A stretch of DNA of 64,000 nt from an uncultured Pelagibacteraceae bacterium (GTDB lineage Bacteria > Pseudomonadota > Alphaproteobacteria > Pelagibacterales > Pelagibacteraceae). The stretch lies in assembly GCA_902538445.1 (NCBI GenBank), contig CACBFE010000002.1, forward strand, positions 75,759 through 139,758. Reading direction: 5' to 3'. Within the stretch, counting starts at the first letter, position 1; each line of letters opens with the position of its first letter. Below, in pieces: positions 1-64,000 of this stretch. Both the position numbers and the translations under genes were made by a program. Under the pieces are notes generated by a model. It did not search any database and was not told the origin of the DNA. It worked only from the letters and a program-made list of their open reading frames with translations.

Positions 1-1052
1 AGATGTAGCAAACCTAGAAATCCACATCTAAAACCTAGTCCTAGTGCACTAGATGACTCTGGCTCATAAGAAAAACTTGCGTCATTGAGTTTTAATTTTG
101 CTAATCCGTCTTTCAGTTTTTGATACTCAGAACTATCGACTGGGAAGAGTCCACAAAATACAACGGGTTTACTTGGTTTAAAGCCTGGTAATGGTTTATC
201 AATAGGTGCTCTAGCATCACAAATAGTGTCTCCGACTTTGGTTTCCGACAGAGATTTAATTCCTGTAATAATAAATCCTATCTCACCAGAGCTTAATTCT
301 TCTATATCATTTGGTTTAGGGGTAAATACTCCTACTTTTTCAACTACATATTCTTGTTCATTAGACATTAATTTTACTTTCATGTTTTTTTTTAATTTTC
401 CGTTGATTACTCTGACTAGAACTACTACACCGAGGTAGCTGTCATACCAGCTATCAACTAACAAACATTTTAATTTTTCATCAATAACCCCATTTGGAGC
501 AGGTAATTTGTTTATAATTGCTTCTAATATTTCATCTATTCCTTCTCCAGTTTTTCCTGAACAAGAAATAGCATTCGTTGTCTCAATTCCAACAACGTCC
601 TCAATTTCGGTCTTTGTTTTTTCGATATCTGAAGCAGGTAAATCTATTTTATTTAAAATTGGTATTACTTCATGGTTAATTTCTAAAGCTTGATAAACAT
701 TTGCTAATGTTTGAGCCTCTACTCCTTGAGTGCTATCAACAATTAAAAGAGACCCTTCACATGCGGATAAAGATCGGCTTACCTCATAGCCAAAATCTAC
801 ATGACCAGGCGTATCGATTATATTTAATATATAATCATTACCATCTTTTGCTTTGTAATTAAGTTTTACAGTTTGCGCTTTAATTGTAATTCCTCTCTCT
901 CTCTCAATGTCCATTGAGTCGAGGACTTGTTGTTTCATTTCACGATCAGAAAGCCCTCCACACTTATGTATAATCCGATCTGCAATTGTTGATTTACCAT
1001 GATCAATATGCGCAATTATAGAAAAATTACGTATTCTTTTTATATCTGACAT
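1..1052 (-). CDS. lepA: Elongation factor 4 (LepA), N-terminal part, truncated by window edge
   Basis: Reverse translation gives [27 protein letters not shown]...[36 protein letters not shown], a translational GTPase with G1 and G3 motifs. No stop before base 1. Start codon overlaps the pheT stop by 1 nt. Confidence 0.93.
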
Positions 1053-3454
1053 TAGGACCTAATTGTAGCGCCAGTTTTTTTACTTACCGTATCGATAATT
1101 CTTTTGCTGATATCGTCTAAATCATTCTCTGATAAAGTTTTATCAAAAGCCTGTAAAGTAACATTAATTGCAACTGACTTTTTATTTTTTGGAATATTTT
1201 CTCCCTCAAAAACATCAAAAGTTGATACACTTTGAATTAAATTCTCATCTACCTCTCTTATTATTTTCTCTAGAGCACCGATTTTAAAAATTTTATCTAT
1301 AACGAAAGCAAAATCTCTTTCTGATTTTTGATAATCAGAAGCTAGAAAGCTTTTTTTGATTTGTCTCAATTTTTTGTTTGGTTCAGGTATGTTTTTCAAA
1401 AATATTTCAAATCCAAAAATATTTTTATCTTTGCAATCTAAGCTCTTAACAATTGCAGGGTGTATTTCTCCAAAATAAGCTAGATGAGGTCCTTTTTCTG
1501 ATTTTAATGTAATCGATCCTGATCTACCTGGATGATAACTATGTTTTGTATTATCGCTTACAAAAAGATTTTTTTCTTCTACTCCAAGTTCTATCAAAGT
1601 TTTAATAGCATCACTTTTAATATCAAAAACATCTACATTTCTCTCTTTGTCTAGCCAACTTTTTCTATTTATTTTTCCAGATTTCAAACCTCCAACCACA
1701 ATTTGTTGTTCGCCTGGATTTTTTCCAAAGAATGTTGGGCCAATTTCAAATAAAGATAAGTCTTCGTATCCTCTATCTTGATTTTTTTTAAGATAAATAG
1801 CTAAATTAGAAAAAATCGAACGTCTTAGAACATCAAGATCAGACGAAATTGGATTTAAGATTGAAATTTCTTTTTCACCTTTTGCAAACTGTTTGTCAAT
1901 TTTTGAGTCCGTAAACGACCAGGATACTATTTCCATATAGCCTTTTGATGCCAAGGATCTTTGTGACAAATGGAAAAGTTTTTGCTTAAAGTTGAGAGTA
2001 TCTTGATTTCTGTTTTTACTTGGTTCAATTAATTTTATATTATTGAATCCTTTGATCCGAATTAGCTCCTCAATCAAATCCTCATCCAAGCTCACATCTG
2101 GCCGCCAGCTTGGAACTTCTACTTTTATAGCTTTTTGACTTTTTTTACATTTGAAACCTAAAGATGATAAAATTTTATCAATTTCATTAGTGGTGATTGA
2201 AATACCAATCAGATTCTCAAATTTTTCAACTTGAAAGTTAATTGTCTTATTTTTTTGTTTAGTCTTTCCGGTAATTTGAAACTTACTAGCTTCCCCTCCA
2301 CAAATTTTTAAAATTAGTTCTGTTGCAAGTTCTAGCCCTTCTTCTATCGAGTTAGGATCTATCCCTCTTTCAAATCTGTACTTAGCGTCTGTATTTATAT
2401 TAAGGAGCCTAGCTGTTTTTCTTATTGAGGATGGACTGAAATAAGCAGCTTCTAAGAGTATATTTTTCGTATCTAATTCAGTAGAGGTAGATGTTCCTCC
2501 AATAATTCCACCTAAACCAAGAACGCCAGATTTATCAGAGATGACGCACATATCTTTTTTTAATTTATATTTTTTATTATCTAATGCCTCAAACATCTCA
2601 CCTTCCTTGGCATTTCTAACTATAATTTCTTTGTTAATTTTATCTGCATCATAAGCGTGCAATGGTCTGTTAAGGTCAAACATTACATAGTTAGTTATAT
2701 CAACTACAGCAGAGATAGGTTTTAGACCTAGAGCGATTAATTTATTTTTAAGCCATTCAGGACTTTCTTTATTAGTAATGTTTTTAATGTAACAGCTTCC
2801 GAAGATATCGCACCCTTGATTCTTTTCTTTTGTAATGGATGTTTTAATTTGGTGTTTTGTATTTTGTTTAATTTTTTTTCTATTTATAGATATTAATTTT
2901 CCAACTCCTGCAGATGAAAGATCTCTTGCAATCCCTCTTATGCCTAAACAATCAGCGCGGTTAGGTGTTATAGAAATATCGATAGCTTTTTGTGAATTGC
3001 TTTTAAAATAACTTTTTCCTATCTCTTTCTCTTTATTCTTAAGTTCAATAATCCCTTCACTTTCACTAGACAAATTTAATTCACTTTCAGAACAAAGCAT
3101 CCCTCTAGACTCCACACCTCTAATTTTAGCAACCTTTAATTCAAAATTTGTTTTAGGTATTACAGCTCCAGGAGGTGCATAGATTGTGATTAGACCTTCT
3201 TTGGCATTTGGTGCACCACACACAACTTTTAAAATTTCTTTCCCACCGATATTAACGTCACAAACTTTTAACTTATCAGCATTAGGATGTTTTTCTACTT
3301 TTAAAACTTTAGCAATTTTAAACTTGCTCATCTCTCCAGAGTTTTCTTTTATACCTTCAACTTCAAGTCCGATATTTGTAAGACGATCAATAATCTCATT
3401 TTCTTTAGCGGATGTTTTGAGATGTTCTTTAAGCCAAGGAATTGTGATTATCAT
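1052..3454 (-). CDS. pheT: Phenylalanyl-tRNA synthetase beta subunit
   Basis: 800-aa ORF with B1/tRNA-binding, B3/B4, B5 and C-terminal FDX-ACB-like domains; 4-nt overlap with pheS. Confidence 0.97.
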
Positions 3455-4518
3455 TTACTCAGTCCTCTATAGTTTGTTGGAACATCTAATGGGTCAAATC
3501 CAAAATGGCTTAACCATCTATAATCTGCTTCAAAGAAAGCTCTTAGATCATTAATTCCGTATTTTAACATTGCTAAACGATCGATTCCTATTCCGAATGC
3601 AAATCCTTGATATTTTTTCGTGTCTATTTTTACATTTTTTAAAACATTGGGATGAACCATTCCACATCCTAAAATTTCTAGCCACTTATCCCCCTCACCA
3701 ATAACCATTTTTCCTTTTTCAATTTTGTATCCAATATCAACTTCCGCTGATGGTTCGGTAAAAGGAAAATGACTTGGTCTAAATCTCATTTTAACATTTT
3801 TAACTTCAAAAAACTCTTTTATAAAATAATCTAGGCAACCTTTAAGGTGTCCCATTGTGATGCCTTTATCTATATGTAAACCTTCAAGCTGATGAAACAT
3901 TGGAGCATGAGTTTGATCGCTGTCACATCTATATGTCCTACCTGGTACTATTATTTTAAATGGTGGTTTACTTGATAACATTGTTCTAATTTGAACAGGA
4001 GAAGTATGTGTTCTTAACAATAATTTTTTATTTTCTTCTAAATAAAAAGTATCATGCATATCTCTAGCGGGATGTTCTTCAGGTGTATTTAATGCTGTAA
4101 AATTATTATATTCTGTTTCTACGTCAGGTCCTTCAGCAACTGAAAAACCTATTTCTGAAAAAATAGAGGATATTTCATCTATAACTTGTGAAACTGGATG
4201 AATTTTTCCTTGGCGCTCAGGTCTAATTGGCAAAGTAACATCAACTTTTTCATTTTTAAGTTTTTCATTTATTTCAATTGTCTCAATTTCTATATTTTTT
4301 TGCTCTAGTTGATGAGTTATGTCATCTTTAATTTTATTTAAATTTGAAGCAAATTCTTTTCTTTTTTCTGGATCTAAAGATCCTAGAGATTTGAACTGAA
4401 GGGTAATTTGACCATTTTTTCCAAAAAATTCTGTTTTGATATTTTGAAGATCGTCTTTTGTTTTAACGGCATCTATCTTAGCATTAAATACAGAACTTAT
4501 TTTATCTAAATCACTCAT
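3451..4518 (-). CDS. pheS: Phenylalanyl-tRNA synthetase alpha subunit
   Basis: 355-aa ORF with class II motifs ([54 protein letters not shown]). Confidence 0.97.
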
Positions 4519-4566
4519 TAGGTAATTGATTTTTTATATTAAGTTGAGATTAAATCAAAGACCCTT

Positions 4567-4923
4567 TTAAGCTAGGGAGGATTGAACCTTTTTTACCACT
4601 GATTTAAAGACTTCAGGATTATTGTAAGCAAGCTCTGCTAGAACTTTTCTATCTAGCTTAATTTTTGATTTTGCCAAACCATTGATAAATTTTGCGTAGG
4701 TTAAACCTTCAGCTCTAACTCCTGCATTAATTCTTTGTATCCATAACGATCTGAATTCTCTTTTTTTTGTCTTTCTATCTCGGTAAGCATATTGCATCGC
4801 TTTCTCCATCGCTTGACGAGCAATTCGTATCGTATTTTTTCTTCTGCCTCTTTGGCCTTTAACTGATTTTAAAACTTTATTATGTTTTGCTCTACTAACA
4901 ACACCTCTTTTTGTTCTAGCCAT
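4567..4923 (-). CDS. rplT: 50S ribosomal protein L20
   Basis: [38 protein letters not shown]...; classic neighbour of rpmI and infC. Confidence 0.98.
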
Positions 4924-4924
4924 T

Positions 4925-5131
4925 TTATCCTCTTAAGTTATATGGCATATACGATTTAACAATTTTAGAGTCTTGTTTTGTCATTATTGTAGTGCCTCTT
5001 TGTTTCCTAATTTGTGAATTTGTTCGTTTAATCATGCCATGCCTCTTACCAGCTTGAGGCATTTTTATTTTACCTGAAGCGGTGAATCTAAACCTTTTTT
5101 TTGCTGAGCTTTTTGTTTTGAGTTTTGGCAT
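4925..5131 (-). CDS. rpmI: 50S ribosomal protein L35
   Basis: [33 protein letters not shown]... Confidence 0.97.
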
Positions 5132-5191
5132 AAAATATTTCGGACTTATATAGGCATTAATAAATCTTTACAAGATGGTATTATTGTTGAT

Positions 5192-5737
5192 TTACAGAGG
5201 TTGAATTATCATAACCATCTGTCTACCTTCAAATTTTGGCTTGCTTTCAACTTTGGCTACATCTTTTGTTTCCTCTATGATTTTATCCATCAATTCTTTA
5301 CCAAGTTCTGTGTGTTGCATCTCTCTGCCTTTAAATTTAACAGTAAATTTTACCTTATTTCCTTTTGATATAAATTTTTTAGCATTTTTAATTTTAAAAT
5401 TGTAGTCGTGTGTTTCTGTACCGGGCCTTAATTTAATTTCTTTAAGTGAAACTGTCTTTTGTTTTTTCTTTGCTTGATTAGCTTTTTTCTGCAAATCATA
5501 TTTATATTTACCCATATCCATGATTTTACATACGGGAGGATTTGCATTAGGTGATATTTCGATTAAATCTAATCCTTCTTGTTTTGCTAATTCAATAGCT
5601 TTGTTTAGTGGCATTGCACCTAAGTTTCCTCCATTGCTTCCAATGACCTGAACATCTAAAGCTCTGATCCTCTCATTGGCTTTGGGGCCTTGGGGTTTAC
5701 TTCTTCTCTGAAAATAATTAGGTTTAAAGTTGGACAC
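5192..5737 (-). CDS. infC: Translation initiation factor IF-3
   Basis: IF-3 signature (IRALDVQVIGSNG..., KEIKLRPGTETHDYNFKIKNAKKFI). Non-ATG (GTG) start directly after the thrS stop. Confidence 0.97.
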   Translation of the reverse strand: MSNFKPNYFQRRSKPQGPKANERIRALDVQVIGSNGGNLGAMPLNKAIELAKQEGLDLIEISPNANPPVCKIMDMGKYKYDLQKKANQAKKKQKTVSLKEIKLRPGTETHDYNFKIKNAKKFISKGNKVKFTVKFKGREMQHTELGKELMDKIIEETKDVAKVESKPKFEGRQMVMIIQPL

Positions 5738-7657
5738 TTAATTTAGAGGCAACTTATTTGAGGCAAGCATATTTTTTATTAAATCTTCTCTTTTCATAAT
5801 TTCTTGTTTATCAGAACCTAATTTTCTAACAGTCACCGAATTATCTGCAACTTCTTTTTTTCCACAAACGATAATAAACGGTATTTTTGCTAGAGAGTGC
5901 TCTCTAACTTTATAATTTATTTTTTCATTTCTTAAATCCATTTCACATTTTATACCCTCTTTAAATAAATCTTTAAATAACTTTTTTACGTAATCATTGT
6001 TCTCTTCAGCTATAGAACACACAACAGCTTGTGCTGGAGATAGCCAAAAAGGTAACTTACCAGCATAGTTTTCAATTAAAATTCCAATAAATCTTTCAAG
6101 AGAACCAAATAGTGCTCGATGCAACATAACTGGTACTTTTTTACTGCCGTCTTTTGCAATATAAGTTGCGCCTAATCTTTTAGGTAAATTTAAATCTACT
6201 TGTAAAGTTCCACATTGCCAATCTCTACCAATTGCATCTCTTAAAACAAATTCAATTTTAGGACCATAAAAAGCTCCCTCTCCTTTATTAATTGTATATT
6301 CAAGTTTAGACTGTTTAATTGCTGCAATTAATGCTGCTTCAGATTTATCCCATACGTTGTCATCACCCACTCGTTTTTCTGGTCTATCAGAATATTTTAA
6401 AATTACATTTTCAAACCCTAAGTCTTTATAAATTTCTAAAATTAAATTTGTTACTGATAATGATTCTTCAGTTATTTGATCTTCTGTACAAAATATATGG
6501 GCATCATCTTGCGTAAATGCTCTGACTCTCAATAATCCGTGTAAAGCACCTGATGGTTCATATCTGTGTACTTTACCGAATTCAGAAAGTTTAAGTGGTA
6601 AATCTCTGTAACTTTTCAGTCCTTGATTAAATACTTGAACACAGCCAGGACAATTCATAGGTTTTACAGCAAAAATTTTTTCATCAGGAGTTTCGGATGT
6701 AAACATATGTTCTCCAAATTTATCCCAGTGACCTGATTTTTCCCATAAAGTTTTGTCTAAAAGCTCTGGTGTGTTAATTTCCTTATAGCCAGCAAGTCTT
6801 TGTTTAACTCGCATGTATTCCACTAATCTTTGAAATAGCAACCAGCCTTTCTCATGCCAAAATACTGCCCCTGGGCTCTCCTCTCTAAAATGAAATAAAT
6901 CCATTTCCTTTCCAAGTTTCCTATGGTCTCTTTTTTCAGCTTCCTCTAATCGATTTAGATAATCATCAAGCTCTTTTTTTGAACTCCAACATGTTCCATA
7001 AATCCTTTGAAGCATTTCATTGTCAGAGTCGCCTCGCCAATAAGCACCAGAAACTTTTGTAAGTTTAAAAGCTTTTCCTATTTTACCAGATGAAGCCAGA
7101 TGTGGACCTCTACATAAATCGTGCCAAGTATCGCCGTGGTGGTAAACAGATAGCTCCTCATTTTTAGGTATGCTCTCGATGATTTCAGCCTTATATTTTT
7201 CTCCAATCTTTTTAAAATGAGATATAGCTTGATCTCTTTTCCAAACCTCCCTTCTAGTTTTCACGTCCCTATCAATTATCTCAGACATTTTTTTTTCAAT
7301 ATTATTTAAATCTTCACTAGTGAAAGGTTCTTTTCTTGCAAAGTCGTAATAAAATCCATTTTCTATAACTGGCCCGATTGTTACTTGTGTGCCAGGGTAT
7401 AACTCTTGAACAGCCATCGCCATTATATGTGCTGCGTCGTGTCTTATCACTTCTAAACCCTCTTTATCTTTAGAGGTAATAATTCTTACCTTAGCATCCC
7501 TGTCAATTTGATGACTTAAATCTTTTAAGTCACCATCTACTTCCATAATTAAAGCAGCTTTTTCGAGTGATTTACTAATTTTTTTCGTTAAATCAAAACC
7601 ATTAATTGATTTTTCAAAATCTATTTTTTTTCCGTCTAATAATTGAATTTGTGGCAT
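5738..7657 (-). CDS. thrS: Threonyl-tRNA synthetase
   Basis: 639-aa ORF with TGS, editing and class II domains (FYYDFARKEPFTSEDL, MNCPGCVQVFNQ, RVRAFTQDDAHIFC). Confidence 0.98.
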   Translation of the reverse strand: MPQIQLLDGKKIDFEKSINGFDLTKKISKSLEKAALIMEVDGDLKDLSHQIDRDAKVRIITSKDKEGLEVIRHDAAHIMAMAVQELYPGTQVTIGPVIENGFYYDFARKEPFTSEDLNNIEKKMSEIIDRDVKTRREVWKRDQAISHFKKIGEKYKAEIIESIPKNEELSVYHHGDTWHDLCRGPHLASSGKIGKAFKLTKVSGAYWRGDSDNEMLQRIYGTCWSSKKELDDYLNRLEEAEKRDHRKLGKEMDLFHFREESPGAVFWHEKGWLLFQRLVEYMRVKQRLAGYKEINTPELLDKTLWEKSGHWDKFGEHMFTSETPDEKIFAVKPMNCPGCVQVFNQGLKSYRDLPLKLSEFGKVHRYEPSGALHGLLRVRAFTQDDAHIFCTEDQITEESLSVTNLILEIYKDLGFENVILKYSDRPEKRVGDDNVWDKSEAALIAAIKQSKLEYTINKGEGAFYGPKIEFVLRDAIGRDWQCGTLQVDLNLPKRLGATYIAKDGSKKVPVMLHRALFGSLERFIGILIENYAGKLPFWLSPAQAVVCSIAEENNDYVKKLFKDLFKEGIKCEMDLRNEKINYKVREHSLAKIPFIIVCGKKEVADNSVTVRKLGSDKQEIMKREDLIKNMLASNKLPLN

Positions 7658-8814
7658 TAATTTTTAATTAATCTTCTATACTCTTTTAAATTAGATTGGC
7701 ACATTGTTTCAACATCAAATTTTTTGGTAATATTTTTTCTACCCTCATTTCCTATAGATTTTAATTCATCTGGTGATAATTGAATAACAGCATTTAAACT
7801 TTTAGCAAGTTCTCTAGGATCGTCATGATTATACAAAAAACCGGTTTTTTTATTGATAATTGTTTCTTTTGAACCGCCAATGTTGCTAGCAATAATTGGC
7901 TTGCCCATTGATTGAGCTTCCACTGAAACTCTGCCAAATGCCTCGGGTTCTATCGAAGACGAAACTACCACATCAGCTAAAGAATAGGCAATAGGCATTT
8001 CATTACAATGTTGAATAAACTTAATTTTTTTATTTAAACTATATCTTTGAACAAGGTTACTCAATTTCTTAGAGTAAACTTTTCTACCTTGATCTGACCC
8101 AAGTATTATCGCTTGAAAGTTTGTGATGTTATAATCTTCAACTAATATATTTAATGACTCGATAAATTTTTCTTGCCCTTTCCAATAAGTTAATCTGCCA
8201 GGTAAAAGAATTATAAATTTATTTGAGTCTAATCCCCATTCTTGTTTAAGTTTTTCTTGTTTAAGTACTGAAATATTTTGAGAATTATAATAATCAATAT
8301 TAATACCTCTAAAAATTACTCTAAGTTTTTTTCCCTTACTTAAATATTCGCTATAATTTTCATTAATATGGCTAAAAATAAAATTAGATCCTGCGATTGT
8401 TAATTTTGCTCTCAGCATTATACTATTATAGAATTTTTTAATTTTACTTTTAAAATTATAAGTTCCATGAAACGTTGTAACGAAAATTCTCCTTGTTACT
8501 AGCGAAGCCAAATAACATGACCAAGCCGGTGCTCTACTTCGTGCATGTATAATATCTATTTTATAAAATAGAATAAAAAAAATTAACACCAGGGTATTTA
8601 ATATTATTAAAAGAGGATTTTTAGAGTGCACTGGTAACCTAATTAACTTAACTTTGTCTTTTTTCACAAACTTAAGAAGTTCTCCTCCAGAAGTAACTAA
8701 AAAAGATCCACAATCATTTTCTGGAAGAAAATGAGCGATATCATAACAGCCTGTTTCTGCGCCACCATAACCAAGTTTAGGTATGACTTGGAGAACATTT
8801 AATTTCGTAGTCAT
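7657..8814 (-). CDS. Glycosyltransferase family 4 (group 1)
   Basis: GT-B fold features: PKLGYGGAETG N-terminus, LLPGRLTYWKGQEKFIESL, SSSIEPEAFGRVSVEAQSMGKPIIASNIGGSKE. Confidence 0.88.
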   Translation of the reverse strand: MTTKLNVLQVIPKLGYGGAETGCYDIAHFLPENDCGSFLVTSGGELLKFVKKDKVKLIRLPVHSKNPLLIILNTLVLIFFILFYKIDIIHARSRAPAWSCYLASLVTRRIFVTTFHGTYNFKSKIKKFYNSIMLRAKLTIAGSNFIFSHINENYSEYLSKGKKLRVIFRGINIDYYNSQNISVLKQEKLKQEWGLDSNKFIILLPGRLTYWKGQEKFIESLNILVEDYNITNFQAIILGSDQGRKVYSKKLSNLVQRYSLNKKIKFIQHCNEMPIAYSLADVVVSSSIEPEAFGRVSVEAQSMGKPIIASNIGGSKETIINKKTGFLYNHDDPRELAKSLNAVIQLSPDELKSIGNEGRKNITKKFDVETMCQSNLKEYRRLIKN

Positions 8815-8850
8815 ATTGTTTGTTATATAATATTACTTAAAAATTCTTGT

Positions 8851-9606
8851 ATGAAAAAATTCAAATATTTAAAATTATCAAAGACTAAAAAACTCAGATT
8901 TATAGACAATTACTTTAAAAAAAAACTTTATATTGTTTTTTTACATGGTTTTATGTCCGATATTGAGGGGAAAAAACCTCAAGCATTTCTTCGGTTTGCC
9001 AAAAAAAATAAGTTAGGTTTTTTAGCTTTTGAATATTCAGGTCATGGAAAATCATCAGGAGAATTTATCAAAGGAAATATTAGCTCTTGGACGCTAGATA
9101 CAAAATTTATAATAAAGAAAATAGTAAAAAAAAATAATTTTATTCTTATAGGTTCAAGCATGGGTTCGTGGATTGGTCTTAATCTATTCAAATATTTTAA
9201 AAAACAAATTAAAGGTTTTGTTGGAATTGGTTCAGCTCCAGAATTTTTAACAAGACTTATGTGGAATAAATTTCCAAAAAAAACAAAGAGAGAATTGCTG
9301 AAAACTCGAAAAATTTTAATCAAAAATGGAGACTATGAATATCCAATTACTTTACAACTTATTAAAGATGGAAGAAAAAATAAAGTTTTACGAAGAAAAA
9401 TAAGTTCTAAAATAGATGTAACAATGATTCACGGTCAAAAAGATGAAATTGTTCCGGTAAGTTTCTCTAGATTAGTATTAAAAGTTTTCAGTAAAGCTAA
9501 AAAGAAAGTTGTAATAATAAAAAATGGTGATCACAGTTTATCCAATCAAATGCCTTTAAGGATAATAATTAGAGAATTACACACCATTATTAAAAATATT
9601 ATTTAA
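8851..9606 (+). CDS. Alpha/beta hydrolase
   Basis: HGF motif, GSSMGSW nucleophile elbow, late HGQKDEIVP and GDHSL motifs. Confidence 0.85.
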   Translation: MKKFKYLKLSKTKKLRFIDNYFKKKLYIVFLHGFMSDIEGKKPQAFLRFAKKNKLGFLAFEYSGHGKSSGEFIKGNISSWTLDTKFIIKKIVKKNNFILIGSSMGSWIGLNLFKYFKKQIKGFVGIGSAPEFLTRLMWNKFPKKTKRELLKTRKILIKNGDYEYPITLQLIKDGRKNKVLRRKISSKIDVTMIHGQKDEIVPVSFSRLVLKVFSKAKKKVVIIKNGDHSLSNQMPLRIIIRELHTIIKNII

Positions 9607-10455
9607 CCCTTCTTCATAGGATGGATATTTTAAGTCATACTTAAAAAAAGCTTTCATTTTTTTGTTATCTACTTTTTTAGAGTCTTTATAAAAGTTTTGT
9701 AACATTTCGCTCTCAAGTTCCTCAGGTTTTACTGAATTAGGTTTCTTTAATTTTAGTAACTTTGCACCGTAGGCTGCTACTTCAATTTGTGAGGCAGGTT
9801 TATCATCACAAATATTATAAATCTCGTTATTTTTAAAATTATCAAGGGACTTAAATAAAATGTTAGCTATGTCCTCAACATGAATTCTTGAAAAAAAGTG
9901 ATTTTTTTTATCTACAATTTGTACTTTACCAGTTTTTAATCTTTTCAAAATATTAAACTCATTTGAATATATGCCAGCCAATCTAAAAATTTGAAGTGGA
10001 AAATTTTTTTTATTTGATAAACTTTTCCACCTTTTCTCTGCTTCTAATCTACTTATTCCGCTATCTGACGTAGGTTGAGTAGCACTATCTTCGTTAACCC
10101 AATCACCTTTATGATCTCCATATACACTTGTCGCTGATAAATATGTGATCCATTTACAGTTAATTGTATTTTTTAGATTTATGTCTAAGTAATTTGCTGC
10201 AATATCTTTACCATCAATAGGCGGAATAGAAACTAAAATGTAATCTGCTTCCTCTATTTTTTTCTCAATAGAATTATCAAACTTGTCTTCAGTAAATTGG
10301 TATGAGTTTATTTTAATATTATTAAACTCTATCTGATGAGTTTCCTGTCTAGATGTAACACTTAAATCAAAGACTTTTTTTTCGCTAATTAACTTATTAA
10401 TGAAACTTTCTGCGACTTGGCCAAAGCCAAAACAAAAGACCTTAGTTTTACTCAT
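9577..10455 (-). CDS. NAD-dependent epimerase/dehydratase-like (extended SDR) protein
   Basis: N-terminal FGFGQVAESF Rossmann motif, YLSATSVYGDHKG, RLAGIYS; follows gltB. Confidence 0.8.
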   Translation of the reverse strand: MSKTKVFCFGFGQVAESFINKLISEKKVFDLSVTSRQETHQIEFNNIKINSYQFTEDKFDNSIEKKIEEADYILVSIPPIDGKDIAANYLDINLKNTINCKWITYLSATSVYGDHKGDWVNEDSATQPTSDSGISRLEAEKRWKSLSNKKNFPLQIFRLAGIYSNEFNILKRLKTGKVQIVDKKNHFFSRIHVEDIANILFKSLDNFKNNEIYNICDDKPASQIEVAAYGAKLLKLKKPNSVKPEELESEMLQNFYKDSKKVDNKKMKAFFKYDLKYPSYEEGLNNIFNNGV

Positions 10456-13400
10456 TAACTTGCTTTCTTAGTATTAGATCTTAAACTAATAGGATTGTCT
10501 AATTTATCAAGCATTTCAATCGGGCAAATTTGTTTAAATTTTTTAAGTTCTTTATCAAAGTCATTTAATATTTTCTGAGCAATTTTTGAATTTGTTTCTT
10601 TAACAAAAGTATTTAGACTTTCTTTTAAAAACTTCTTCCAATAATCTGTTTCAACTTCTTGCCAAACTATTGAAGTTGGGTTAACAAAATTTTCAAATGT
10701 ATTATTATCATCATAAACAAATGCCATTCCACCCGTCATTCCTGCTCCAAAATTGTCACCTACTTCTCCAAGTATTATAGCTGTTCCACCTGTCATATAC
10801 TCACAACCGTGAGCTCCACAACCTTCGACGATTGAAAAGCTTCCAGAATTTCTCACGGCAAATCTCTCTCCAGCTTGTCCAGAGGCGTATAAATTACCTG
10901 AAGTTGCTCCGTACAGAACAGTATTACCAATAATTGTGTTTTCATTTGAGACTAATGAACTTTTAGGGGAAGGGCACACCACAATTGTACCTCCGGATAA
11001 CCCTTTACCAACATAATCGTTACAGTCACCTTCAACAGAAAGCTTTATACCTTTAGTTAAAAAGGCTCCAAGCGATTGCCCGGCTGACCCCTCCAGTTTA
11101 ATTTGCACTGTATTTTCGTCCAATTTGTTGTTACCAAATTTTTTATAAATGTGATGAGATAACCTTGTTCCAACAGATCTTGATGTATTTTCTATCTCAT
11201 AATTGAAAATATTTTCTTTGTCTAATTTAATTTTGTCTTTTATCTCGGACCAAATTTTTTCATCAAGAGTATCTGGTACTTCGTTAATATGCTTGTCTTT
11301 ACAATATCTTAAATTTTCACCGGGGTCTGCTTGAACCAATAAAGGATTTAAATCTAAATCATCTAAATTAGATGCGCCTTTATTAATTTGGGTTAATAAA
11401 TCTGTTCTTCCAATTATTTCATTGATTGACTTAAATCCTAGAGAGGCAAGGATCTCTCTTACTTCCATCGCAGCAAATTTAAATAAATTTACAACTTTCT
11501 CAGGAGTGCCTGTAAATTTTTCACGTAGAGCTTCGTCTTGACTGCAAACTCCAACTGGACATGTGTTCGAATGACATTGCCTTACCATTATACATCCCAT
11601 AGCAACTAAAGATGATGTTCCCATACCATATTCTTCGGCTCCCATCATAGCTGCCATGACAATATCTCGACCGGTTTTTAATCCACCATCCGTTCTTAAA
11701 GTAACGTTATGTCTTAAATTATTTAACGTGAGAATTTGGTTTGCCTCTGTTAAACCCATCTCCCAGGGTATACCAGCGTATTTTATACTAGTTTGAGGGC
11801 TTGCACCTGTACCTCCTGAGTGACCTGAAATCAGAATTATGTCTGCTTTAGCTTTAGCAACTCCAGCTGCGATTGTTCCTATACCAGTAGATGCAACTAA
11901 TTTTACTCCAACTCTAGCACCTGGGTTTATCTGTTTCAAATCATAGATAAGTTGTGCCAAATCCTCTATGGAGTAAATATCGTGATGAGGTGGAGGAGAT
12001 ATAAGTGTAACTCCTGGCGTAGAATGTCTCAATCTAGCTATTTCCTTCGTAACTTTGAAACCTGGAAGCTGTCCACCTTCGCCTGGCTTAGCTCCTTGAG
12101 CAATTTTAATTTCTATTTCGTTAGCATTGTTTAAATAATCAACCGTTACTCCAAATCTAGCTGATGCTATTTGTTTTACCCTTGAATTAGCACTATCTCC
12201 ATTTGGTAGTGTTTTAAATCTTTTTGCATCCTCTCCTCCTTCACCACTACATGAAGCTCCTTTTATTCTGTTCATTCCAACCGCCAGGGTTTCGTGGGCT
12301 TCAGCGGACAATGCTCCATGAGACATGCTTCCACTTCCAAATCTTTTTAATATTTCCTCTAAAGGTTCAACTTCATTTATATCAATTGGTTTATGAGTTT
12401 TTTTAAATTCAAGTAAATCTCTAATGTTGATTGGTGGTAAATTATGTATTCCGGCTGAATACTTTTTGTACATTTCATAAGAGCCACTACCAACTGCACT
12501 TTGCAACAAATGAATAAGTTTTCCTTGATACTGATGGTCTTCACCGCTTTTTCTATATCTGTATAATCCTCCGATAGGTAAAGTGAACACATTTTTTGCG
12601 TTGAATTTTTCATGAAGTTCTTTAATTTTTTTCTCTATTCCGATAATGCCTATTCCTGAAATTCTTGAAGACATACCTGGAAAATAATCTGATACAATTG
12701 CTCTACTTAAACCCACCGCCTCAAAATTACAACCACCTCTATAAGAGCTTATAACTGATATTCCCATCTTAGACATAATTTTAAGAAGACCAGCATCTAT
12801 AGATTTTTTAAATTTCTTTACACAAGTTTCAAAATCAGATTTACCGAATAATTTTTTTTCAAATCTTTGATGAATACTATCTATTGCAAGATATGGGTTC
12901 ACTGTAGTGGCTCCGACACCAATCAAAATAGCAAAAGAGTGCGTATCCATTGCATCGGAGCATTCAACATTAAGAGAACAATATCCCCTTAAACCATGTT
13001 TTACTAAATGTGAATGAACTGCCCCAACAGTTAATATACTTGGGATACTAGCTTTTTGACTCGAAATATTTTTATCAGATAAAATTAAGCAAGTGCTTCC
13101 TTCTCTTACTGCTGTCTCAGCTTCTTCTCGAATTAAATCAATTCTTTCTTTAAGAGATTTTTGAATATCGAAAGAACAATCAATTACTTTAACTTTTTTT
13201 GAAAAAAACTTTTTAAACTTTTTAAATTGTGAGTTAGTTAGTATAGGGCTATCTAGAACATAAATATTTTCCTCTGTTAAATTATCGAAGTCTAAAATGT
13301 TTCCTAAGTTTCCAAATCTTGTTTTTAAACTCATGACTTTATTCTCTCTCAAAGAATCGATTGGAGGATTTGTAACTTGGCTGAAGTTTTGCCTAAAATA

Positions 13401-14951
13401 GTGGGAAACTGGTCTGAAATGGCTTGACAAGACTGCAACAGGAGTATCATCCCCCATTGATCCAGAAGCTTCTTTGCCTTCTTCGGCCATTGGATGAAGA
13501 ATCAATTCTAGGTCTTCAACGCTTAGTCCTGATAAATATTGTCTTTTTCTCAAGTCTTCACTGATGAAATTTGGTTTTTCATCTTCAGATGAAATTTTTT
13601 TCTCTAAATCAATAATTTGCTTATTATATTTTTTGTAATCTTTAGCTAAAAGATCTTTTATTTGTTTATCTTTATATAATTTTCCTTTTTTTAAATCTAT
13701 TGCTATGATTTGACCAGGACCAAGTTTTCCTTTTTCAATGATATTTTCTTCTGGAATTTTAATCATCCCAGTTTCAGATCCGGCAAAAAATAGATCGTCT
13801 GAAGTGATTGAATATCTTAAAGGCCTTAGTCCGTTTCTATCAGAAGAAGCTAAAACCCATTTTGCATCGGTAGCGCAAATTGCTGCGGGACCATCCCAGG
13901 GTTCAATAGTGCTATTTAAAAAATTAAATAAGTCTTGATGATTTTTTGGTACTGTTTTGCTTCGTTTTGACCACGAATCTGGGATCATCATTAATTTTAT
14001 CAATGGAGCTAACTTTCCTGAATGAGTTAAAAGTTCAAAAACATTATCAAGAGCACCCGAGTCAGAAGAACTTCTTATTACTGGTTTCAAATTTTTAACA
14101 TCTTTAAAAAGAGGACTAGACATATCTTGCTCATGTATTTTCATCCAATTAATATTTCCTTTTACAGTATTAATTTCTCCGTTGTGCGCTAGAGTTCTAA
14201 AAGGTTGGGCCAAATCCCAACTTGGAAAAGTATTAGTAGAATATCTTTGATGAAATATAGCAAATCTAGAGGTTAACTTTTTATCATTCAAATCTGGATA
14301 AAATTCTGAAAGCATTTCTGCTAAAAACATTCCTTTATAAACAATCGATCTTGAGCTAAAAGAACAAATGTAAAAGTCTTTAATTTGTTTATTTCTAGCA
14401 ACTTTTTCAATTTTTTTTCTTGTTTCAAATAAATCTCTTTCAAGATCATTAGTTTGCATTGTCTCATTTTTTTTAAACATTACTTGAGCAATTTCTGGGC
14501 GATTTTGATCCGCTGTTTTACCAAGCACGCTTGGATTAATTGGAACTTGCCTCCAACCATAAATATAATAGTTTTCGGTTAGAAGAGCTGACTCTATGAT
14601 TTCTCTACATTTTTCTTGTTCAGCATAATCTGTTCTTGGAAGAAAAACCATTCCAACACAAATTCTTTTATTTTCATCAAGCGTATGACCGGTAGACAAA
14701 ATTTTTTCTTTAAAAAAATCTGGAGCAATTTCAATTTGAATTCCAGCACCATCTCCAGATTTTCCATCAGCATCAACAGCTCCTCTGTGCCAAATAGCCT
14801 TTAAAGCTTCAATACCGTACTCAACAATTTTTCTTGATTTTTTTCCATTAGTTGAAGCTATCAATCCAACTCCACATGCATCGTGCTCCATAGATTGATT
14901 ATAATTGAAACTTTTTTCTAAAATATATTTATTTTTTCTATAATCGCTCAT
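10455..14951 (-). CDS. gltB: Glutamate synthase (NADPH) large subunit
   Basis: 1498-aa ORF: Cys-type glutaminase domain (HDACGVGLIAS), FMN-binding synthase domain, GXGXG C-terminal domain. Confidence 0.98.
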   Translation of the reverse strand: MSDYRKNKYILEKSFNYNQSMEHDACGVGLIASTNGKKSRKIVEYGIEALKAIWHRGAVDADGKSGDGAGIQIEIAPDFFKEKILSTGHTLDENKRICVGMVFLPRTDYAEQEKCREIIESALLTENYYIYGWRQVPINPSVLGKTADQNRPEIAQVMFKKNETMQTNDLERDLFETRKKIEKVARNKQIKDFYICSFSSRSIVYKGMFLAEMLSEFYPDLNDKKLTSRFAIFHQRYSTNTFPSWDLAQPFRTLAHNGEINTVKGNINWMKIHEQDMSSPLFKDVKNLKPVIRSSSDSGALDNVFELLTHSGKLAPLIKLMMIPDSWSKRSKTVPKNHQDLFNFLNSTIEPWDGPAAICATDAKWVLASSDRNGLRPLRYSITSDDLFFAGSETGMIKIPEENIIEKGKLGPGQIIAIDLKKGKLYKDKQIKDLLAKDYKKYNKQIIDLEKKISSEDEKPNFISEDLRKRQYLSGLSVEDLELILHPMAEEGKEASGSMGDDTPVAVLSSHFRPVSHYFRQNFSQVTNPPIDSLRENKVMSLKTRFGNLGNILDFDNLTEENIYVLDSPILTNSQFKKFKKFFSKKVKVIDCSFDIQKSLKERIDLIREEAETAVREGSTCLILSDKNISSQKASIPSILTVGAVHSHLVKHGLRGYCSLNVECSDAMDTHSFAILIGVGATTVNPYLAIDSIHQRFEKKLFGKSDFETCVKKFKKSIDAGLLKIMSKMGISVISSYRGGCNFEAVGLSRAIVSDYFPGMSSRISGIGIIGIEKKIKELHEKFNAKNVFTLPIGGLYRYRKSGEDHQYQGKLIHLLQSAVGSGSYEMYKKYSAGIHNLPPINIRDLLEFKKTHKPIDINEVEPLEEILKRFGSGSMSHGALSAEAHETLAVGMNRIKGASCSGEGGEDAKRFKTLPNGDSANSRVKQIASARFGVTVDYLNNANEIEIKIAQGAKPGEGGQLPGFKVTKEIARLRHSTPGVTLISPPPHHDIYSIEDLAQLIYDLKQINPGARVGVKLVASTGIGTIAAGVAKAKADIILISGHSGGTGASPQTSIKYAGIPWEMGLTEANQILTLNNLRHNVTLRTDGGLKTGRDIVMAAMMGAEEYGMGTSSLVAMGCIMVRQCHSNTCPVGVCSQDEALREKFTGTPEKVVNLFKFAAMEVREILASLGFKSINEIIGRTDLLTQINKGASNLDDLDLNPLLVQADPGENLRYCKDKHINEVPDTLDEKIWSEIKDKIKLDKENIFNYEIENTSRSVGTRLSHHIYKKFGNNKLDENTVQIKLEGSAGQSLGAFLTKGIKLSVEGDCNDYVGKGLSGGTIVVCPSPKSSLVSNENTIIGNTVLYGATSGNLYASGQAGERFAVRNSGSFSIVEGCGAHGCEYMTGGTAIILGEVGDNFGAGMTGGMAFVYDDNNTFENFVNPTSIVWQEVETDYWKKFLKESLNTFVKETNSKIAQKILNDFDKELKKFKQICPIEMLDKLDNPISLRSNTKKAS

Positions 14952-14956
14952 TTTAG

Positions 14957-16402
14957 TTATGCCGCCTCGACTGATTTAGCTTTACTAGCTTTAAGTTTTA
15001 AGTATTTTTCAATTTGTTCAGCGGCATCTCTCCCATCTCTAATAGCCCAAACCACCAATGAAGCACCTCTAACGATATCTCCGGCAGCAAAAATTCCATC
15101 TAAATTAGTCTGCATTGACTTTAAATTAATTTTAATGGTACCCCACTGTGATATAACTAACTCTTTAGCATTAAATAGTTTAGGTAAATTTTCTGGGTCA
15201 AATCCCAAAGATTTTATAACAAGATCTGCTGAGATCTTATAGTCAGATCCTTGCTCAATCTCAGGCCTTCTTCTTCCTGAAGAGTCTGGTTCTCCTAATT
15301 TCATTTTATTAACCTCAACAGCTTCAACACGAGTATTTCCAATAAATCTTTTAGGACTTGTCAGCCAAACAAATTCCACTCCCTCTTCAATAGCATTTCC
15401 AACTTCTCTTGCTGAACCAGGCATATTTTCACGATCACGTCTGTATAAACATTTTACCGATTTAGCTTTTTGTCTTACCGATGTTCTTACACAATCCATT
15501 GCTGTGTCTCCTCCGCCAATAACGACAACATTTTTGCCTTCTGCATTTAATGTACCGTTATCGAATAACTCAACTTTATCGCCTAACCCTTTTTTATTAG
15601 ATGCAGTTAAAAAATCCATTGCTGGAAAAATATTTTGAAGTTGGTGACCTGGTATGTCTATTTCTCTAGCTTTATAAACTCCTGTTGCAATAAGTATAGC
15701 GTCGTGCTTATCTTTTAGTTCATACAAAGATTTATCTTTTCCGACTTCAAAATTCTGGACAAACTTTATACCAGTATCTTTAAGTAATTTTGTTCTTCTT
15801 TCGACAACGAATTTTTCTAATTTAAAATTTGGGATACCGTAAATTAAAAGACCACCGGGTCTATCATATCTATCATAAATTGTAACTTGATAACCAGATT
15901 TTCTTAGCTCCTCTGCGCAAGCCATTCCTGCGGGTCCTGCACCGATTATTCCAACTGATTGTTTAATCTCTTTTTTTACTTTAAAAGGTTTGATCCAGCC
16001 TTTATCCCAAGCTGTGTCTGTAATATATTTTTCAATTGAGCCAATAGTAACTGTTCCGTGGCCTGATTGCTCTATAACACAATTTCCCTCACAAAGCCTG
16101 TCTTGAGGACATATCCTTCCACAAACCTCTGGCATATTATTCGTACTTTGAGATACTTCGTAAGCTTCTTTAAGGCGGCCCTCTGCGGTTAATTTTAGCC
16201 AATCTGGGATATTATTACTTAATGGACAATGTATTTGGCAAAAAGGGACTCCGCACTGAGAGCATCTGCTTGATTGCTCTGTTGCCTTATTAGTGATGTA
16301 GTCTTTGTAAATCTCATTGAAATCACCTTTTCTTTTAGAAGTATTTCTTTTTTCGGGTGTTTCTTGTTTAACGTCCACAAACTTTAGCATTTTTTTTGTC
16401 AT
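14957..16402 (-). CDS. gltD: Glutamate synthase small subunit
   Basis: Cys-rich Fe-S N-terminus (CSQCGVPFCQIHCPLSNNIPDW) plus two dinucleotide-binding domains (GIIGAGPAGMACAEELRKSG). Confidence 0.97.
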   Translation of the reverse strand: MTKKMLKFVDVKQETPEKRNTSKRKGDFNEIYKDYITNKATEQSSRCSQCGVPFCQIHCPLSNNIPDWLKLTAEGRLKEAYEVSQSTNNMPEVCGRICPQDRLCEGNCVIEQSGHGTVTIGSIEKYITDTAWDKGWIKPFKVKKEIKQSVGIIGAGPAGMACAEELRKSGYQVTIYDRYDRPGGLLIYGIPNFKLEKFVVERRTKLLKDTGIKFVQNFEVGKDKSLYELKDKHDAILIATGVYKAREIDIPGHQLQNIFPAMDFLTASNKKGLGDKVELFDNGTLNAEGKNVVVIGGGDTAMDCVRTSVRQKAKSVKCLYRRDRENMPGSAREVGNAIEEGVEFVWLTSPKRFIGNTRVEAVEVNKMKLGEPDSSGRRRPEIEQGSDYKISADLVIKSLGFDPENLPKLFNAKELVISQWGTIKINLKSMQTNLDGIFAAGDIVRGASLVVWAIRDGRDAAEQIEKYLKLKASKAKSVEAA

Positions 16403-16566
16403 GACTGTGTTAATTAAGTTAAGAATTAGAGTAATGATAGCTTTTTAGGGTCAATACTAGTTACCTATATTATAAAAACCTTAAAAAAATAATGTCATTT
16501 TTTGCATACCTGATATGCATCCAAAATTGCCAATAAAAAAACAACCTTTAATTTTATTTATTATAC

Positions 16567-17325
16567 GTGATTGAAATTTTTATCCTATCGTTAATACAAG
16601 GGATTACAGAATTTATACCTATCAGTTCTTCGTCTCATCTTATCCTTATTTCAAGGTATTTAAATTTTGATAGTCAGAGCCTTTCGATCGATGTGAGTTT
16701 GCACATAGGGTCATTTATTGCAGTACTATTCTACTTTTATAAAGATATCTTAAGTTTTATTGAGAACAAGATTATTTTTCTTAAAATTTTAATTTCGTCA
16801 ATTCCAGTAATGTTAGTGGGTTTTTATCTTGTAGAAACTGGTATGATTGAAAAAATTAGAAATATAAAAATTATAGCTTTTACAACTTTAATATTTGGAG
16901 TTCTTCTTTACATAAGTGACAGATTTAAATTAGAAAAAAATATAAAAAATAATTTTACTTATAAATCAGCAATATTTATAGGATGTTTTCAAATCTTATC
17001 ATTAATACCTGGAGTTAGTAGATCTGGTATAGCCATAACTGCTGCTAGATTATTAAATTTTAAAAGAATTGATGCTGGAAAAATTTCTTTTTTAATTTCT
17101 ATACCAATTTTAGGCGCTGTATCAATTTTTGGAATAAAAACTTTATTCTCTTCTGATGATTTGAGTTTTACTTATTTAAATTTATTTTCAATAATAATAT
17201 CCTTTTTCTTCTCACTAATTACAATTAAATATTTTTTAAATTATATTAATAAGTTCAATTTAAATGTTTTTGTTTATTATAGGATTTTTTTGGGTATAGT
17301 ACTAATAATTTTAGCCTACCTATAA
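16567..17325 (+). CDS. uppP: Undecaprenyl-diphosphatase (BacA/UppP family)
   Basis: QGITEFIPISSSSHLIL and PGVSRSGIAITAARLL motifs; GTG start. Confidence 0.95.
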   Translation: MIEIFILSLIQGITEFIPISSSSHLILISRYLNFDSQSLSIDVSLHIGSFIAVLFYFYKDILSFIENKIIFLKILISSIPVMLVGFYLVETGMIEKIRNIKIIAFTTLIFGVLLYISDRFKLEKNIKNNFTYKSAIFIGCFQILSLIPGVSRSGIAITAARLLNFKRIDAGKISFLISIPILGAVSIFGIKTLFSSDDLSFTYLNLFSIIISFFFSLITIKYFLNYINKFNLNVFVYYRIFLGIVLIILAYL

Positions 17326-17415
17326 TATATAAGTTAATAATAAAATTATTATCAAAACAAAAAAGAAAAATACAATCACAGATTTTTGTAAAGACAAATT
17401 TGATAATATTTTCAT
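17320..17415 (-). CDS. Unannotated 31-aa single-TM peptide (MKILSNLSLQKSVIVFFFFVLIIILLLTYIL)
   Basis: ATG preceded by SD-like AAGGTGG; continuous frame to TAG; lies 41 nt downstream of tRNA-Arg on the same strand. Below the ORF-track length cut-off. Confidence 0.5.
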   Translation of the reverse strand: MKILSNLSLQKSVIVFFFFVLIIILLLTYIL

Positions 17416-17456
17416 AATGCCACCTTATTATTATTTTTTCAAAAATAAATCAACAC

Positions 17457-17533
17457 TGGCGCGCCTGCTAGGATTTGAACCCAGAACCTCCTGGTCCGTA
17501 GCCAAGCGCTCTATCCAGTTGAGCTACAGGCGC
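17457..17533 (-). tRNA. tRNA-Arg (anticodon ACG), CCA encoded
   Basis: Reverse complement GCGCCTGTAGCTCAACTGGATAGAGCGCTTGGCTACGGACCAGGAGGTTCTGGGTTCAAATCCTAGCAGGCGCGCCA folds as a cloverleaf with a CTACGGA anticodon loop. Confidence 0.97.
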
Positions 17534-17594
17534 ATTTTATTGAATTATCAAATTAAGAGTTGTATTTAAAGATATTAAATTTATATTAAAAACT

Positions 17595-18770
17595 ATGAAA
17601 AACTCAGTAATTATTACATCTGCAATTAGAACAGCGGTTGGTTCCCTTGGGAAAACACTTAAAAATGTTGAAAGCTCAGATTTGGGAGCAGCTGTAATAA
17701 AAGATTTAATAGATAAATCTAAACTTAGCAAACAAGATGTAGATGAAATTATTCTAGGTCAAGTTTTAACAGCTGGACTTGGGCAAAACCCTGCTAGACA
17801 AGCAGCTATAAAAGCAGGGATACCAAAAGAAAAACCTGCTTATGTTGTAAACCAGGTTTGTGGATCTGGTATTAGGTCTGTTGTATCAGGTTATCAAAGT
17901 TTAAGTTCTGGGAATTCAAAAGTAGTTATTGCTGGAGGACAAGAAAACATGTCTCTAGCTCCTCACGCAATTCATTTAAGAGATGGAAAAAAATTAGGTG
18001 ACGCTAAATTAATAGATACAATGATTAAAGATGGTTTATGGGATGCATTTCACGGGTATCATATGGGTGTTACAGCAGAAAATGTTGCGGAAAAATTTCA
18101 AATAACAAGAGAACAACAAGATAAATTTGCTTTAAGGTCTCAGGAAAAAGCTTTAAATGCTCAAAAACAAAAAAGATTTCAAGATGAAATAATGAATTTT
18201 AAAATTACGGCAAATAAAGCAGAAATAAATTTCAATAAAGATGAGCATCCAAGAGAGGGTATAAATTTAGATGCCTTATCAAGACTTAAGCCAGTATTTA
18301 AAAAAGATGGTACGGTTACTGCTGGAAATGCATCTGGTATTAATGATGGAGCTGCTGCTGTAATTTTAATGACAGCTGATGAAGCGGAAAAAAAAAGTAA
18401 ACAAAAATTAGTTTCAATTAAATCCTGGGCTAGTTGTGGTGTTGATCCAGCTTTAATGGGAACTGGTCCAATACCATCCTCAAAAAAAGCTTTGGAATTA
18501 GCTGGGTGGGATATAAAAGATGTTGACCTTTTTGAAATTAATGAAGCCTTTGCAGCTCAAAGTCTTGCCGTATTAAAGACGCTTTCTATACCAGAAGAGA
18601 AAGTTAATGTTAACGGTGGCGCAATAGCCTTAGGGCACCCTATTGGCGCATCCGGCACAAGAATTCTCGTAACTTTAATTCATGAGATGATTAAACGCGA
18701 CGTAAAAAAAGGTTTGGCTACTCTTTGTATAGGCGGTGGTATGGGTATAGCTATGTGCATAGAGAGATAA
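17595..18770 (+). CDS. Acetyl-CoA C-acetyltransferase (thiolase)
   Basis: NQVCGSGIRSV, NGGAIALGHPIGASGTRI and CIGGGMGIA thiolase signatures. Confidence 0.95.
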   Translation: MKNSVIITSAIRTAVGSLGKTLKNVESSDLGAAVIKDLIDKSKLSKQDVDEIILGQVLTAGLGQNPARQAAIKAGIPKEKPAYVVNQVCGSGIRSVVSGYQSLSSGNSKVVIAGGQENMSLAPHAIHLRDGKKLGDAKLIDTMIKDGLWDAFHGYHMGVTAENVAEKFQITREQQDKFALRSQEKALNAQKQKRFQDEIMNFKITANKAEINFNKDEHPREGINLDALSRLKPVFKKDGTVTAGNASGINDGAAAVILMTADEAEKKSKQKLVSIKSWASCGVDPALMGTGPIPSSKKALELAGWDIKDVDLFEINEAFAAQSLAVLKTLSIPEEKVNVNGGAIALGHPIGASGTRILVTLIHEMIKRDVKKGLATLCIGGGMGIAMCIER

Positions 18771-18779
18771 TTTTTTTCA

Positions 18780-19673
18780 ATGGATTTACCTATTGTTAAT
18801 CACCCAGATTACGTAGCTAAAATAAATGATGATAATAAATTTCCAATAAAAAAATTTGGAGCCTTAGCAAAATATTTATTGAAAAGTGGTGTTGTAAAAA
18901 AATTCTACATACCAAAGGAATGTTCCATAGAAACAATGAGAACTTCTCACTCTTTAGAATATATAAATCATATTAAAAATAAGACTTTAGATTTAAAACT
19001 TCAAAAAAAAATTGGGTTTCCAATTAATGATAGTGTAGCTAGACGATCTTTTGTTGCAACCGGTGGAACAGTACTTGCTAGCAAACTTGCATTAAGCTCA
19101 AAATTAGCATGCAATACAGCAGGTGGTAGTCATCATGCTACATTTGATTGTGGAGCTGGTTATTGTGTTTTTAATGATGTAGCTGTAGCAGCTAATTATT
19201 TAAAAAACAAAGGATATGCAAAAAGAATACTTATAGTCGATTTAGATGTTCACCAAGGAAATGGAAATTCAGAAATATTCAAAAATGATAAAAATGTTCA
19301 CACATTTAGTATGCACTGTGCTTCTAATTACCCTGCTAAAAAATCAAAGAGTGATCTTGATGTTGAACTTGAAGATAACATGGAGGATGAAGAATACTTA
19401 AATATTCTTTATAAAAATTTAAAAGAGCTAAATAAAGATAAGTTTGATTTTATATTTTACGTAGCTGGAGTTGACATTCATTTTGAAGATCGTTTAGGAA
19501 AACTAAAAATTACTGATAATGGAATTAATAAAAGAGATCAAATAGTTATAGAAAATTTTTACTCTAGAAATACTCCTTTATGCGGTGTTTTAGGTGGGGG
19601 CTACAACAAGAGTTTTGAAAAACTGATTAAGCTTCACTCACTGTTACACAAAAATTGCGCTAGAATTATTTAA
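18780..19673 (+). CDS. Histone deacetylase / acetylpolyamine amidohydrolase family protein
   Basis: GGSHHATFDCGAGYCVFNDVAVAA, VDLDVHQGNGNSEIF, AGVDIHFEDRLGKL, VLGGGY. Confidence 0.92.
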   Translation: MDLPIVNHPDYVAKINDDNKFPIKKFGALAKYLLKSGVVKKFYIPKECSIETMRTSHSLEYINHIKNKTLDLKLQKKIGFPINDSVARRSFVATGGTVLASKLALSSKLACNTAGGSHHATFDCGAGYCVFNDVAVAANYLKNKGYAKRILIVDLDVHQGNGNSEIFKNDKNVHTFSMHCASNYPAKKSKSDLDVELEDNMEDEEYLNILYKNLKELNKDKFDFIFYVAGVDIHFEDRLGKLKITDNGINKRDQIVIENFYSRNTPLCGVLGGGYNKSFEKLIKLHSLLHKNCARII

Positions 19674-19693
19674 ACTTAGAATTTTTTAAACTC

Positions 19694-19734
19694 AGCCCTA
19701 ACTACCTCTTATAGGAGTTCTAGGGGTCAGGGCT
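19694..19734. repeat. Stable G/C-containing hairpin AGCCCT/AGGGCT with nested AACT-a-CCT/AGG-AGTT stem
   Basis: Read directly from AGCCCTAACTACCTCTTATAGGAGTTCTAGGGGTCAGGGCT, between convergent gene ends; no U-tract on either strand. Confidence 0.6.
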
Positions 19735-19872
19735 AAGCTTAAACTAAATCTAACTTAGATTTTATACTCAAATAATGTATGAAAATGACGCGCTACAATT
19801 TTATCATTTTTATTAAGATTCACTCAACGCAATAAAGTTTAGTAAAACTTATTTAAATCATCCCTATATCTG

Positions 19873-20724
19873 TTACTTTTTACTTATTGTTAACTTACTT
19901 CTATCTTTATTCATACTAAACCCAGCAAAGTATATTGTATGCGAAGGGAATTGATATCCTTCAGGATAAGAAGCACCACCATATTCAGGATGTGAGTATG
20001 TACCATATTTAATATCAACATAATCGTGGGAAGCTGTTTTAAATCCTGATCTATAAACTTTTAATTCATCATTAATATAAACTTTGATAAAACCATCATA
20101 TTGTTTTGAATATCTAATATTAAACTCAACTTTATGCCATTTACCTTTTAGATTTTTTTCATCAATAACATGATTGCCTTCAATAGAAAGTTTTCCGTTG
20201 TAAATAGAAGCAGAAAATTGAGGCGCATAACCACCTACAGTTTGACCACCTTTGCGATTAACACTATAAAATTGTGTTATGTAAGGTTGTAAAAGTTTAT
20301 CTTTAAAATTATCAGGTGTGTTAGGTACATAGAAATAGTAACCTACCCATATTTCTTTTGCTTTTTTACCTATTCTTATATCTCCACTTGAAGCAACTTC
20401 TAGTCTTAATCTATTACTATTACAATCAGTAGTTCCAGTTCCTATTTTAACTTTATTTTCTCTCCAGAAATGACCTGCTGTTCCACAATCACCTTTTCTA
20501 GGGCTAAAATTTTCAATTAATTTAAAAGGTGAAGTGCCTGTAGGGTCTTTGATTATAGAATAATTATGATTACGTAATTCTTTTTTTAAATAATTAGCTA
20601 TATGAACCTTATCAATCTTACCCCTTTTTAAATAATTCGGATTTTTAGATACAACATCGGCAAACACAACACCCGTCACCAAAAAAAAAATTATATTGAT
20701 ATAAAATATAATCAGTTTTTTCAT
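19873..20724 (-). CDS. Secreted protein resembling heparin-lyase-I-like polysaccharide lyases
   Basis: Signal peptide; jelly-roll-like pattern with EVASSGDIRIGKKAKEIWVGYYFYVP and KGKWHKVEFNIRYSKQYDGFIKVYINDELKVYRSG. Family assignment is by resemblance only. Confidence 0.55.
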   Translation of the reverse strand: MKKLIIFYINIIFFLVTGVVFADVVSKNPNYLKRGKIDKVHIANYLKKELRNHNYSIIKDPTGTSPFKLIENFSPRKGDCGTAGHFWRENKVKIGTGTTDCNSNRLRLEVASSGDIRIGKKAKEIWVGYYFYVPNTPDNFKDKLLQPYITQFYSVNRKGGQTVGGYAPQFSASIYNGKLSIEGNHVIDEKNLKGKWHKVEFNIRYSKQYDGFIKVYINDELKVYRSGFKTASHDYVDIKYGTYSHPEYGGASYPEGYQFPSHTIYFAGFSMNKDRSKLTISKK

Positions 20725-20736
20725 TTTTAAATTTTG

Positions 20737-22668
20737 CTAAGAATTGAGTTGTGGCAAATTTTCATAAAACTTCAAAGCTTCAGGATTCGCAATTGCTTCT
20801 TTGTTATTGATCTTTTCTCCATTTACTACCTGTCTTACTGCGAGCTCTACAATCTTTCCGCTTTTGGTTCTTGGGATCTCTGGAACTTTAATGATTATTG
20901 AAGGAACATGCTTTGGGGAACAATTTTTTCTAATTCTAGATTTGATTAACTTGATTTTTTCATCGTTTAATTCCTCATCATTTTTAGTTGTTACAAACAA
21001 AATTACTCTTACATCATCATTGTAATCTTGTCCGATAACTAAGCCTTCTGTGACAAAATCAATATCTTCGACTTGTTGATAAATTTCTGATGTTCCTATT
21101 CTTACACCTCCTGGATTTAACGTAGCATCAGATCTTCCTCTCATAATAAAACCATTATTCATAGTTCGCTCAATGAAATCACCATGATGCCAAATATTTT
21201 TAAATCTATCAAAATAAGCTTTATGATATTTTTTTCCATCATCATCTCCCCAAAATTTTACTGGCATGGATGGAAAAGGTTTTTTAACTACTAGCTCTCC
21301 TTTCTCACCATCTTTTACACTTTTTCCCTCATCGGTAAAAACATCCACATCAATACCTAGACTCTGACCTTGAATTTCTCCCATGTATACATTTGAGTAA
21401 AGGTTTCCTAGAACCAAACAACCGACCAAATCTGTTCCGCCAGCAATAGATGCAAGATGAACATCTTTCTTTATATTTTCGTATACATACTTAAAACTTT
21501 CCTCAGCTAAAGGAGAGCCTGTTGATGTTATTATTTTTATTGAACTTAAGTCTAAATTTTTACTGCTATATTTTTCATTCTTTAAATGATCTATGTATTT
21601 AGCGCTAACTCCAAAAAGATTAATTTTCTTTTTTTGACAATACTCTAAGAGAACATCTATTTTTGGATAAACAGGTGCCCCATCGTATAAAAATATAGAA
21701 GATCCTGTTGCTAATCCTCCAACCAGCCAATTCCACATCATCCAACCAGTAGTAGTGTAATAAAATATCTTTTCATTATCCCTGATATCACAATGAAGCA
21801 TGAATTCTTTATTATGCTCAATTAAAACGTTTCCTGCTCCATGAGTTATACATTTAGGTTTTCCGGTTGTACCACTTGAGAAGAGAATATAGATAGGATG
21901 ATTAAATTCAAATCGTTCAAAACTTTCATCTGATTCTGTCTGATCTAAAACTTCTTCAAAGTTTATATAATTTTTAATATTCGTCTCTTCTCTTTTATTG
22001 TACGCAAATACTAAAGTTTTTTTTATTGAAGGAATGTTCTTTAAGATATCCTCAATTTTTTCAAGAATACTTATTTTCTTACCATTATAAAAATAGTGAT
22101 CACAAGTAATCAAAATACTTGGTTCAATTTGTTTAAATCTATCTACAACTCCTTGCGTTCCAAAATCTGGAGAACATGATGACCAAATAATTCCTTTTTT
22201 TGCACAAGCTAAAAAACTTATAATAGACTCAATTTTATTAGGAACATAAGCTGCAACACGATCTCCTTTTTTTAAACCTATAGATTTTAAGTAATTTGAA
22301 AACTTACAAACTTTATTATAAAGTTGCTCCCAAGAAATCTCTTCTTCAAAACCTTTCTCTGATAAAAAACTTATTGCAAGATCTGACGACCTTTTTTTTA
22401 AGATATTTTCAGTATAATTTAATTTTGAGTCTGGAAAAAATTTAGTTTTATTAAATATTTTATTAAATTTAATTATTTCTTTTCCTTTATCTCCTATAAT
22501 CTTTGAATAATCCCAAAACTTTGACCAAAATTCATCGGGATGATCTACCGACCATTTCCATAAATTTTTAAAATTGTAATTTGAATTATGATTTATAAAT
22601 TTTGAGAAATCCTCAAGAAGAGACATTTCTTTTCTTTTGGTAGAGGGTTCCCACAAAAATTTTTGCAT
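20737..22668 (-). CDS. Acetoacetyl-CoA synthetase (acetoacetate-CoA ligase)
   Basis: 643-aa ANL-superfamily enzyme: N-terminal LWEPS motif, FSSGTTGKPKCITHGAGN, GGTDLVGCLVLGN, late PRTKSGKIVELAVRQ. Confidence 0.92.
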   Translation of the reverse strand: MQKFLWEPSTKRKEMSLLEDFSKFINHNSNYNFKNLWKWSVDHPDEFWSKFWDYSKIIGDKGKEIIKFNKIFNKTKFFPDSKLNYTENILKKRSSDLAISFLSEKGFEEEISWEQLYNKVCKFSNYLKSIGLKKGDRVAAYVPNKIESIISFLACAKKGIIWSSCSPDFGTQGVVDRFKQIEPSILITCDHYFYNGKKISILEKIEDILKNIPSIKKTLVFAYNKREETNIKNYINFEEVLDQTESDESFERFEFNHPIYILFSSGTTGKPKCITHGAGNVLIEHNKEFMLHCDIRDNEKIFYYTTTGWMMWNWLVGGLATGSSIFLYDGAPVYPKIDVLLEYCQKKKINLFGVSAKYIDHLKNEKYSSKNLDLSSIKIITSTGSPLAEESFKYVYENIKKDVHLASIAGGTDLVGCLVLGNLYSNVYMGEIQGQSLGIDVDVFTDEGKSVKDGEKGELVVKKPFPSMPVKFWGDDDGKKYHKAYFDRFKNIWHHGDFIERTMNNGFIMRGRSDATLNPGGVRIGTSEIYQQVEDIDFVTEGLVIGQDYNDDVRVILFVTTKNDEELNDEKIKLIKSRIRKNCSPKHVPSIIIKVPEIPRTKSGKIVELAVRQVVNGEKINNKEAIANPEALKFYENLPQLNS

Positions 22669-22937
22669 AAAAGCTAGCTTAGCTTTTATTTTTTTATCTT
22701 AATAGGTATTTTTTCAGAATAATTTTCTGAACCAAAACTGCTCTATTTGTTTTTATCTCTCTTTTTTTAAATAAAAAATTAATTAACCAACGCATGACTC
22801 ATTTGAATAAAACTAATTGACGAAAAAAAGCAGAAAATGTGACAAAAATTGATCTAATCCGACTATTTGCCCTATTCTTTAATGTTTATTAATTATTTAT
22901 TTTTTAATATGTTGCTCCCAGTTTATAATAGCTAATT

Positions 22938-25900
22938 ATGGCTCAAAATATTTCAGTTCCAGATATAGGTGATTTTAAAGACGTCGAGGTCATAGAAGTT
23001 TTAGTCAAACCTGGGGATCAAATAAACAAGAATGATCCAATCGTTACAATCGAGAGCGATAAATCAAGCGTGGAAATACCTTCTCCTGCTGCTGGAGAAA
23101 TTAAAGATTTAAAAGTAAAAATTGGAGACAAAGTTTCTGAAGGAAGTGTATTAGCAACAATAGAAAATGGTCAAGCTGCCTCGGCTCCGAAAGAGAGAGA
23201 AATTGAAAAAGAAGTTCAAACTCCGGAAAAACCAAAAACTAATGGTGAGATTAATCAAGTAAGACAAGTAAAGAAAGTTTTTGCAGAACCGGCTTCAAAA
23301 GATGATATTGACCCTATTGAGACAAATGAATGGATAGACTCTCTAAATTCAGTTATTGAAAATGATGGTTCCTCACGAGCAAGTTACTTATTAAACAAAG
23401 TAATCGATCAAGCTTATAAATCTGGCCTGGTGCTACCAGATACTAGAACAACTCCTTATATAAATACTATTCCTCCAGAAGCTGAGATTAAATCACCAGG
23501 TGATCAAAATATCGAAAAAAAAATCCGGGCATACGTAAGGTGGAACGCGGCAGCAATGGTTGTTAAGGCTAATAAAAAAAGTCCTGAACTAGGTGGTCAT
23601 ATCGGTACCTTTGCATCTGCAGCTACTCTTTATGATGTGGGAATGAATCATTTTTGGAGAGCAAAGAATAACAAATTTGGTGGAGATTTAATTTATTTTC
23701 AAGGACACTCAGCTCCAGGAATGTATGCAAGAGCTTTCTTAGAAGGAAGGCTTACAGCAAAACAATTAGATGGATTTAGACAAGAAGTGAATAAAGGAGG
23801 TCTTTCCTCGTATCCTCATCCTTGGCTAATGCCGAAGTTCTGGCAGTTCCCAACTGTATCTATGGGACTTGGACCTATCATGGCTATCTATCAAGCCAGG
23901 TTTTTAAAATATCTTATCAATAGAGGATTAATTAAAGATGAAGGAAGAAAAATTTGGGTGTTTCTAGGTGATGGAGAAATGGATGAGCCAGAATCACTTG
24001 GTGCAATTGGTTTAGCTGCTCGTGAAAAATTAGATAATTTGATTTTTGTTGTAAATTGTAATTTGCAAAGACTGGACGGACCTGTTCGAGGAAATAGTAA
24101 AATTATTCAGGAACTAGAGGGAAGCTTTAGAGGTTCGGGTTGGAATGTAATAAAAGTTATTTGGGGATCATACTGGGACCAATTACTGGCTAAAGATAAA
24201 ACAGGTCTTCTTATTAAGAGGATGAACGAATGTGTAGACGGAGAATACCAAGCATTTAAAGCTAAAGGCGGTTCATATGTTAGAGAAAAGTTTTTTGGAA
24301 AATATCCTGAACTTACTGAGCTTGTTTCCTCTTTAACCGATAAAGATATTTGGAGATTGAATAGAGGGGGTCATGATCCTCACAAAGTTTATGCAGCTTA
24401 CGCAGCAGCAATGCAAAACACTGGATCACCTACGGTTATCTTAGCAAAAACTATAAAAGGATATGGAATGGGTAAAACAGGTGAAAGTGTTAACACAACT
24501 CATCAACAAAAAAAATTAGATGAAGAGGATCTTCTTTACTATAGAGATAGATTTAATGTGCCTCTTACAGATAAACAAGTAAAAGACATAGAGTATTACA
24601 AACCAAGTGAGAGTTCTGAGGAAATTAAATATTTAAAAGATAAGAGAATAAAACTAGGAGGTTTTATTCCAGAACGATCAACTTTTGCCAAACAAATTAA
24701 AGCTCCACCAAAAGACATCTTTGATCAATTTATGAAATCAACTGGGGAAAAAGAGATGTCCACGACAATGGCTTTAGTGAGAATGATGACTGCACTCCTT
24801 AGAGATAAAAATGTTGCACCAAGGTTAGTGCCAATCATCCCTGATGAAGCGAGAACTTTTGGAATGGAGGGATTCTTTCAAAAAATTGGTATTTACGCAC
24901 ATGAAGGACAAAAATATGAGCCAGTGGACTCTGAGCAATTAAGTTCATATCGAGAGGATAAAAGTGGTCAAGTTTTAGAGGAAGGTATCAATGAGTCTGG
25001 GGCAATGTCATCTTGGATTGCAGCAGGAACCGCGTACACTAATCACGATATCGAGATGATACCTGTTTATATTTTCTATTCTATGTTCGGATTTCAAAGA
25101 GTTGGAGATCTAGCATGGGCAGCTGGTGACTCTCAAGCTAGAGGATTTTTAATTGGAGCAACAGCTGGTAGAACCACATTAGCTGGAGAAGGATTACAAC
25201 ACCAAGACGGGCACAGCCAATTATTGGCATCAAATATTCCAAACTGCGTTAGTTATGATCCAACGTTTGCTTACGAGATGGCAACAATATTTAGAGAAGG
25301 CTTAAAAAGAATGCATGAAAAGAAAGAGAATGTCTTTTACTACATCACTGCAATGAACGAAAATTACTCTCATCCAGAAAAACCTAAGGATTGTGATGAA
25401 GGAATTCTAAAAGGTATGTACTTATTTAAAGAGGGAAAAAATAAAGGAAAAACTAAAGTTCAATTATTAGGTTCAGGAACTATTTTAAGAGAAATTATAG
25501 CCGCATCTGAGATCTTATCAAAAGAATATAATATAGACGCTGACATTTGGAGTGTGACGAGTTTCAATGAGTTAAGAAGAGATGGAATGGAAACCGAGAG
25601 ATTAAATCTTCTTAACCCAGATAAAAAAGCGAAAAAATCTTATGTTCAGACATGTTTATCAAAAAGAGATGGACCAGTTATAGCAGCTTCAGATTATACA
25701 AGAGCATTCACTGATCAAATAAGACCTTACACAGACAAAAAGTTTTATTCATTCGGAACAGATGGTTATGGAAGAAGTGACACTAGAAAAAATCTTAGAA
25801 AATTTTTTGAAGTAGATAAAGAGCATATAGTAGCCTTTACCTTAAGCGCATTAGCAAAAGAACAACTTGTAGGTTCTAAAGAAGCAGAAAAAGCGATTAA

Positions 25901-25946
25901 AAAGTACAAAATAGATAAAGAGAAAGATTTCCCAGCAAATTTATAA
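22938..25946 (+). CDS. aceE: Pyruvate dehydrogenase E1 (homodimeric type) with N-terminal lipoyl domain
   Basis: Residues ~1-80 are a lipoyl domain (VTIESDKSSVEIPSPAAG), followed by an AceE-type E1 (GDGEMDEPESLGAIGLAAREKLDNLIFVVNCNLQRLDGPVRGN). Confidence 0.95.
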   Translation: MAQNISVPDIGDFKDVEVIEVLVKPGDQINKNDPIVTIESDKSSVEIPSPAAGEIKDLKVKIGDKVSEGSVLATIENGQAASAPKEREIEKEVQTPEKPKTNGEINQVRQVKKVFAEPASKDDIDPIETNEWIDSLNSVIENDGSSRASYLLNKVIDQAYKSGLVLPDTRTTPYINTIPPEAEIKSPGDQNIEKKIRAYVRWNAAAMVVKANKKSPELGGHIGTFASAATLYDVGMNHFWRAKNNKFGGDLIYFQGHSAPGMYARAFLEGRLTAKQLDGFRQEVNKGGLSSYPHPWLMPKFWQFPTVSMGLGPIMAIYQARFLKYLINRGLIKDEGRKIWVFLGDGEMDEPESLGAIGLAAREKLDNLIFVVNCNLQRLDGPVRGNSKIIQELEGSFRGSGWNVIKVIWGSYWDQLLAKDKTGLLIKRMNECVDGEYQAFKAKGGSYVREKFFGKYPELTELVSSLTDKDIWRLNRGGHDPHKVYAAYAAAMQNTGSPTVILAKTIKGYGMGKTGESVNTTHQQKKLDEEDLLYYRDRFNVPLTDKQVKDIEYYKPSESSEEIKYLKDKRIKLGGFIPERSTFAKQIKAPPKDIFDQFMKSTGEKEMSTTMALVRMMTALLRDKNVAPRLVPIIPDEARTFGMEGFFQKIGIYAHEGQKYEPVDSEQLSSYREDKSGQVLEEGINESGAMSSWIAAGTAYTNHDIEMIPVYIFYSMFGFQRVGDLAWAAGDSQARGFLIGATAGRTTLAGEGLQHQDGHSQLLASNIPNCVSYDPTFAYEMATIFREGLKRMHEKKENVFYYITAMNENYSHPEKPKDCDEGILKGMYLFKEGKNKGKTKVQLLGSGTILREIIAASEILSKEYNIDADIWSVTSFNELRRDGMETERLNLLNPDKKAKKSYVQTCLSKRDGPVIAASDYTRAFTDQIRPYTDKKFYSFGTDGYGRSDTRKNLRKFFEVDKEHIVAFTLSALAKEQLVGSKEAEKAIKKYKIDKEKDFPANL

Positions 25947-25947
25947 A

Positions 25948-27210
25948 ATGGCAATTCAAAAAATTTTAGTTCCAGATATGGGTGACTTTAAAGATGTCGA
26001 GGTTATCGAAGTTCTTGTAAAAAAAGGTCAAACTATAAAAAAAAACGATTCTTTAATAACTTTGGAAAGTGACAAATCAAGTGTTGAGGTGCCCTCAACT
26101 CACGAAGGTAAGATAGAAAAAATTAATGTTTCCGTAGGTGATAAAATTAATAAAGGGGATTTAATTCTAACTTTAGAGTCAAAACAAGAAACAAATGAAC
26201 CTGTAAAAGAAAAATCTAAAAAAGAACCAGTAAAACAAAAAATACGAAATGAAGTAGTCCAGGTAAAAAAACAACAACCTGCACCTAGTGTTCCTGCTTC
26301 AGGAAAAAGTTCTGCAAGTCCAAAAATAAGAAAATTTGCAAGAGAACTGGGAGCGGATATTTCTAAAATTTCTGGCACACAACGTGCTGGGAGAGTTTCA
26401 GCCGAAGATGTTAAAAATTTTGTAAGATCTCAAGTTACAGTTTCTCAAGGTGAGGTGCAAAAAAAAGAAGTTACAAAATATGTGGAAGAATATTCTCATG
26501 AAGAATTTGGAGAAATTGCAACACAAGATCTACCACGTGTTAAGAAACTTTCGGGACCACATTTAGTCAGATCTTGGACAGAAATTCCACACGTTACTCA
26601 ACATGATGAAATAGACGTTACTGACATGGAACAGTTTAGAAATTCTTTGTACGATTATTATACTGGTGAAAAAATAAAAGTAACTCCTCTTGCTTTTATT
26701 GCAAAAGCCTTAGTGAGTGCTCTAAAAGAATTTCCTAATTTTAACGCATCATTAAACCCTGAGAGTAATAAAATTATTTATAAAAAATATTTTCATATCG
26801 GCTTTGCTGTTGATACTCCGCATGGTTTAATGGTTCCTAAATTGAGAAACGTTGACCAAATGAGTATTCAAAAAATTGGGGAAGAGCTTAAAAATACAAG
26901 TCAACTTTGCAGAGAACTTAAGATTGATAAAAAAGAATTTTTTGGTGGATCGATGACTATCTCAAGTTTAGGAGGAATTGGTGGAACACATTTTACACCT
27001 ATCATTAATCCGCCAGAGGTAGCAATTTTAGGAGTTGGAAGAACTTTCGATCGACTTGTTAAAGAAAAAAATCAAATAGTTTCTAAAAAGATACTACCGA
27101 TATCATTATCTTACGATCACAGATTAATAGATGGGGCAGAAGGAGCTAGATTTTGTGTCTATCTTGGAAAATGTCTTGGTAAAGATTTTGCCTTTAAGCT
27201 TGCTGTTTAG
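25948..27210 (+). CDS. aceF: Pyruvate dehydrogenase E2, dihydrolipoamide acetyltransferase
   Basis: Lipoyl domain, E1/E3-binding domain (ASPKIRKFARELGADISKISGTQRAGRVSAEDV), catalytic domain ending SYDHRLIDGAEGARF. Confidence 0.96.
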   Translation: MAIQKILVPDMGDFKDVEVIEVLVKKGQTIKKNDSLITLESDKSSVEVPSTHEGKIEKINVSVGDKINKGDLILTLESKQETNEPVKEKSKKEPVKQKIRNEVVQVKKQQPAPSVPASGKSSASPKIRKFARELGADISKISGTQRAGRVSAEDVKNFVRSQVTVSQGEVQKKEVTKYVEEYSHEEFGEIATQDLPRVKKLSGPHLVRSWTEIPHVTQHDEIDVTDMEQFRNSLYDYYTGEKIKVTPLAFIAKALVSALKEFPNFNASLNPESNKIIYKKYFHIGFAVDTPHGLMVPKLRNVDQMSIQKIGEELKNTSQLCRELKIDKKEFFGGSMTISSLGGIGGTHFTPIINPPEVAILGVGRTFDRLVKEKNQIVSKKILPISLSYDHRLIDGAEGARFCVYLGKCLGKDFAFKLAV

Positions 27211-27234
27211 AACTTCTTAAACTATTAACCCCTG

Positions 27235-28137
27235 ATGGATAAAAAATCGTTCTCACTGATTTGCGCTATAGTTACGTCTGTTCTTTGGGGCTCAGCTTTT
27301 GTGGCGCAAGACATGGGTATGGATTTCATAGGGCCACATACTTTTAATGTAGGAAGATTTTTAATCGGGTTTTTAACTCTAGTTCCTTTCTTTTTCATTT
27401 TTGAATCTAAAAATATAAATTTTAAACAACTTGATAAAAGAAAAATAGCTTTTTTTTTATTTTACTTAGGATTTGTTTTAGCCATAGGCCAAGAACTACA
27501 GCAGATTTCTTTAATCTATACTGATGTAGCTAACACAGGGGTTTTCACAGTTTTTTATGTTTTGGTCGTTCCGGTAATTTCTTATTTTATCTTTTCAAAA
27601 AAAATGCATTGGTCAATTTGGCCATCAGTTTTTATCTGTATTCTTGGTGGCTTACTTCTAAGCGAACTTAATAATTATTCAGTAAGATTAGGTGATACTT
27701 TAGGTATCTTAAGTGCCTTTTGTTGGGGAGTTCATATTTTGCTGATAAGAAAAACAATTGAGATGTTTAACTTTCCTATAACTATTGCAATGTCTCAATG
27801 TTTTGTGGCATGCATAGTTTTAATTGGTCCAATGTTTTACTTTGAGGATCCAACGTTTAACAATTTTTTAAAAGACTCATATGAAGTTTTATATGTTGGT
27901 ATTTTATCAAGTGGTCTCGCTTTTTTATTACAAACATATAGTTTACAAAATATATCTCCAGCTCCTGCTGCAATAGTTTTTTCGTTAGAAGGTGTTTTCG
28001 CAGCAATTTTAGCATGGTTAATATTAGACCAATTCTTAAATGAAATTAAAGTTTTAGGAATATTTTTAATATTAGCTGCAGTAATTTTCTCACAACTAAT
28101 GCCAATATATGATAAGAAAAATTATGGACGAAACTAA
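27235..28137 (+). CDS. EamA/DMT-family transporter
   Basis: About 10 hydrophobic segments, two EamA-like repeats, early VLWGSAFVAQ motif. Confidence 0.88.
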   Translation: MDKKSFSLICAIVTSVLWGSAFVAQDMGMDFIGPHTFNVGRFLIGFLTLVPFFFIFESKNINFKQLDKRKIAFFLFYLGFVLAIGQELQQISLIYTDVANTGVFTVFYVLVVPVISYFIFSKKMHWSIWPSVFICILGGLLLSELNNYSVRLGDTLGILSAFCWGVHILLIRKTIEMFNFPITIAMSQCFVACIVLIGPMFYFEDPTFNNFLKDSYEVLYVGILSSGLAFLLQTYSLQNISPAPAAIVFSLEGVFAAILAWLILDQFLNEIKVLGIFLILAAVIFSQLMPIYDKKNYGRN

Positions 28138-28501
28138 TAAAGGTTTTATGAAGCATTTAGGTGGTCTGGAATTAAAACAGATCAACGATACTCAATACGA
28201 ATTTGTAGTTGAGGTTAAAGAAATGCATTTGAATACTGGAAAAATAGCTCATGGAGGTTTCCTTGCTTCCATTGCAGACACAGGAATGGGCACGGCTGCT
28301 CATAGAGTAGCAGGAGATAAAAGATGTGTAACAATAAATTTAGATATGAAATTTATTTCTGCTGGGTTGTTAGGTGATCAATTGAAAGGAAAAGTTAAGA
28401 TATTAAAAAAAACAAATACTCTTATCTTTATCTCTTGTGAAATTTCAAATTCTAGCGACATAGTTGCCTCTGCAAGTGGTACTTGGAAAATACTAAAATA
28501 G
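28124..28501 (+). CDS. PaaI-like hotdog thioesterase
   Basis: LNTGKIAHGGFLASIADTGMGTAAH hotdog motif. The ORF track starts at 28109; the internal ATG at 28124 looks more likely. Confidence 0.88.
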   Translation: MDETNKGFMKHLGGLELKQINDTQYEFVVEVKEMHLNTGKIAHGGFLASIADTGMGTAAHRVAGDKRCVTINLDMKFISAGLLGDQLKGKVKILKKTNTLIFISCEISNSSDIVASASGTWKILK

Positions 28502-28507
28502 TTATCA

Positions 28508-29959
28508 ATGCATACAAAAACTGTTTTAGTTTCTGCTTTACTCTCTCTTTTTATATTTAATAATGCATCAGCAAATTTTTTTAAGAACATTACTAACTTA
28601 ATTGATGGAAATTACGAAAGCCTTAGATACGGAATATCAGTTGCCGATGTAGACAACAATGGGACGTATGAATTTATAGTTGCGGGTTTTGGAAGTGAGA
28701 ATTTAGCCCTCTCCTATAAAAATAATAAGTTGATAAATATTATAGAGGACGAAAAATTTACTGATAAAAAAAGTTTTACTATTGGAGTTGCGGCGTGTGA
28801 TATTGACTCTGATGGATATGAAGAAATTTATTTTCTTAACACAGACACATACAGCGGTGAAAAAAAATATTCTGATAGACTAATAGATCTAAAAAATAAA
28901 AAATTTTTTGATATTTTCGAACAAAAGAAAAATCAATTAGATTTAAACTTTACAGCCGGTCGTTCGGTAGTTTGTGTAGATAGAAAAGGAAATGGAAAAT
29001 TTGGGATTTACGTTGCTAATTATGGTGGCCCTACAAGATTCTATGAAAAGTTTAAAGGGAGAATTGCTGATAGAGCAACAGAGTTTGGGTTGGACAAAAT
29101 AACTGGAGGACGAGCAGTTGTTGCGGGCCACATTCTATCTGACAATATTGATATTTTCGCTGCAAACGAAAGAGGAGTTAATTTTTTGTACAAAAATTTT
29201 GAAGGTACTTTCTATGATGTTGCCTCAAGCTACGAAGTTTTAGACCCCTATGAAAACGGAAGAGGAACAACCTTAAGTGATGTCTTGTACAGAGGACAAT
29301 TAGATATAGTGAGTGGTAATTGGGATGGAGAACATCGAATTTTTGTGAAAAAAGAAAATACATTTAAAGACATCGCTAAAGGACAATTTAAGAAACCGTC
29401 CAAAATAAGAACAGTAATATCTGCAGATTTTGATAATGACGGTTACGATGAAATCTTTTTAAATAATATTGGAGAGCCAAATAAATTATTTAAAATCAAA
29501 GAAAACGGGGAGCTAAAAGAAATTGATTTAGAAGTTAATTCTGAACCTAATGGACTTGGTACCGGCGCAGCTGTAGCAGATATTGATAAAGATGGCATTT
29601 TAGAATTATTAATCTCACATGGAGAAACTGGGAACCAAATACTTACTCTTTATAAAGCTGATACAAAAAAAAGTAATAACTTTTTAAGAATAAAACCATT
29701 AAATAAAAATGGTGCACCGGCAAGAGGCGCTACGGTAACGCTTACTTCTAATTTAAGAGAACACTCTAAAACAATCGATGCAGGATCAGGATATTTATGT
29801 CAAATGGAGCCTGTTGCTCATTATGGAATTCGGAAAGGTGAAAAAGATTTTAAAGTTTCAATTAAATGGACAAACGGAAAGACTAATAATTACAAAATTA
29901 CAAAAACTGGAAAAACATATATTTTTAAACAAAGTAATATGACTATCTCGCCATCTTAA
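28508..29959 (+). CDS. Secreted FG-GAP/VCBS-repeat protein with ASPIC/UnbV-like C-terminus
   Basis: Signal peptide; repeated D-x-D-x-D-G segments (DVDNNGTYEFIVAG, DIDSDGYEEIYF, DFDNDGYDEIFLNN, DIDKDGILELLISHG); C-terminal RGATVTL... segment. Confidence 0.85.
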   Translation: MHTKTVLVSALLSLFIFNNASANFFKNITNLIDGNYESLRYGISVADVDNNGTYEFIVAGFGSENLALSYKNNKLINIIEDEKFTDKKSFTIGVAACDIDSDGYEEIYFLNTDTYSGEKKYSDRLIDLKNKKFFDIFEQKKNQLDLNFTAGRSVVCVDRKGNGKFGIYVANYGGPTRFYEKFKGRIADRATEFGLDKITGGRAVVAGHILSDNIDIFAANERGVNFLYKNFEGTFYDVASSYEVLDPYENGRGTTLSDVLYRGQLDIVSGNWDGEHRIFVKKENTFKDIAKGQFKKPSKIRTVISADFDNDGYDEIFLNNIGEPNKLFKIKENGELKEIDLEVNSEPNGLGTGAAVADIDKDGILELLISHGETGNQILTLYKADTKKSNNFLRIKPLNKNGAPARGATVTLTSNLREHSKTIDAGSGYLCQMEPVAHYGIRKGEKDFKVSIKWTNGKTNNYKITKTGKTYIFKQSNMTISPS

Positions 29960-30641
29960 TAAATATATCACCCATGCCGATATTCATTTCTTCTAAAGGA
30001 ATATTATTTTTGAAAGCACAAAATTTTCCTGTAATTTCGTTAGACTCTATTTTTTTAATATCTGTTTTTTGACATTTTTTTGCCTCGTATAAAATTCCTA
30101 TTACTAATTTACTATCAACTACATGAACCTCTTCTTTATTTAATTTTTGACCGGTGCAAAAATAATTTTTATTTACTTCCTTTGGAAAATCTTTTTTTGT
30201 ACATGGATTATCTATTAAAAGAACATCAATCGGTCTTGTGCCATCTTTGAATTTATGTTTGATTTTTTTCACCTTAGTGTAATTCATTAGATCACAAGAA
30301 CATGGCCAACAACATCTGTAAAGTTCACCACAAATATTTTTTTGTGTTCTTAATTCTTTAACAAAAATAAAATCTGGTTTTTCTCCAGGGTTAATCAATG
30401 AACCTGATACAGGACAATATAATTTATTATACTCAATGAATTCTTCGTAAGTTAAATTTTGGTCTAACAAATATTTGAAAAATCTAGGTCCAGCGGCATT
30501 TCTATTGCTGTCTGGAAATATTTTGCTCCAGTTTTTAACAAGATTTTCATAGTAAAATTTTTTTTGCTGATAGTTTACCTCAGCATTAGCTGTTGAGAAG
30601 AGAATTGATATAAAAAATAATACTTTTAGAAAAAATTTCAC
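29943..30641 (-). CDS. Exported Cys-rich protein of unknown function
   Basis: Signal peptide MKFFLKVLFFISILFSTANA; Cys cluster CGELYRCCWPCSCDLMNY; convergent overlap with the VCBS gene. Confidence 0.75.
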   Translation of the reverse strand: MKFFLKVLFFISILFSTANAEVNYQQKKFYYENLVKNWSKIFPDSNRNAAGPRFFKYLLDQNLTYEEFIEYNKLYCPVSGSLINPGEKPDFIFVKELRTQKNICGELYRCCWPCSCDLMNYTKVKKIKHKFKDGTRPIDVLLIDNPCTKKDFPKEVNKNYFCTGQKLNKEEVHVVDSKLVIGILYEAKKCQKTDIKKIESNEITGKFCAFKNNIPLEEMNIGMGDIFIKMAR

Positions 30642-30700
30642 AAAAGTAAACTAAATCATTTTAAAGATAGACTCACTGCGGTTTTCTTGCTTGAACGATA

Positions 30701-30829
30701 TCAATTTTTTCTTCTAATTTTTTTAATTCCACAATCTTTACATTTTATCGTTTCAGTTGAACCGCCTGGACCAAAACTATAATTTATATCAATTTTTTGA
30801 TACCTGTGGATACCTATCTTACAAAACAT
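30701..30829 (-). CDS. Unannotated 42-aa zinc-ribbon-like peptide (MFCKIGIHRYQKIDINYSFGPGGSTETIKCKDCGIKKIRRKN)
   Basis: Uninterrupted short ORF on the reverse strand with MFCKIGIHRY and CKDCG, giving a possible C/H plus CxxC metal site. Confidence 0.6.
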   Translation of the reverse strand: MFCKIGIHRYQKIDINYSFGPGGSTETIKCKDCGIKKIRRKN

Positions 30830-30895
30830 TAAATACAACCACCTAATCATATTTTAAACAAAAAAAAAAATTAATATTTTTTTGGAGGTATTTAA

Positions 30896-30949
30896 ATGAT
30901 TGGTGAAGCAATTGTAATCATAGCAATTTTAGCAATTATTTTTAATTAA
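30896..30949 (+). CDS. Unannotated 17-aa hydrophobic micro-peptide (MIGEAIVIIAILAIIFN)
   Basis: ATG preceded by perfect Shine-Dalgarno GGAGGT at near-ideal spacing (TTTGGAGGTATTTAAATG). Confidence 0.5.
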   Translation: MIGEAIVIIAILAIIFN

Positions 30950-30991
30950 GAAAAATTTAAAGTTAAAGATACGGTTTAAGCTTTATTTAAG

Positions 30992-33325
30992 CTAAGATAT
31001 TTTTTTGCCAAACCTAAAGTTAATATAACCAAAAATTAGCAATGAAATTAAAGCAAATGGATAAACTACTGCTTTATTAGGCCTTTTAGGATTTTCAATT
31101 TTAAAACTACTTATAATATCGCCCATCTGCATCCCAGATTTTTTTGCTTCCCCCCTCCAATTCAATTTATCTATAATTAATTGATCATTTTGCTCTGAAA
31201 GCGTTGCACCGTATTCCTCTAAATTATAATTGTTTTCAAATTTTCCCTTATCAATAACAAATAACTTATATCTTTCACCATACTCAGTAATTCTTGTTAC
31301 TTTAATATGAACTTCTTTCGATGGATCAAATGATAGGTTTTGAATATGTTCAGTTGAAAGTTTTTGTTCGTTAAACTTTGGATAAAACTTTCCTAAAACA
31401 TAATCTGGAGCTAAAAAAGATAAAGCGATAATCAAAAAAGCAATTATCTCGTACCATCTTAACCTATTAATGAACCATTGTTGTGTAGCTGCCGTAAAAA
31501 CCAAAATTCCTATTAATGAAGTTGTTATAACCATTAAAGCTTTCCAGATACTATCTACGCCGATTAATAAAAGTTCGTGGTTAAATAAAAAGACAATTGG
31601 TAGAATTCCTGTTCTCAAACTATACCAGATAGCTTGGAGTCCTGTTCTTAAAGGATCGCCGCCAGAAATTGCAGCTGCCGCATAAGACGCTAAACCAACA
31701 GGCGGTGTTACATCGGCCATCAATCCAAAATAAAACACGAATAAGTGAACAGCGATTAACGGAAAAATAAATCCAGAAGCATTTCCAACATCAACTAAAA
31801 CTGTAGCCATTAGTGAAGCAACTACTACGTAGTTTGCAGTCGTAGGTAGACCCATGCCGAGAAGTAAACAAAGAATAATAGTTAGTAAAATTAATATAAT
31901 CACATTATCTCTAGCAATTGTCTCGATAACTATAATTAAATTAGTGCTTAGCCCTGTAGACCCTACCGCACCTACTATTATACCTGCTGTGGCAATAGCT
32001 ATCCCAACTCCCACCATATTAATTGCACCTTTTTGAAGTCCAACAATAGTTTGGTTCCACCACTCGATTAAGCCAATTTTATAATCTTGGTTTTTTATAA
32101 TACGATTAATCAAATTCACAAAGATTAGAGAGATCGTTGCATAAAAAATTGAAAAACCTGCTGTATATCTCATATAAACAAGTAGAAAAATTAAAACAAA
32201 AATTGGTATTAAAAAATGTAGTCCTGATAAAAAAGTTCTCTTTAAATGTGGAACGTCTGCATCATCCATTCCTTTAAGTCCTAGTTTAAGAGCCTCTAAG
32301 TGAGATATGTAAAATAAAGCGATGTAAGAAATAATAGCTGGTAAAAAGGCATGTTTTACAACTTCAAAATAAGTAACGCCTATAAAACTTGCCATAACGA
32401 AAGCCGCAGCTCCCATGACCGGCGGCATAATTTGACCATTTACAGATGAAGAAACTTCAATTGCTCCAGCTTTTTCTTGAGAGAAACCAGTTTTTTTCAT
32501 TATTGGGATTGTAAAAGTTCCTGTAGTAACAGTATTTGCAATTGAAGAACCTGAAATCATTCCTGTCATTCCTGATCCTAAAATTGCTGCTTTAGCAGGT
32601 CCTCCCCGCATCTTTCCAACCATGGCGAATGCTAAATCTAAAAAATACTTTCCTCCGCCTGCAGTTTCTAACAGTGCTCCAAAAAGAACGAACAAAAATA
32701 TAAAATCAACAGAAACACCTATGGGAATTCCAAAAATAGCTTCTTGATCAAACCATTGAAATCCGACTAATCTTTTTACAGATAAACCTCCATGAGAAAT
32801 GATATCAGGTGCATATTTTCCAAAATAAGAAAATAAAAGAAAGCAGATAGCGATAATTACCAAAGGTAAACCTATTGCTCTCCTTGTGGCCTCTAAAAGT
32901 ATTAAAATACCAGTTGCTCCAATAATAAGCTCTACAGGAACTTTAAATCCAAATATCTCTTTAACTAAGAGAATACCTCCCCTATTAACAAGATCATCAT
33001 AAAAAAAATAAATATAAAGACAACAGCATGCAGCGACAATACTTATAAGAATATCTAGAGCTGATATTTTTTTCCCTCTTACCATAGGAAAAATTAAAAA
33101 TGTAAGCGTCAAAGCAAAACCTAGATGTATTGCTCGAGCAGGTAAACCTTTGAACATTCCAAAGTTAAACCAAAAAGGAAAAGGAGAGGCATACCAAAGT
33201 TGAAACAAAGTCCACAGAATAGCTATACCAAAAACTATTTTTAAATGTAGGCCTGATAGATTTCGTGTCGGAGAAATATCTTCTTGAATTTTATCTTTAA
33301 TCTTACTTTGAATAGTTTTATTCAT
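30992..33325 (-). CDS. TRAP transporter, fused small and large permease subunits (TAXI-associated)
   Basis: 777-aa polytopic protein; TRAP large-subunit segments (GSGMTGMISGSSIANTVTTGTFTIPIMKKTGFS, GMGLPTTANYVV); extra C-terminal soluble domain. Confidence 0.92.
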   Translation of the reverse strand: MNKTIQSKIKDKIQEDISPTRNLSGLHLKIVFGIAILWTLFQLWYASPFPFWFNFGMFKGLPARAIHLGFALTLTFLIFPMVRGKKISALDILISIVAACCCLYIYFFYDDLVNRGGILLVKEIFGFKVPVELIIGATGILILLEATRRAIGLPLVIIAICFLLFSYFGKYAPDIISHGGLSVKRLVGFQWFDQEAIFGIPIGVSVDFIFLFVLFGALLETAGGGKYFLDLAFAMVGKMRGGPAKAAILGSGMTGMISGSSIANTVTTGTFTIPIMKKTGFSQEKAGAIEVSSSVNGQIMPPVMGAAAFVMASFIGVTYFEVVKHAFLPAIISYIALFYISHLEALKLGLKGMDDADVPHLKRTFLSGLHFLIPIFVLIFLLVYMRYTAGFSIFYATISLIFVNLINRIIKNQDYKIGLIEWWNQTIVGLQKGAINMVGVGIAIATAGIIVGAVGSTGLSTNLIIVIETIARDNVIILILLTIILCLLLGMGLPTTANYVVVASLMATVLVDVGNASGFIFPLIAVHLFVFYFGLMADVTPPVGLASYAAAAISGGDPLRTGLQAIWYSLRTGILPIVFLFNHELLLIGVDSIWKALMVITTSLIGILVFTAATQQWFINRLRWYEIIAFLIIALSFLAPDYVLGKFYPKFNEQKLSTEHIQNLSFDPSKEVHIKVTRITEYGERYKLFVIDKGKFENNYNLEEYGATLSEQNDQLIIDKLNWRGEAKKSGMQMGDIISSFKIENPKRPNKAVVYPFALISLLIFGYINFRFGKKIS

Positions 33326-33350
33326 TTCGTTTAAGATACATTATTATAAA

Positions 33351-33382
33351 AAAAAAGGCCCAAAAAATATTGGGCCTTTTTT
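33351..33382. terminator. Bidirectional intrinsic terminator or attenuator between TAXI receptor and TRAP permease genes
   Basis: AAAAAAGGCCCA-AAAAATAT-TGGGCCTTTTTT: 12-bp perfect stem, 8-nt loop, A/T tracts on both sides. Confidence 0.85.
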
Positions 33383-33402
33383 AATTTAATTAAAAAGTTG
33401 AA

Positions 33403-34407
33403 TTACATTAATCCAGCTTCTTTGTAGTACTTAATTGCACCTGGATGTAATGGAGCTGATAATCCATCAGCTATCATATTTTTCTTTTCCAATGGCGCAA
33501 AAGCAGGATGTTGTGCTCTGAAATCATCAAAGTTTTCCATTACCGCTTTTGTTACTAAGTACACTAACTCTTCAGAAACATCTGCGCTTGTAACAACTGT
33601 AGCTTTTACACCAAATGTTGTAGCATCTTTTTTCTGATTTGAGTAAGTCCCTGCTGGGATCACTGCTTTAGCATAATAGTCAGCTCCATCAATTAAACCT
33701 TGAACTGGTGCACCAGTCAGATTAATTGGGCTTGCTTTTGCTTTACAAGTTGCTGCTTGCTCCATAGCACCATTAGGAAATCCAACTGAATATCCAAATG
33801 CATCTATTTTACCGTCGCAAAGAGCTTTCACTTGCTCAGAAGAAGTAAGTTCAGTAGTTGCTTTGAACATACTCATGTCCGCTCCCATAGCTTTCATTAA
33901 TTCTTCCATAGTTCCTCTTTGACCAGAACCTGGGTTACCAATGTTTACCGTTTTTCCTTTTAGACCTTTAAAATCTTTTATTTTAGATTTTTTACTAGCC
34001 CAAATTTGGAATGGTTCATTGTGAACAGAAAATACAGCTCTTAAATTACTAAACTGTTTTCCTTCCCATTTACTAGAACCGTTGTAAGCATGATACTGCC
34101 AGTCTGACTGTGCAACACCAAATTGAAACTCACCATCTTTGATTTGTCCAATATTATAGTTAGAACCACCTGTTGAAGGTGCTGTACATCTGTAAGCTTT
34201 AGCTGTACCTTTTTTTCTACCGTGATCAGCACTAATTGCTGACTTATGTAACATTTTACATATAGCGTTACCTGTTTGGAAATATACTCCAGTAGGTCCG
34301 CCTGTTCCTATTGTAAAGAACTCTGCTGATTTAGCGATTGAAGTAATAGGGCTTGAAAAAGCAAACATTACTAGTACCGCTGAAATCAATGACGTTATTT
34401 TTCTCAT
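33403..34407 (-). CDS. TAXI-family TRAP transporter solute receptor
   Basis: Signal peptide then FFTIGTGGPTGVYFQTGNAICKML; VNIGNPGSGQRGTMEELMKAMG; strong GAGGAG SD upstream. Confidence 0.95.
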   Translation of the reverse strand: MRKITSLISAVLVMFAFSSPITSIAKSAEFFTIGTGGPTGVYFQTGNAICKMLHKSAISADHGRKKGTAKAYRCTAPSTGGSNYNIGQIKDGEFQFGVAQSDWQYHAYNGSSKWEGKQFSNLRAVFSVHNEPFQIWASKKSKIKDFKGLKGKTVNIGNPGSGQRGTMEELMKAMGADMSMFKATTELTSSEQVKALCDGKIDAFGYSVGFPNGAMEQAATCKAKASPINLTGAPVQGLIDGADYYAKAVIPAGTYSNQKKDATTFGVKATVVTSADVSEELVYLVTKAVMENFDDFRAQHPAFAPLEKKNMIADGLSAPLHPGAIKYYKEAGLM

Positions 34408-34470
34408 GTGTACTCCTCTTGTTATAATAATTAATTTAACTATGTTATTTGATAGAGGTCAAAGAGAATC

Positions 34471-35709
34471 TTATAAATTTTTGGCCCAATTTGATAATTT
34501 AGAAACACCTTCGACTACATTTGGGGCGTACTTTTTAATCATTTCATCATCTATCATTTTACAGTTTGTAACATTTCTAAAAAATTCTATTCCGTCAAAA
34601 TCAGTATAGCTTAATCTCGTCAACATTTTTTTTGGTTTAAAACCGAAGTCTGAGCCTGGTAACATTGCCACTCCTGTATCATTTAAAATAGCCTTACATA
34701 GTTCTGATGATGATTTATATTTTTTGTTTTTAAATTCTGGCATTAAATAAAATGCTCCTTGAGGTGGCGCTATCAGTATTTTGTTTGATTTTAGATTGTT
34801 ATAAACATAGTTCCCCACAGCTTTTAATATTGCTGTCACTTTAAGTTTATAGAGATCATGTTCATGAGCATAAGCTTCTACAGATGCATATTGTGTAGGC
34901 GTATTAACTGTTGAATAAGACTCACTTGCAAGTGACTTTAAACTTTTCAAAAATTCAGTCAATTTTTTTGGTACAGCTAAAAATCCTAATCTCCAACCTC
35001 CTGCTCCGCACCATTTACTTAATCCGCCAGTGATGAAAGTAAATTCAGGATAAAATTTTGAAATTGAATTATATTCACTAGAAAAAGTAAGATCAGTATA
35101 AATTTCATCCGATAAAACCAAAATTTTATATTTTTTGGCTACCATGGCTAATTCTTCTAAATTTTTACAAACTGCTCCTGATGGATTATTAGGTGAATTA
35201 ATGATTAGAATTAAGTTTTTATTTTTGCCAATTAATTTAATTTTTTTTTCAAGTTCTTTTCCGGTTGGAAACCAATTATTTGACCTTGATGTTTCTAACC
35301 AATGTACTCTGTTAGAACCAATTTCTGCCTGAGGTTCGTAAGAAACCCAACCTGGTGCGGGAATTATTATTTCTCCATTAAATGCGATATGAATAAGTAA
35401 CATCGCTTCTTTCGAGCCAGGTGTAATTAGTATGTTTTCTTTTGGGTAATCGTTTCTTGTTCTTTTATATAAATATTTTGAAATATTATCTCTTAATTCA
35501 GGCAATCCTTGAATAGGCAAATATTCTTTTCTATGAGCGTTTTTTTTTAGTGCCTCTACAATTTTTTCTGGAACTGGAAAAGGTGATTGTCCAAAACCAA
35601 ACTGATATACTTTTTTTCCTTCAGAAATTAGTTTTTTAGATTTTTCGTTTATTACAAGGGTTGAAGACTCTTTTAACCTCAGAATTTTCTTTTTTACTTT
35701 AGATGACAT
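34471..35709 (-). CDS. PLP-dependent aminotransferase (class I/II)
   Basis: NSPNNPSGAV, LSDEIYTDLTF, ITGGLSKWCGAGGWRLGF (PLP-Lys region). Confidence 0.92.
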   Translation of the reverse strand: MSSKVKKKILRLKESSTLVINEKSKKLISEGKKVYQFGFGQSPFPVPEKIVEALKKNAHRKEYLPIQGLPELRDNISKYLYKRTRNDYPKENILITPGSKEAMLLIHIAFNGEIIIPAPGWVSYEPQAEIGSNRVHWLETSRSNNWFPTGKELEKKIKLIGKNKNLILIINSPNNPSGAVCKNLEELAMVAKKYKILVLSDEIYTDLTFSSEYNSISKFYPEFTFITGGLSKWCGAGGWRLGFLAVPKKLTEFLKSLKSLASESYSTVNTPTQYASVEAYAHEHDLYKLKVTAILKAVGNYVYNNLKSNKILIAPPQGAFYLMPEFKNKKYKSSSELCKAILNDTGVAMLPGSDFGFKPKKMLTRLSYTDFDGIEFFRNVTNCKMIDDEMIKKYAPNVVEGVSKLSNWAKNL

Positions 35710-35749
35710 TTTAACTTTAAATTACCTATACGGGGACTGCCTATTAGAA

Positions 35750-35806
35750 GTCAAATCAATTGTTAAAATTGGAACATTTGACAAAACGATTCGGTCATGT
35801 TTTAAT
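35750..35806 (+). promoter_or_regulatory. Sigma70-like promoter overlapped by an inverted repeat, upstream of the helicase gene
   Basis: TTGACA (35778-35783), 17-nt spacer, TTTAAT (35801-35806). GTCAAATCAATT-gttaa-AATTG-gaac-ATTTGAC (35750-35782) overlaps the -35. Confidence 0.55.
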
Positions 35807-35865
35807 CTTACTTTGTTCTCAACTTTGATCTACATATAGTATAAAAAAAAATATCTGACACAAAT

Positions 35866-38331
35866 ATGAATTCCAACTCAAGAAATATCATAGCTCTTTT
35901 AGGCCCAACTAACACTGGAAAGACTTATGTGGCCATTGAAAAAATGTTTGAATTTGAGACTGGAATATTTGGTTTGCCCTTAAGACTTTTAGCTAGAGAA
36001 GTTTATGACAAATGTGTGAATAGAGTTGGAGTAGAAAAAGTTGCTCTAATTACAGGAGAAGAAAAAATAATCCCAAGCACTGCGAATTATTTTATATGCA
36101 CAGTTGAGTCAATGCCTAAGGATAAAATAGTAGATTTTATTGCTATCGACGAAATTCAAATGTGTGCAGATAGAGAAAGAGGCCATATTTTCACTGAACG
36201 AATGTTACAGTCTCGTGGAACAAAATTAACAATGTTTCTTGGGTCACAAATCATGGCAAACATTATTAATGAATTAGTTAACAATGTTCATTTTGAGAAT
36301 AAAGAACGATATTCAAAATTAAGTTATTCAGGAATTAAAAAAATATCAAGGCTTGATAGAAAAGTAGCAATTATAGCTTTCTCTATTGAGGATGTGTATG
36401 CAATAGCTGAGTTAGTTAGACGTCAAAAAGGTGGAGCTGCAGTAATTATGGGTTCATTGAGTCCTAAAACAAGAAATTCTCAAGTTGGTTTATACCAGTC
36501 AGGAGACGTAGATTATTTAATTGCCACAGACGCAATCGGAATGGGTTTAAATATGGATATCAATGAAATTTATTTTTCTAATTTAAAAAAATTTGATGGA
36601 AAAAAAACAAGACGGTTAAATTTAATCGAAATGTCTCAAATAGCTGGTCGCGCTGGTCGTTATAAAAATGATGGAGGATTTGGAACCACTGGAGATTGTG
36701 AAACTTTAAATTCAGATGAAATTGAAAAGATTGAAAAGCATCATTTACCTGATACCAAAACAATTTATTGGAGAAATTCAAATCTAGATTTTAGAAGTCC
36801 AGAAAAATTAATTGCGACTCTTGAGCTTAAACCTAATCAAAAAAACCTTTTAAGAACAAATGACTCGCTTGATGAAAGTGTATTAAGGTTTTTTCTAAAA
36901 AAAGGTGTAAATAATATTATTTACCATAAAAATTTAGAACTATTATGGGAATGCTGTCAGATCCCAGATTTTGAAAAGAAAGCTTATAACCAACATATAA
37001 ATGTAATAGACAAAGTATTTCAATTTTTATCTACAAGAAAAAGAAAAATTCCAAGTTCTTTCATGAAAGAACAATTAAAGGGTCTTGAGAGAGATCATGG
37101 AAATGTTGATTTATTGTCCCATAGACTTTCCAATGTAAGAACCTGGTCTTACGTGGCTAATAAAAAAAACTGGGTAGAAAACTCTGACTATTGGGTTCAA
37201 CTTACTAAAAGTATTGAGGACAAATTGTCTGACAAATTACACGAAGAATTAACAAAAAGTTTTATAGATAAAAAAATTAGTATTCTTTCAAGAAGCTTAA
37301 AACAGGATTTAGTTTTAAATACAGAAATTAACGATGAAAATAAGATACATATTGATGGACAGTTAGTTGGGGAATTAAAGGGTTTAAAATTTATTATAGA
37401 GGTTACATCTAAAACACTAGACACCGATATCAAATCAATCAAAAAGGCCGCAAGAAAAGGCGTAGAAAAAGAACTAATTAAAAGAGTTGACGAAATTTTA
37501 ACAAATTCTGAAATAGAAATTGAAAATCAAGGCAAGATAATTTGGAAGGGAAATCCTATTGCAAGACTAAAAAAAGGCAGCAATTACTTGAGTCCTCATA
37601 TAGATATTATCGCTGATGAATCGTTAAATGAGATCTCAAAATCTAAGTTAGTTAATTTCTTAAATAGATGGCTTACTAATCACATTGATAAGGAACTAGG
37701 TGATTTAATCAATTTAACAAAACATCAAATTAATAATCAATATTTGAGAGGATTGGTTTTCCAACTTTATGAAAATAATGGTGTCATTAAAAGAAGCGAG
37801 GTAGATAAAATTGTGAAATCAATTCCAGCAGATGAAAGGAAAAAATTGTGGGGTATGGGAATTAAAATAGGTAGATATCATATTTATTTACCCAAAATGC
37901 TTAAGCCTAAAGCAGTAGAGTTTCGAATTCGCTTATGGAAAATATTTCACAATCTATCTGATAAAAATAAAATTCCTAAATCAGGATTAAATTTTTTGGT
38001 TGACGCCAACTTAAATAAAAGTTTTCTTTTACTTTGCGGATTTGAAAAATTTCAAGAATTATTCGTAAGAATTGATATTCTTGAAAAATTATTTCTAAAA
38101 ATTTTAGAAAATACTAAGGATAAAAAATTCAAGATAAATTCTGAAATGATGAACCTTTTGGGCTGCTCTAAGGATAATTTCTATAAATTGATGACTTATA
38201 TGAATTATAAAAAGGATAAAACAGCTGATACTTATATTTTCAGAGGCGAAAAAAAGAGAAAAGAGAAAATAATACGATTTGACAAAAAGGAAAATCCATT
38301 TAATAAACTGCTTTCTCTAAATTTAAAATAA
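35866..38331 (+). CDS. Suv3-like SF2 RNA helicase
   Basis: LLGPTNTGKTYVAIEKM, LRLLAREVYDK, VTGEE-like region, DEIQMCADRERGHIFTERML, ATDAIGMGLNMDI, QIAGRAGRY. Confidence 0.88.
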   Translation: MNSNSRNIIALLGPTNTGKTYVAIEKMFEFETGIFGLPLRLLAREVYDKCVNRVGVEKVALITGEEKIIPSTANYFICTVESMPKDKIVDFIAIDEIQMCADRERGHIFTERMLQSRGTKLTMFLGSQIMANIINELVNNVHFENKERYSKLSYSGIKKISRLDRKVAIIAFSIEDVYAIAELVRRQKGGAAVIMGSLSPKTRNSQVGLYQSGDVDYLIATDAIGMGLNMDINEIYFSNLKKFDGKKTRRLNLIEMSQIAGRAGRYKNDGGFGTTGDCETLNSDEIEKIEKHHLPDTKTIYWRNSNLDFRSPEKLIATLELKPNQKNLLRTNDSLDESVLRFFLKKGVNNIIYHKNLELLWECCQIPDFEKKAYNQHINVIDKVFQFLSTRKRKIPSSFMKEQLKGLERDHGNVDLLSHRLSNVRTWSYVANKKNWVENSDYWVQLTKSIEDKLSDKLHEELTKSFIDKKISILSRSLKQDLVLNTEINDENKIHIDGQLVGELKGLKFIIEVTSKTLDTDIKSIKKAARKGVEKELIKRVDEILTNSEIEIENQGKIIWKGNPIARLKKGSNYLSPHIDIIADESLNEISKSKLVNFLNRWLTNHIDKELGDLINLTKHQINNQYLRGLVFQLYENNGVIKRSEVDKIVKSIPADERKKLWGMGIKIGRYHIYLPKMLKPKAVEFRIRLWKIFHNLSDKNKIPKSGLNFLVDANLNKSFLLLCGFEKFQELFVRIDILEKLFLKILENTKDKKFKINSEMMNLLGCSKDNFYKLMTYMNYKKDKTADTYIFRGEKKRKEKIIRFDKKENPFNKLLSLNLK

Positions 38332-38721
38332 ATGACTAAATTAGATAAAGACAGTGTTATAGGAATTTCTGCATTACTTGTACATGCCGCAAACATAGAT
38401 GAAATTTACTCTGATCATGAAAAAGATTTAATAAAGTCTTTTATCAAATCATATCTGGAGGATGAAAATGTAAATGAAATTTTAAAAAAAGCTGAGGAAA
38501 TAGAAAATAATTCAAATCAATTATTAAATTATACAAATATAATTAAAGAAAAATCTATTGAAGTTAAGAAAGATATCATAGAACATCTCTGGAAAGTAAT
38601 AATTTCGGACAATACTATTGATCAGTACGAGTCTAATCTAATGAGAAGAATTTGTGGACTGATTTATTTTTCAGATAAAGAATGTGGGGAAATAAAATTA
38701 AAATTAATTAATCACAAATGA
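38332..38721 (+). CDS. TerB-like tellurite-resistance-domain protein
   Basis: Helical acidic protein: [27 protein letters not shown]..., [27 protein letters not shown]. Confidence 0.7.
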
Positions 38722-39059
38722 CGTATATTGTAAAAGACGAATGTATAAAATGTAAGCTTACAGACTGTGTTGAAGTTTGTCCTGTAGATTGTTTCTATGA
38801 AGGAGAAAATATGCTAACTATTAACCCAGATGAATGTATAGACTGTGGTGTGTGTGAGCCTGAGTGTCCAATAGATGCCATAAAAGCAGATACAGATGAA
38901 AGTGTAAAAGATATGGAAAAATGGTTATTGCTAAATAAAAAGTTTTCTGCAATATGGCCAAATATCTCTAAAAAGAAGGATCCAATGCCGGAACATGAAA
39001 AATTTAGAAATATTAAAAATAAGTATGATAAACACTTCTCAGAAAAACCTGGGAAGTAA
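38718..39059 (+). CDS. fdxA: 7Fe/8Fe-type ferredoxin
   Basis: [29 protein letters not shown]...[16 protein letters not shown]. Confidence 0.95.
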
Positions 39060-39065
39060 ACATTT

Positions 39066-39728
39066 ATGCCAAAAAAGAAAAAAGTAAAAAAAGTAAAAAA
39101 AGCTCTTAAAAATAAATCACCTAAAAAAGTAAAACAATCATTAAAGCTTTTGGATAAAAAAAATAATATTCCTGGCCCTGATGAAAAACCTGAAATCAAG
39201 AAGATTAAAAAGCAACCCACTGAAAAAAGAATCTATAATTTAAAAGATTTTGTTGTTTATCCTAAACACGGTGTGGGCCAAATAATGGCTGTTGACAAAT
39301 CAAAGATTGGAGAAATTGAAATCCAATTTTATAAAATATTAGTAGAGAAAGAAAAGTTAACTTTAACCGTTCCTATTAATCAACAATCGAAATTACGTCC
39401 GATAGCCTCTATTAATCAAATCAATAAGTGTGTTTCTATTTTGAAAACAAAACCAAAAATTAAAAGAACTATGTGGAGTCGACGTGCTCAAGAATATGAT
39501 CAAAAAATCAATTCTGGTAAAATTTATGAATTGGCCGAAGTTGTCAAAGATCTAAATAAAAATACAGATATTATTGCCGATCAATCTTATTCTGAAAGGC
39601 AATTATTTGAGAAAGCTTACGAAAGACTAAAATCAGAGTTTGAGGCAGTTTTAAAAATCAGTCCTGAAGAAGTTCAGAAAAAAATGGACAAAGCATTAGG
39701 AAGAACAAATATTGTAGAAAGCGCGTAA
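39066..39728 (+). CDS. CarD-family transcriptional regulator with Lys-rich N-terminal extension
   Basis: DFVVYPKHGVGQIMAVDK and TVPINQQSKLRPIAS CarD/TRCF-RID signature; N-terminal PKKKKVKKVKKALKNKSPKK tail. Confidence 0.9.
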   Translation: MPKKKKVKKVKKALKNKSPKKVKQSLKLLDKKNNIPGPDEKPEIKKIKKQPTEKRIYNLKDFVVYPKHGVGQIMAVDKSKIGEIEIQFYKILVEKEKLTLTVPINQQSKLRPIASINQINKCVSILKTKPKIKRTMWSRRAQEYDQKINSGKIYELAEVVKDLNKNTDIIADQSYSERQLFEKAYERLKSEFEAVLKISPEEVQKKMDKALGRTNIVESA

Positions 39729-39732
39729 TAAA

Positions 39733-39765
39733 AAACGCCCTCTTTAAAAAATAAAAAGGGCGTTT
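39733..39765. terminator. Intrinsic terminator between CarD gene and the Lys/Arg micro-ORF
   Basis: AAACGCCC...GGGCGTTT stem with flanking A and T runs. Confidence 0.8.
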
Positions 39766-39779
39766 AGTTAAAGAGAAAA

Positions 39780-39851
39780 CTATCTTCTTCTTCTTCTCTT
39801 TTTTGCTTTCTTTTTAGTTTTCTTTTTAGCTTTTTTTCTTCTTTTAGCCAT
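39780..39851 (-). CDS. Unannotated 23-aa ultra-basic peptide (MAKRRKKAKKKTKKKAKKRRRRR)
   Basis: Complete ATG-TAG frame; upstream GGGAG SD; dedicated terminator downstream. Confidence 0.6.
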   Translation of the reverse strand: MAKRRKKAKKKTKKKAKKRRRRR

Positions 39852-40060
39852 CTTTTCTCCCTTGTTAATAAACAAATCTTAGTGATTCGTTTGTTAATTA
39901 AACATTAATTATTAAAAGATTCATGTCAAATACAAATTAATTTAGAAAATTGATTCAAAAATTAAATTTTTAATTAATTTTTTTAATTTTAAATTACTTT
40001 ACAAAAAGTTAGTAATATCAATGTTTTTTTAAGCAATTGTTTTATTTTTTATTAATTAAT

Positions 40061-41737
40061 TTAATAAAGATTATCTAGTTGTTGTTTATAATTTTTAATT
40101 ATTTCTTTTCTTTTTAACTTTAAAGTTGGTGTTAACATTCCGTTTTCAATTGTAAATTCTTCGTGAATTAAAACAAATTTTTTAATTTTTTCTATTAAAC
40201 TTAAACTTTTATTTGTATTTTCAATTACAAGTTTAATTTTTTCTTTATTAATATCTTGTTCTGTAACAATTATTGCTACTAAATAGTTTTTTTTATCTCC
40301 ATAAACAAATGATTGTTTAATTAATGTATTTAAACATAAAATATTTTCAACCTTGCTTGGTGAAATGTTGTCTCCACCCAAATTTACTATAATGTCTTTT
40401 TTTCTATCAGTTATTTTTAAATAATTGTTTTGATCTAATTCACCAATGTCCCCAGTATATAACCAGCCATCTTTGATTACATTTTTTGTCTCCTCCTCTA
40501 GATTCCAATAACCTAACATAACGTTTTCACCCTTTATCAAGATTTCACCATCCTTTGCTATCTTTACCTTATTAGTTCTAAATGGAGGACCAACCGACTC
40601 GACCTTAATCAAATTCGGTACATTACAGCTTACAACAGGTGAAGCCTCGGTAAGACCATAACCTTGTAGTGTGGGTAAACCTACTGCGTTTAAAAATTCT
40701 CCAATATTTTGATCTAGTGCTCCTCCGCCGGAAACGAAGGCTTGAAGATTTCCTCCAAATTGACTTCTGATTTTTTTTCTTACTAATTTTTCACATATAA
40801 AATTTACGATTTTTTCATTAAAACTTAATTTCTCTTTTTTAAGAATTTTTTTACCTAATTTTAAAGTTTGGTTTATCAATTTTCTTTTAAGTCCTTTTTG
40901 TTTTTCAAAATTCATGCTTATTTTTACAAAAAGGTTTTGATAAAATCTTGGAACAGCTGTCATAATAGTGGGTTTAGCAATACTCATATTTGAAATTAAT
41001 TTTTCTAAACTCTCTGCATAAAAAACTTTTGCTCCGATTATTATTTGAATAAATTGTACAGTGTGTTCATAGGAATGTGATAATGGTAACCATGTTAAAA
41101 ATGCAGGATCTCTTTTTTCAGTTAGAGTTTCAAGTAACTCAACTGCTCCTTCACAATTTGATAGTATACCGCCATGACTTAGTATAACTCCTTTGGGGTT
41201 TCCTGATGTACCCGATGTATAAATAATACAGGCAGGCATATTTCTTTTTAATTTATTGTTAACCACTTTTTTATAATTTTTGTCTTCAAGAATATTTTGA
41301 ATTAATAAACTATCAGCGTCTATCTCTTCAAATGAGATCAATTTCTGTTTGCTTAAATTAATGTGTTTTTTTATTTTTTTAAATTGATCATTGTTTGAAA
41401 CTATAATTAATGATGGCTTACAATCATTTAAAATATATTCATAATCATTTGAAGAATATGTTGTGAAAATTGGAACTGATATTCCTCCTGCGTTCATAAC
41501 AGCAAGATCTGTCATTAACCAATACGGTCTATTTTCAGATAATATTAAACAACGATCTCCTTCTTGAATTAATGTTTGTAATTTTGATGAAAGTTTAAAA
41601 ATCCTCTCTTTTATTTCACCCCAACTATAAGATGGTTTTCCTGGTTTTAACCATTTTAAAAAAGGTCTGTTAGGATCTACTTCCTCACACTTTTTAAAAT
41701 ATAATTCTACAAGACTATTAAGTTTATCTATTTCCAT
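40061..41737 (-). CDS. Long-chain acyl-CoA synthetase (AMP-forming)
   Basis: IIYTSGTSGNPKGVILSH, GYGLTEASPVVS, GWLYTGDIGELDQNNYLKITDRKKDIIV. Confidence 0.93.
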   Translation of the reverse strand: MEIDKLNSLVELYFKKCEEVDPNRPFLKWLKPGKPSYSWGEIKERIFKLSSKLQTLIQEGDRCLILSENRPYWLMTDLAVMNAGGISVPIFTTYSSNDYEYILNDCKPSLIIVSNNDQFKKIKKHINLSKQKLISFEEIDADSLLIQNILEDKNYKKVVNNKLKRNMPACIIYTSGTSGNPKGVILSHGGILSNCEGAVELLETLTEKRDPAFLTWLPLSHSYEHTVQFIQIIIGAKVFYAESLEKLISNMSIAKPTIMTAVPRFYQNLFVKISMNFEKQKGLKRKLINQTLKLGKKILKKEKLSFNEKIVNFICEKLVRKKIRSQFGGNLQAFVSGGGALDQNIGEFLNAVGLPTLQGYGLTEASPVVSCNVPNLIKVESVGPPFRTNKVKIAKDGEILIKGENVMLGYWNLEEETKNVIKDGWLYTGDIGELDQNNYLKITDRKKDIIVNLGGDNISPSKVENILCLNTLIKQSFVYGDKKNYLVAIIVTEQDINKEKIKLVIENTNKSLSLIEKIKKFVLIHEEFTIENGMLTPTLKLKRKEIIKNYKQQLDNLY

Positions 41738-41741
41738 AACT

Positions 41742-41828
41742 TGGTGGGCGAAGAGAGACTCGAACTCTCAAGGTATTGCTACCACCGGATTTTGAGTCCG
41801 GCGCGTCTACCAGTTCCACCATTCGCCC
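41742..41828 (-). tRNA. tRNA-Leu (anticodon CAA), CCA encoded
   Basis: Reverse complement GGGCGAATGGTGGAACTGGTAGACGCGCCGGACTCAAAATCCGGTGGTAGCAATACCTTGAGAGTTCGAGTCTCTCTTCGCCCACCA; long variable arm, CTCAAAA anticodon loop. Confidence 0.97.
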
Positions 41829-41843
41829 ATTTTTCGAAATAAT

Positions 41844-42689
41844 CTAATTTATTTTTCTTACTAAGAGAACAAAAATAATTGATGTGACGAACATAATTAG
41901 TGCATATGCAGCAGTTGGCACCATAAAAACGATATCGTCCCATAATTGAGTGGCCACGAAAACAGCTAAAGTTCCATTTTGTAATCCGCATTCAAGTGAA
42001 ATACATTTTCTTTGTTCTAATCCTGAGGCTAAAAATTTAGCAATGTAGTAGCCTATAAAAATCATTGTGATGTTTAAAATGAAAGCTACTAAACCTGCTC
42101 TTGTAATAAAGCTAATAATTCTATCCCACTCTTCAACCCAAATAGAAATAAAGACAATTAGAAATAATATTACCGACAATCTCTGAACTAACAGAGTTTT
42201 AGATACAATAAAATCCGTCATTAAACTTCTTACAATCATGCCAAAAATAACAGGAACTGTTACTACAAAAAACATTTTAGCAGCAATATTAATCATGGAT
42301 ATTTCTTTAGTTATTTCAAAACCTAGAAAGCTTGCTGAATTGTAGACAATTAAAGGAACTGTTATCACAGATATTAAACTCACAACTGCAGTTAACGTTA
42401 CGGATAGCGCTACGTCACCGTTTGCAAATTTAGTTAATATATTTGACGTAACTCCACCTGGAGCTGCTGCAATTATCATTACACCTAGTGCGATTTCTGG
42501 TGGCACTGAAATAATATGGATTAAGATAAAAGCGATAATTGGAAGTATTATAACTTGACCAAAAAAACCTACTATAAAATCTCTAGGGATTGTAATTACT
42601 CTTTTAAAGTCTGCTACGGTTAAGCCAAGACCTAATCCGAACATTATTATGGCTAAACACACCGGAGCTATTGTTTTTGCTATTTCCAT
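41844..42689 (-). CDS. Bile acid:sodium symporter (BASS/ArsB-type) family transporter
   Basis: Polytopic; GLGLTVADFKRV, IAAAPGGVTSNILTKFANGDVALSVTLTAV, ECGLQNGTLAVFVA. Confidence 0.92.
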   Translation of the reverse strand: MEIAKTIAPVCLAIIMFGLGLGLTVADFKRVITIPRDFIVGFFGQVIILPIIAFILIHIISVPPEIALGVMIIAAAPGGVTSNILTKFANGDVALSVTLTAVVSLISVITVPLIVYNSASFLGFEITKEISMINIAAKMFFVVTVPVIFGMIVRSLMTDFIVSKTLLVQRLSVILFLIVFISIWVEEWDRIISFITRAGLVAFILNITMIFIGYYIAKFLASGLEQRKCISLECGLQNGTLAVFVATQLWDDIVFMVPTAAYALIMFVTSIIFVLLVRKIN

Positions 42690-42706
42690 AATATTTTTGA
42701 AGAGGT

Positions 42707-43729
42707 TTAGATACTAAATTTTGAAAACTTCATCAAGTTAAACATTGTTGAAGCATAATCACTGAATGCTCTTTGACTAATAAGATAATTTTTTTCTATT
42801 ATTTTCATATCTTCTCGTCTTACTCCTAAAGAATACTCTAGTTTTTTATTCCTTGAAATAAGCTTCCTTTTTTCAAGTGTTTTAAGTTTCCGAATTACTG
42901 TTGCTCTTGGGATAGAAGAGATGTCCGCAATTGATGAAGCGTTAATTCCTCTTTTTGCCTTATGTTTTAAATTCATTAAAAATAAGTCTCCATAGGTTTT
43001 AGGTTTTTTCGTTATATTGTTCTCTATTTCTTCAAATAAGCTTCTCATTTGAACTAAGCCAATAGATCCATATACATTCCAAGATTCTAGATCACCAAAA
43101 AATGATCTGTGTCTTGTTAAATAAGGTATTTGAAATCTGTACCAGTATTCCCAGCTTACTGTGAAATGCTCTGTAATAAACTTTTTAATATCCTCTTTTT
43201 GTAGGGCTTTACCAAACCAATCTTCAGCTGATAAATAAATTGAAATTTTTGATAGCAAACTTGCCATGTTTTCTATCGTGGCCATAGGTTTTTGAATTTC
43301 TAATCCTTTTGAATTTAAAAAGATTGTTTTCCCTGTTCTAATAATAACATCGTGTTTTTGTAAATAATTTATCTTTCGTCTAACTGTTTCTTTTGGAATA
43401 TCTAAATCTTTTGAAATCTCAATTAAGTTTAATTTTTCAATACCTACTTTGTCCTGACTATAGAAAGCATCCAAAGACATAAAATGAAATCGGTCTGAAT
43501 AGTTTACGTAAACTTTGTTCATTAGATACATTAAGATTAAATATGTATCGAAGTCGTTAAAATTTAAATAAGAACGGTTAACCCAGTCTTGCTGTAGTCT
43601 GTATAGACCTTTTAATACTTCGTTTATATTTCTTTGAAAGACTTCAAATACTTTGTCTTTGTCTAAGCTACCTTTTAGATTTTTTTGATTGTTTATATGA
43701 GCAATTTTTATGTCTGCAGGATTGCTCAT
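42707..43729 (-). CDS. Putative transcriptional regulator with two winged-HTH-like segments
   Basis: EISKDLDIPKETVRRKINYLQKHDVIIRTGKTIFL and SSIADISSIPRATVIRKLKTLEKRKLISRN resemble winged HTHs. Confidence 0.75.
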   Translation of the reverse strand: MSNPADIKIAHINNQKNLKGSLDKDKVFEVFQRNINEVLKGLYRLQQDWVNRSYLNFNDFDTYLILMYLMNKVYVNYSDRFHFMSLDAFYSQDKVGIEKLNLIEISKDLDIPKETVRRKINYLQKHDVIIRTGKTIFLNSKGLEIQKPMATIENMASLLSKISIYLSAEDWFGKALQKEDIKKFITEHFTVSWEYWYRFQIPYLTRHRSFFGDLESWNVYGSIGLVQMRSLFEEIENNITKKPKTYGDLFLMNLKHKAKRGINASSIADISSIPRATVIRKLKTLEKRKLISRNKKLEYSLGVRREDMKIIEKNYLISQRAFSDYASTMFNLMKFSKFSI

Positions 43730-43734
43730 TATGA

Positions 43735-43920
43735 TTATTTATTCCAAGTTACGCTTTGATTAATAAGAATGGCCATTAAAATCCAAATGATAAACGTGTC
43801 ACCTGGAGAAAAACCATAATCTGCACCAAACATTCCCGCAACTATTACGATAGCGTAGATCACAACTGTCGATAAAATTAAACTTGCGAGGTATCTAAGA
43901 ATTGTGCATTTTAAATTCAT
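43735..43920 (-). CDS. Small membrane protein of unknown function (61 aa)
   Basis: MNLKCTILRYLASLILSTVVIYAIVIVAGMFGADYGFSPGDTFIIWILMAILINQSVTWNK; two TM segments. ORF-track start at 44061 would run over the divergent gene. Confidence 0.65.
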   Translation of the reverse strand: MNLKCTILRYLASLILSTVVIYAIVIVAGMFGADYGFSPGDTFIIWILMAILINQSVTWNK

Positions 43921-44518
43921 GTTAAAAAAATTATACGACAGATGTGTAGAGCTGGCTAGGCATAAATTTTCTAAGCCTTTACTTGGCTTTGTAGCATTCA
44001 TTGAAAGTTTCTTTTTCCCCGTTCCACCAGATTTAATGATCGTGCCTATGGTCGTAGCCAAAAGAGAAGATTATTTTAAGATATTTTTAATTGCTACTGT
44101 AGGTTCAGTTTTAGGTGGATTGTTTGGTTACATGTTGGGTGTGTTTTTTTTAGATGCTTCGATGGTTATTATCGAGTTTTATGGATATGAGGAAAAAGTT
44201 TTTCAAATTCAAGATAAGATGTCTACAAGAGGCGGTTTTTTAGCTTGGCTGGGTATAATGTTTTTAGCTGGTTTCACTCCTCTACCCTTTAAGGTGTTCA
44301 CAATTACAAGCGGAGTTATTGGATTTAATCTTGCCGTTTTCTTTTTCATATGTCTTTTTACAAGAGGTTTGAGATTTTTATTAGTTTCTTACTTTACTTA
44401 TCTTTTTGGTAAAAAATTTGGTGAATTTATCGAAGAGAAAGGTGCGTTATGGTTTACTTTAACTGGAATATTTATTGTAATTTTAGCAGCTGTCTTATAC
44501 ATAATCTTCGTTAAATGA
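43919..44518 (+). CDS. YqaA/DedA-like membrane protein
   Basis: LLGFVAFIESFFFPVPPDLMIVPMVVAKRED..., GFTPLPFKVFTITSGVIGFNLAVF. Confidence 0.85.
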   Translation: MLKKLYDRCVELARHKFSKPLLGFVAFIESFFFPVPPDLMIVPMVVAKREDYFKIFLIATVGSVLGGLFGYMLGVFFLDASMVIIEFYGYEEKVFQIQDKMSTRGGFLAWLGIMFLAGFTPLPFKVFTITSGVIGFNLAVFFFICLFTRGLRFLLVSYFTYLFGKKFGEFIEEKGALWFTLTGIFIVILAAVLYIIFVK

Positions 44519-44994
44519 TTTTAAATAACAAGCTATTACTCAATGGTATTTTAGCCTTTAGTATACTCTCGCTTTCAATAGCTTACTTCATACAATATGT
44601 GCTTGGTCATAAACCATGTAATTTGTGTTTAATTGAGAGAGTTCCCTATATTGCAGCGATAATTCTTATTTCACTTGTCTTTATTTTAAATAAATACCAA
44701 AAAATAATTTCTAGCCTCATTTTAATATTCTTTATTTTTGGTGCTGTGGTTTCTTTTTATCATTTTGGTATAGAACAAGGTTTTTTTAGCGAATCTTTAG
44801 TTTGCGATTTGGGCAATAGCCGGCCCTTAAATAAAGAAGAACTTCTAAATCAGCTAAAAAAAACAGAGATAGTGAGCTGTAAAGATGTAACTTTTAGATT
44901 TTTGGGGCTTTCACTTGCTACAATAAATACAGTTATCTCATTAATACTTAGTGGTATTATAATAAAAATTATTAAAAATTATGGAAAAAACTAA
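44515..44994 (+). CDS. dsbB: Disulfide bond formation protein DsbB-like
   Basis: Four TM segments, GHKPCNLCLIERVPY redox motif and a second periplasmic Cys pair. Confidence 0.9.
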   Translation: MILNNKLLLNGILAFSILSLSIAYFIQYVLGHKPCNLCLIERVPYIAAIILISLVFILNKYQKIISSLILIFFIFGAVVSFYHFGIEQGFFSESLVCDLGNSRPLNKEELLNQLKKTEIVSCKDVTFRFLGLSLATINTVISLILSGIIIKIIKNYGKN

Positions 44995-45514
44995 CAAGAA
45001 AACTTTAGAAGAAATTATAAGAGTTGACCATGCTGGTGAACGTGGGGCTATAAAAATATATGAAGGACAACTTCTAGCTCTTAAGACGTTCAAACAAGAT
45101 GAATTTTTAAAAAAGAAAATAGAGGAAATGAAAGAGCATGAAAAAGAACACTACGAATATTTTGATAACGAAATTAAAAAAAGAAATATAAAACCTACAA
45201 AACTTTTACCTCTCTGGGATCTGATGGGTGTAACTCTTGGTTTTGGAACGGCAATGTTAGGAGAAAAAGCAGCCATGCTTTGTACTGCATCAGTTGAAGA
45301 GGTAATTGATGGTCACTATAAAGATCAAACTTATAAACTTGGAAAAGATGAAGAAGAGTTAAAAAAGAAAATTATGAAATTTAGGCAGGACGAATTAGAT
45401 CATAAAGACATAGCGTATGATAATGGAGCAACAAAAAAAGGATTATACGGAGTCTTAGATAAAATCATTAAAACTTCATCAAGAATAGCTATTACGATTT
45501 CAGAAAAAGTCTAA
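44981..45514 (+). CDS. coq7: Demethoxyubiquinone hydroxylase (COQ7 family)
   Basis: IRVDHAGERGAIKIYEGQL, EHEKEHYEYF, ASVEEVIDGHY, DELDHKDIA: diiron ligands. Confidence 0.95.
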   Translation: MEKTNKKTLEEIIRVDHAGERGAIKIYEGQLLALKTFKQDEFLKKKIEEMKEHEKEHYEYFDNEIKKRNIKPTKLLPLWDLMGVTLGFGTAMLGEKAAMLCTASVEEVIDGHYKDQTYKLGKDEEELKKKIMKFRQDELDHKDIAYDNGATKKGLYGVLDKIIKTSSRIAITISEKV

Positions 45515-46084
45515 TTAAGGTTCTAACTCGATATCCCAATATAGATAATCCATCCAACTTTCATGAAGAAAGTTTGGTGGAAAATGTCTTCCGTTGCGAT
45601 GTAAATCTTCAACTGTCGGCGCGTAAGGTTTATTAGCTAATTTTAGATCACAGTCTCTATAAAGCTTTCCACCTTTTTTAACATTGCAGCTAGAACAAGC
45701 TGTTACAACATTGTTCCAATCTGTTAATCCCCCTCTCGACTTCGGTAACAAATGATCAAAGGTCAAATCTTTTGTGTCACCACAATATTGGCAAGCAAAC
45801 TTGTCTCTTAAAAAAACATTAAATCTTGTAAAGTTCGGATTTTTTGAAGGTTGAATAAAATTTTTAAGCGCGATCACACTTGGTAAATTCATTTCAAATG
45901 AAGGACTTCTTATTTTTCTTTTATAGTTTGAGACAATACTCACTCTGTCTAAAAAGACTGATTTAACTGCATCTTGCCAACACCAAATTGAAAGCGGGTA
46001 ATAACTTAGCGGTCTAAAGTCAGCGTTTAGCACTAACGCCGGACATTTTTCAAGAGGTACTTTATCTACAGAAGAAATAATCAT
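45515..46084 (-). CDS. HNH endonuclease
   Basis: CQYCGDTKDLTFDHLLPKSRGGLTDWNNVVTACSSCNVKKGG. Confidence 0.93.
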   Translation of the reverse strand: MIISSVDKVPLEKCPALVLNADFRPLSYYPLSIWCWQDAVKSVFLDRVSIVSNYKRKIRSPSFEMNLPSVIALKNFIQPSKNPNFTRFNVFLRDKFACQYCGDTKDLTFDHLLPKSRGGLTDWNNVVTACSSCNVKKGGKLYRDCDLKLANKPYAPTVEDLHRNGRHFPPNFLHESWMDYLYWDIELEP

Positions 46085-46098
46085 AAACTAAAGCTAAC

Positions 46099-46136
46099 TG
46101 ATACAAAAAATTATATCAAGTTATAATTATGTATCA
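46099..46136. repeat. AT-rich two-part inverted repeat between esterase and HNH genes
   Basis: TGATAC-aaaa-AATTATA-tcaagt-TATAATT-at-GTATCA. Confidence 0.6.
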
Positions 46137-46145
46137 CTCAAAAAA

Positions 46146-46802
46146 TTAAGAATTAAATTGTTTTTTTATAAATTGAAGGCCCAAACTTGACCCCTCTGTT
46201 GGTATACGATGTTCACAGTTTTTGAAAATTTTTGTTTCTATTTCATAATTATTTTTATTAAAAAAGTCTTTAGCCTCTAATAATGAATCGATAGAAACAA
46301 CTTGATCTATGTCCCCATGCATTAAAATAATCTTTGGCCTAGAATTAATATTTTTTGAAAGATGTTCGGTGTCTATGATTCTACCTGAGTAACCAATAAC
46401 AGAATTCACAGTATCTTTTCTTTTTAGACCAGCTTGTAAAGTAATCATGCAACCTTGGCTAAATCCTCCAATGATGATCTTGTCACTTGTTAGACTATTT
46501 TTTTTTTTTACTTCGTCAATAAGTTTATTTAATTTGTTTTCTGCGACAAGTGATTTAGCTAAAACTTGCTCCGGTGTTTGATCCATAAGATCAAACCATT
46601 GAAAACCTGAAGGGCTTGCTGCACATTTCTCAGGAGCATCAGGACAAATGAATATTGTATCTGGTAAATGAGTACGCCAGTAATTTGCAAGGATTGAGAT
46701 ATCGTTACCATCTCCACCATAGCCGTGGCAAAGTATTACGGCGTTTTTGGGTTTATTTTTAGAAAGTGGTTCTAAAACAATTGTATTTAATGAATAGGTC
46801 AT
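46146..46802 (-). CDS. Phospholipase/carboxylesterase family alpha/beta hydrolase
   Basis: VILCHGYGGDGNDIS, IGGFSQGCMITLQ, LMHGDIDQVVSIDS, CEHRIPTEG. Confidence 0.9.
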   Translation of the reverse strand: MTYSLNTIVLEPLSKNKPKNAVILCHGYGGDGNDISILANYWRTHLPDTIFICPDAPEKCAASPSGFQWFDLMDQTPEQVLAKSLVAENKLNKLIDEVKKKNSLTSDKIIIGGFSQGCMITLQAGLKRKDTVNSVIGYSGRIIDTEHLSKNINSRPKIILMHGDIDQVVSIDSLLEAKDFFNKNNYEIETKIFKNCEHRIPTEGSSLGLQFIKKQFNS

Positions 46803-46817
46803 GATAGTAGAATATTA

Positions 46818-47018
46818 ATGTCTGAATTTTTTTTTAATTTTATAGGGTTTACTTTATTAGGTGCTGTAGCCATAGTTTTAATAATGGGTATATATACTTT
46901 ATTTAAGGGCGGAAGTACTAGTAAAAAATATTCTAATAAATTAATGCAATTAAGGGTCTTGCTTCAGTTTATTGCAATTATAGTTCTGGTTTTAATGGCC
47001 TATTTTTTTAAAAATTAA
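46818..47018 (+). CDS. HIG1-domain twin-transmembrane protein
   Basis: Two TM segments with SKKYSNKLMQLRVLLQFIAIIVLVLMAYFF, typical of alphaproteobacterial HIG1-domain proteins. Confidence 0.8.
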   Translation: MSEFFFNFIGFTLLGAVAIVLIMGIYTLFKGGSTSKKYSNKLMQLRVLLQFIAIIVLVLMAYFFKN

Positions 47019-47542
47019 ATATATTTTTTTATTAAGCTAATAAAATCATCACTCACAAAATCAACTTCGCCAATTACTCTGCCAAATTCATCGCCATTTT
47101 TGTCGATTAAAATACTCGTAGGAAGTCCTCGCATTTTGAATTGCTTTACTAATTTCAACTTTGGATCATAGTAAGTATCTAAACTAGCGACACCAATACT
47201 TCTGAAAAAGTCTCTAACTTTTAGCTTATTAGGTTGTTCCATGTTAATAGCGTAAACTTTTACTTGTGGAAATTGATTGGTTAATTTTTCAAGCGAGGGC
47301 ATTTCTCTTTTACAAGGCGCACACCACGTTGCCCAAAAATTCAAGATCATGATGTTGCCTTTTTTGTTAGTTAAATCCACTTCATTAAGATCTGAATCTT
47401 TGAATTTTAATTCTTTAATTTGAGTTGGTTTTTCATGAATTACTATATTTTTTGAAAAATCTTCTGCCCCGTAAAGATTATGGCTAATCAGATATAGAAG
47501 GATTATGTGAATATAGATTTTAAAAGATTTACTAATTTTCAT
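47015..47542 (-). CDS. TlpA-like thiol:disulfide oxidoreductase
   Basis: ILNFWATWCAPCKREMPSLEKL, RGLPTSILIDKNG; signal/anchor N-terminus. Confidence 0.92.
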   Translation of the reverse strand: MKISKSFKIYIHIILLYLISHNLYGAEDFSKNIVIHEKPTQIKELKFKDSDLNEVDLTNKKGNIMILNFWATWCAPCKREMPSLEKLTNQFPQVKVYAINMEQPNKLKVRDFFRSIGVASLDTYYDPKLKLVKQFKMRGLPTSILIDKNGDEFGRVIGEVDFVSDDFISLIKKYI

Positions 47543-47572
47543 ATTAATTTAAATTAGAAATAACACAGTAAA

Positions 47573-48952
47573 ATGAAAAATAAAACAATTTGGTCTAATA
47601 GATTTAAAAACAAAACGTCTCAATCTTTTCAAGAGATTGGGTCTTCAATTCATATTGATAAAAGACTTTATGAACAAGATATCGCTTCATCTGTTGTGCA
47701 CACGCAAATGCTAGTGAAACAAAAGATTATTAAAAGTGAAGTTGGTAACAAAATTATCAATGGACTTAGAAAAATTAAAGTTCAGATAGATAAGGGAAAT
47801 TTCGTGTTTAAAGAAAAGTTTGAGGATATTCACTTAAATATAGAAAAAGCATTATTTGAGATCATTGGTCCTTCAGCTGGATTTCTGCACACTGCAAGAT
47901 CAAGAAATGATCAAGTAGTAACTGATTTTAAATTATGGGTCAAAGAAGCATCAAACGAAATCATTAAAAGTATTTCAGCTGTTATGAAAAATCTGATTAA
48001 AAAAGCAGAAAAAAATACAGATGCAGTTATGCCTGGATTAACGCATTTAAAAAATGCACAACCTATTTCATTCGCTCATTATTTGTTGTCATACTACGAG
48101 ATGTTAAAAAGAGATAAAAAAAGGTTTGAAAATAATCTTGAGCTATTAAATGAGTGTCCACTTGGGTCTGCAGCACTCTCAGGAACATCTTATAAAATAG
48201 ACAGAACCTATACTGCAAAAAAACTTGGTTTTAAAAAACCTACAGATAACTCAATGGACTCTGTATCGGATAGAGATTTTGCAATTGATTTTTTATATGC
48301 TTCTGCTGTTTGTGCAATGCACCTATCTAGATTGGCAGAAGACTTTATTATTTATAATTCCGATGCTTTCAATTTAATTTCATTCAAAGACAGCATGCTC
48401 ACAGGCTCTTCTATTATGCCACAAAAAAAGAATCCTGATCCTGCGGAACTAATAAGAGGAAAAGTTGGAATGAATTATGGAAAGTTAAATGCAATGCTGA
48501 CAATAATGAAAGGTCTTCCCATGTCATATTTTAAAGACATGCAGGATGACAAAGAGTTAGTTTTTAGTGGCTATGATACTTTGAAAGATACTCTAACTAT
48601 GAGCGCCGAATTAATAAATTCTGTAAATGCTAATAAAGCAAATATGCTTTTTATGGCTAATCAAGGATATACAACAGCAACTGATTTTGCAGACTATCTT
48701 GTTAAAAATAAAAATTTATCATTTAGAGAGTCTTACGCTATTTCAGCAAAAGTTGTGAATTATGCAGAAAAAAATAAAAAGATGTTATCTGAATTAAATT
48801 TGGATGAAATCAAAAAATTTCATAAAGATTTAGATAAAAGTGTTTTAAAAGTATTTGATGTAAAAAATTCTATGAATGCAAAAAAATCTCATGGAGGAAC
48901 ATCTATAATTAACGTTAAATCAATGATAAAAAAATATAAAAGAGAAATTTAA
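47573..48952 (+). CDS. argH: Argininosuccinate lyase
   Basis: TARSRNDQVVTDFKLW, GSSIMPQKKNPDPAELIRGK fumarase-superfamily signature. Confidence 0.97.
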   Translation: MKNKTIWSNRFKNKTSQSFQEIGSSIHIDKRLYEQDIASSVVHTQMLVKQKIIKSEVGNKIINGLRKIKVQIDKGNFVFKEKFEDIHLNIEKALFEIIGPSAGFLHTARSRNDQVVTDFKLWVKEASNEIIKSISAVMKNLIKKAEKNTDAVMPGLTHLKNAQPISFAHYLLSYYEMLKRDKKRFENNLELLNECPLGSAALSGTSYKIDRTYTAKKLGFKKPTDNSMDSVSDRDFAIDFLYASAVCAMHLSRLAEDFIIYNSDAFNLISFKDSMLTGSSIMPQKKNPDPAELIRGKVGMNYGKLNAMLTIMKGLPMSYFKDMQDDKELVFSGYDTLKDTLTMSAELINSVNANKANMLFMANQGYTTATDFADYLVKNKNLSFRESYAISAKVVNYAEKNKKMLSELNLDEIKKFHKDLDKSVLKVFDVKNSMNAKKSHGGTSIINVKSMIKKYKREI

Positions 48953-49062
48953 TGAAACTAATAACTGCTTTTTTCCTGGTGATTTTTATTTTAACTAGTT
49001 GTGGAAAAAAATCTGAACCTAAATACCAAGGTCAAATAGATCAGGTCAATATAATTTCATAA
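48952..49062 (+). CDS. Small 36-aa lipoprotein, LptM-like
   Basis: MKLITAFFLVIFILTSCGKKSEPKYQGQIDQVNIIS: lipobox LTSC-GKKSEP, between argH and lysA. Missing from the ORF track because of length. Confidence 0.82.
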   Translation: MKLITAFFLVIFILTSCGKKSEPKYQGQIDQVNIIS

Positions 49063-49066
49063 TCTT

Positions 49067-50296
49067 ATGCAAAATCTAAGATATGTAGGAAATAATTTAT
49101 TTGTTGAAAAACTGTCAATTAAGAATATTTTAAAAAAAAATAAAACACCTTTTTATATTTATTCGGAGAGTCAAATTGCTCTCAATTTTTTAAAGTTTGC
49201 CAACACATTTAAAAAAACTGATCCTTTAATTTGCTTTGCTGCGAAATCTAATAGTAATTTAAATATACTAAGAGTTCTTGGTAAATTAGGTGCTGGAGCC
49301 GATGTAGTTTCAGGTGGTGAATTATTAAAAGCCTTAAAAGCAGGTATTAGACCTAATAAAATTGTATTTTCTGGGGTGGGTAAAACTGAAGAGGAACTTA
49401 AAATTGCAATTAGTAAGAAAATATTATTAATCAATTGTGAATCTGAAAGTGAAGCTAAACTAGTAAATAATTTATCAAAAAAATTAAGAAAGAAAGTTTC
49501 AATAGGATTTAGATTAAATCCAAATGTTGATGCCAAAACACATAAAAATATATCAACTGGTAAAGCTGAAAATAAATTCGGCTTATCGATTAAAAATTTT
49601 AAGGTTTTTCTAAAAACAGTAAAAACTTTTAAAAATGTAAAATTAGAAGCTTTAAGTGTGCATATCGGTAGTCAAATATTGAACGATACACCTTTTAGAA
49701 AAACTCTAAACGTAATGCATAAATTAATAAAAGAATTAAAACTGAATTTGAAATATGTCGATTTAGGTGGTGGTTTCGGTATTAATTATACTGATAAAGA
49801 AAAACCAATTAATCTTATTAAATATTCTAAACTAGTACATAATTTTTCTAAAAAGTTAAATTGTAAAATAATCTTTGAACCTGGAAGATCTATTATTGGT
49901 AATACTGGTCTTCTAATAAGTAAAATACAATTTATTAAAAAAGGTGCTAATAAAGACTTTATTATACTAGATGCTGGTATGAATGATTTTATGCGCCCTG
50001 CTTTATATGAAGCTTTTCATAAAATTATTCCTATTTCTAAAAAATCATCAAGAATGAAAGGTAAAATAGAATTTGTTGGGCCAATTTGTGAAACCACTTG
50101 CAAATTTGGAGTTTATAAAAACTATCCTAAAATAAATGAAAATGAATTTGTGGCTATAACTAATGTTGGAGCTTATGGTTCTTCTTTATCCTCAAATTAT
50201 AATACAAGGCCGCTAGTTGCTGAAATTTTAATCAATAAAAATAAACTTAGATATATAAGAAAGAAACAAAATTTACTTAAATTGATTAATTCTTAA
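49067..50296 (+). CDS. lysA: Diaminopimelate decarboxylase
   Basis: CFAAKSNSNLNILRVLGKLGAGADVVSGGEL, VHIGSQI, GGGFGINY, EPGRSIIGNTG, GPICETTCKFG. Confidence 0.97.
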   Translation: MQNLRYVGNNLFVEKLSIKNILKKNKTPFYIYSESQIALNFLKFANTFKKTDPLICFAAKSNSNLNILRVLGKLGAGADVVSGGELLKALKAGIRPNKIVFSGVGKTEEELKIAISKKILLINCESESEAKLVNNLSKKLRKKVSIGFRLNPNVDAKTHKNISTGKAENKFGLSIKNFKVFLKTVKTFKNVKLEALSVHIGSQILNDTPFRKTLNVMHKLIKELKLNLKYVDLGGGFGINYTDKEKPINLIKYSKLVHNFSKKLNCKIIFEPGRSIIGNTGLLISKIQFIKKGANKDFIILDAGMNDFMRPALYEAFHKIIPISKKSSRMKGKIEFVGPICETTCKFGVYKNYPKINENEFVAITNVGAYGSSLSSNYNTRPLVAEILINKNKLRYIRKKQNLLKLINS

Positions 50297-51003
50297 TGCA
50301 ATTGATTAGATCACTAATTTTTAATATTTTTTTATACGTTGGCCTAATAACAATTTTTATTTTAGCTATTCCAACATTAGTTTTACCGAGTAAATTTACA
50401 ATATTTTTTGGTAGATTGTCTGCAAAATATATAGTGCTAATTTTAAGAATAATCTTAAATACAAAAGTAATTTTTCACGGGGAAGAAAATCTTAAAAAAG
50501 TAGAAAATTATTTTGTCGCTTCTGCACATCAATCTATGTTTGAGACTTTTGCTCTTCAAATACCCTTGGATGGTCCAATTTTTATTTTGAAAAAAGAACT
50601 GTTAAATATTCCTTTGTTTGGTTGGTATTTAAGAAAAATAGGTTCAATAGCAATCGTTAGAGAAACAACAACAAAAGAAAATTTAAACTTTTTTGATAAA
50701 GTAAAAGAAAGAATTGAAAAAAGTAAAAGGCCACTTTTAATATTTCCCCAGGGAACAAGAGTAAAACTTGGTGAACAACCACCTTTTAAAAAAGGAGTTG
50801 GTAGAATTTATAAAGCTCTAAATTTACCCTGTATTCCTGTAGCTCATAATGCTGGTAAAGTCTGGCCAAAGAATAGTTTTATGAAACACCCTGGTGATAT
50901 TCACATTTCATTTTTAGAACCAATCATGTCGGGTAAAGATAATGAAGAATTTACCAAAGATATAGAGAGTCAAATTTATACTGAAATAAGAAAGTTCTCT
51001 TAA
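50296..51003 (+). CDS. plsC: 1-acyl-sn-glycerol-3-phosphate acyltransferase
   Basis: SAHQSMFETF (HX4-like motif), FPQGTRVKLGE, GVGRIYKALNLPCIPVAHNAG. Confidence 0.92.
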   Translation: MQLIRSLIFNIFLYVGLITIFILAIPTLVLPSKFTIFFGRLSAKYIVLILRIILNTKVIFHGEENLKKVENYFVASAHQSMFETFALQIPLDGPIFILKKELLNIPLFGWYLRKIGSIAIVRETTTKENLNFFDKVKERIEKSKRPLLIFPQGTRVKLGEQPPFKKGVGRIYKALNLPCIPVAHNAGKVWPKNSFMKHPGDIHISFLEPIMSGKDNEEFTKDIESQIYTEIRKFS

Positions 51004-51900
51004 TTATTTTCTTCCAAAACCTGGTTTGTCAGTATCTTGACCAGCTTCAATAATTTCTTTTCTCACTTTTTTAGTTGATGAAAAAATCTCTAAAAGTTTT
51101 TTACTATCTTTATTTTTTATGGCATCTTTTATTTCATCTAGATTCTTAGAATAATTGTCTAAAACTTTTAAGATATTTTCACTATTATCAATAAATATAT
51201 CTTTCCACATTAAAGGGTCTGATGCTGCTATTCTTGTAAAATCTCTTAATCCACCTGCACTATACTGAATGACATCGTCCTTAAATTTGTCTTCTTTGTT
51301 AATTGCTGTTTTTACAATACTGTAAGCTACGGCATGTGGTAAATGGCTGGTTAATGATAAAACATAATCATGATCTTCAAATGTCATACGTTTAGTCTTG
51401 CTTCCAAGCTTTGACCAAAAATTTTCTAAAGATTCTATTTTATCCTCGGCTACTTTTTTATCAGCAGATATTATGCACCATCTATTTTTAAATAAACTTG
51501 CAAAACCTGCCTCTGGACCACTGTATTCTGTTCCAGCTATAGGATGTGAAGCAATCCAATTTACATTTTTAAGATTTAAATTGCTGATAATTTTATTCAC
51601 TTCTTTTTTTGCAGAACCTGTATCGGTTAAAATTACATTTTCTTTCAAACTAGTATGAATAGATAAAAGTATTTCTTTATAGCTACTTAAAGGAGTAGCA
51701 ATCACTACTAAATCGGAGTCCTTTACGACATCTGAAATGTTACTGAAAGTTTTTACTGAAAAATTCTTTTTCAAATAATCAATAACTTTCGATGATTTAT
51801 CGTAAGCAGTTATTTTAGTTGCTAATTTTTTTTCTTCTAATGCTCTCAAAATAGAAGTGCCAATTAAACCACATCCAATTATACTTATTTTATTAAACAT
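51004..51900 (-). CDS. tyrA: Prephenate/arogenate dehydrogenase
   Basis: IIGCGLIGTSILRALEE, HPIAGTEYSGPEAG, SLTSHLPHAVAYS, SAGGLRDFTRIAASDPLMWKDI. Confidence 0.95.
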   Translation of the reverse strand: MFNKISIIGCGLIGTSILRALEEKKLATKITAYDKSSKVIDYLKKNFSVKTFSNISDVVKDSDLVVIATPLSSYKEILLSIHTSLKENVILTDTGSAKKEVNKIISNLNLKNVNWIASHPIAGTEYSGPEAGFASLFKNRWCIISADKKVAEDKIESLENFWSKLGSKTKRMTFEDHDYVLSLTSHLPHAVAYSIVKTAINKEDKFKDDVIQYSAGGLRDFTRIAASDPLMWKDIFIDNSENILKVLDNYSKNLDEIKDAIKNKDSKKLLEIFSSTKKVRKEIIEAGQDTDKPGFGRK

Positions 51901-52975
51901 TTAATATTCTTTTCATTTTGAAAATTAATTTTCTATTTTCTTCACTTTTTCCGATCGTAATTCTTAATGAATTCTTAATACCATAAACATCCATTTTACG
52001 AACTAAAATTCCTGCTTTCGCTAATAATTTAAAAACTCTTGATGAATTAATTTTTACTTTATCAAATTTAACTAATAAAAAATTGCTATAGCTTTTATTA
52101 GTTTCAATTTTCATTTTTTTAAATTCATTAAACATTTTTTTATTCCAATTGTTAACGTGTTTAATTTCTTTATTTAACCAAGCGCTATCTTTTACTGCAG
52201 CAGATGCAGCAAACAAAGCTGCTTTGTTTACATTAAAAGGTGGCTTAATTTTATTTAACGTATCAATAATTTCTTTTGATCCATATCCCCACCCAACTCT
52301 CAATCCTGCTAGGCCATAGATTTTTGAAAATGTTCTTGTCATTACCACATTTTTAAAGTTAGAAAATAATTTTAAAGCTGAAGAATAATTTTTTTGTTTT
52401 ACATATTCAAAATAAGCATCATCAACTACTAACAAAATATTGCTTCGTAGTTTTTTTCGTAAAAACAACAAATCTTTTTTCGCAATATAGGTCCCGGTTG
52501 GATTATTAGGATTAGCCAAAAATACAACTTTTGTCTTGGTAGTTACTTTTTTTAAAATATCTTTTACTGAAACTGTAAAATTATTTTCATTTGAATAAAT
52601 AACTTTTGCTCCATTCATTTTGCTATAAATTCTATAAATAATAAAACTATATTTAGGCACAATTACCTCGTCACCTTTTTTTAGGTATGCTTTACAAATT
52701 AATTCAAAAATTTGATCTGACCCTGATCCCAAAATAACTCTATTTTTATCTAATTTAAATTTTTTTGATAAAGTTTCTCTTAAGAAAGTACCATTGGTAT
52801 CGGGATATCTTGCAAAACTTTTTGATACTTTTATATATTCTTTTTTTGCTTTCGGACTAGGTCCAAGTGCAGACTCGTTAGCTGATAATTTTATCTTAGC
52901 TAGTCTATTTTTAAATACGCTCATTCCTGCTACGTATTTTTCAGTAATTATATTATTTGGTTTAGGTAACCTCAT
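51893..52975 (-). CDS. hisC: Histidinol-phosphate/aromatic aminotransferase
   Basis: ANPNNPTGTYI, VDDAYFEYV, TRTFSKIYGLAGLRVGWGYG; overlaps tyrA by 8 nt. Confidence 0.93.
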   Translation of the reverse strand: MRLPKPNNIITEKYVAGMSVFKNRLAKIKLSANESALGPSPKAKKEYIKVSKSFARYPDTNGTFLRETLSKKFKLDKNRVILGSGSDQIFELICKAYLKKGDEVIVPKYSFIIYRIYSKMNGAKVIYSNENNFTVSVKDILKKVTTKTKVVFLANPNNPTGTYIAKKDLLFLRKKLRSNILLVVDDAYFEYVKQKNYSSALKLFSNFKNVVMTRTFSKIYGLAGLRVGWGYGSKEIIDTLNKIKPPFNVNKAALFAASAAVKDSAWLNKEIKHVNNWNKKMFNEFKKMKIETNKSYSNFLLVKFDKVKINSSRVFKLLAKAGILVRKMDVYGIKNSLRITIGKSEENRKLIFKMKRILNV

Positions 52976-53067
52976 TTATTAATGTAATATCCAAATTGTT
53001 AGAGTTTTTCTAGAAATCTTTATCTTATATAAAATTGACAAGTTTGTGATGATCTAGTAAATAGATA

Positions 53068-53119
53068 ACGCGCTGATTTAACCATATTGCAAGCGCATAA
53101 TAAATTTAGCTAAAAAGGG
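53068..53119 (+). ncRNA. SAM-II riboswitch aptamer
   Basis: ACGCGCTGATTTAACCATATTGCAAGCGCATAATAAATTTAGCTAAAAAGGG closely matches the remembered SAM-II consensus (GCGCUGAUUUAACC...UUGCAAGCGC...AAAU-UAGCUAAAAAGGG), directly upstream of metX. Confidence 0.93.
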
Positions 53120-53123
53120 AGAT

Positions 53124-53149
53124 GCCCAGTTTAGCTGGGCTTTTTTTTT
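53124..53149 (+). terminator. Riboswitch expression-platform terminator
   Basis: GCCCAG-tttag-CTGGGC followed by nine T. Confidence 0.88.
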
Positions 53150-53152
53150 GGA

Positions 53153-54291
53153 TGAATAGAAAAATTGAGACTATAAATAAGATTACTATTACTAAACCGC
53201 TCAAGCTTGATTGTGGAAAAACCATTAAGAATTTTCCTCTAGCCTATGAAACCTATGGAAAGCTTAATGAGAACAAAGATAACGCTATATTAGTATTCCA
53301 CGCTTTAACGGGTGATCAATTTGTAACTGGCACAAACCCTATAACAAATAAAGAAGGCTGGTGGGTCACCGCTGTTGGTCCTGGCAAGGCTATTGATACA
53401 GATAAATATTTTGTGATTTGTGCAAATGTAATTGGTGGATGTATGGGATCTCTTGGACCAAAAGATACGAATCCTGAAAACAACCAGCCCTACGGTTTAG
53501 ATTTTCCAGTTATCACAATTAAAGATATGGTGAAAGCACAAGAGTCTTTATTGGAACACCTTGGTATAAAAAAACTTTTATGTGCTACTGGTGGATCAAT
53601 GGGCGGAATGCAGTTATTACAATTTTGCGCAACATTTCCTGATAAAGCTTTTTCAGCTATTCCGATAGCTTGTAGTTCGAGTCATAGTGCGCAAAATATT
53701 GCACTTAATGAACTTGCACGCCAAGCTATAATGGCTGACCCTGTATGGGATAATGGAAAATATGTATCAAAAAATGTGCAGCCTAAAAATGGCTTAGCAG
53801 TTGCAAGAATGGTTGGACATATAAGTTATTTATCTGAAAAAGGTATGCAGGAAAAATTTGGAAGAAAATTACAAGAAAAAGCTGATTACGAATTTAGTTT
53901 TAACGCAGATTTTCAGGTAGAGAGTTATTTAAGACACCAAGGTTATGCTTTTGTGGAAAGATTTGATGCAAATTCAATTCTTTATATAACTAGAGCAATG
54001 GATTATTTTGATCTTTCTAAACAATATAAAGGTGGGTTAGTTGAAGCTTTTAAAAATCAAGACACGAAATTTTTAGTAATATCATTTTCTTCAGACTGGC
54101 TTTATACAACAAAAGAAAATAAGGATATAGTAATTGCATTAAATGCATCTGGTGCTGATGTTTCCTATTCAGAAATAGTAACAGACAGGGGGCATGACTC
54201 CTTCTTGCTAAATGAACCAGAATTTTTAAAAACTCTTAAAGGTTTTATAGATTCAATGTATGAAAAGTTTAAAAATGAAAAAAGAATTTAA
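53153..54291 (+). CDS. metX: Homoserine O-acetyltransferase
   Basis: [38 protein letters not shown]. The ORF-track start at 53122 lies in the terminator; ATG at 53153 ([10 protein letters not shown]) is preferred. Confidence 0.95.
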
Positions 54292-54868
54292 AGTAATAGC
54301 TGAATTATTACCTAACAACACAAGAGTCTTGGATGTTGGTTGTGGAGATGGATCTCTAATGAATTTCCTAAAAGAGGAAAAAAATATAGAGGTACGTGGA
54401 TTAGAACTTAATCAAGAAAATGTGCAACAATGCATACACAAAGGTTTACCAGTTATACAGGGGAACGCTGAAACTGAACTTCATCAATTTCCTAATCAAT
54501 CTTTTGACTACGTTGTGCTTAGCCAAACGTTACAAGCTTTTTATAATCCAGAAGAAGTTTTAAAAAATCTTTTGAGAATAGGCAAAGCAGTAGTTATTTC
54601 AATTCCAAATTTTGGATATTGGAAAGTAAGGATGAAACTTTTATTATTTGGTGAAATGCCGGTTACAAAAACATTACCAAATACTTGGTATAACACTCCT
54701 AACTTACATATGTGTACTATTAAAGATCTATTTAAGTTTTGTTATGAGAAAAATATAAATATCAAACAAGTAATTGGAGTTAATGAAGATAAAACTTCAT
54801 TAATAAAAAAAAGCAATTTAGAAATAAAAAATCTCTTTTCAAAATTAGGGATTTTTTTGATAGGGTAA
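54260..54868 (+). CDS. metW: Methionine biosynthesis protein MetW
   Basis: [81 protein letters not shown]. Confidence 0.95.
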
Positions 54869-55627
54869 ATGATTGTAGAAATTATTCCATGCTTAAGTGA
54901 CAATTACAGTTATTTAATTCATGAAAAAGAAACAGGCACTGTTTCAATAGTAGATCCTTCTGAATTTAATGCCTGTGATAAAATAATAAATAAATATAAA
55001 AAGTTAGATTTTATTTTAAATACTCATCATCATGCTGATCATGTTGGCGCTAACCTTGAACTTAAAAAAAAATATAACTCAAAAATTTTAGGCTCAAACT
55101 CAGATGAAAATCGTATTCCAGGAATAGATATATTGCTTGCAGAAAATCAAAAGCACAAAATTGGAAATTTAGAATTTGAAGTAATTTTTATTCCAGGCCA
55201 TACAAAAGGCCATATAGCTTTTTTCTTTAAAAAGGAAAAAATTGCTTTTACTGGAGACACGTTATTTTCTTTAGGCTGTGGTAGAATATTTGAAGGCACT
55301 CACGAGGAAATGTTTAATTCTTTAAATAAAATAAAAAATCTTCCTCCTGATACAAAAATATATTGTGGACACGAGTATACAAATTCAAATTTAAATTTCT
55401 GTTTAGAGCATGATCCAAAAAATACCTATTTAAAAGATAAAAAAATTGACATCGAAAAAAAACTTAACTCTAACCAGCCGACTATTCCATCTACTCTAGA
55501 TGACGAACTTAAAACAAATATTTTTCTTAGGTGCGATGACCCTGAAATAAAGCAAGGCTTAGGATTAAAAGATTCAACCGATGTTGAAGTTTTTTCAAAA
55601 TTACGAGATTTAAAGGACTCTTTTTAG
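54869..55627 (+). CDS. gloB: Hydroxyacylglutathione hydrolase (glyoxalase II)
   Basis: THHHADHVGAN, PGHTKGHIAF, TGDTLFSLGCGRIFEGT, CGHEYTNSN. Confidence 0.95.
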   Translation: MIVEIIPCLSDNYSYLIHEKETGTVSIVDPSEFNACDKIINKYKKLDFILNTHHHADHVGANLELKKKYNSKILGSNSDENRIPGIDILLAENQKHKIGNLEFEVIFIPGHTKGHIAFFFKKEKIAFTGDTLFSLGCGRIFEGTHEEMFNSLNKIKNLPPDTKIYCGHEYTNSNLNFCLEHDPKNTYLKDKKIDIEKKLNSNQPTIPSTLDDELKTNIFLRCDDPEIKQGLGLKDSTDVEVFSKLRDLKDSF

Positions 55628-55638
55628 CTCCAATAATC

Positions 55639-55666
55639 TTGACTTACTAGCGCTTAGAGCTATATT
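55639..55666 (+). promoter_or_regulatory. Putative sigma70 promoter for rplU-rpmA
   Basis: TTGACT, 16-nt spacer, TATATT upstream of rplU. Confidence 0.6.
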
Positions 55667-55692
55667 GCGTGGAAATTAGAAAAAGAGATATT

Positions 55693-56100
55693 ATGTCATT
55701 TGCTATAATAGAAACTGGTGGAAAACAATACAAAGTAACCGCAAGTAAAATATTAGAAATTGAAAAACTTAACGCTAAAGTTGGTGAAACCATTAAGTTT
55801 GATAATGTTTTACTTTTAAACGACGACAAAAGTACCGAGGTTGGTAGTCCTAAAGTCGAAGGAGCTGCAGTAGAGGCTAAACTTTTAGACAATGTTAAAG
55901 ATAGAACTGTATTAATTTTTCATAAAAGAAGAAGAAAACATTCCAGAAAAAAGAATGGTCATAGACAACGTCATTCAAAGATACAAATAACGAAAATTTT
56001 AGCAAAAGGCGGAAAAGTTATAGATGAAGCAAAAATTGTTGAGAAAAAGAAAGCTATTAAAGTAGAGAAAAAAGTTATAAAAAAAGTAGCAAAAAAATAG
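55693..56100 (+). CDS. rplU: 50S ribosomal protein L21
   Basis: MSFAIIETGGKQYKVTASKILEIEKL...FHKRRRKHSRKKNGHRQRHSKIQI, with Lys-rich C-terminal extension. Start moved from 55669 to the internal ATG. Confidence 0.96.
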   Translation: MSFAIIETGGKQYKVTASKILEIEKLNAKVGETIKFDNVLLLNDDKSTEVGSPKVEGAAVEAKLLDNVKDRTVLIFHKRRRKHSRKKNGHRQRHSKIQITKILAKGGKVIDEAKIVEKKKAIKVEKKVIKKVAKK

Positions 56101-56108
56101 GAAATTAA

Positions 56109-56363
56109 ATGGCAACTAAAAAAGCAGGTGGATCATCGAAAAACGGCCGAGATAGTAAAGGTAGACGTTTAGGAGTAAAAAAATACGGTGATCAAGATGT
56201 AATACCTGGAAACATTATAGTCAGACAAAGAGGAACTAAAATTCACCCTGGTGATAATGTTGGTATAGGTAAAGATCACTCAATTTTTTCTTTGATTAAA
56301 GGAAAAGTTAAATTTAAAAAATCTAAATTAAACAGAACTTTTGTTTCTGTAATCCCCAATTAA
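56109..56363 (+). CDS. rpmA: 50S ribosomal protein L27
   Basis: [29 protein letters not shown]... Confidence 0.97.
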
Positions 56364-56367
56364 ATCT

Positions 56368-56393
56368 ATATAAATAACCAAAGTTATTTATAT
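56368..56393. repeat. Perfect AT hairpin between rpmA and obgE
   Basis: ATATAAATAA-ccaaag-TTATTTATAT, 10-bp stem with 6-nt loop. Confidence 0.65.
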
Positions 56394-56403
56394 TATAGTA
56401 AGA

Positions 56404-57387
56404 ATGAAATTTTTAGATCAAGCAAAGATTTATATTAAAGCTGGAAGTGGTGGGTCAGGTTCTGCAAGCTTCAGAAGAGAAAAATTTGTGGAATATGGCG
56501 GACCAGATGGTGGAGATGGTGGAGATGGTGGGTCAATAATTATTGAATCTGATAGAAACCTTAATACATTAATTGATTTCAGGTATGCTCAACATTTTAA
56601 AGCCCAACATGGAAAACCTGGGAGTAAAAGAAATAAAACTGGAGCCAATGGAGAAGATTTGATTTTAAAAGTACCTTTAGGAACCCAAATATATGAGGAA
56701 GATAATAATACATTAATTTATGACTTTACTAAGAATAAAGAAAAATATCTTGTGGCATCGGGTGGCAAAGGTGGACTCGGTAACGTAAGATTTAAAAGCT
56801 CAACAAATAGAGCGCCAAGAAAAAAAACTAATGGAAAATTAGGTGAAGAATTTTGGATATGGCTTCAATTAAAAGTAATTGCGGATATTGGAATTATTGG
56901 TAAGCCAAATGCTGGTAAATCTAGTTTGCTCGCAGCGATAACAAGAGCTAAGCCAAAAATAGCAAACTATCCTTTTACAACAATTAATCCAAATTTAGGA
57001 GTGTCTTACTACGGAGGGAAAGAGATTACTTTAGCTGATATTCCTGGTTTAGTAGAAGGTGCGCATAAAGGTATTGGTCTTGGAGATAAATTCTTAAGAC
57101 ATATAGAAAGGTGTAAAATTTTACTTCACTTAATAGATTTATCAGATTACGACTTATTAAGTTCTTATAAGAAAATTAAATTGGAATTATCTAATTATGA
57201 TAAAGATTTAGTAAAAAAGAAAGAAATCATTTTTTTTAATAAATCAGATTTATTAGATGATAATGAAATAAATGAAAAATTGAAAAAATTTAAAAAAAAA
57301 ATTAAAACTAAATATGAAGTTGTATCTGTTTATTCTAGTAAAGACATTCAAAAAATAAAAAAATTATTAATTAAATATGCTAATTAA
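56404..57387 (+). CDS. obgE: GTPase Obg/CgtA
   Basis: Gly-rich Obg domain (GGPDGGDGGDGGSIII), GIIGKPNAGKSSLLAAIT, ADIPGLVEGAHKGIGLG. Confidence 0.97.
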   Translation: MKFLDQAKIYIKAGSGGSGSASFRREKFVEYGGPDGGDGGDGGSIIIESDRNLNTLIDFRYAQHFKAQHGKPGSKRNKTGANGEDLILKVPLGTQIYEEDNNTLIYDFTKNKEKYLVASGGKGGLGNVRFKSSTNRAPRKKTNGKLGEEFWIWLQLKVIADIGIIGKPNAGKSSLLAAITRAKPKIANYPFTTINPNLGVSYYGGKEITLADIPGLVEGAHKGIGLGDKFLRHIERCKILLHLIDLSDYDLLSSYKKIKLELSNYDKDLVKKKEIIFFNKSDLLDDNEINEKLKKFKKKIKTKYEVVSVYSSKDIQKIKKLLIKYAN

Positions 57388-58468
57388 AAACGCGAATAAA
57401 ATAGTTTTAAAACTTGGATCTGCAACCGTAATTGATGCAAAAGGTAATTTCAAAGAAAAGTGGGTAACTTCTCTTATTAAAGATATTAAAAAATACGGAA
57501 AAGGAAAAGACTTTGTAATTGTCTCATCAGGTGCAATTGCTCTTGGCCAAAAATATCTAAAGATTAAAAAAAGAAAAATTAAACTAGAAATGAGCCAGGC
57601 TATAGCTGCTGTTGGACAAATTCATTTAGCTGGAGAATTTCAGAAACTATTTGATAAATATAAGATAAAAACTGGTCAAATTTTAATCAGCCCAGATGAC
57701 ACCGAGCAAAGAAGAAGGGCTATTAATGTAAGAAGAACATTTGATAATTTGTTTAAACTTAAGGCGATTCCTGTAGTCAATGAAAATGACTCAACTGCTA
57801 CTAGTGAAATTAAATATGGAGATAATGATAGGTTAGCTGCAAGAGTGGCCCAGATTATTGGGGCTGATGTGCTAATTTTATTTTCTGATGTTGATGGACT
57901 ATACGATAAGTCGAAAGGTAAACAAATTGTCAGAGAAGTAACTTCGATTAATGAGAAAATCGAGTCTATGACAGACAACAAGAAAAATAAATTTGGTTCG
58001 GGAGGTATTGCTACAAAGTTAGATGCTGCTAAGATTTGTATGAATTCAGGTAGTCATATGTTTATCGCTAATGGTAAGGTAAATAGTCCAATTTCAAATA
58101 TGATTAAAAATAAAAAATATACTCATTTCTTCCCAAAAATTTCTACATTAGACGCGAGAAAAAAATGGATTATAGGTTCCCTTAATTACAATGGAACTAT
58201 CTATATTGATAATGGAGCAGCTAAAGCTTTATCAAATGGTAAAAGCCTACTCGCGGCTGGTATAACTAAGATTAATGGAAATTTCAAAAAAGGAGAAAAT
58301 GTAATAATCTTAGATCAGAATAATAATCAGCTTGCTCGTGGGCTATCATCATTTAGCTCTGTGGAAATAGATAAAATTAAAGGCAAGCAAAGTAAAGAGA
58401 TAGAAACAATTCTTGGTTATCTAAGTAAAACTGAGGTCATTCATAAAGATGATATGGTATTATTATAA
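57377..58468 (+). CDS. proB: Glutamate 5-kinase
   Basis: VLKLGSATV, FVIVSSGAIALG, VNENDSTAT, DNDRLAARVAQIIGADVLILFSDVDGLY; C-terminal PUA-like domain. Confidence 0.96.
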   Translation: MLIKNANKIVLKLGSATVIDAKGNFKEKWVTSLIKDIKKYGKGKDFVIVSSGAIALGQKYLKIKKRKIKLEMSQAIAAVGQIHLAGEFQKLFDKYKIKTGQILISPDDTEQRRRAINVRRTFDNLFKLKAIPVVNENDSTATSEIKYGDNDRLAARVAQIIGADVLILFSDVDGLYDKSKGKQIVREVTSINEKIESMTDNKKNKFGSGGIATKLDAAKICMNSGSHMFIANGKVNSPISNMIKNKKYTHFFPKISTLDARKKWIIGSLNYNGTIYIDNGAAKALSNGKSLLAAGITKINGNFKKGENVIILDQNNNQLARGLSSFSSVEIDKIKGKQSKEIETILGYLSKTEVIHKDDMVLL

Positions 58469-59710
58469 ATGAATTATTTAGAAACAGTTGGAAAAAACGC
58501 GAAAAAAGCCTTTGAGGATTTAAAGAACGTAAAACATAAAAAGATAAAAAAAGTTTTAGAAAGTTACAATCGATCTCTTCTAAAAAATACAAACAAAATA
58601 ATCAGAGAAAATTTAAAAGATGTAAAAAACGTTAAAAGAAAACATTTAGTAGACAGGCTTATTTTAAATAAAAAGAGAATAGAAGGTATTAGGCACTCAA
58701 TAAATGAAATAGCAAAGTTTAAAGATCCGATTGGAAGAGTTTTAGAAACATGGCGCAGACCAAATAACTTAATTATTAAAAGAGTTACAACTCCAATCGG
58801 AGTCATAGGCGTAATATATGAAAGCAGACCTAATGTAACTGCTGATGTTGCAGCATTATGTTTTAAATCAGGAAACTGTTCTATTTTAAGAGGTGGATCA
58901 GAAGCTTTTAATTCAAATAGATTATTAGCTAATTTGTTCAGAGATAATTTACGAAAAAATAATGTCAATCAAAACTGTGTTCAATTTATTGAAAATCAAA
59001 AAAGATCAATAGTAGATCAATTATTATCAAAAATGAGTGCGTACATTGATGTGATTGTACCAAGAGGGGGGAAAGGACTTGTAGCAAAAGTACAAAAATT
59101 TTCTAACGTACATGTAATTGGTCATCTTGAAGGATTGTGCCACATTTATGTTGATAAAAGTGCAAATATAAATATGGCTAGGGATTTAATTATTAATGCA
59201 AAAATGAGAAGGACAAGTATTTGCGGTGCAGTTGAAACTCTTCTTATTGAAGAAAAAGCTTTAAAATCACATGCTAAAGAAATAATTAATGGGCTTTTAG
59301 ACTCTGGCTGCGAAGTTAGAGCTGATAAAAAAGTTAACAAAATTTTTAAAGGAAAATTAAAAAAAACCACTGTGAGAGATTGGAAGACAGAATACCTTGA
59401 TGCAATTATTTCAGTTAAAACAGTTAAAAATGTAAAAGGTGCTATCGAACATATTTTGAAATATGGTACGATGCACACCGATAGTATAATCACTAACAAC
59501 AAAAAGTATGCTGAGATTTTTTTAAATGGAGTTAATAGTTCAATAGCTATGCATAATGTTTCTACTCAATTTGCTGATGGTGGTGAATTCGGTTTCGGCG
59601 GCGAAATAGGTATTTCTACAAACAAACTTCCACCTAGAGGTCCTGTAGGAATAAACCAACTAACTTCATACAAATATCTTGTTTCTGGAAATGGAATTGT
59701 TAGACCATAA
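58469..59710 (+). CDS. proA: Gamma-glutamyl phosphate reductase
   Basis: TPIGVIGVIYESRPNVTADVAALCFKSGNCSILRGGSEA, MHTDSIITNN, FGFGGEIGISTNKLPPRGPVG. Confidence 0.97.
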   Translation: MNYLETVGKNAKKAFEDLKNVKHKKIKKVLESYNRSLLKNTNKIIRENLKDVKNVKRKHLVDRLILNKKRIEGIRHSINEIAKFKDPIGRVLETWRRPNNLIIKRVTTPIGVIGVIYESRPNVTADVAALCFKSGNCSILRGGSEAFNSNRLLANLFRDNLRKNNVNQNCVQFIENQKRSIVDQLLSKMSAYIDVIVPRGGKGLVAKVQKFSNVHVIGHLEGLCHIYVDKSANINMARDLIINAKMRRTSICGAVETLLIEEKALKSHAKEIINGLLDSGCEVRADKKVNKIFKGKLKKTTVRDWKTEYLDAIISVKTVKNVKGAIEHILKYGTMHTDSIITNNKKYAEIFLNGVNSSIAMHNVSTQFADGGEFGFGGEIGISTNKLPPRGPVGINQLTSYKYLVSGNGIVRP

Positions 59711-59713
59711 TTA

Positions 59714-60250
59714 ATGGAAAGTATCCAAAAAAAATACATCGGATTATTGGGTGGTAGTTTTGATCCTCCTCATAAAGGACACTTAGGTATATCAAAAATT
59801 GCCATTAAAAAATTAAAATTAAAAAAAATTTATTGGGTAGTAACCAAAAAAAATCCTTTTAAAAATAAAACTTTTTATTCTTTAGATGAAAGAATTAAGT
59901 ATGCAAAGAAAATATCTAGATCTTGCAAAAAAATTACGACAATACATCTAGAAAATATTGTCAAATCTCCCAGGTCTATTGATCTGATAAATTATTTTAT
60001 AAAAAAAGAAAAAATTAGTAATATCTATTTTATAATTGGTTCAGATAATTTAATCAAATTTCATAAGTGGAAAAGCTGGAAAAAGATAGTAAAATTGGTG
60101 AAATTAGTAGTTTTTTCTAGAAAAGGATATGATAAAAAGGGAATGATATCAATTGTGGCAAAATATTTAAAAAATAAAATTATCTTCATCAAAAACAAGC
60201 CTATTACAATCTCATCAACGCAGCTAAAAAGTCAAAAAAATATAAAATAA
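59714..60250 (+). CDS. nadD: Nicotinate-nucleotide adenylyltransferase
   Basis: IGLLGGSFDPPHKGHLGISK, FIIGSDNLIKFHKWKSWKKI, ISSTQLK. Confidence 0.94.
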   Translation: MESIQKKYIGLLGGSFDPPHKGHLGISKIAIKKLKLKKIYWVVTKKNPFKNKTFYSLDERIKYAKKISRSCKKITTIHLENIVKSPRSIDLINYFIKKEKISNIYFIIGSDNLIKFHKWKSWKKIVKLVKLVVFSRKGYDKKGMISIVAKYLKNKIIFIKNKPITISSTQLKSQKNIK

Positions 60251-60253
60251 ATA

Positions 60254-60601
60254 ATGGAAGTTACTGAAATAAAAAAAAATATTGAAAAAATACTAGATGA
60301 TAATAAGGCTCAAAATATAACGTCTATAAATCTCAAGAATAAATCCTACATTGCTGATTATATGATAATTGCTTCTGGTACATCCTCTAGACATCTTCAA
60401 TCGCTTTCTGAAATTCTTGTAAATGAACTTAAAAAAGAAGGAGTTGAAAATTGCCGAATGGAAGGAAAAGATAGTAGTGATTGGAAATTAGTAGATGCTC
60501 ATGATATAATAGTTCATATTTTTCATCCTGAAAAGAGAGAGTTTTACGATTTAGAAAAAATGTGGTCAGAAGAAATTCCAAAAGAAAAGGCAATGATATG
60601 A
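60254..60601 (+). CDS. rsfS: Ribosome silencing factor RsfS
   Basis: DYMIIASGTSSRHLQSLSEIL, EGKDSSDWKLVDAHDIIVHIFHPEKREFYDLEKMW. Confidence 0.95.
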   Translation: MEVTEIKKNIEKILDDNKAQNITSINLKNKSYIADYMIIASGTSSRHLQSLSEILVNELKKEGVENCRMEGKDSSDWKLVDAHDIIVHIFHPEKREFYDLEKMWSEEIPKEKAMI

Positions 60602-61734
60602 AAAAAACTTTAATTTTTATTACATTGTTTTCTTATTTTTTGACCAATTCAGTTTTTGCAAAAAATGATCTCTACGAGAAAATAGATTTATTTGGAGAAG
60701 TTTTAGAAAATATTAAAAAAGAGTATGTTGACGATGTAGATCAATCCGAGGTCATGGACTCAGCGATCAATGGAGTATTGCAATCCCTAGATCCTTACTC
60801 TGCATACATGAGTCCAGAATTATTTAAGGAAATGCAAACTGACACTAGAGGAGAATTTGGAGGTTTAGGCATAGAGATTGGAATGGAAGCAGGGGTAGTT
60901 AAAGTGATCTCGCCCATCGATGATACACCAGCTGCAAAAGCAGGAATAAAAGCAGGAGATTACATTGTTAAAATCGGAGAAGAACAAGTACAAGGTAAAT
61001 CCCTAATGGAAGCAGTTAAGCTAATGAGAGGACCAGTCGGTACGACGATAGATTTAACAGTGAGAAGAAAAAATTTGAAAAAACCATTAGAATTTAAAAT
61101 TACTAGGCGGATTATCGAAGTTCAGTCAGTAAATTCCGAAATAATTAGTAAAGAAAAAAATATTGGGTACTTAAGGCTTAAATCTTTTAATGAAAATAGC
61201 GATAATCAATTTCTCAAAATTCTAAAAAAATTTCAGAATAACAATAAAATTAAAGGATACGTTATTGATTTAAGAAATAATCCTGGAGGATTATTAACCC
61301 AAGCAATAAATATTACTGACTTTTTTTTAGATGATGGAGAAATTGTTTCTACAAAAGGAAGAAAAGTTTCTGAAACCAGGAAATTTTTTGCCAGAAAAGG
61401 AGATGAAATTAGAGGTAAACCTATTGTTGTTTTAATTAATAATGGTTCAGCGTCGGCTGCAGAAATATTTGCTGGAGCTTTAAAAGATCATAAAAGGGCA
61501 ATTATACTGGGGGAAAATTCGTATGGTAAGGGGTCTGTTCAATCAATAATTCCTTTAACGAATGGAGGTGGTATGAGATTAACTATCTCCAAATACTATC
61601 TTCCATCTGGTAAATCTATTTCAGAGGTGGGTGTAACTCCAGATATCATTGTAGAAGAAATCGGCGATGATTTTAAAATTAATTCTGAGAGAGATAATCA
61701 GCTTAATTACGCTATAAAATTATTTAACTCATAA
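60598..61734 (+). CDS. ctpA: Carboxyl-terminal processing peptidase (S41)
   Basis: Signal peptide, PDZ (GGLGIEIGMEAGVVKVISPIDDTPAAKAGIKAGD), GSASAAEIFAGALKDHKRAIILGENSYGKGSVQ. Start moved from 60562. Confidence 0.95.
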   Translation: MKKTLIFITLFSYFLTNSVFAKNDLYEKIDLFGEVLENIKKEYVDDVDQSEVMDSAINGVLQSLDPYSAYMSPELFKEMQTDTRGEFGGLGIEIGMEAGVVKVISPIDDTPAAKAGIKAGDYIVKIGEEQVQGKSLMEAVKLMRGPVGTTIDLTVRRKNLKKPLEFKITRRIIEVQSVNSEIISKEKNIGYLRLKSFNENSDNQFLKILKKFQNNNKIKGYVIDLRNNPGGLLTQAINITDFFLDDGEIVSTKGRKVSETRKFFARKGDEIRGKPIVVLINNGSASAAEIFAGALKDHKRAIILGENSYGKGSVQSIIPLTNGGGMRLTISKYYLPSGKSISEVGVTPDIIVEEIGDDFKINSERDNQLNYAIKLFNS

Positions 61735-61737
61735 ATT

Positions 61738-62208
61738 ATGAGCAAACATGTACTTCCAATGCGTATAGGGGTTGGGATAATTCTTTTAAATAATTATAAC
61801 CAGGTTTTTGTAGGAAAAAGAAAAGACAACCCGGTAAATAATTGGCAAATGCCACAAGGAGGCGTTGACAAAGGAGAAGATTTCACAACAGCTATGAAAA
61901 GAGAATTAATTGAGGAAACAAGCGTTACAAATATAAAAATTTTGAAAGAAATAAATCATATGTTTGAATATGAGCTCCCAGAAAGTTTAATTGGCAAAAT
62001 TTGGAACGGTAAATTTAGAGGCCAAAAACAAAGATGGTTTATTACTAGATTTTTAGGAAATGACAATGAAATCAATTTAGATACCCGTCGTCCAGAGTTT
62101 ATTGATTGGAAATGGATAGATCCAATAAAATTACCAGAAGTTATTGTAAATTTTAAAAAAAATTTATATATCAAACTTCTTAAAGAGATAAATTTAATTA
62201 TTGGCTAA
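61738..62208 (+). CDS. rppH: RNA pyrophosphohydrolase (Nudix)
   Basis: WQMPQGGVDKGEDFTTAMKRELIEETSV Nudix box, KWIDPIKLPEVIVNFKK. Confidence 0.94.
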   Translation: MSKHVLPMRIGVGIILLNNYNQVFVGKRKDNPVNNWQMPQGGVDKGEDFTTAMKRELIEETSVTNIKILKEINHMFEYELPESLIGKIWNGKFRGQKQRWFITRFLGNDNEINLDTRRPEFIDWKWIDPIKLPEVIVNFKKNLYIKLLKEINLIIG

Positions 62209-62586
62209 TTTCTTTTAAAGAGTTTATTTTATAAGAAGTAATATATTGCTCTTTATCAGACAAATTGGTTTCTTGAAGTTTTTTTTCTGCATCTTTTAAA
62301 GCGCCACTTATAGAATTTTTGTCGAAGTTTTTTAAATCTTTTACAGTTGATGATAAAATTAAAAGATTATTGTTTGAAAATTCAACTGTTCCTTCGTCGG
62401 CAAAAAATTTTTTTTCATCTTGATTTCTTATTGATATAATTCCAGGTCTCAAGAAAGTGATTAATGGAATATGATCCCTTAAAATTCCCATTTCACCTTC
62501 AAATGACGGTATTGTTACCTCTATCGCATCTGACTTAAGAATTGATTTGTCTGGTGTAATTATTTCAACTGAAAATTTTTCTGACA

Positions 62587-62587
<1 letters not shown>
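62198..62587 (-). CDS. atpC: ATP synthase epsilon subunit
   Basis: FSVEIITPDKSILKSDAIEVTIPSFEGEMGILRDHIPLITFLRPG. Confidence 0.95.

Positions 62588-64000
<1,413 letters not shown>

Follow-up and report, generated by a model that had tools for sequence, protein, structure and literature searches.

A lysine- and arginine-rich micro-gene convergent with carD is conserved across Pelagibacterales and may encode a nucleic-acid-neutralising polycation

Introduction

The locus described here raises the question of whether a 23-codon open reading frame, made up mostly of lysine and arginine codons, is a gene at all and, if so, what a peptide of such composition could do in the cell. SAR11 bacteria count among the most numerous groups in the ocean and serve as a model for genome streamlining, and a gene that is found in essentially every SAR11 member examined, equipped with a promoter and an RNA leader, while being absent from family libraries amounts to a missing part of the minimal gene set. 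Both family libraries and gene-size cut-offs miss this micro-gene. Our literature search retrieved no paper describing the SAR11 gene, nor any experiment, transcript or proteomic record of it. A study from 2009 that screened intergenic regions in Pelagibacter reports several misannotated coding sequences (PMC2704228), and the Pelagibacter orthologue may have been noticed in passing there; public records may well list forms longer than 30 aa as hypothetical proteins.

The micro-gene and its neighbours

The micro-gene is located on the minus strand of the window (the whole 64-kb stretch of DNA that was analysed) at 39780–39851, with the ATG at 39851–39849 and a TAG stop codon at 39782–39780. It encodes the 23-residue polycation MAKRRKKAKKKTKKKAKKRRRRR, in which 11 lysines and 7 arginines make 18 of the 23 residues basic, and which contains no proline and residual repeats only. 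Both coordinates and sequence agree exactly with a first-pass annotation of the same DNA. Across the window, it is the single ATG-initiated reading frame of at least 20 aa with at least 50% K/R, and dinucleotide-preserving shuffles (n = 60) yielded none.

Approximately 210 nt from the micro-gene, upstream on the same strand, lies an AMP-binding (acyl-CoA synthetase-like) gene (40061–41737, minus strand; Pfam AMP-binding, 3.1e-67). On the other side, the micro-gene is convergent with carD (39066–39728, plus strand; CarD/CdnL family; Pfam CarD_C, 3e-20, and CarD_TRCF_RID, 3.9e-11), which is itself preceded by a ferredoxin gene. As had been pointed out in the first-pass annotation, the N-terminus of this convergent CarD protein is Lys-rich as well (MPKKKKVKKVKKALKNK). 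Approximately 50 Lys-rich N-terminal residues precede the CarD domain in the window (39066–39230), and the CarD open frames are longer still in genus g4 (about 270–325 aa, compared to 220–230 aa here), so tails of similar chemistry are found on both convergent genes.

Conservation across Pelagibacterales and evidence for coding

The carD gene was used as a synteny anchor for finding the micro-gene in relatives, since the complexity of the peptide is too low for profile searches; a profile search with the family alignment gave no match, not even in the window's own genome, owing to low-complexity filtering, and is uninformative. The first-pass annotation had proposed that a frame broken or unconserved in relatives would speak against a gene. 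Instead, the frame was kept, convergent with carD and in the same place and orientation, in 204 of the 205 Pelagibacterales loci with enough sequence past carD (six more contigs stop short of the gene and are outside the 205), and no Pelagibacterales genus from which a locus was recovered lacked the micro-gene. Some of the 205 loci represent one genome reached twice, and the 125 distinct CDSs are the better count. The sole exception, L126 (G006, genus g6), is a frameshifted copy in a MAG that reads MAKRRKGGKKKKKAKKKKKK and then continues in another frame, which could reflect an error of sequencing or of assembly in a homopolymer. One copy (L181) has a GTG start.

Seven genomes of the window's genus (G018, G064, G084, G102, G106, G110 and G138; 86–98% complete) showed neither carD nor a match spanning the whole micro-gene region, reflecting either an assembly gap at the locus or joint loss. 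Beside carD in 28 loci from other alphaproteobacterial families, one of which extends just 309 bases downstream, a convergent reading frame of such kind was absent, and the coding pattern had no exact counterpart in viral contigs.

All 125 distinct CDSs are in frame despite their varying length, and the distance from the micro-gene to carD occurs in all three phases (71/64/44). Among pairs of CDSs of equal length and one or two bases apart, 77 of 109 differences were synonymous, compared to 29.7 expected if those base changes fell at random positions of the CDS; the pairs are related, so this count is descriptive and carries no test statistic, but the trend it shows is plain. The most constant parts of the peptide are its start, MAK(R/K)RKK, and its Arg/Lys-rich end. 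Since the frame is conserved in relatives and synonymous differences are in excess, the micro-gene is a genuine protein-coding gene of Pelagibacterales-wide occurrence.

Promoter, leader hairpin and terminator

A TTGACA −35 box (39924–39929, minus strand) is located 40–42 nt before the GAATC of a leader hairpin, as in nearly all relatives. Among 198 leaders the box reads TTGACA in 177 and TTGACT in 16, and in 193 of them TTGAC(A/T) stands 38–43 nt (nearly always 40–42 nt) before GAATC. The ATG, by contrast, follows GAATC at anything from 35 to 60 nt. This combination of fixed and variable spacing indicates that the hairpin keeps its place relative to the promoter, and thereby to the mRNA 5' end, rather than to the start codon. 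Judging from the spacing, a presumed weak −10 region (TAATGT/AATGTT) is situated at 39901–39907 on the minus strand, and a scan with a generic promoter consensus listed no −10 box there. Because this element is weak and unlisted by the scan, the transcription start is one that we infer, near 39893.

The inverted repeat that the first-pass annotation had seen upstream of the frame corresponds to this hairpin, AAACGAATC-ACTAA-GATTTGTTT (39892–39870, minus strand), which has a 9-bp stem and a 5-nt loop (MFE −8.2, z −3.8) and is located where the mRNA is predicted to begin. It occurs order-wide (AACGAAUCA...UGAUUYGUU) approximately 41 nt past the −35 box, conserved with compatible changes, and its pattern was found a single time in the genome searched. 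When the first eight pairs were read in a fixed register, the non-Watson-Crick cells comprised 90 G-U against 13 A-C on the mRNA strand, counts which are inflated by the relatedness of the leaders; such an excess is as expected under selection for RNA pairing. When the longest stem was instead sought in any register, the two strands were poorly discriminated. Given the strand-specific G-U pairs, we favour the interpretation that the palindrome functions as RNA over that of a DNA operator only. In genera g5, g7, g9 and g12 the stem is shifted inward (AUCACWUAA/UUWAGUGAU) and the CGAAUCA sequence is unchanged, and because this sequence remains constant where the stem has moved off, CGAAUCA at the mRNA 5' end may itself be recognised by a sequence-specific binder. 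All Rfam matches near the locus were far below the gathering scores, with none over the leader hairpin, and the leader is not among the candidate RNA motifs of Ca. Pelagibacter ubique in the available portion of the 2009 article (PMC2704228).

The GGGAG ribosome-binding site and the GC-rich terminator of the first-pass annotation were likewise recovered. The former (39861–39857, minus strand) is positioned 5 nt before the ATG, and a box of the AGGG/GGGAG/AGGAG type is present in 198 of 198 leaders. The latter is an intrinsic terminator past the stop codon, in the spacer between the micro-gene and carD (39765–39733, minus strand), with a 14-bp stem and a U-tail (MFE −19, z −6.2); it is the one strong terminator hairpin between the two stops, is oriented for the micro-gene and has an equivalent in relatives. 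The earlier view of the locus, as a purposeful transcription unit likely to be overlooked by gene callers, is borne out by the conservation, the synonymous pattern, the fixed spacing between −35 box and hairpin, and the terminator.

Length series and long orthologues

The peptide is 19–25 aa long in the window's genus and the near genera g2 and g3, 20–24 aa in g6, g8 and g13, 20–32 aa in g5, 22–35 aa in g4, 29–41 aa in g7 and g9, and 34–58 aa in g12, giving an overall range of 20–58 aa for Pelagibacteraceae beyond the window's and its nearest genera. The 34–58-aa orthologues carry PAKK/KPAAKK repeats, and the 58-aa form contains KKPAAKKRKPAAKKKAPAKK. In the sister family f2, the gene at the same place encodes 76–85 aa (MEELKVIFAKARKKAKKKAAPKKKRKAAKRKPAKKKAAPKKKKRKAAKRKPAKKK...) with K/A/P repeats resembling histone H1 tails, AAPKKKKRKAAKRKPAKKK repeats being carried by these forms, the 85-aa one included. 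The Lys-rich, Ala/Pro-containing repeat composition is seen in the 34–58-aa and 76–85-aa orthologues; the 23-aa form in the window is Lys-rich but has residual repeats only and no proline.

In a CarD tree with long deep branches, f2 is placed beside Pelagibacteraceae. Distributed over this tree, the lengths are greatest in f2, mostly 29–58 aa in g12, g9 and g5, and 19–25 aa in g1, g2, g3, g6, g8 and g13. The simplest reading of the series is shrinkage from a long form, a direction of change that we infer, by which the peptide would have been reduced to 19–25 residues in the subclades nearest the window while the sister family kept 76–85. Alternatively, repeats may have expanded in some lines.

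Comparison with known polycations

Searches of Pfam, NCBIfam, PHROG and PDB with short and long forms gave no usable match. G000, G148, G040 and G012 yielded nothing with the HC2 model (PF07382) at E ≤ 10, with no control genome passing the cut-off, and the Ribosomal_L41 model (PF05162) similarly gave no match at E ≤ 10 with no control passing. The COX24_C model (PF08213; AURKAIP1-COX24, i.e. bS22) did not match either, while it did match the Corynebacterium control. HMMER profile models are weak on such K/R-rich composition. On present sequence comparisons, the gene constitutes a new SAR11 family whose product probably works like an H1 tail or a protamine, rather than a member of the Hc2, L41 or bS22 families.

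Protamines are eukaryotic sperm proteins, short and Arg/Lys-rich, that serve charge neutralisation. The SAR11 peptide is also short and rich in these residues, but its middle is dominated by lysine, and no homology is claimed. HU and IHF are folded nucleoid proteins, in contrast to the presumably disordered SAR11 peptide, for which a nucleoid role is proposed. With Hc2/HctB of Chlamydia, which has relatives in Bordetella and Burkholderia, the SAR11 gene product shares the character of a Lys-rich low-complexity polycation. Hc2 is a bacterial DNA-binding protein whose length varies by repeat number (PMC2848022), a drift which the SAR11 family resembles, and the 76–85-aa forms of f2 are alike in composition. 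However, Hc2 measures 165–237 aa, whereas the SAR11 form goes down to 19–25 aa with residual repeats, and the gene neighbourhoods differ. Kinship with named H1-like proteins has no model support, and polycations converge easily.

Possible function

The family is a conserved polycation without fold-forming residues in which a fourfold change in length is tolerated. We give an even chance to the interpretation that the peptide is a disordered polycation neutralising nucleic acid, most likely the chromosome, in the manner of a linker-histone tail or a protamine. The first-pass annotation had offered an open-ended list of roles, at the nucleoid, as an RNA chaperone, on the ribosome or on anionic lipids; of these the nucleoid mode is favoured because repeats resembling H1 tails are present in the long orthologues (58 and 85 aa) at the same locus. 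In vitro, rRNA and tRNA would be equally good ligands for a peptide so highly charged.

The main competing explanation is a ribosomal one, in which the product would be a lineage-specific protein, very small and basic, that threads into rRNA as eL41, bS22, bL37 or bTHX do; it resembles these in size and charge. Similar to the SAR11 peptide, eL41, bS22 and bL37 are roughly 25–35 aa long, extremely basic and easily missed by gene callers, and the own promoter, the 5' hairpin and the order-wide conservation would all suit a part of the translation apparatus. Actinobacterial ribosomes were recently found to contain the small basic proteins bS22 and bL37, with bS22 having 33 aa and both bS22 and eL41 being 55–65% positively charged (PMC10085706). 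If ribosomal, the peptide would add a hitherto unrecognised protein to the ribosome of a major clade. However, a range of 19 to 85 aa within one order, with freely varying repeats, is a poor fit to a fixed rRNA groove, and such fourfold drift is difficult to square with one set position on the ribosome. Unlike eL41, bS22 and bL37, the SAR11 peptide has no fixed length and no conserved non-basic anchor residue, be it an invariant aromatic, His, Gly or Leu, and the L41 and COX24 models and PDB gave no match, within the weakness of HMMER on such composition; we consider the ribosomal explanation unlikely, if worth serious attention. A general polycation, acting as an RNA chaperone, in the charge balance of a small cell, or in polyphosphate or acidic-lipid binding, is permitted by composition alone, and simulations in which abundant positive proteins reshape the mixing of nucleoid and ribosomes in a minimal cell count in its favour (PMC12858079). 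As the long orthologues with their H1-tail-like character suggest DNA first, and nothing is specific to RNA or lipid, this role appears decidedly doubtful.

The conserved 5' hairpin and the terminator, delimiting a transcript of roughly 160 nt, could indicate a structured transcript (an sRNA or attenuator) in which the purine-rich reading frame is incidental or a leader peptide. This is largely refuted, and very improbable, given that the frame is kept in 125 distinct CDSs with a synonymous excess and whole-codon expansion to 85 aa, that nothing lies downstream on the same strand to be attenuated, and that no Rfam family reaches its gathering score. Purine tracts are able to encode lysine and arginine, and a chance reading frame in the AT-rich spacer might arise from them, but order-wide conservation, the synonymous excess and the absence of such frames from the shuffles refute it and leave its probability close to nil.

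Under the preferred reading of a chromosome-neutralising polycation, the own promoter would produce a short monocistronic mRNA reaching from the hairpin, which probably stabilises the mRNA or regulates translation, to the terminator on the carD side. The peptide would then coat nucleic acid in many copies, and above all the AT-rich chromosome, by contacts with the phosphate backbone that are independent of sequence; it would both neutralise charge and assist in compacting or organising the nucleoid beside HU. The genome of the window encodes two HU-family proteins (PF00216), so the peptide would add to HU rather than replace it. Selection would act on the charge, the MAK(R/K)RKK start and the R-rich end rather than on a fold, and the length could therefore drift freely. 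A more far-reaching proposal, which is conceivable but which we would sooner doubt than accept, is that the peptide ranks among the smallest bacterial chromatin proteins, linker-histone-tail-like, conserved throughout SAR11 and cut down from about 85 to about 20 residues as the genomes were streamlined, and that it is made from an mRNA of its own on which the order-specific 5' hairpin sets the dose, possibly through autoregulation.

If the peptide does pack DNA, very little protein suffices for a chromatin-like function, and the gradation of sizes from 85 to 19 residues inside a single order opens the minimal length to direct testing. At the long end of this series, the f2 orthologues (L221–L232) start with the mostly non-basic MEELKVIFAKARKK, a start that is absent from the Pelagibacteraceae forms.
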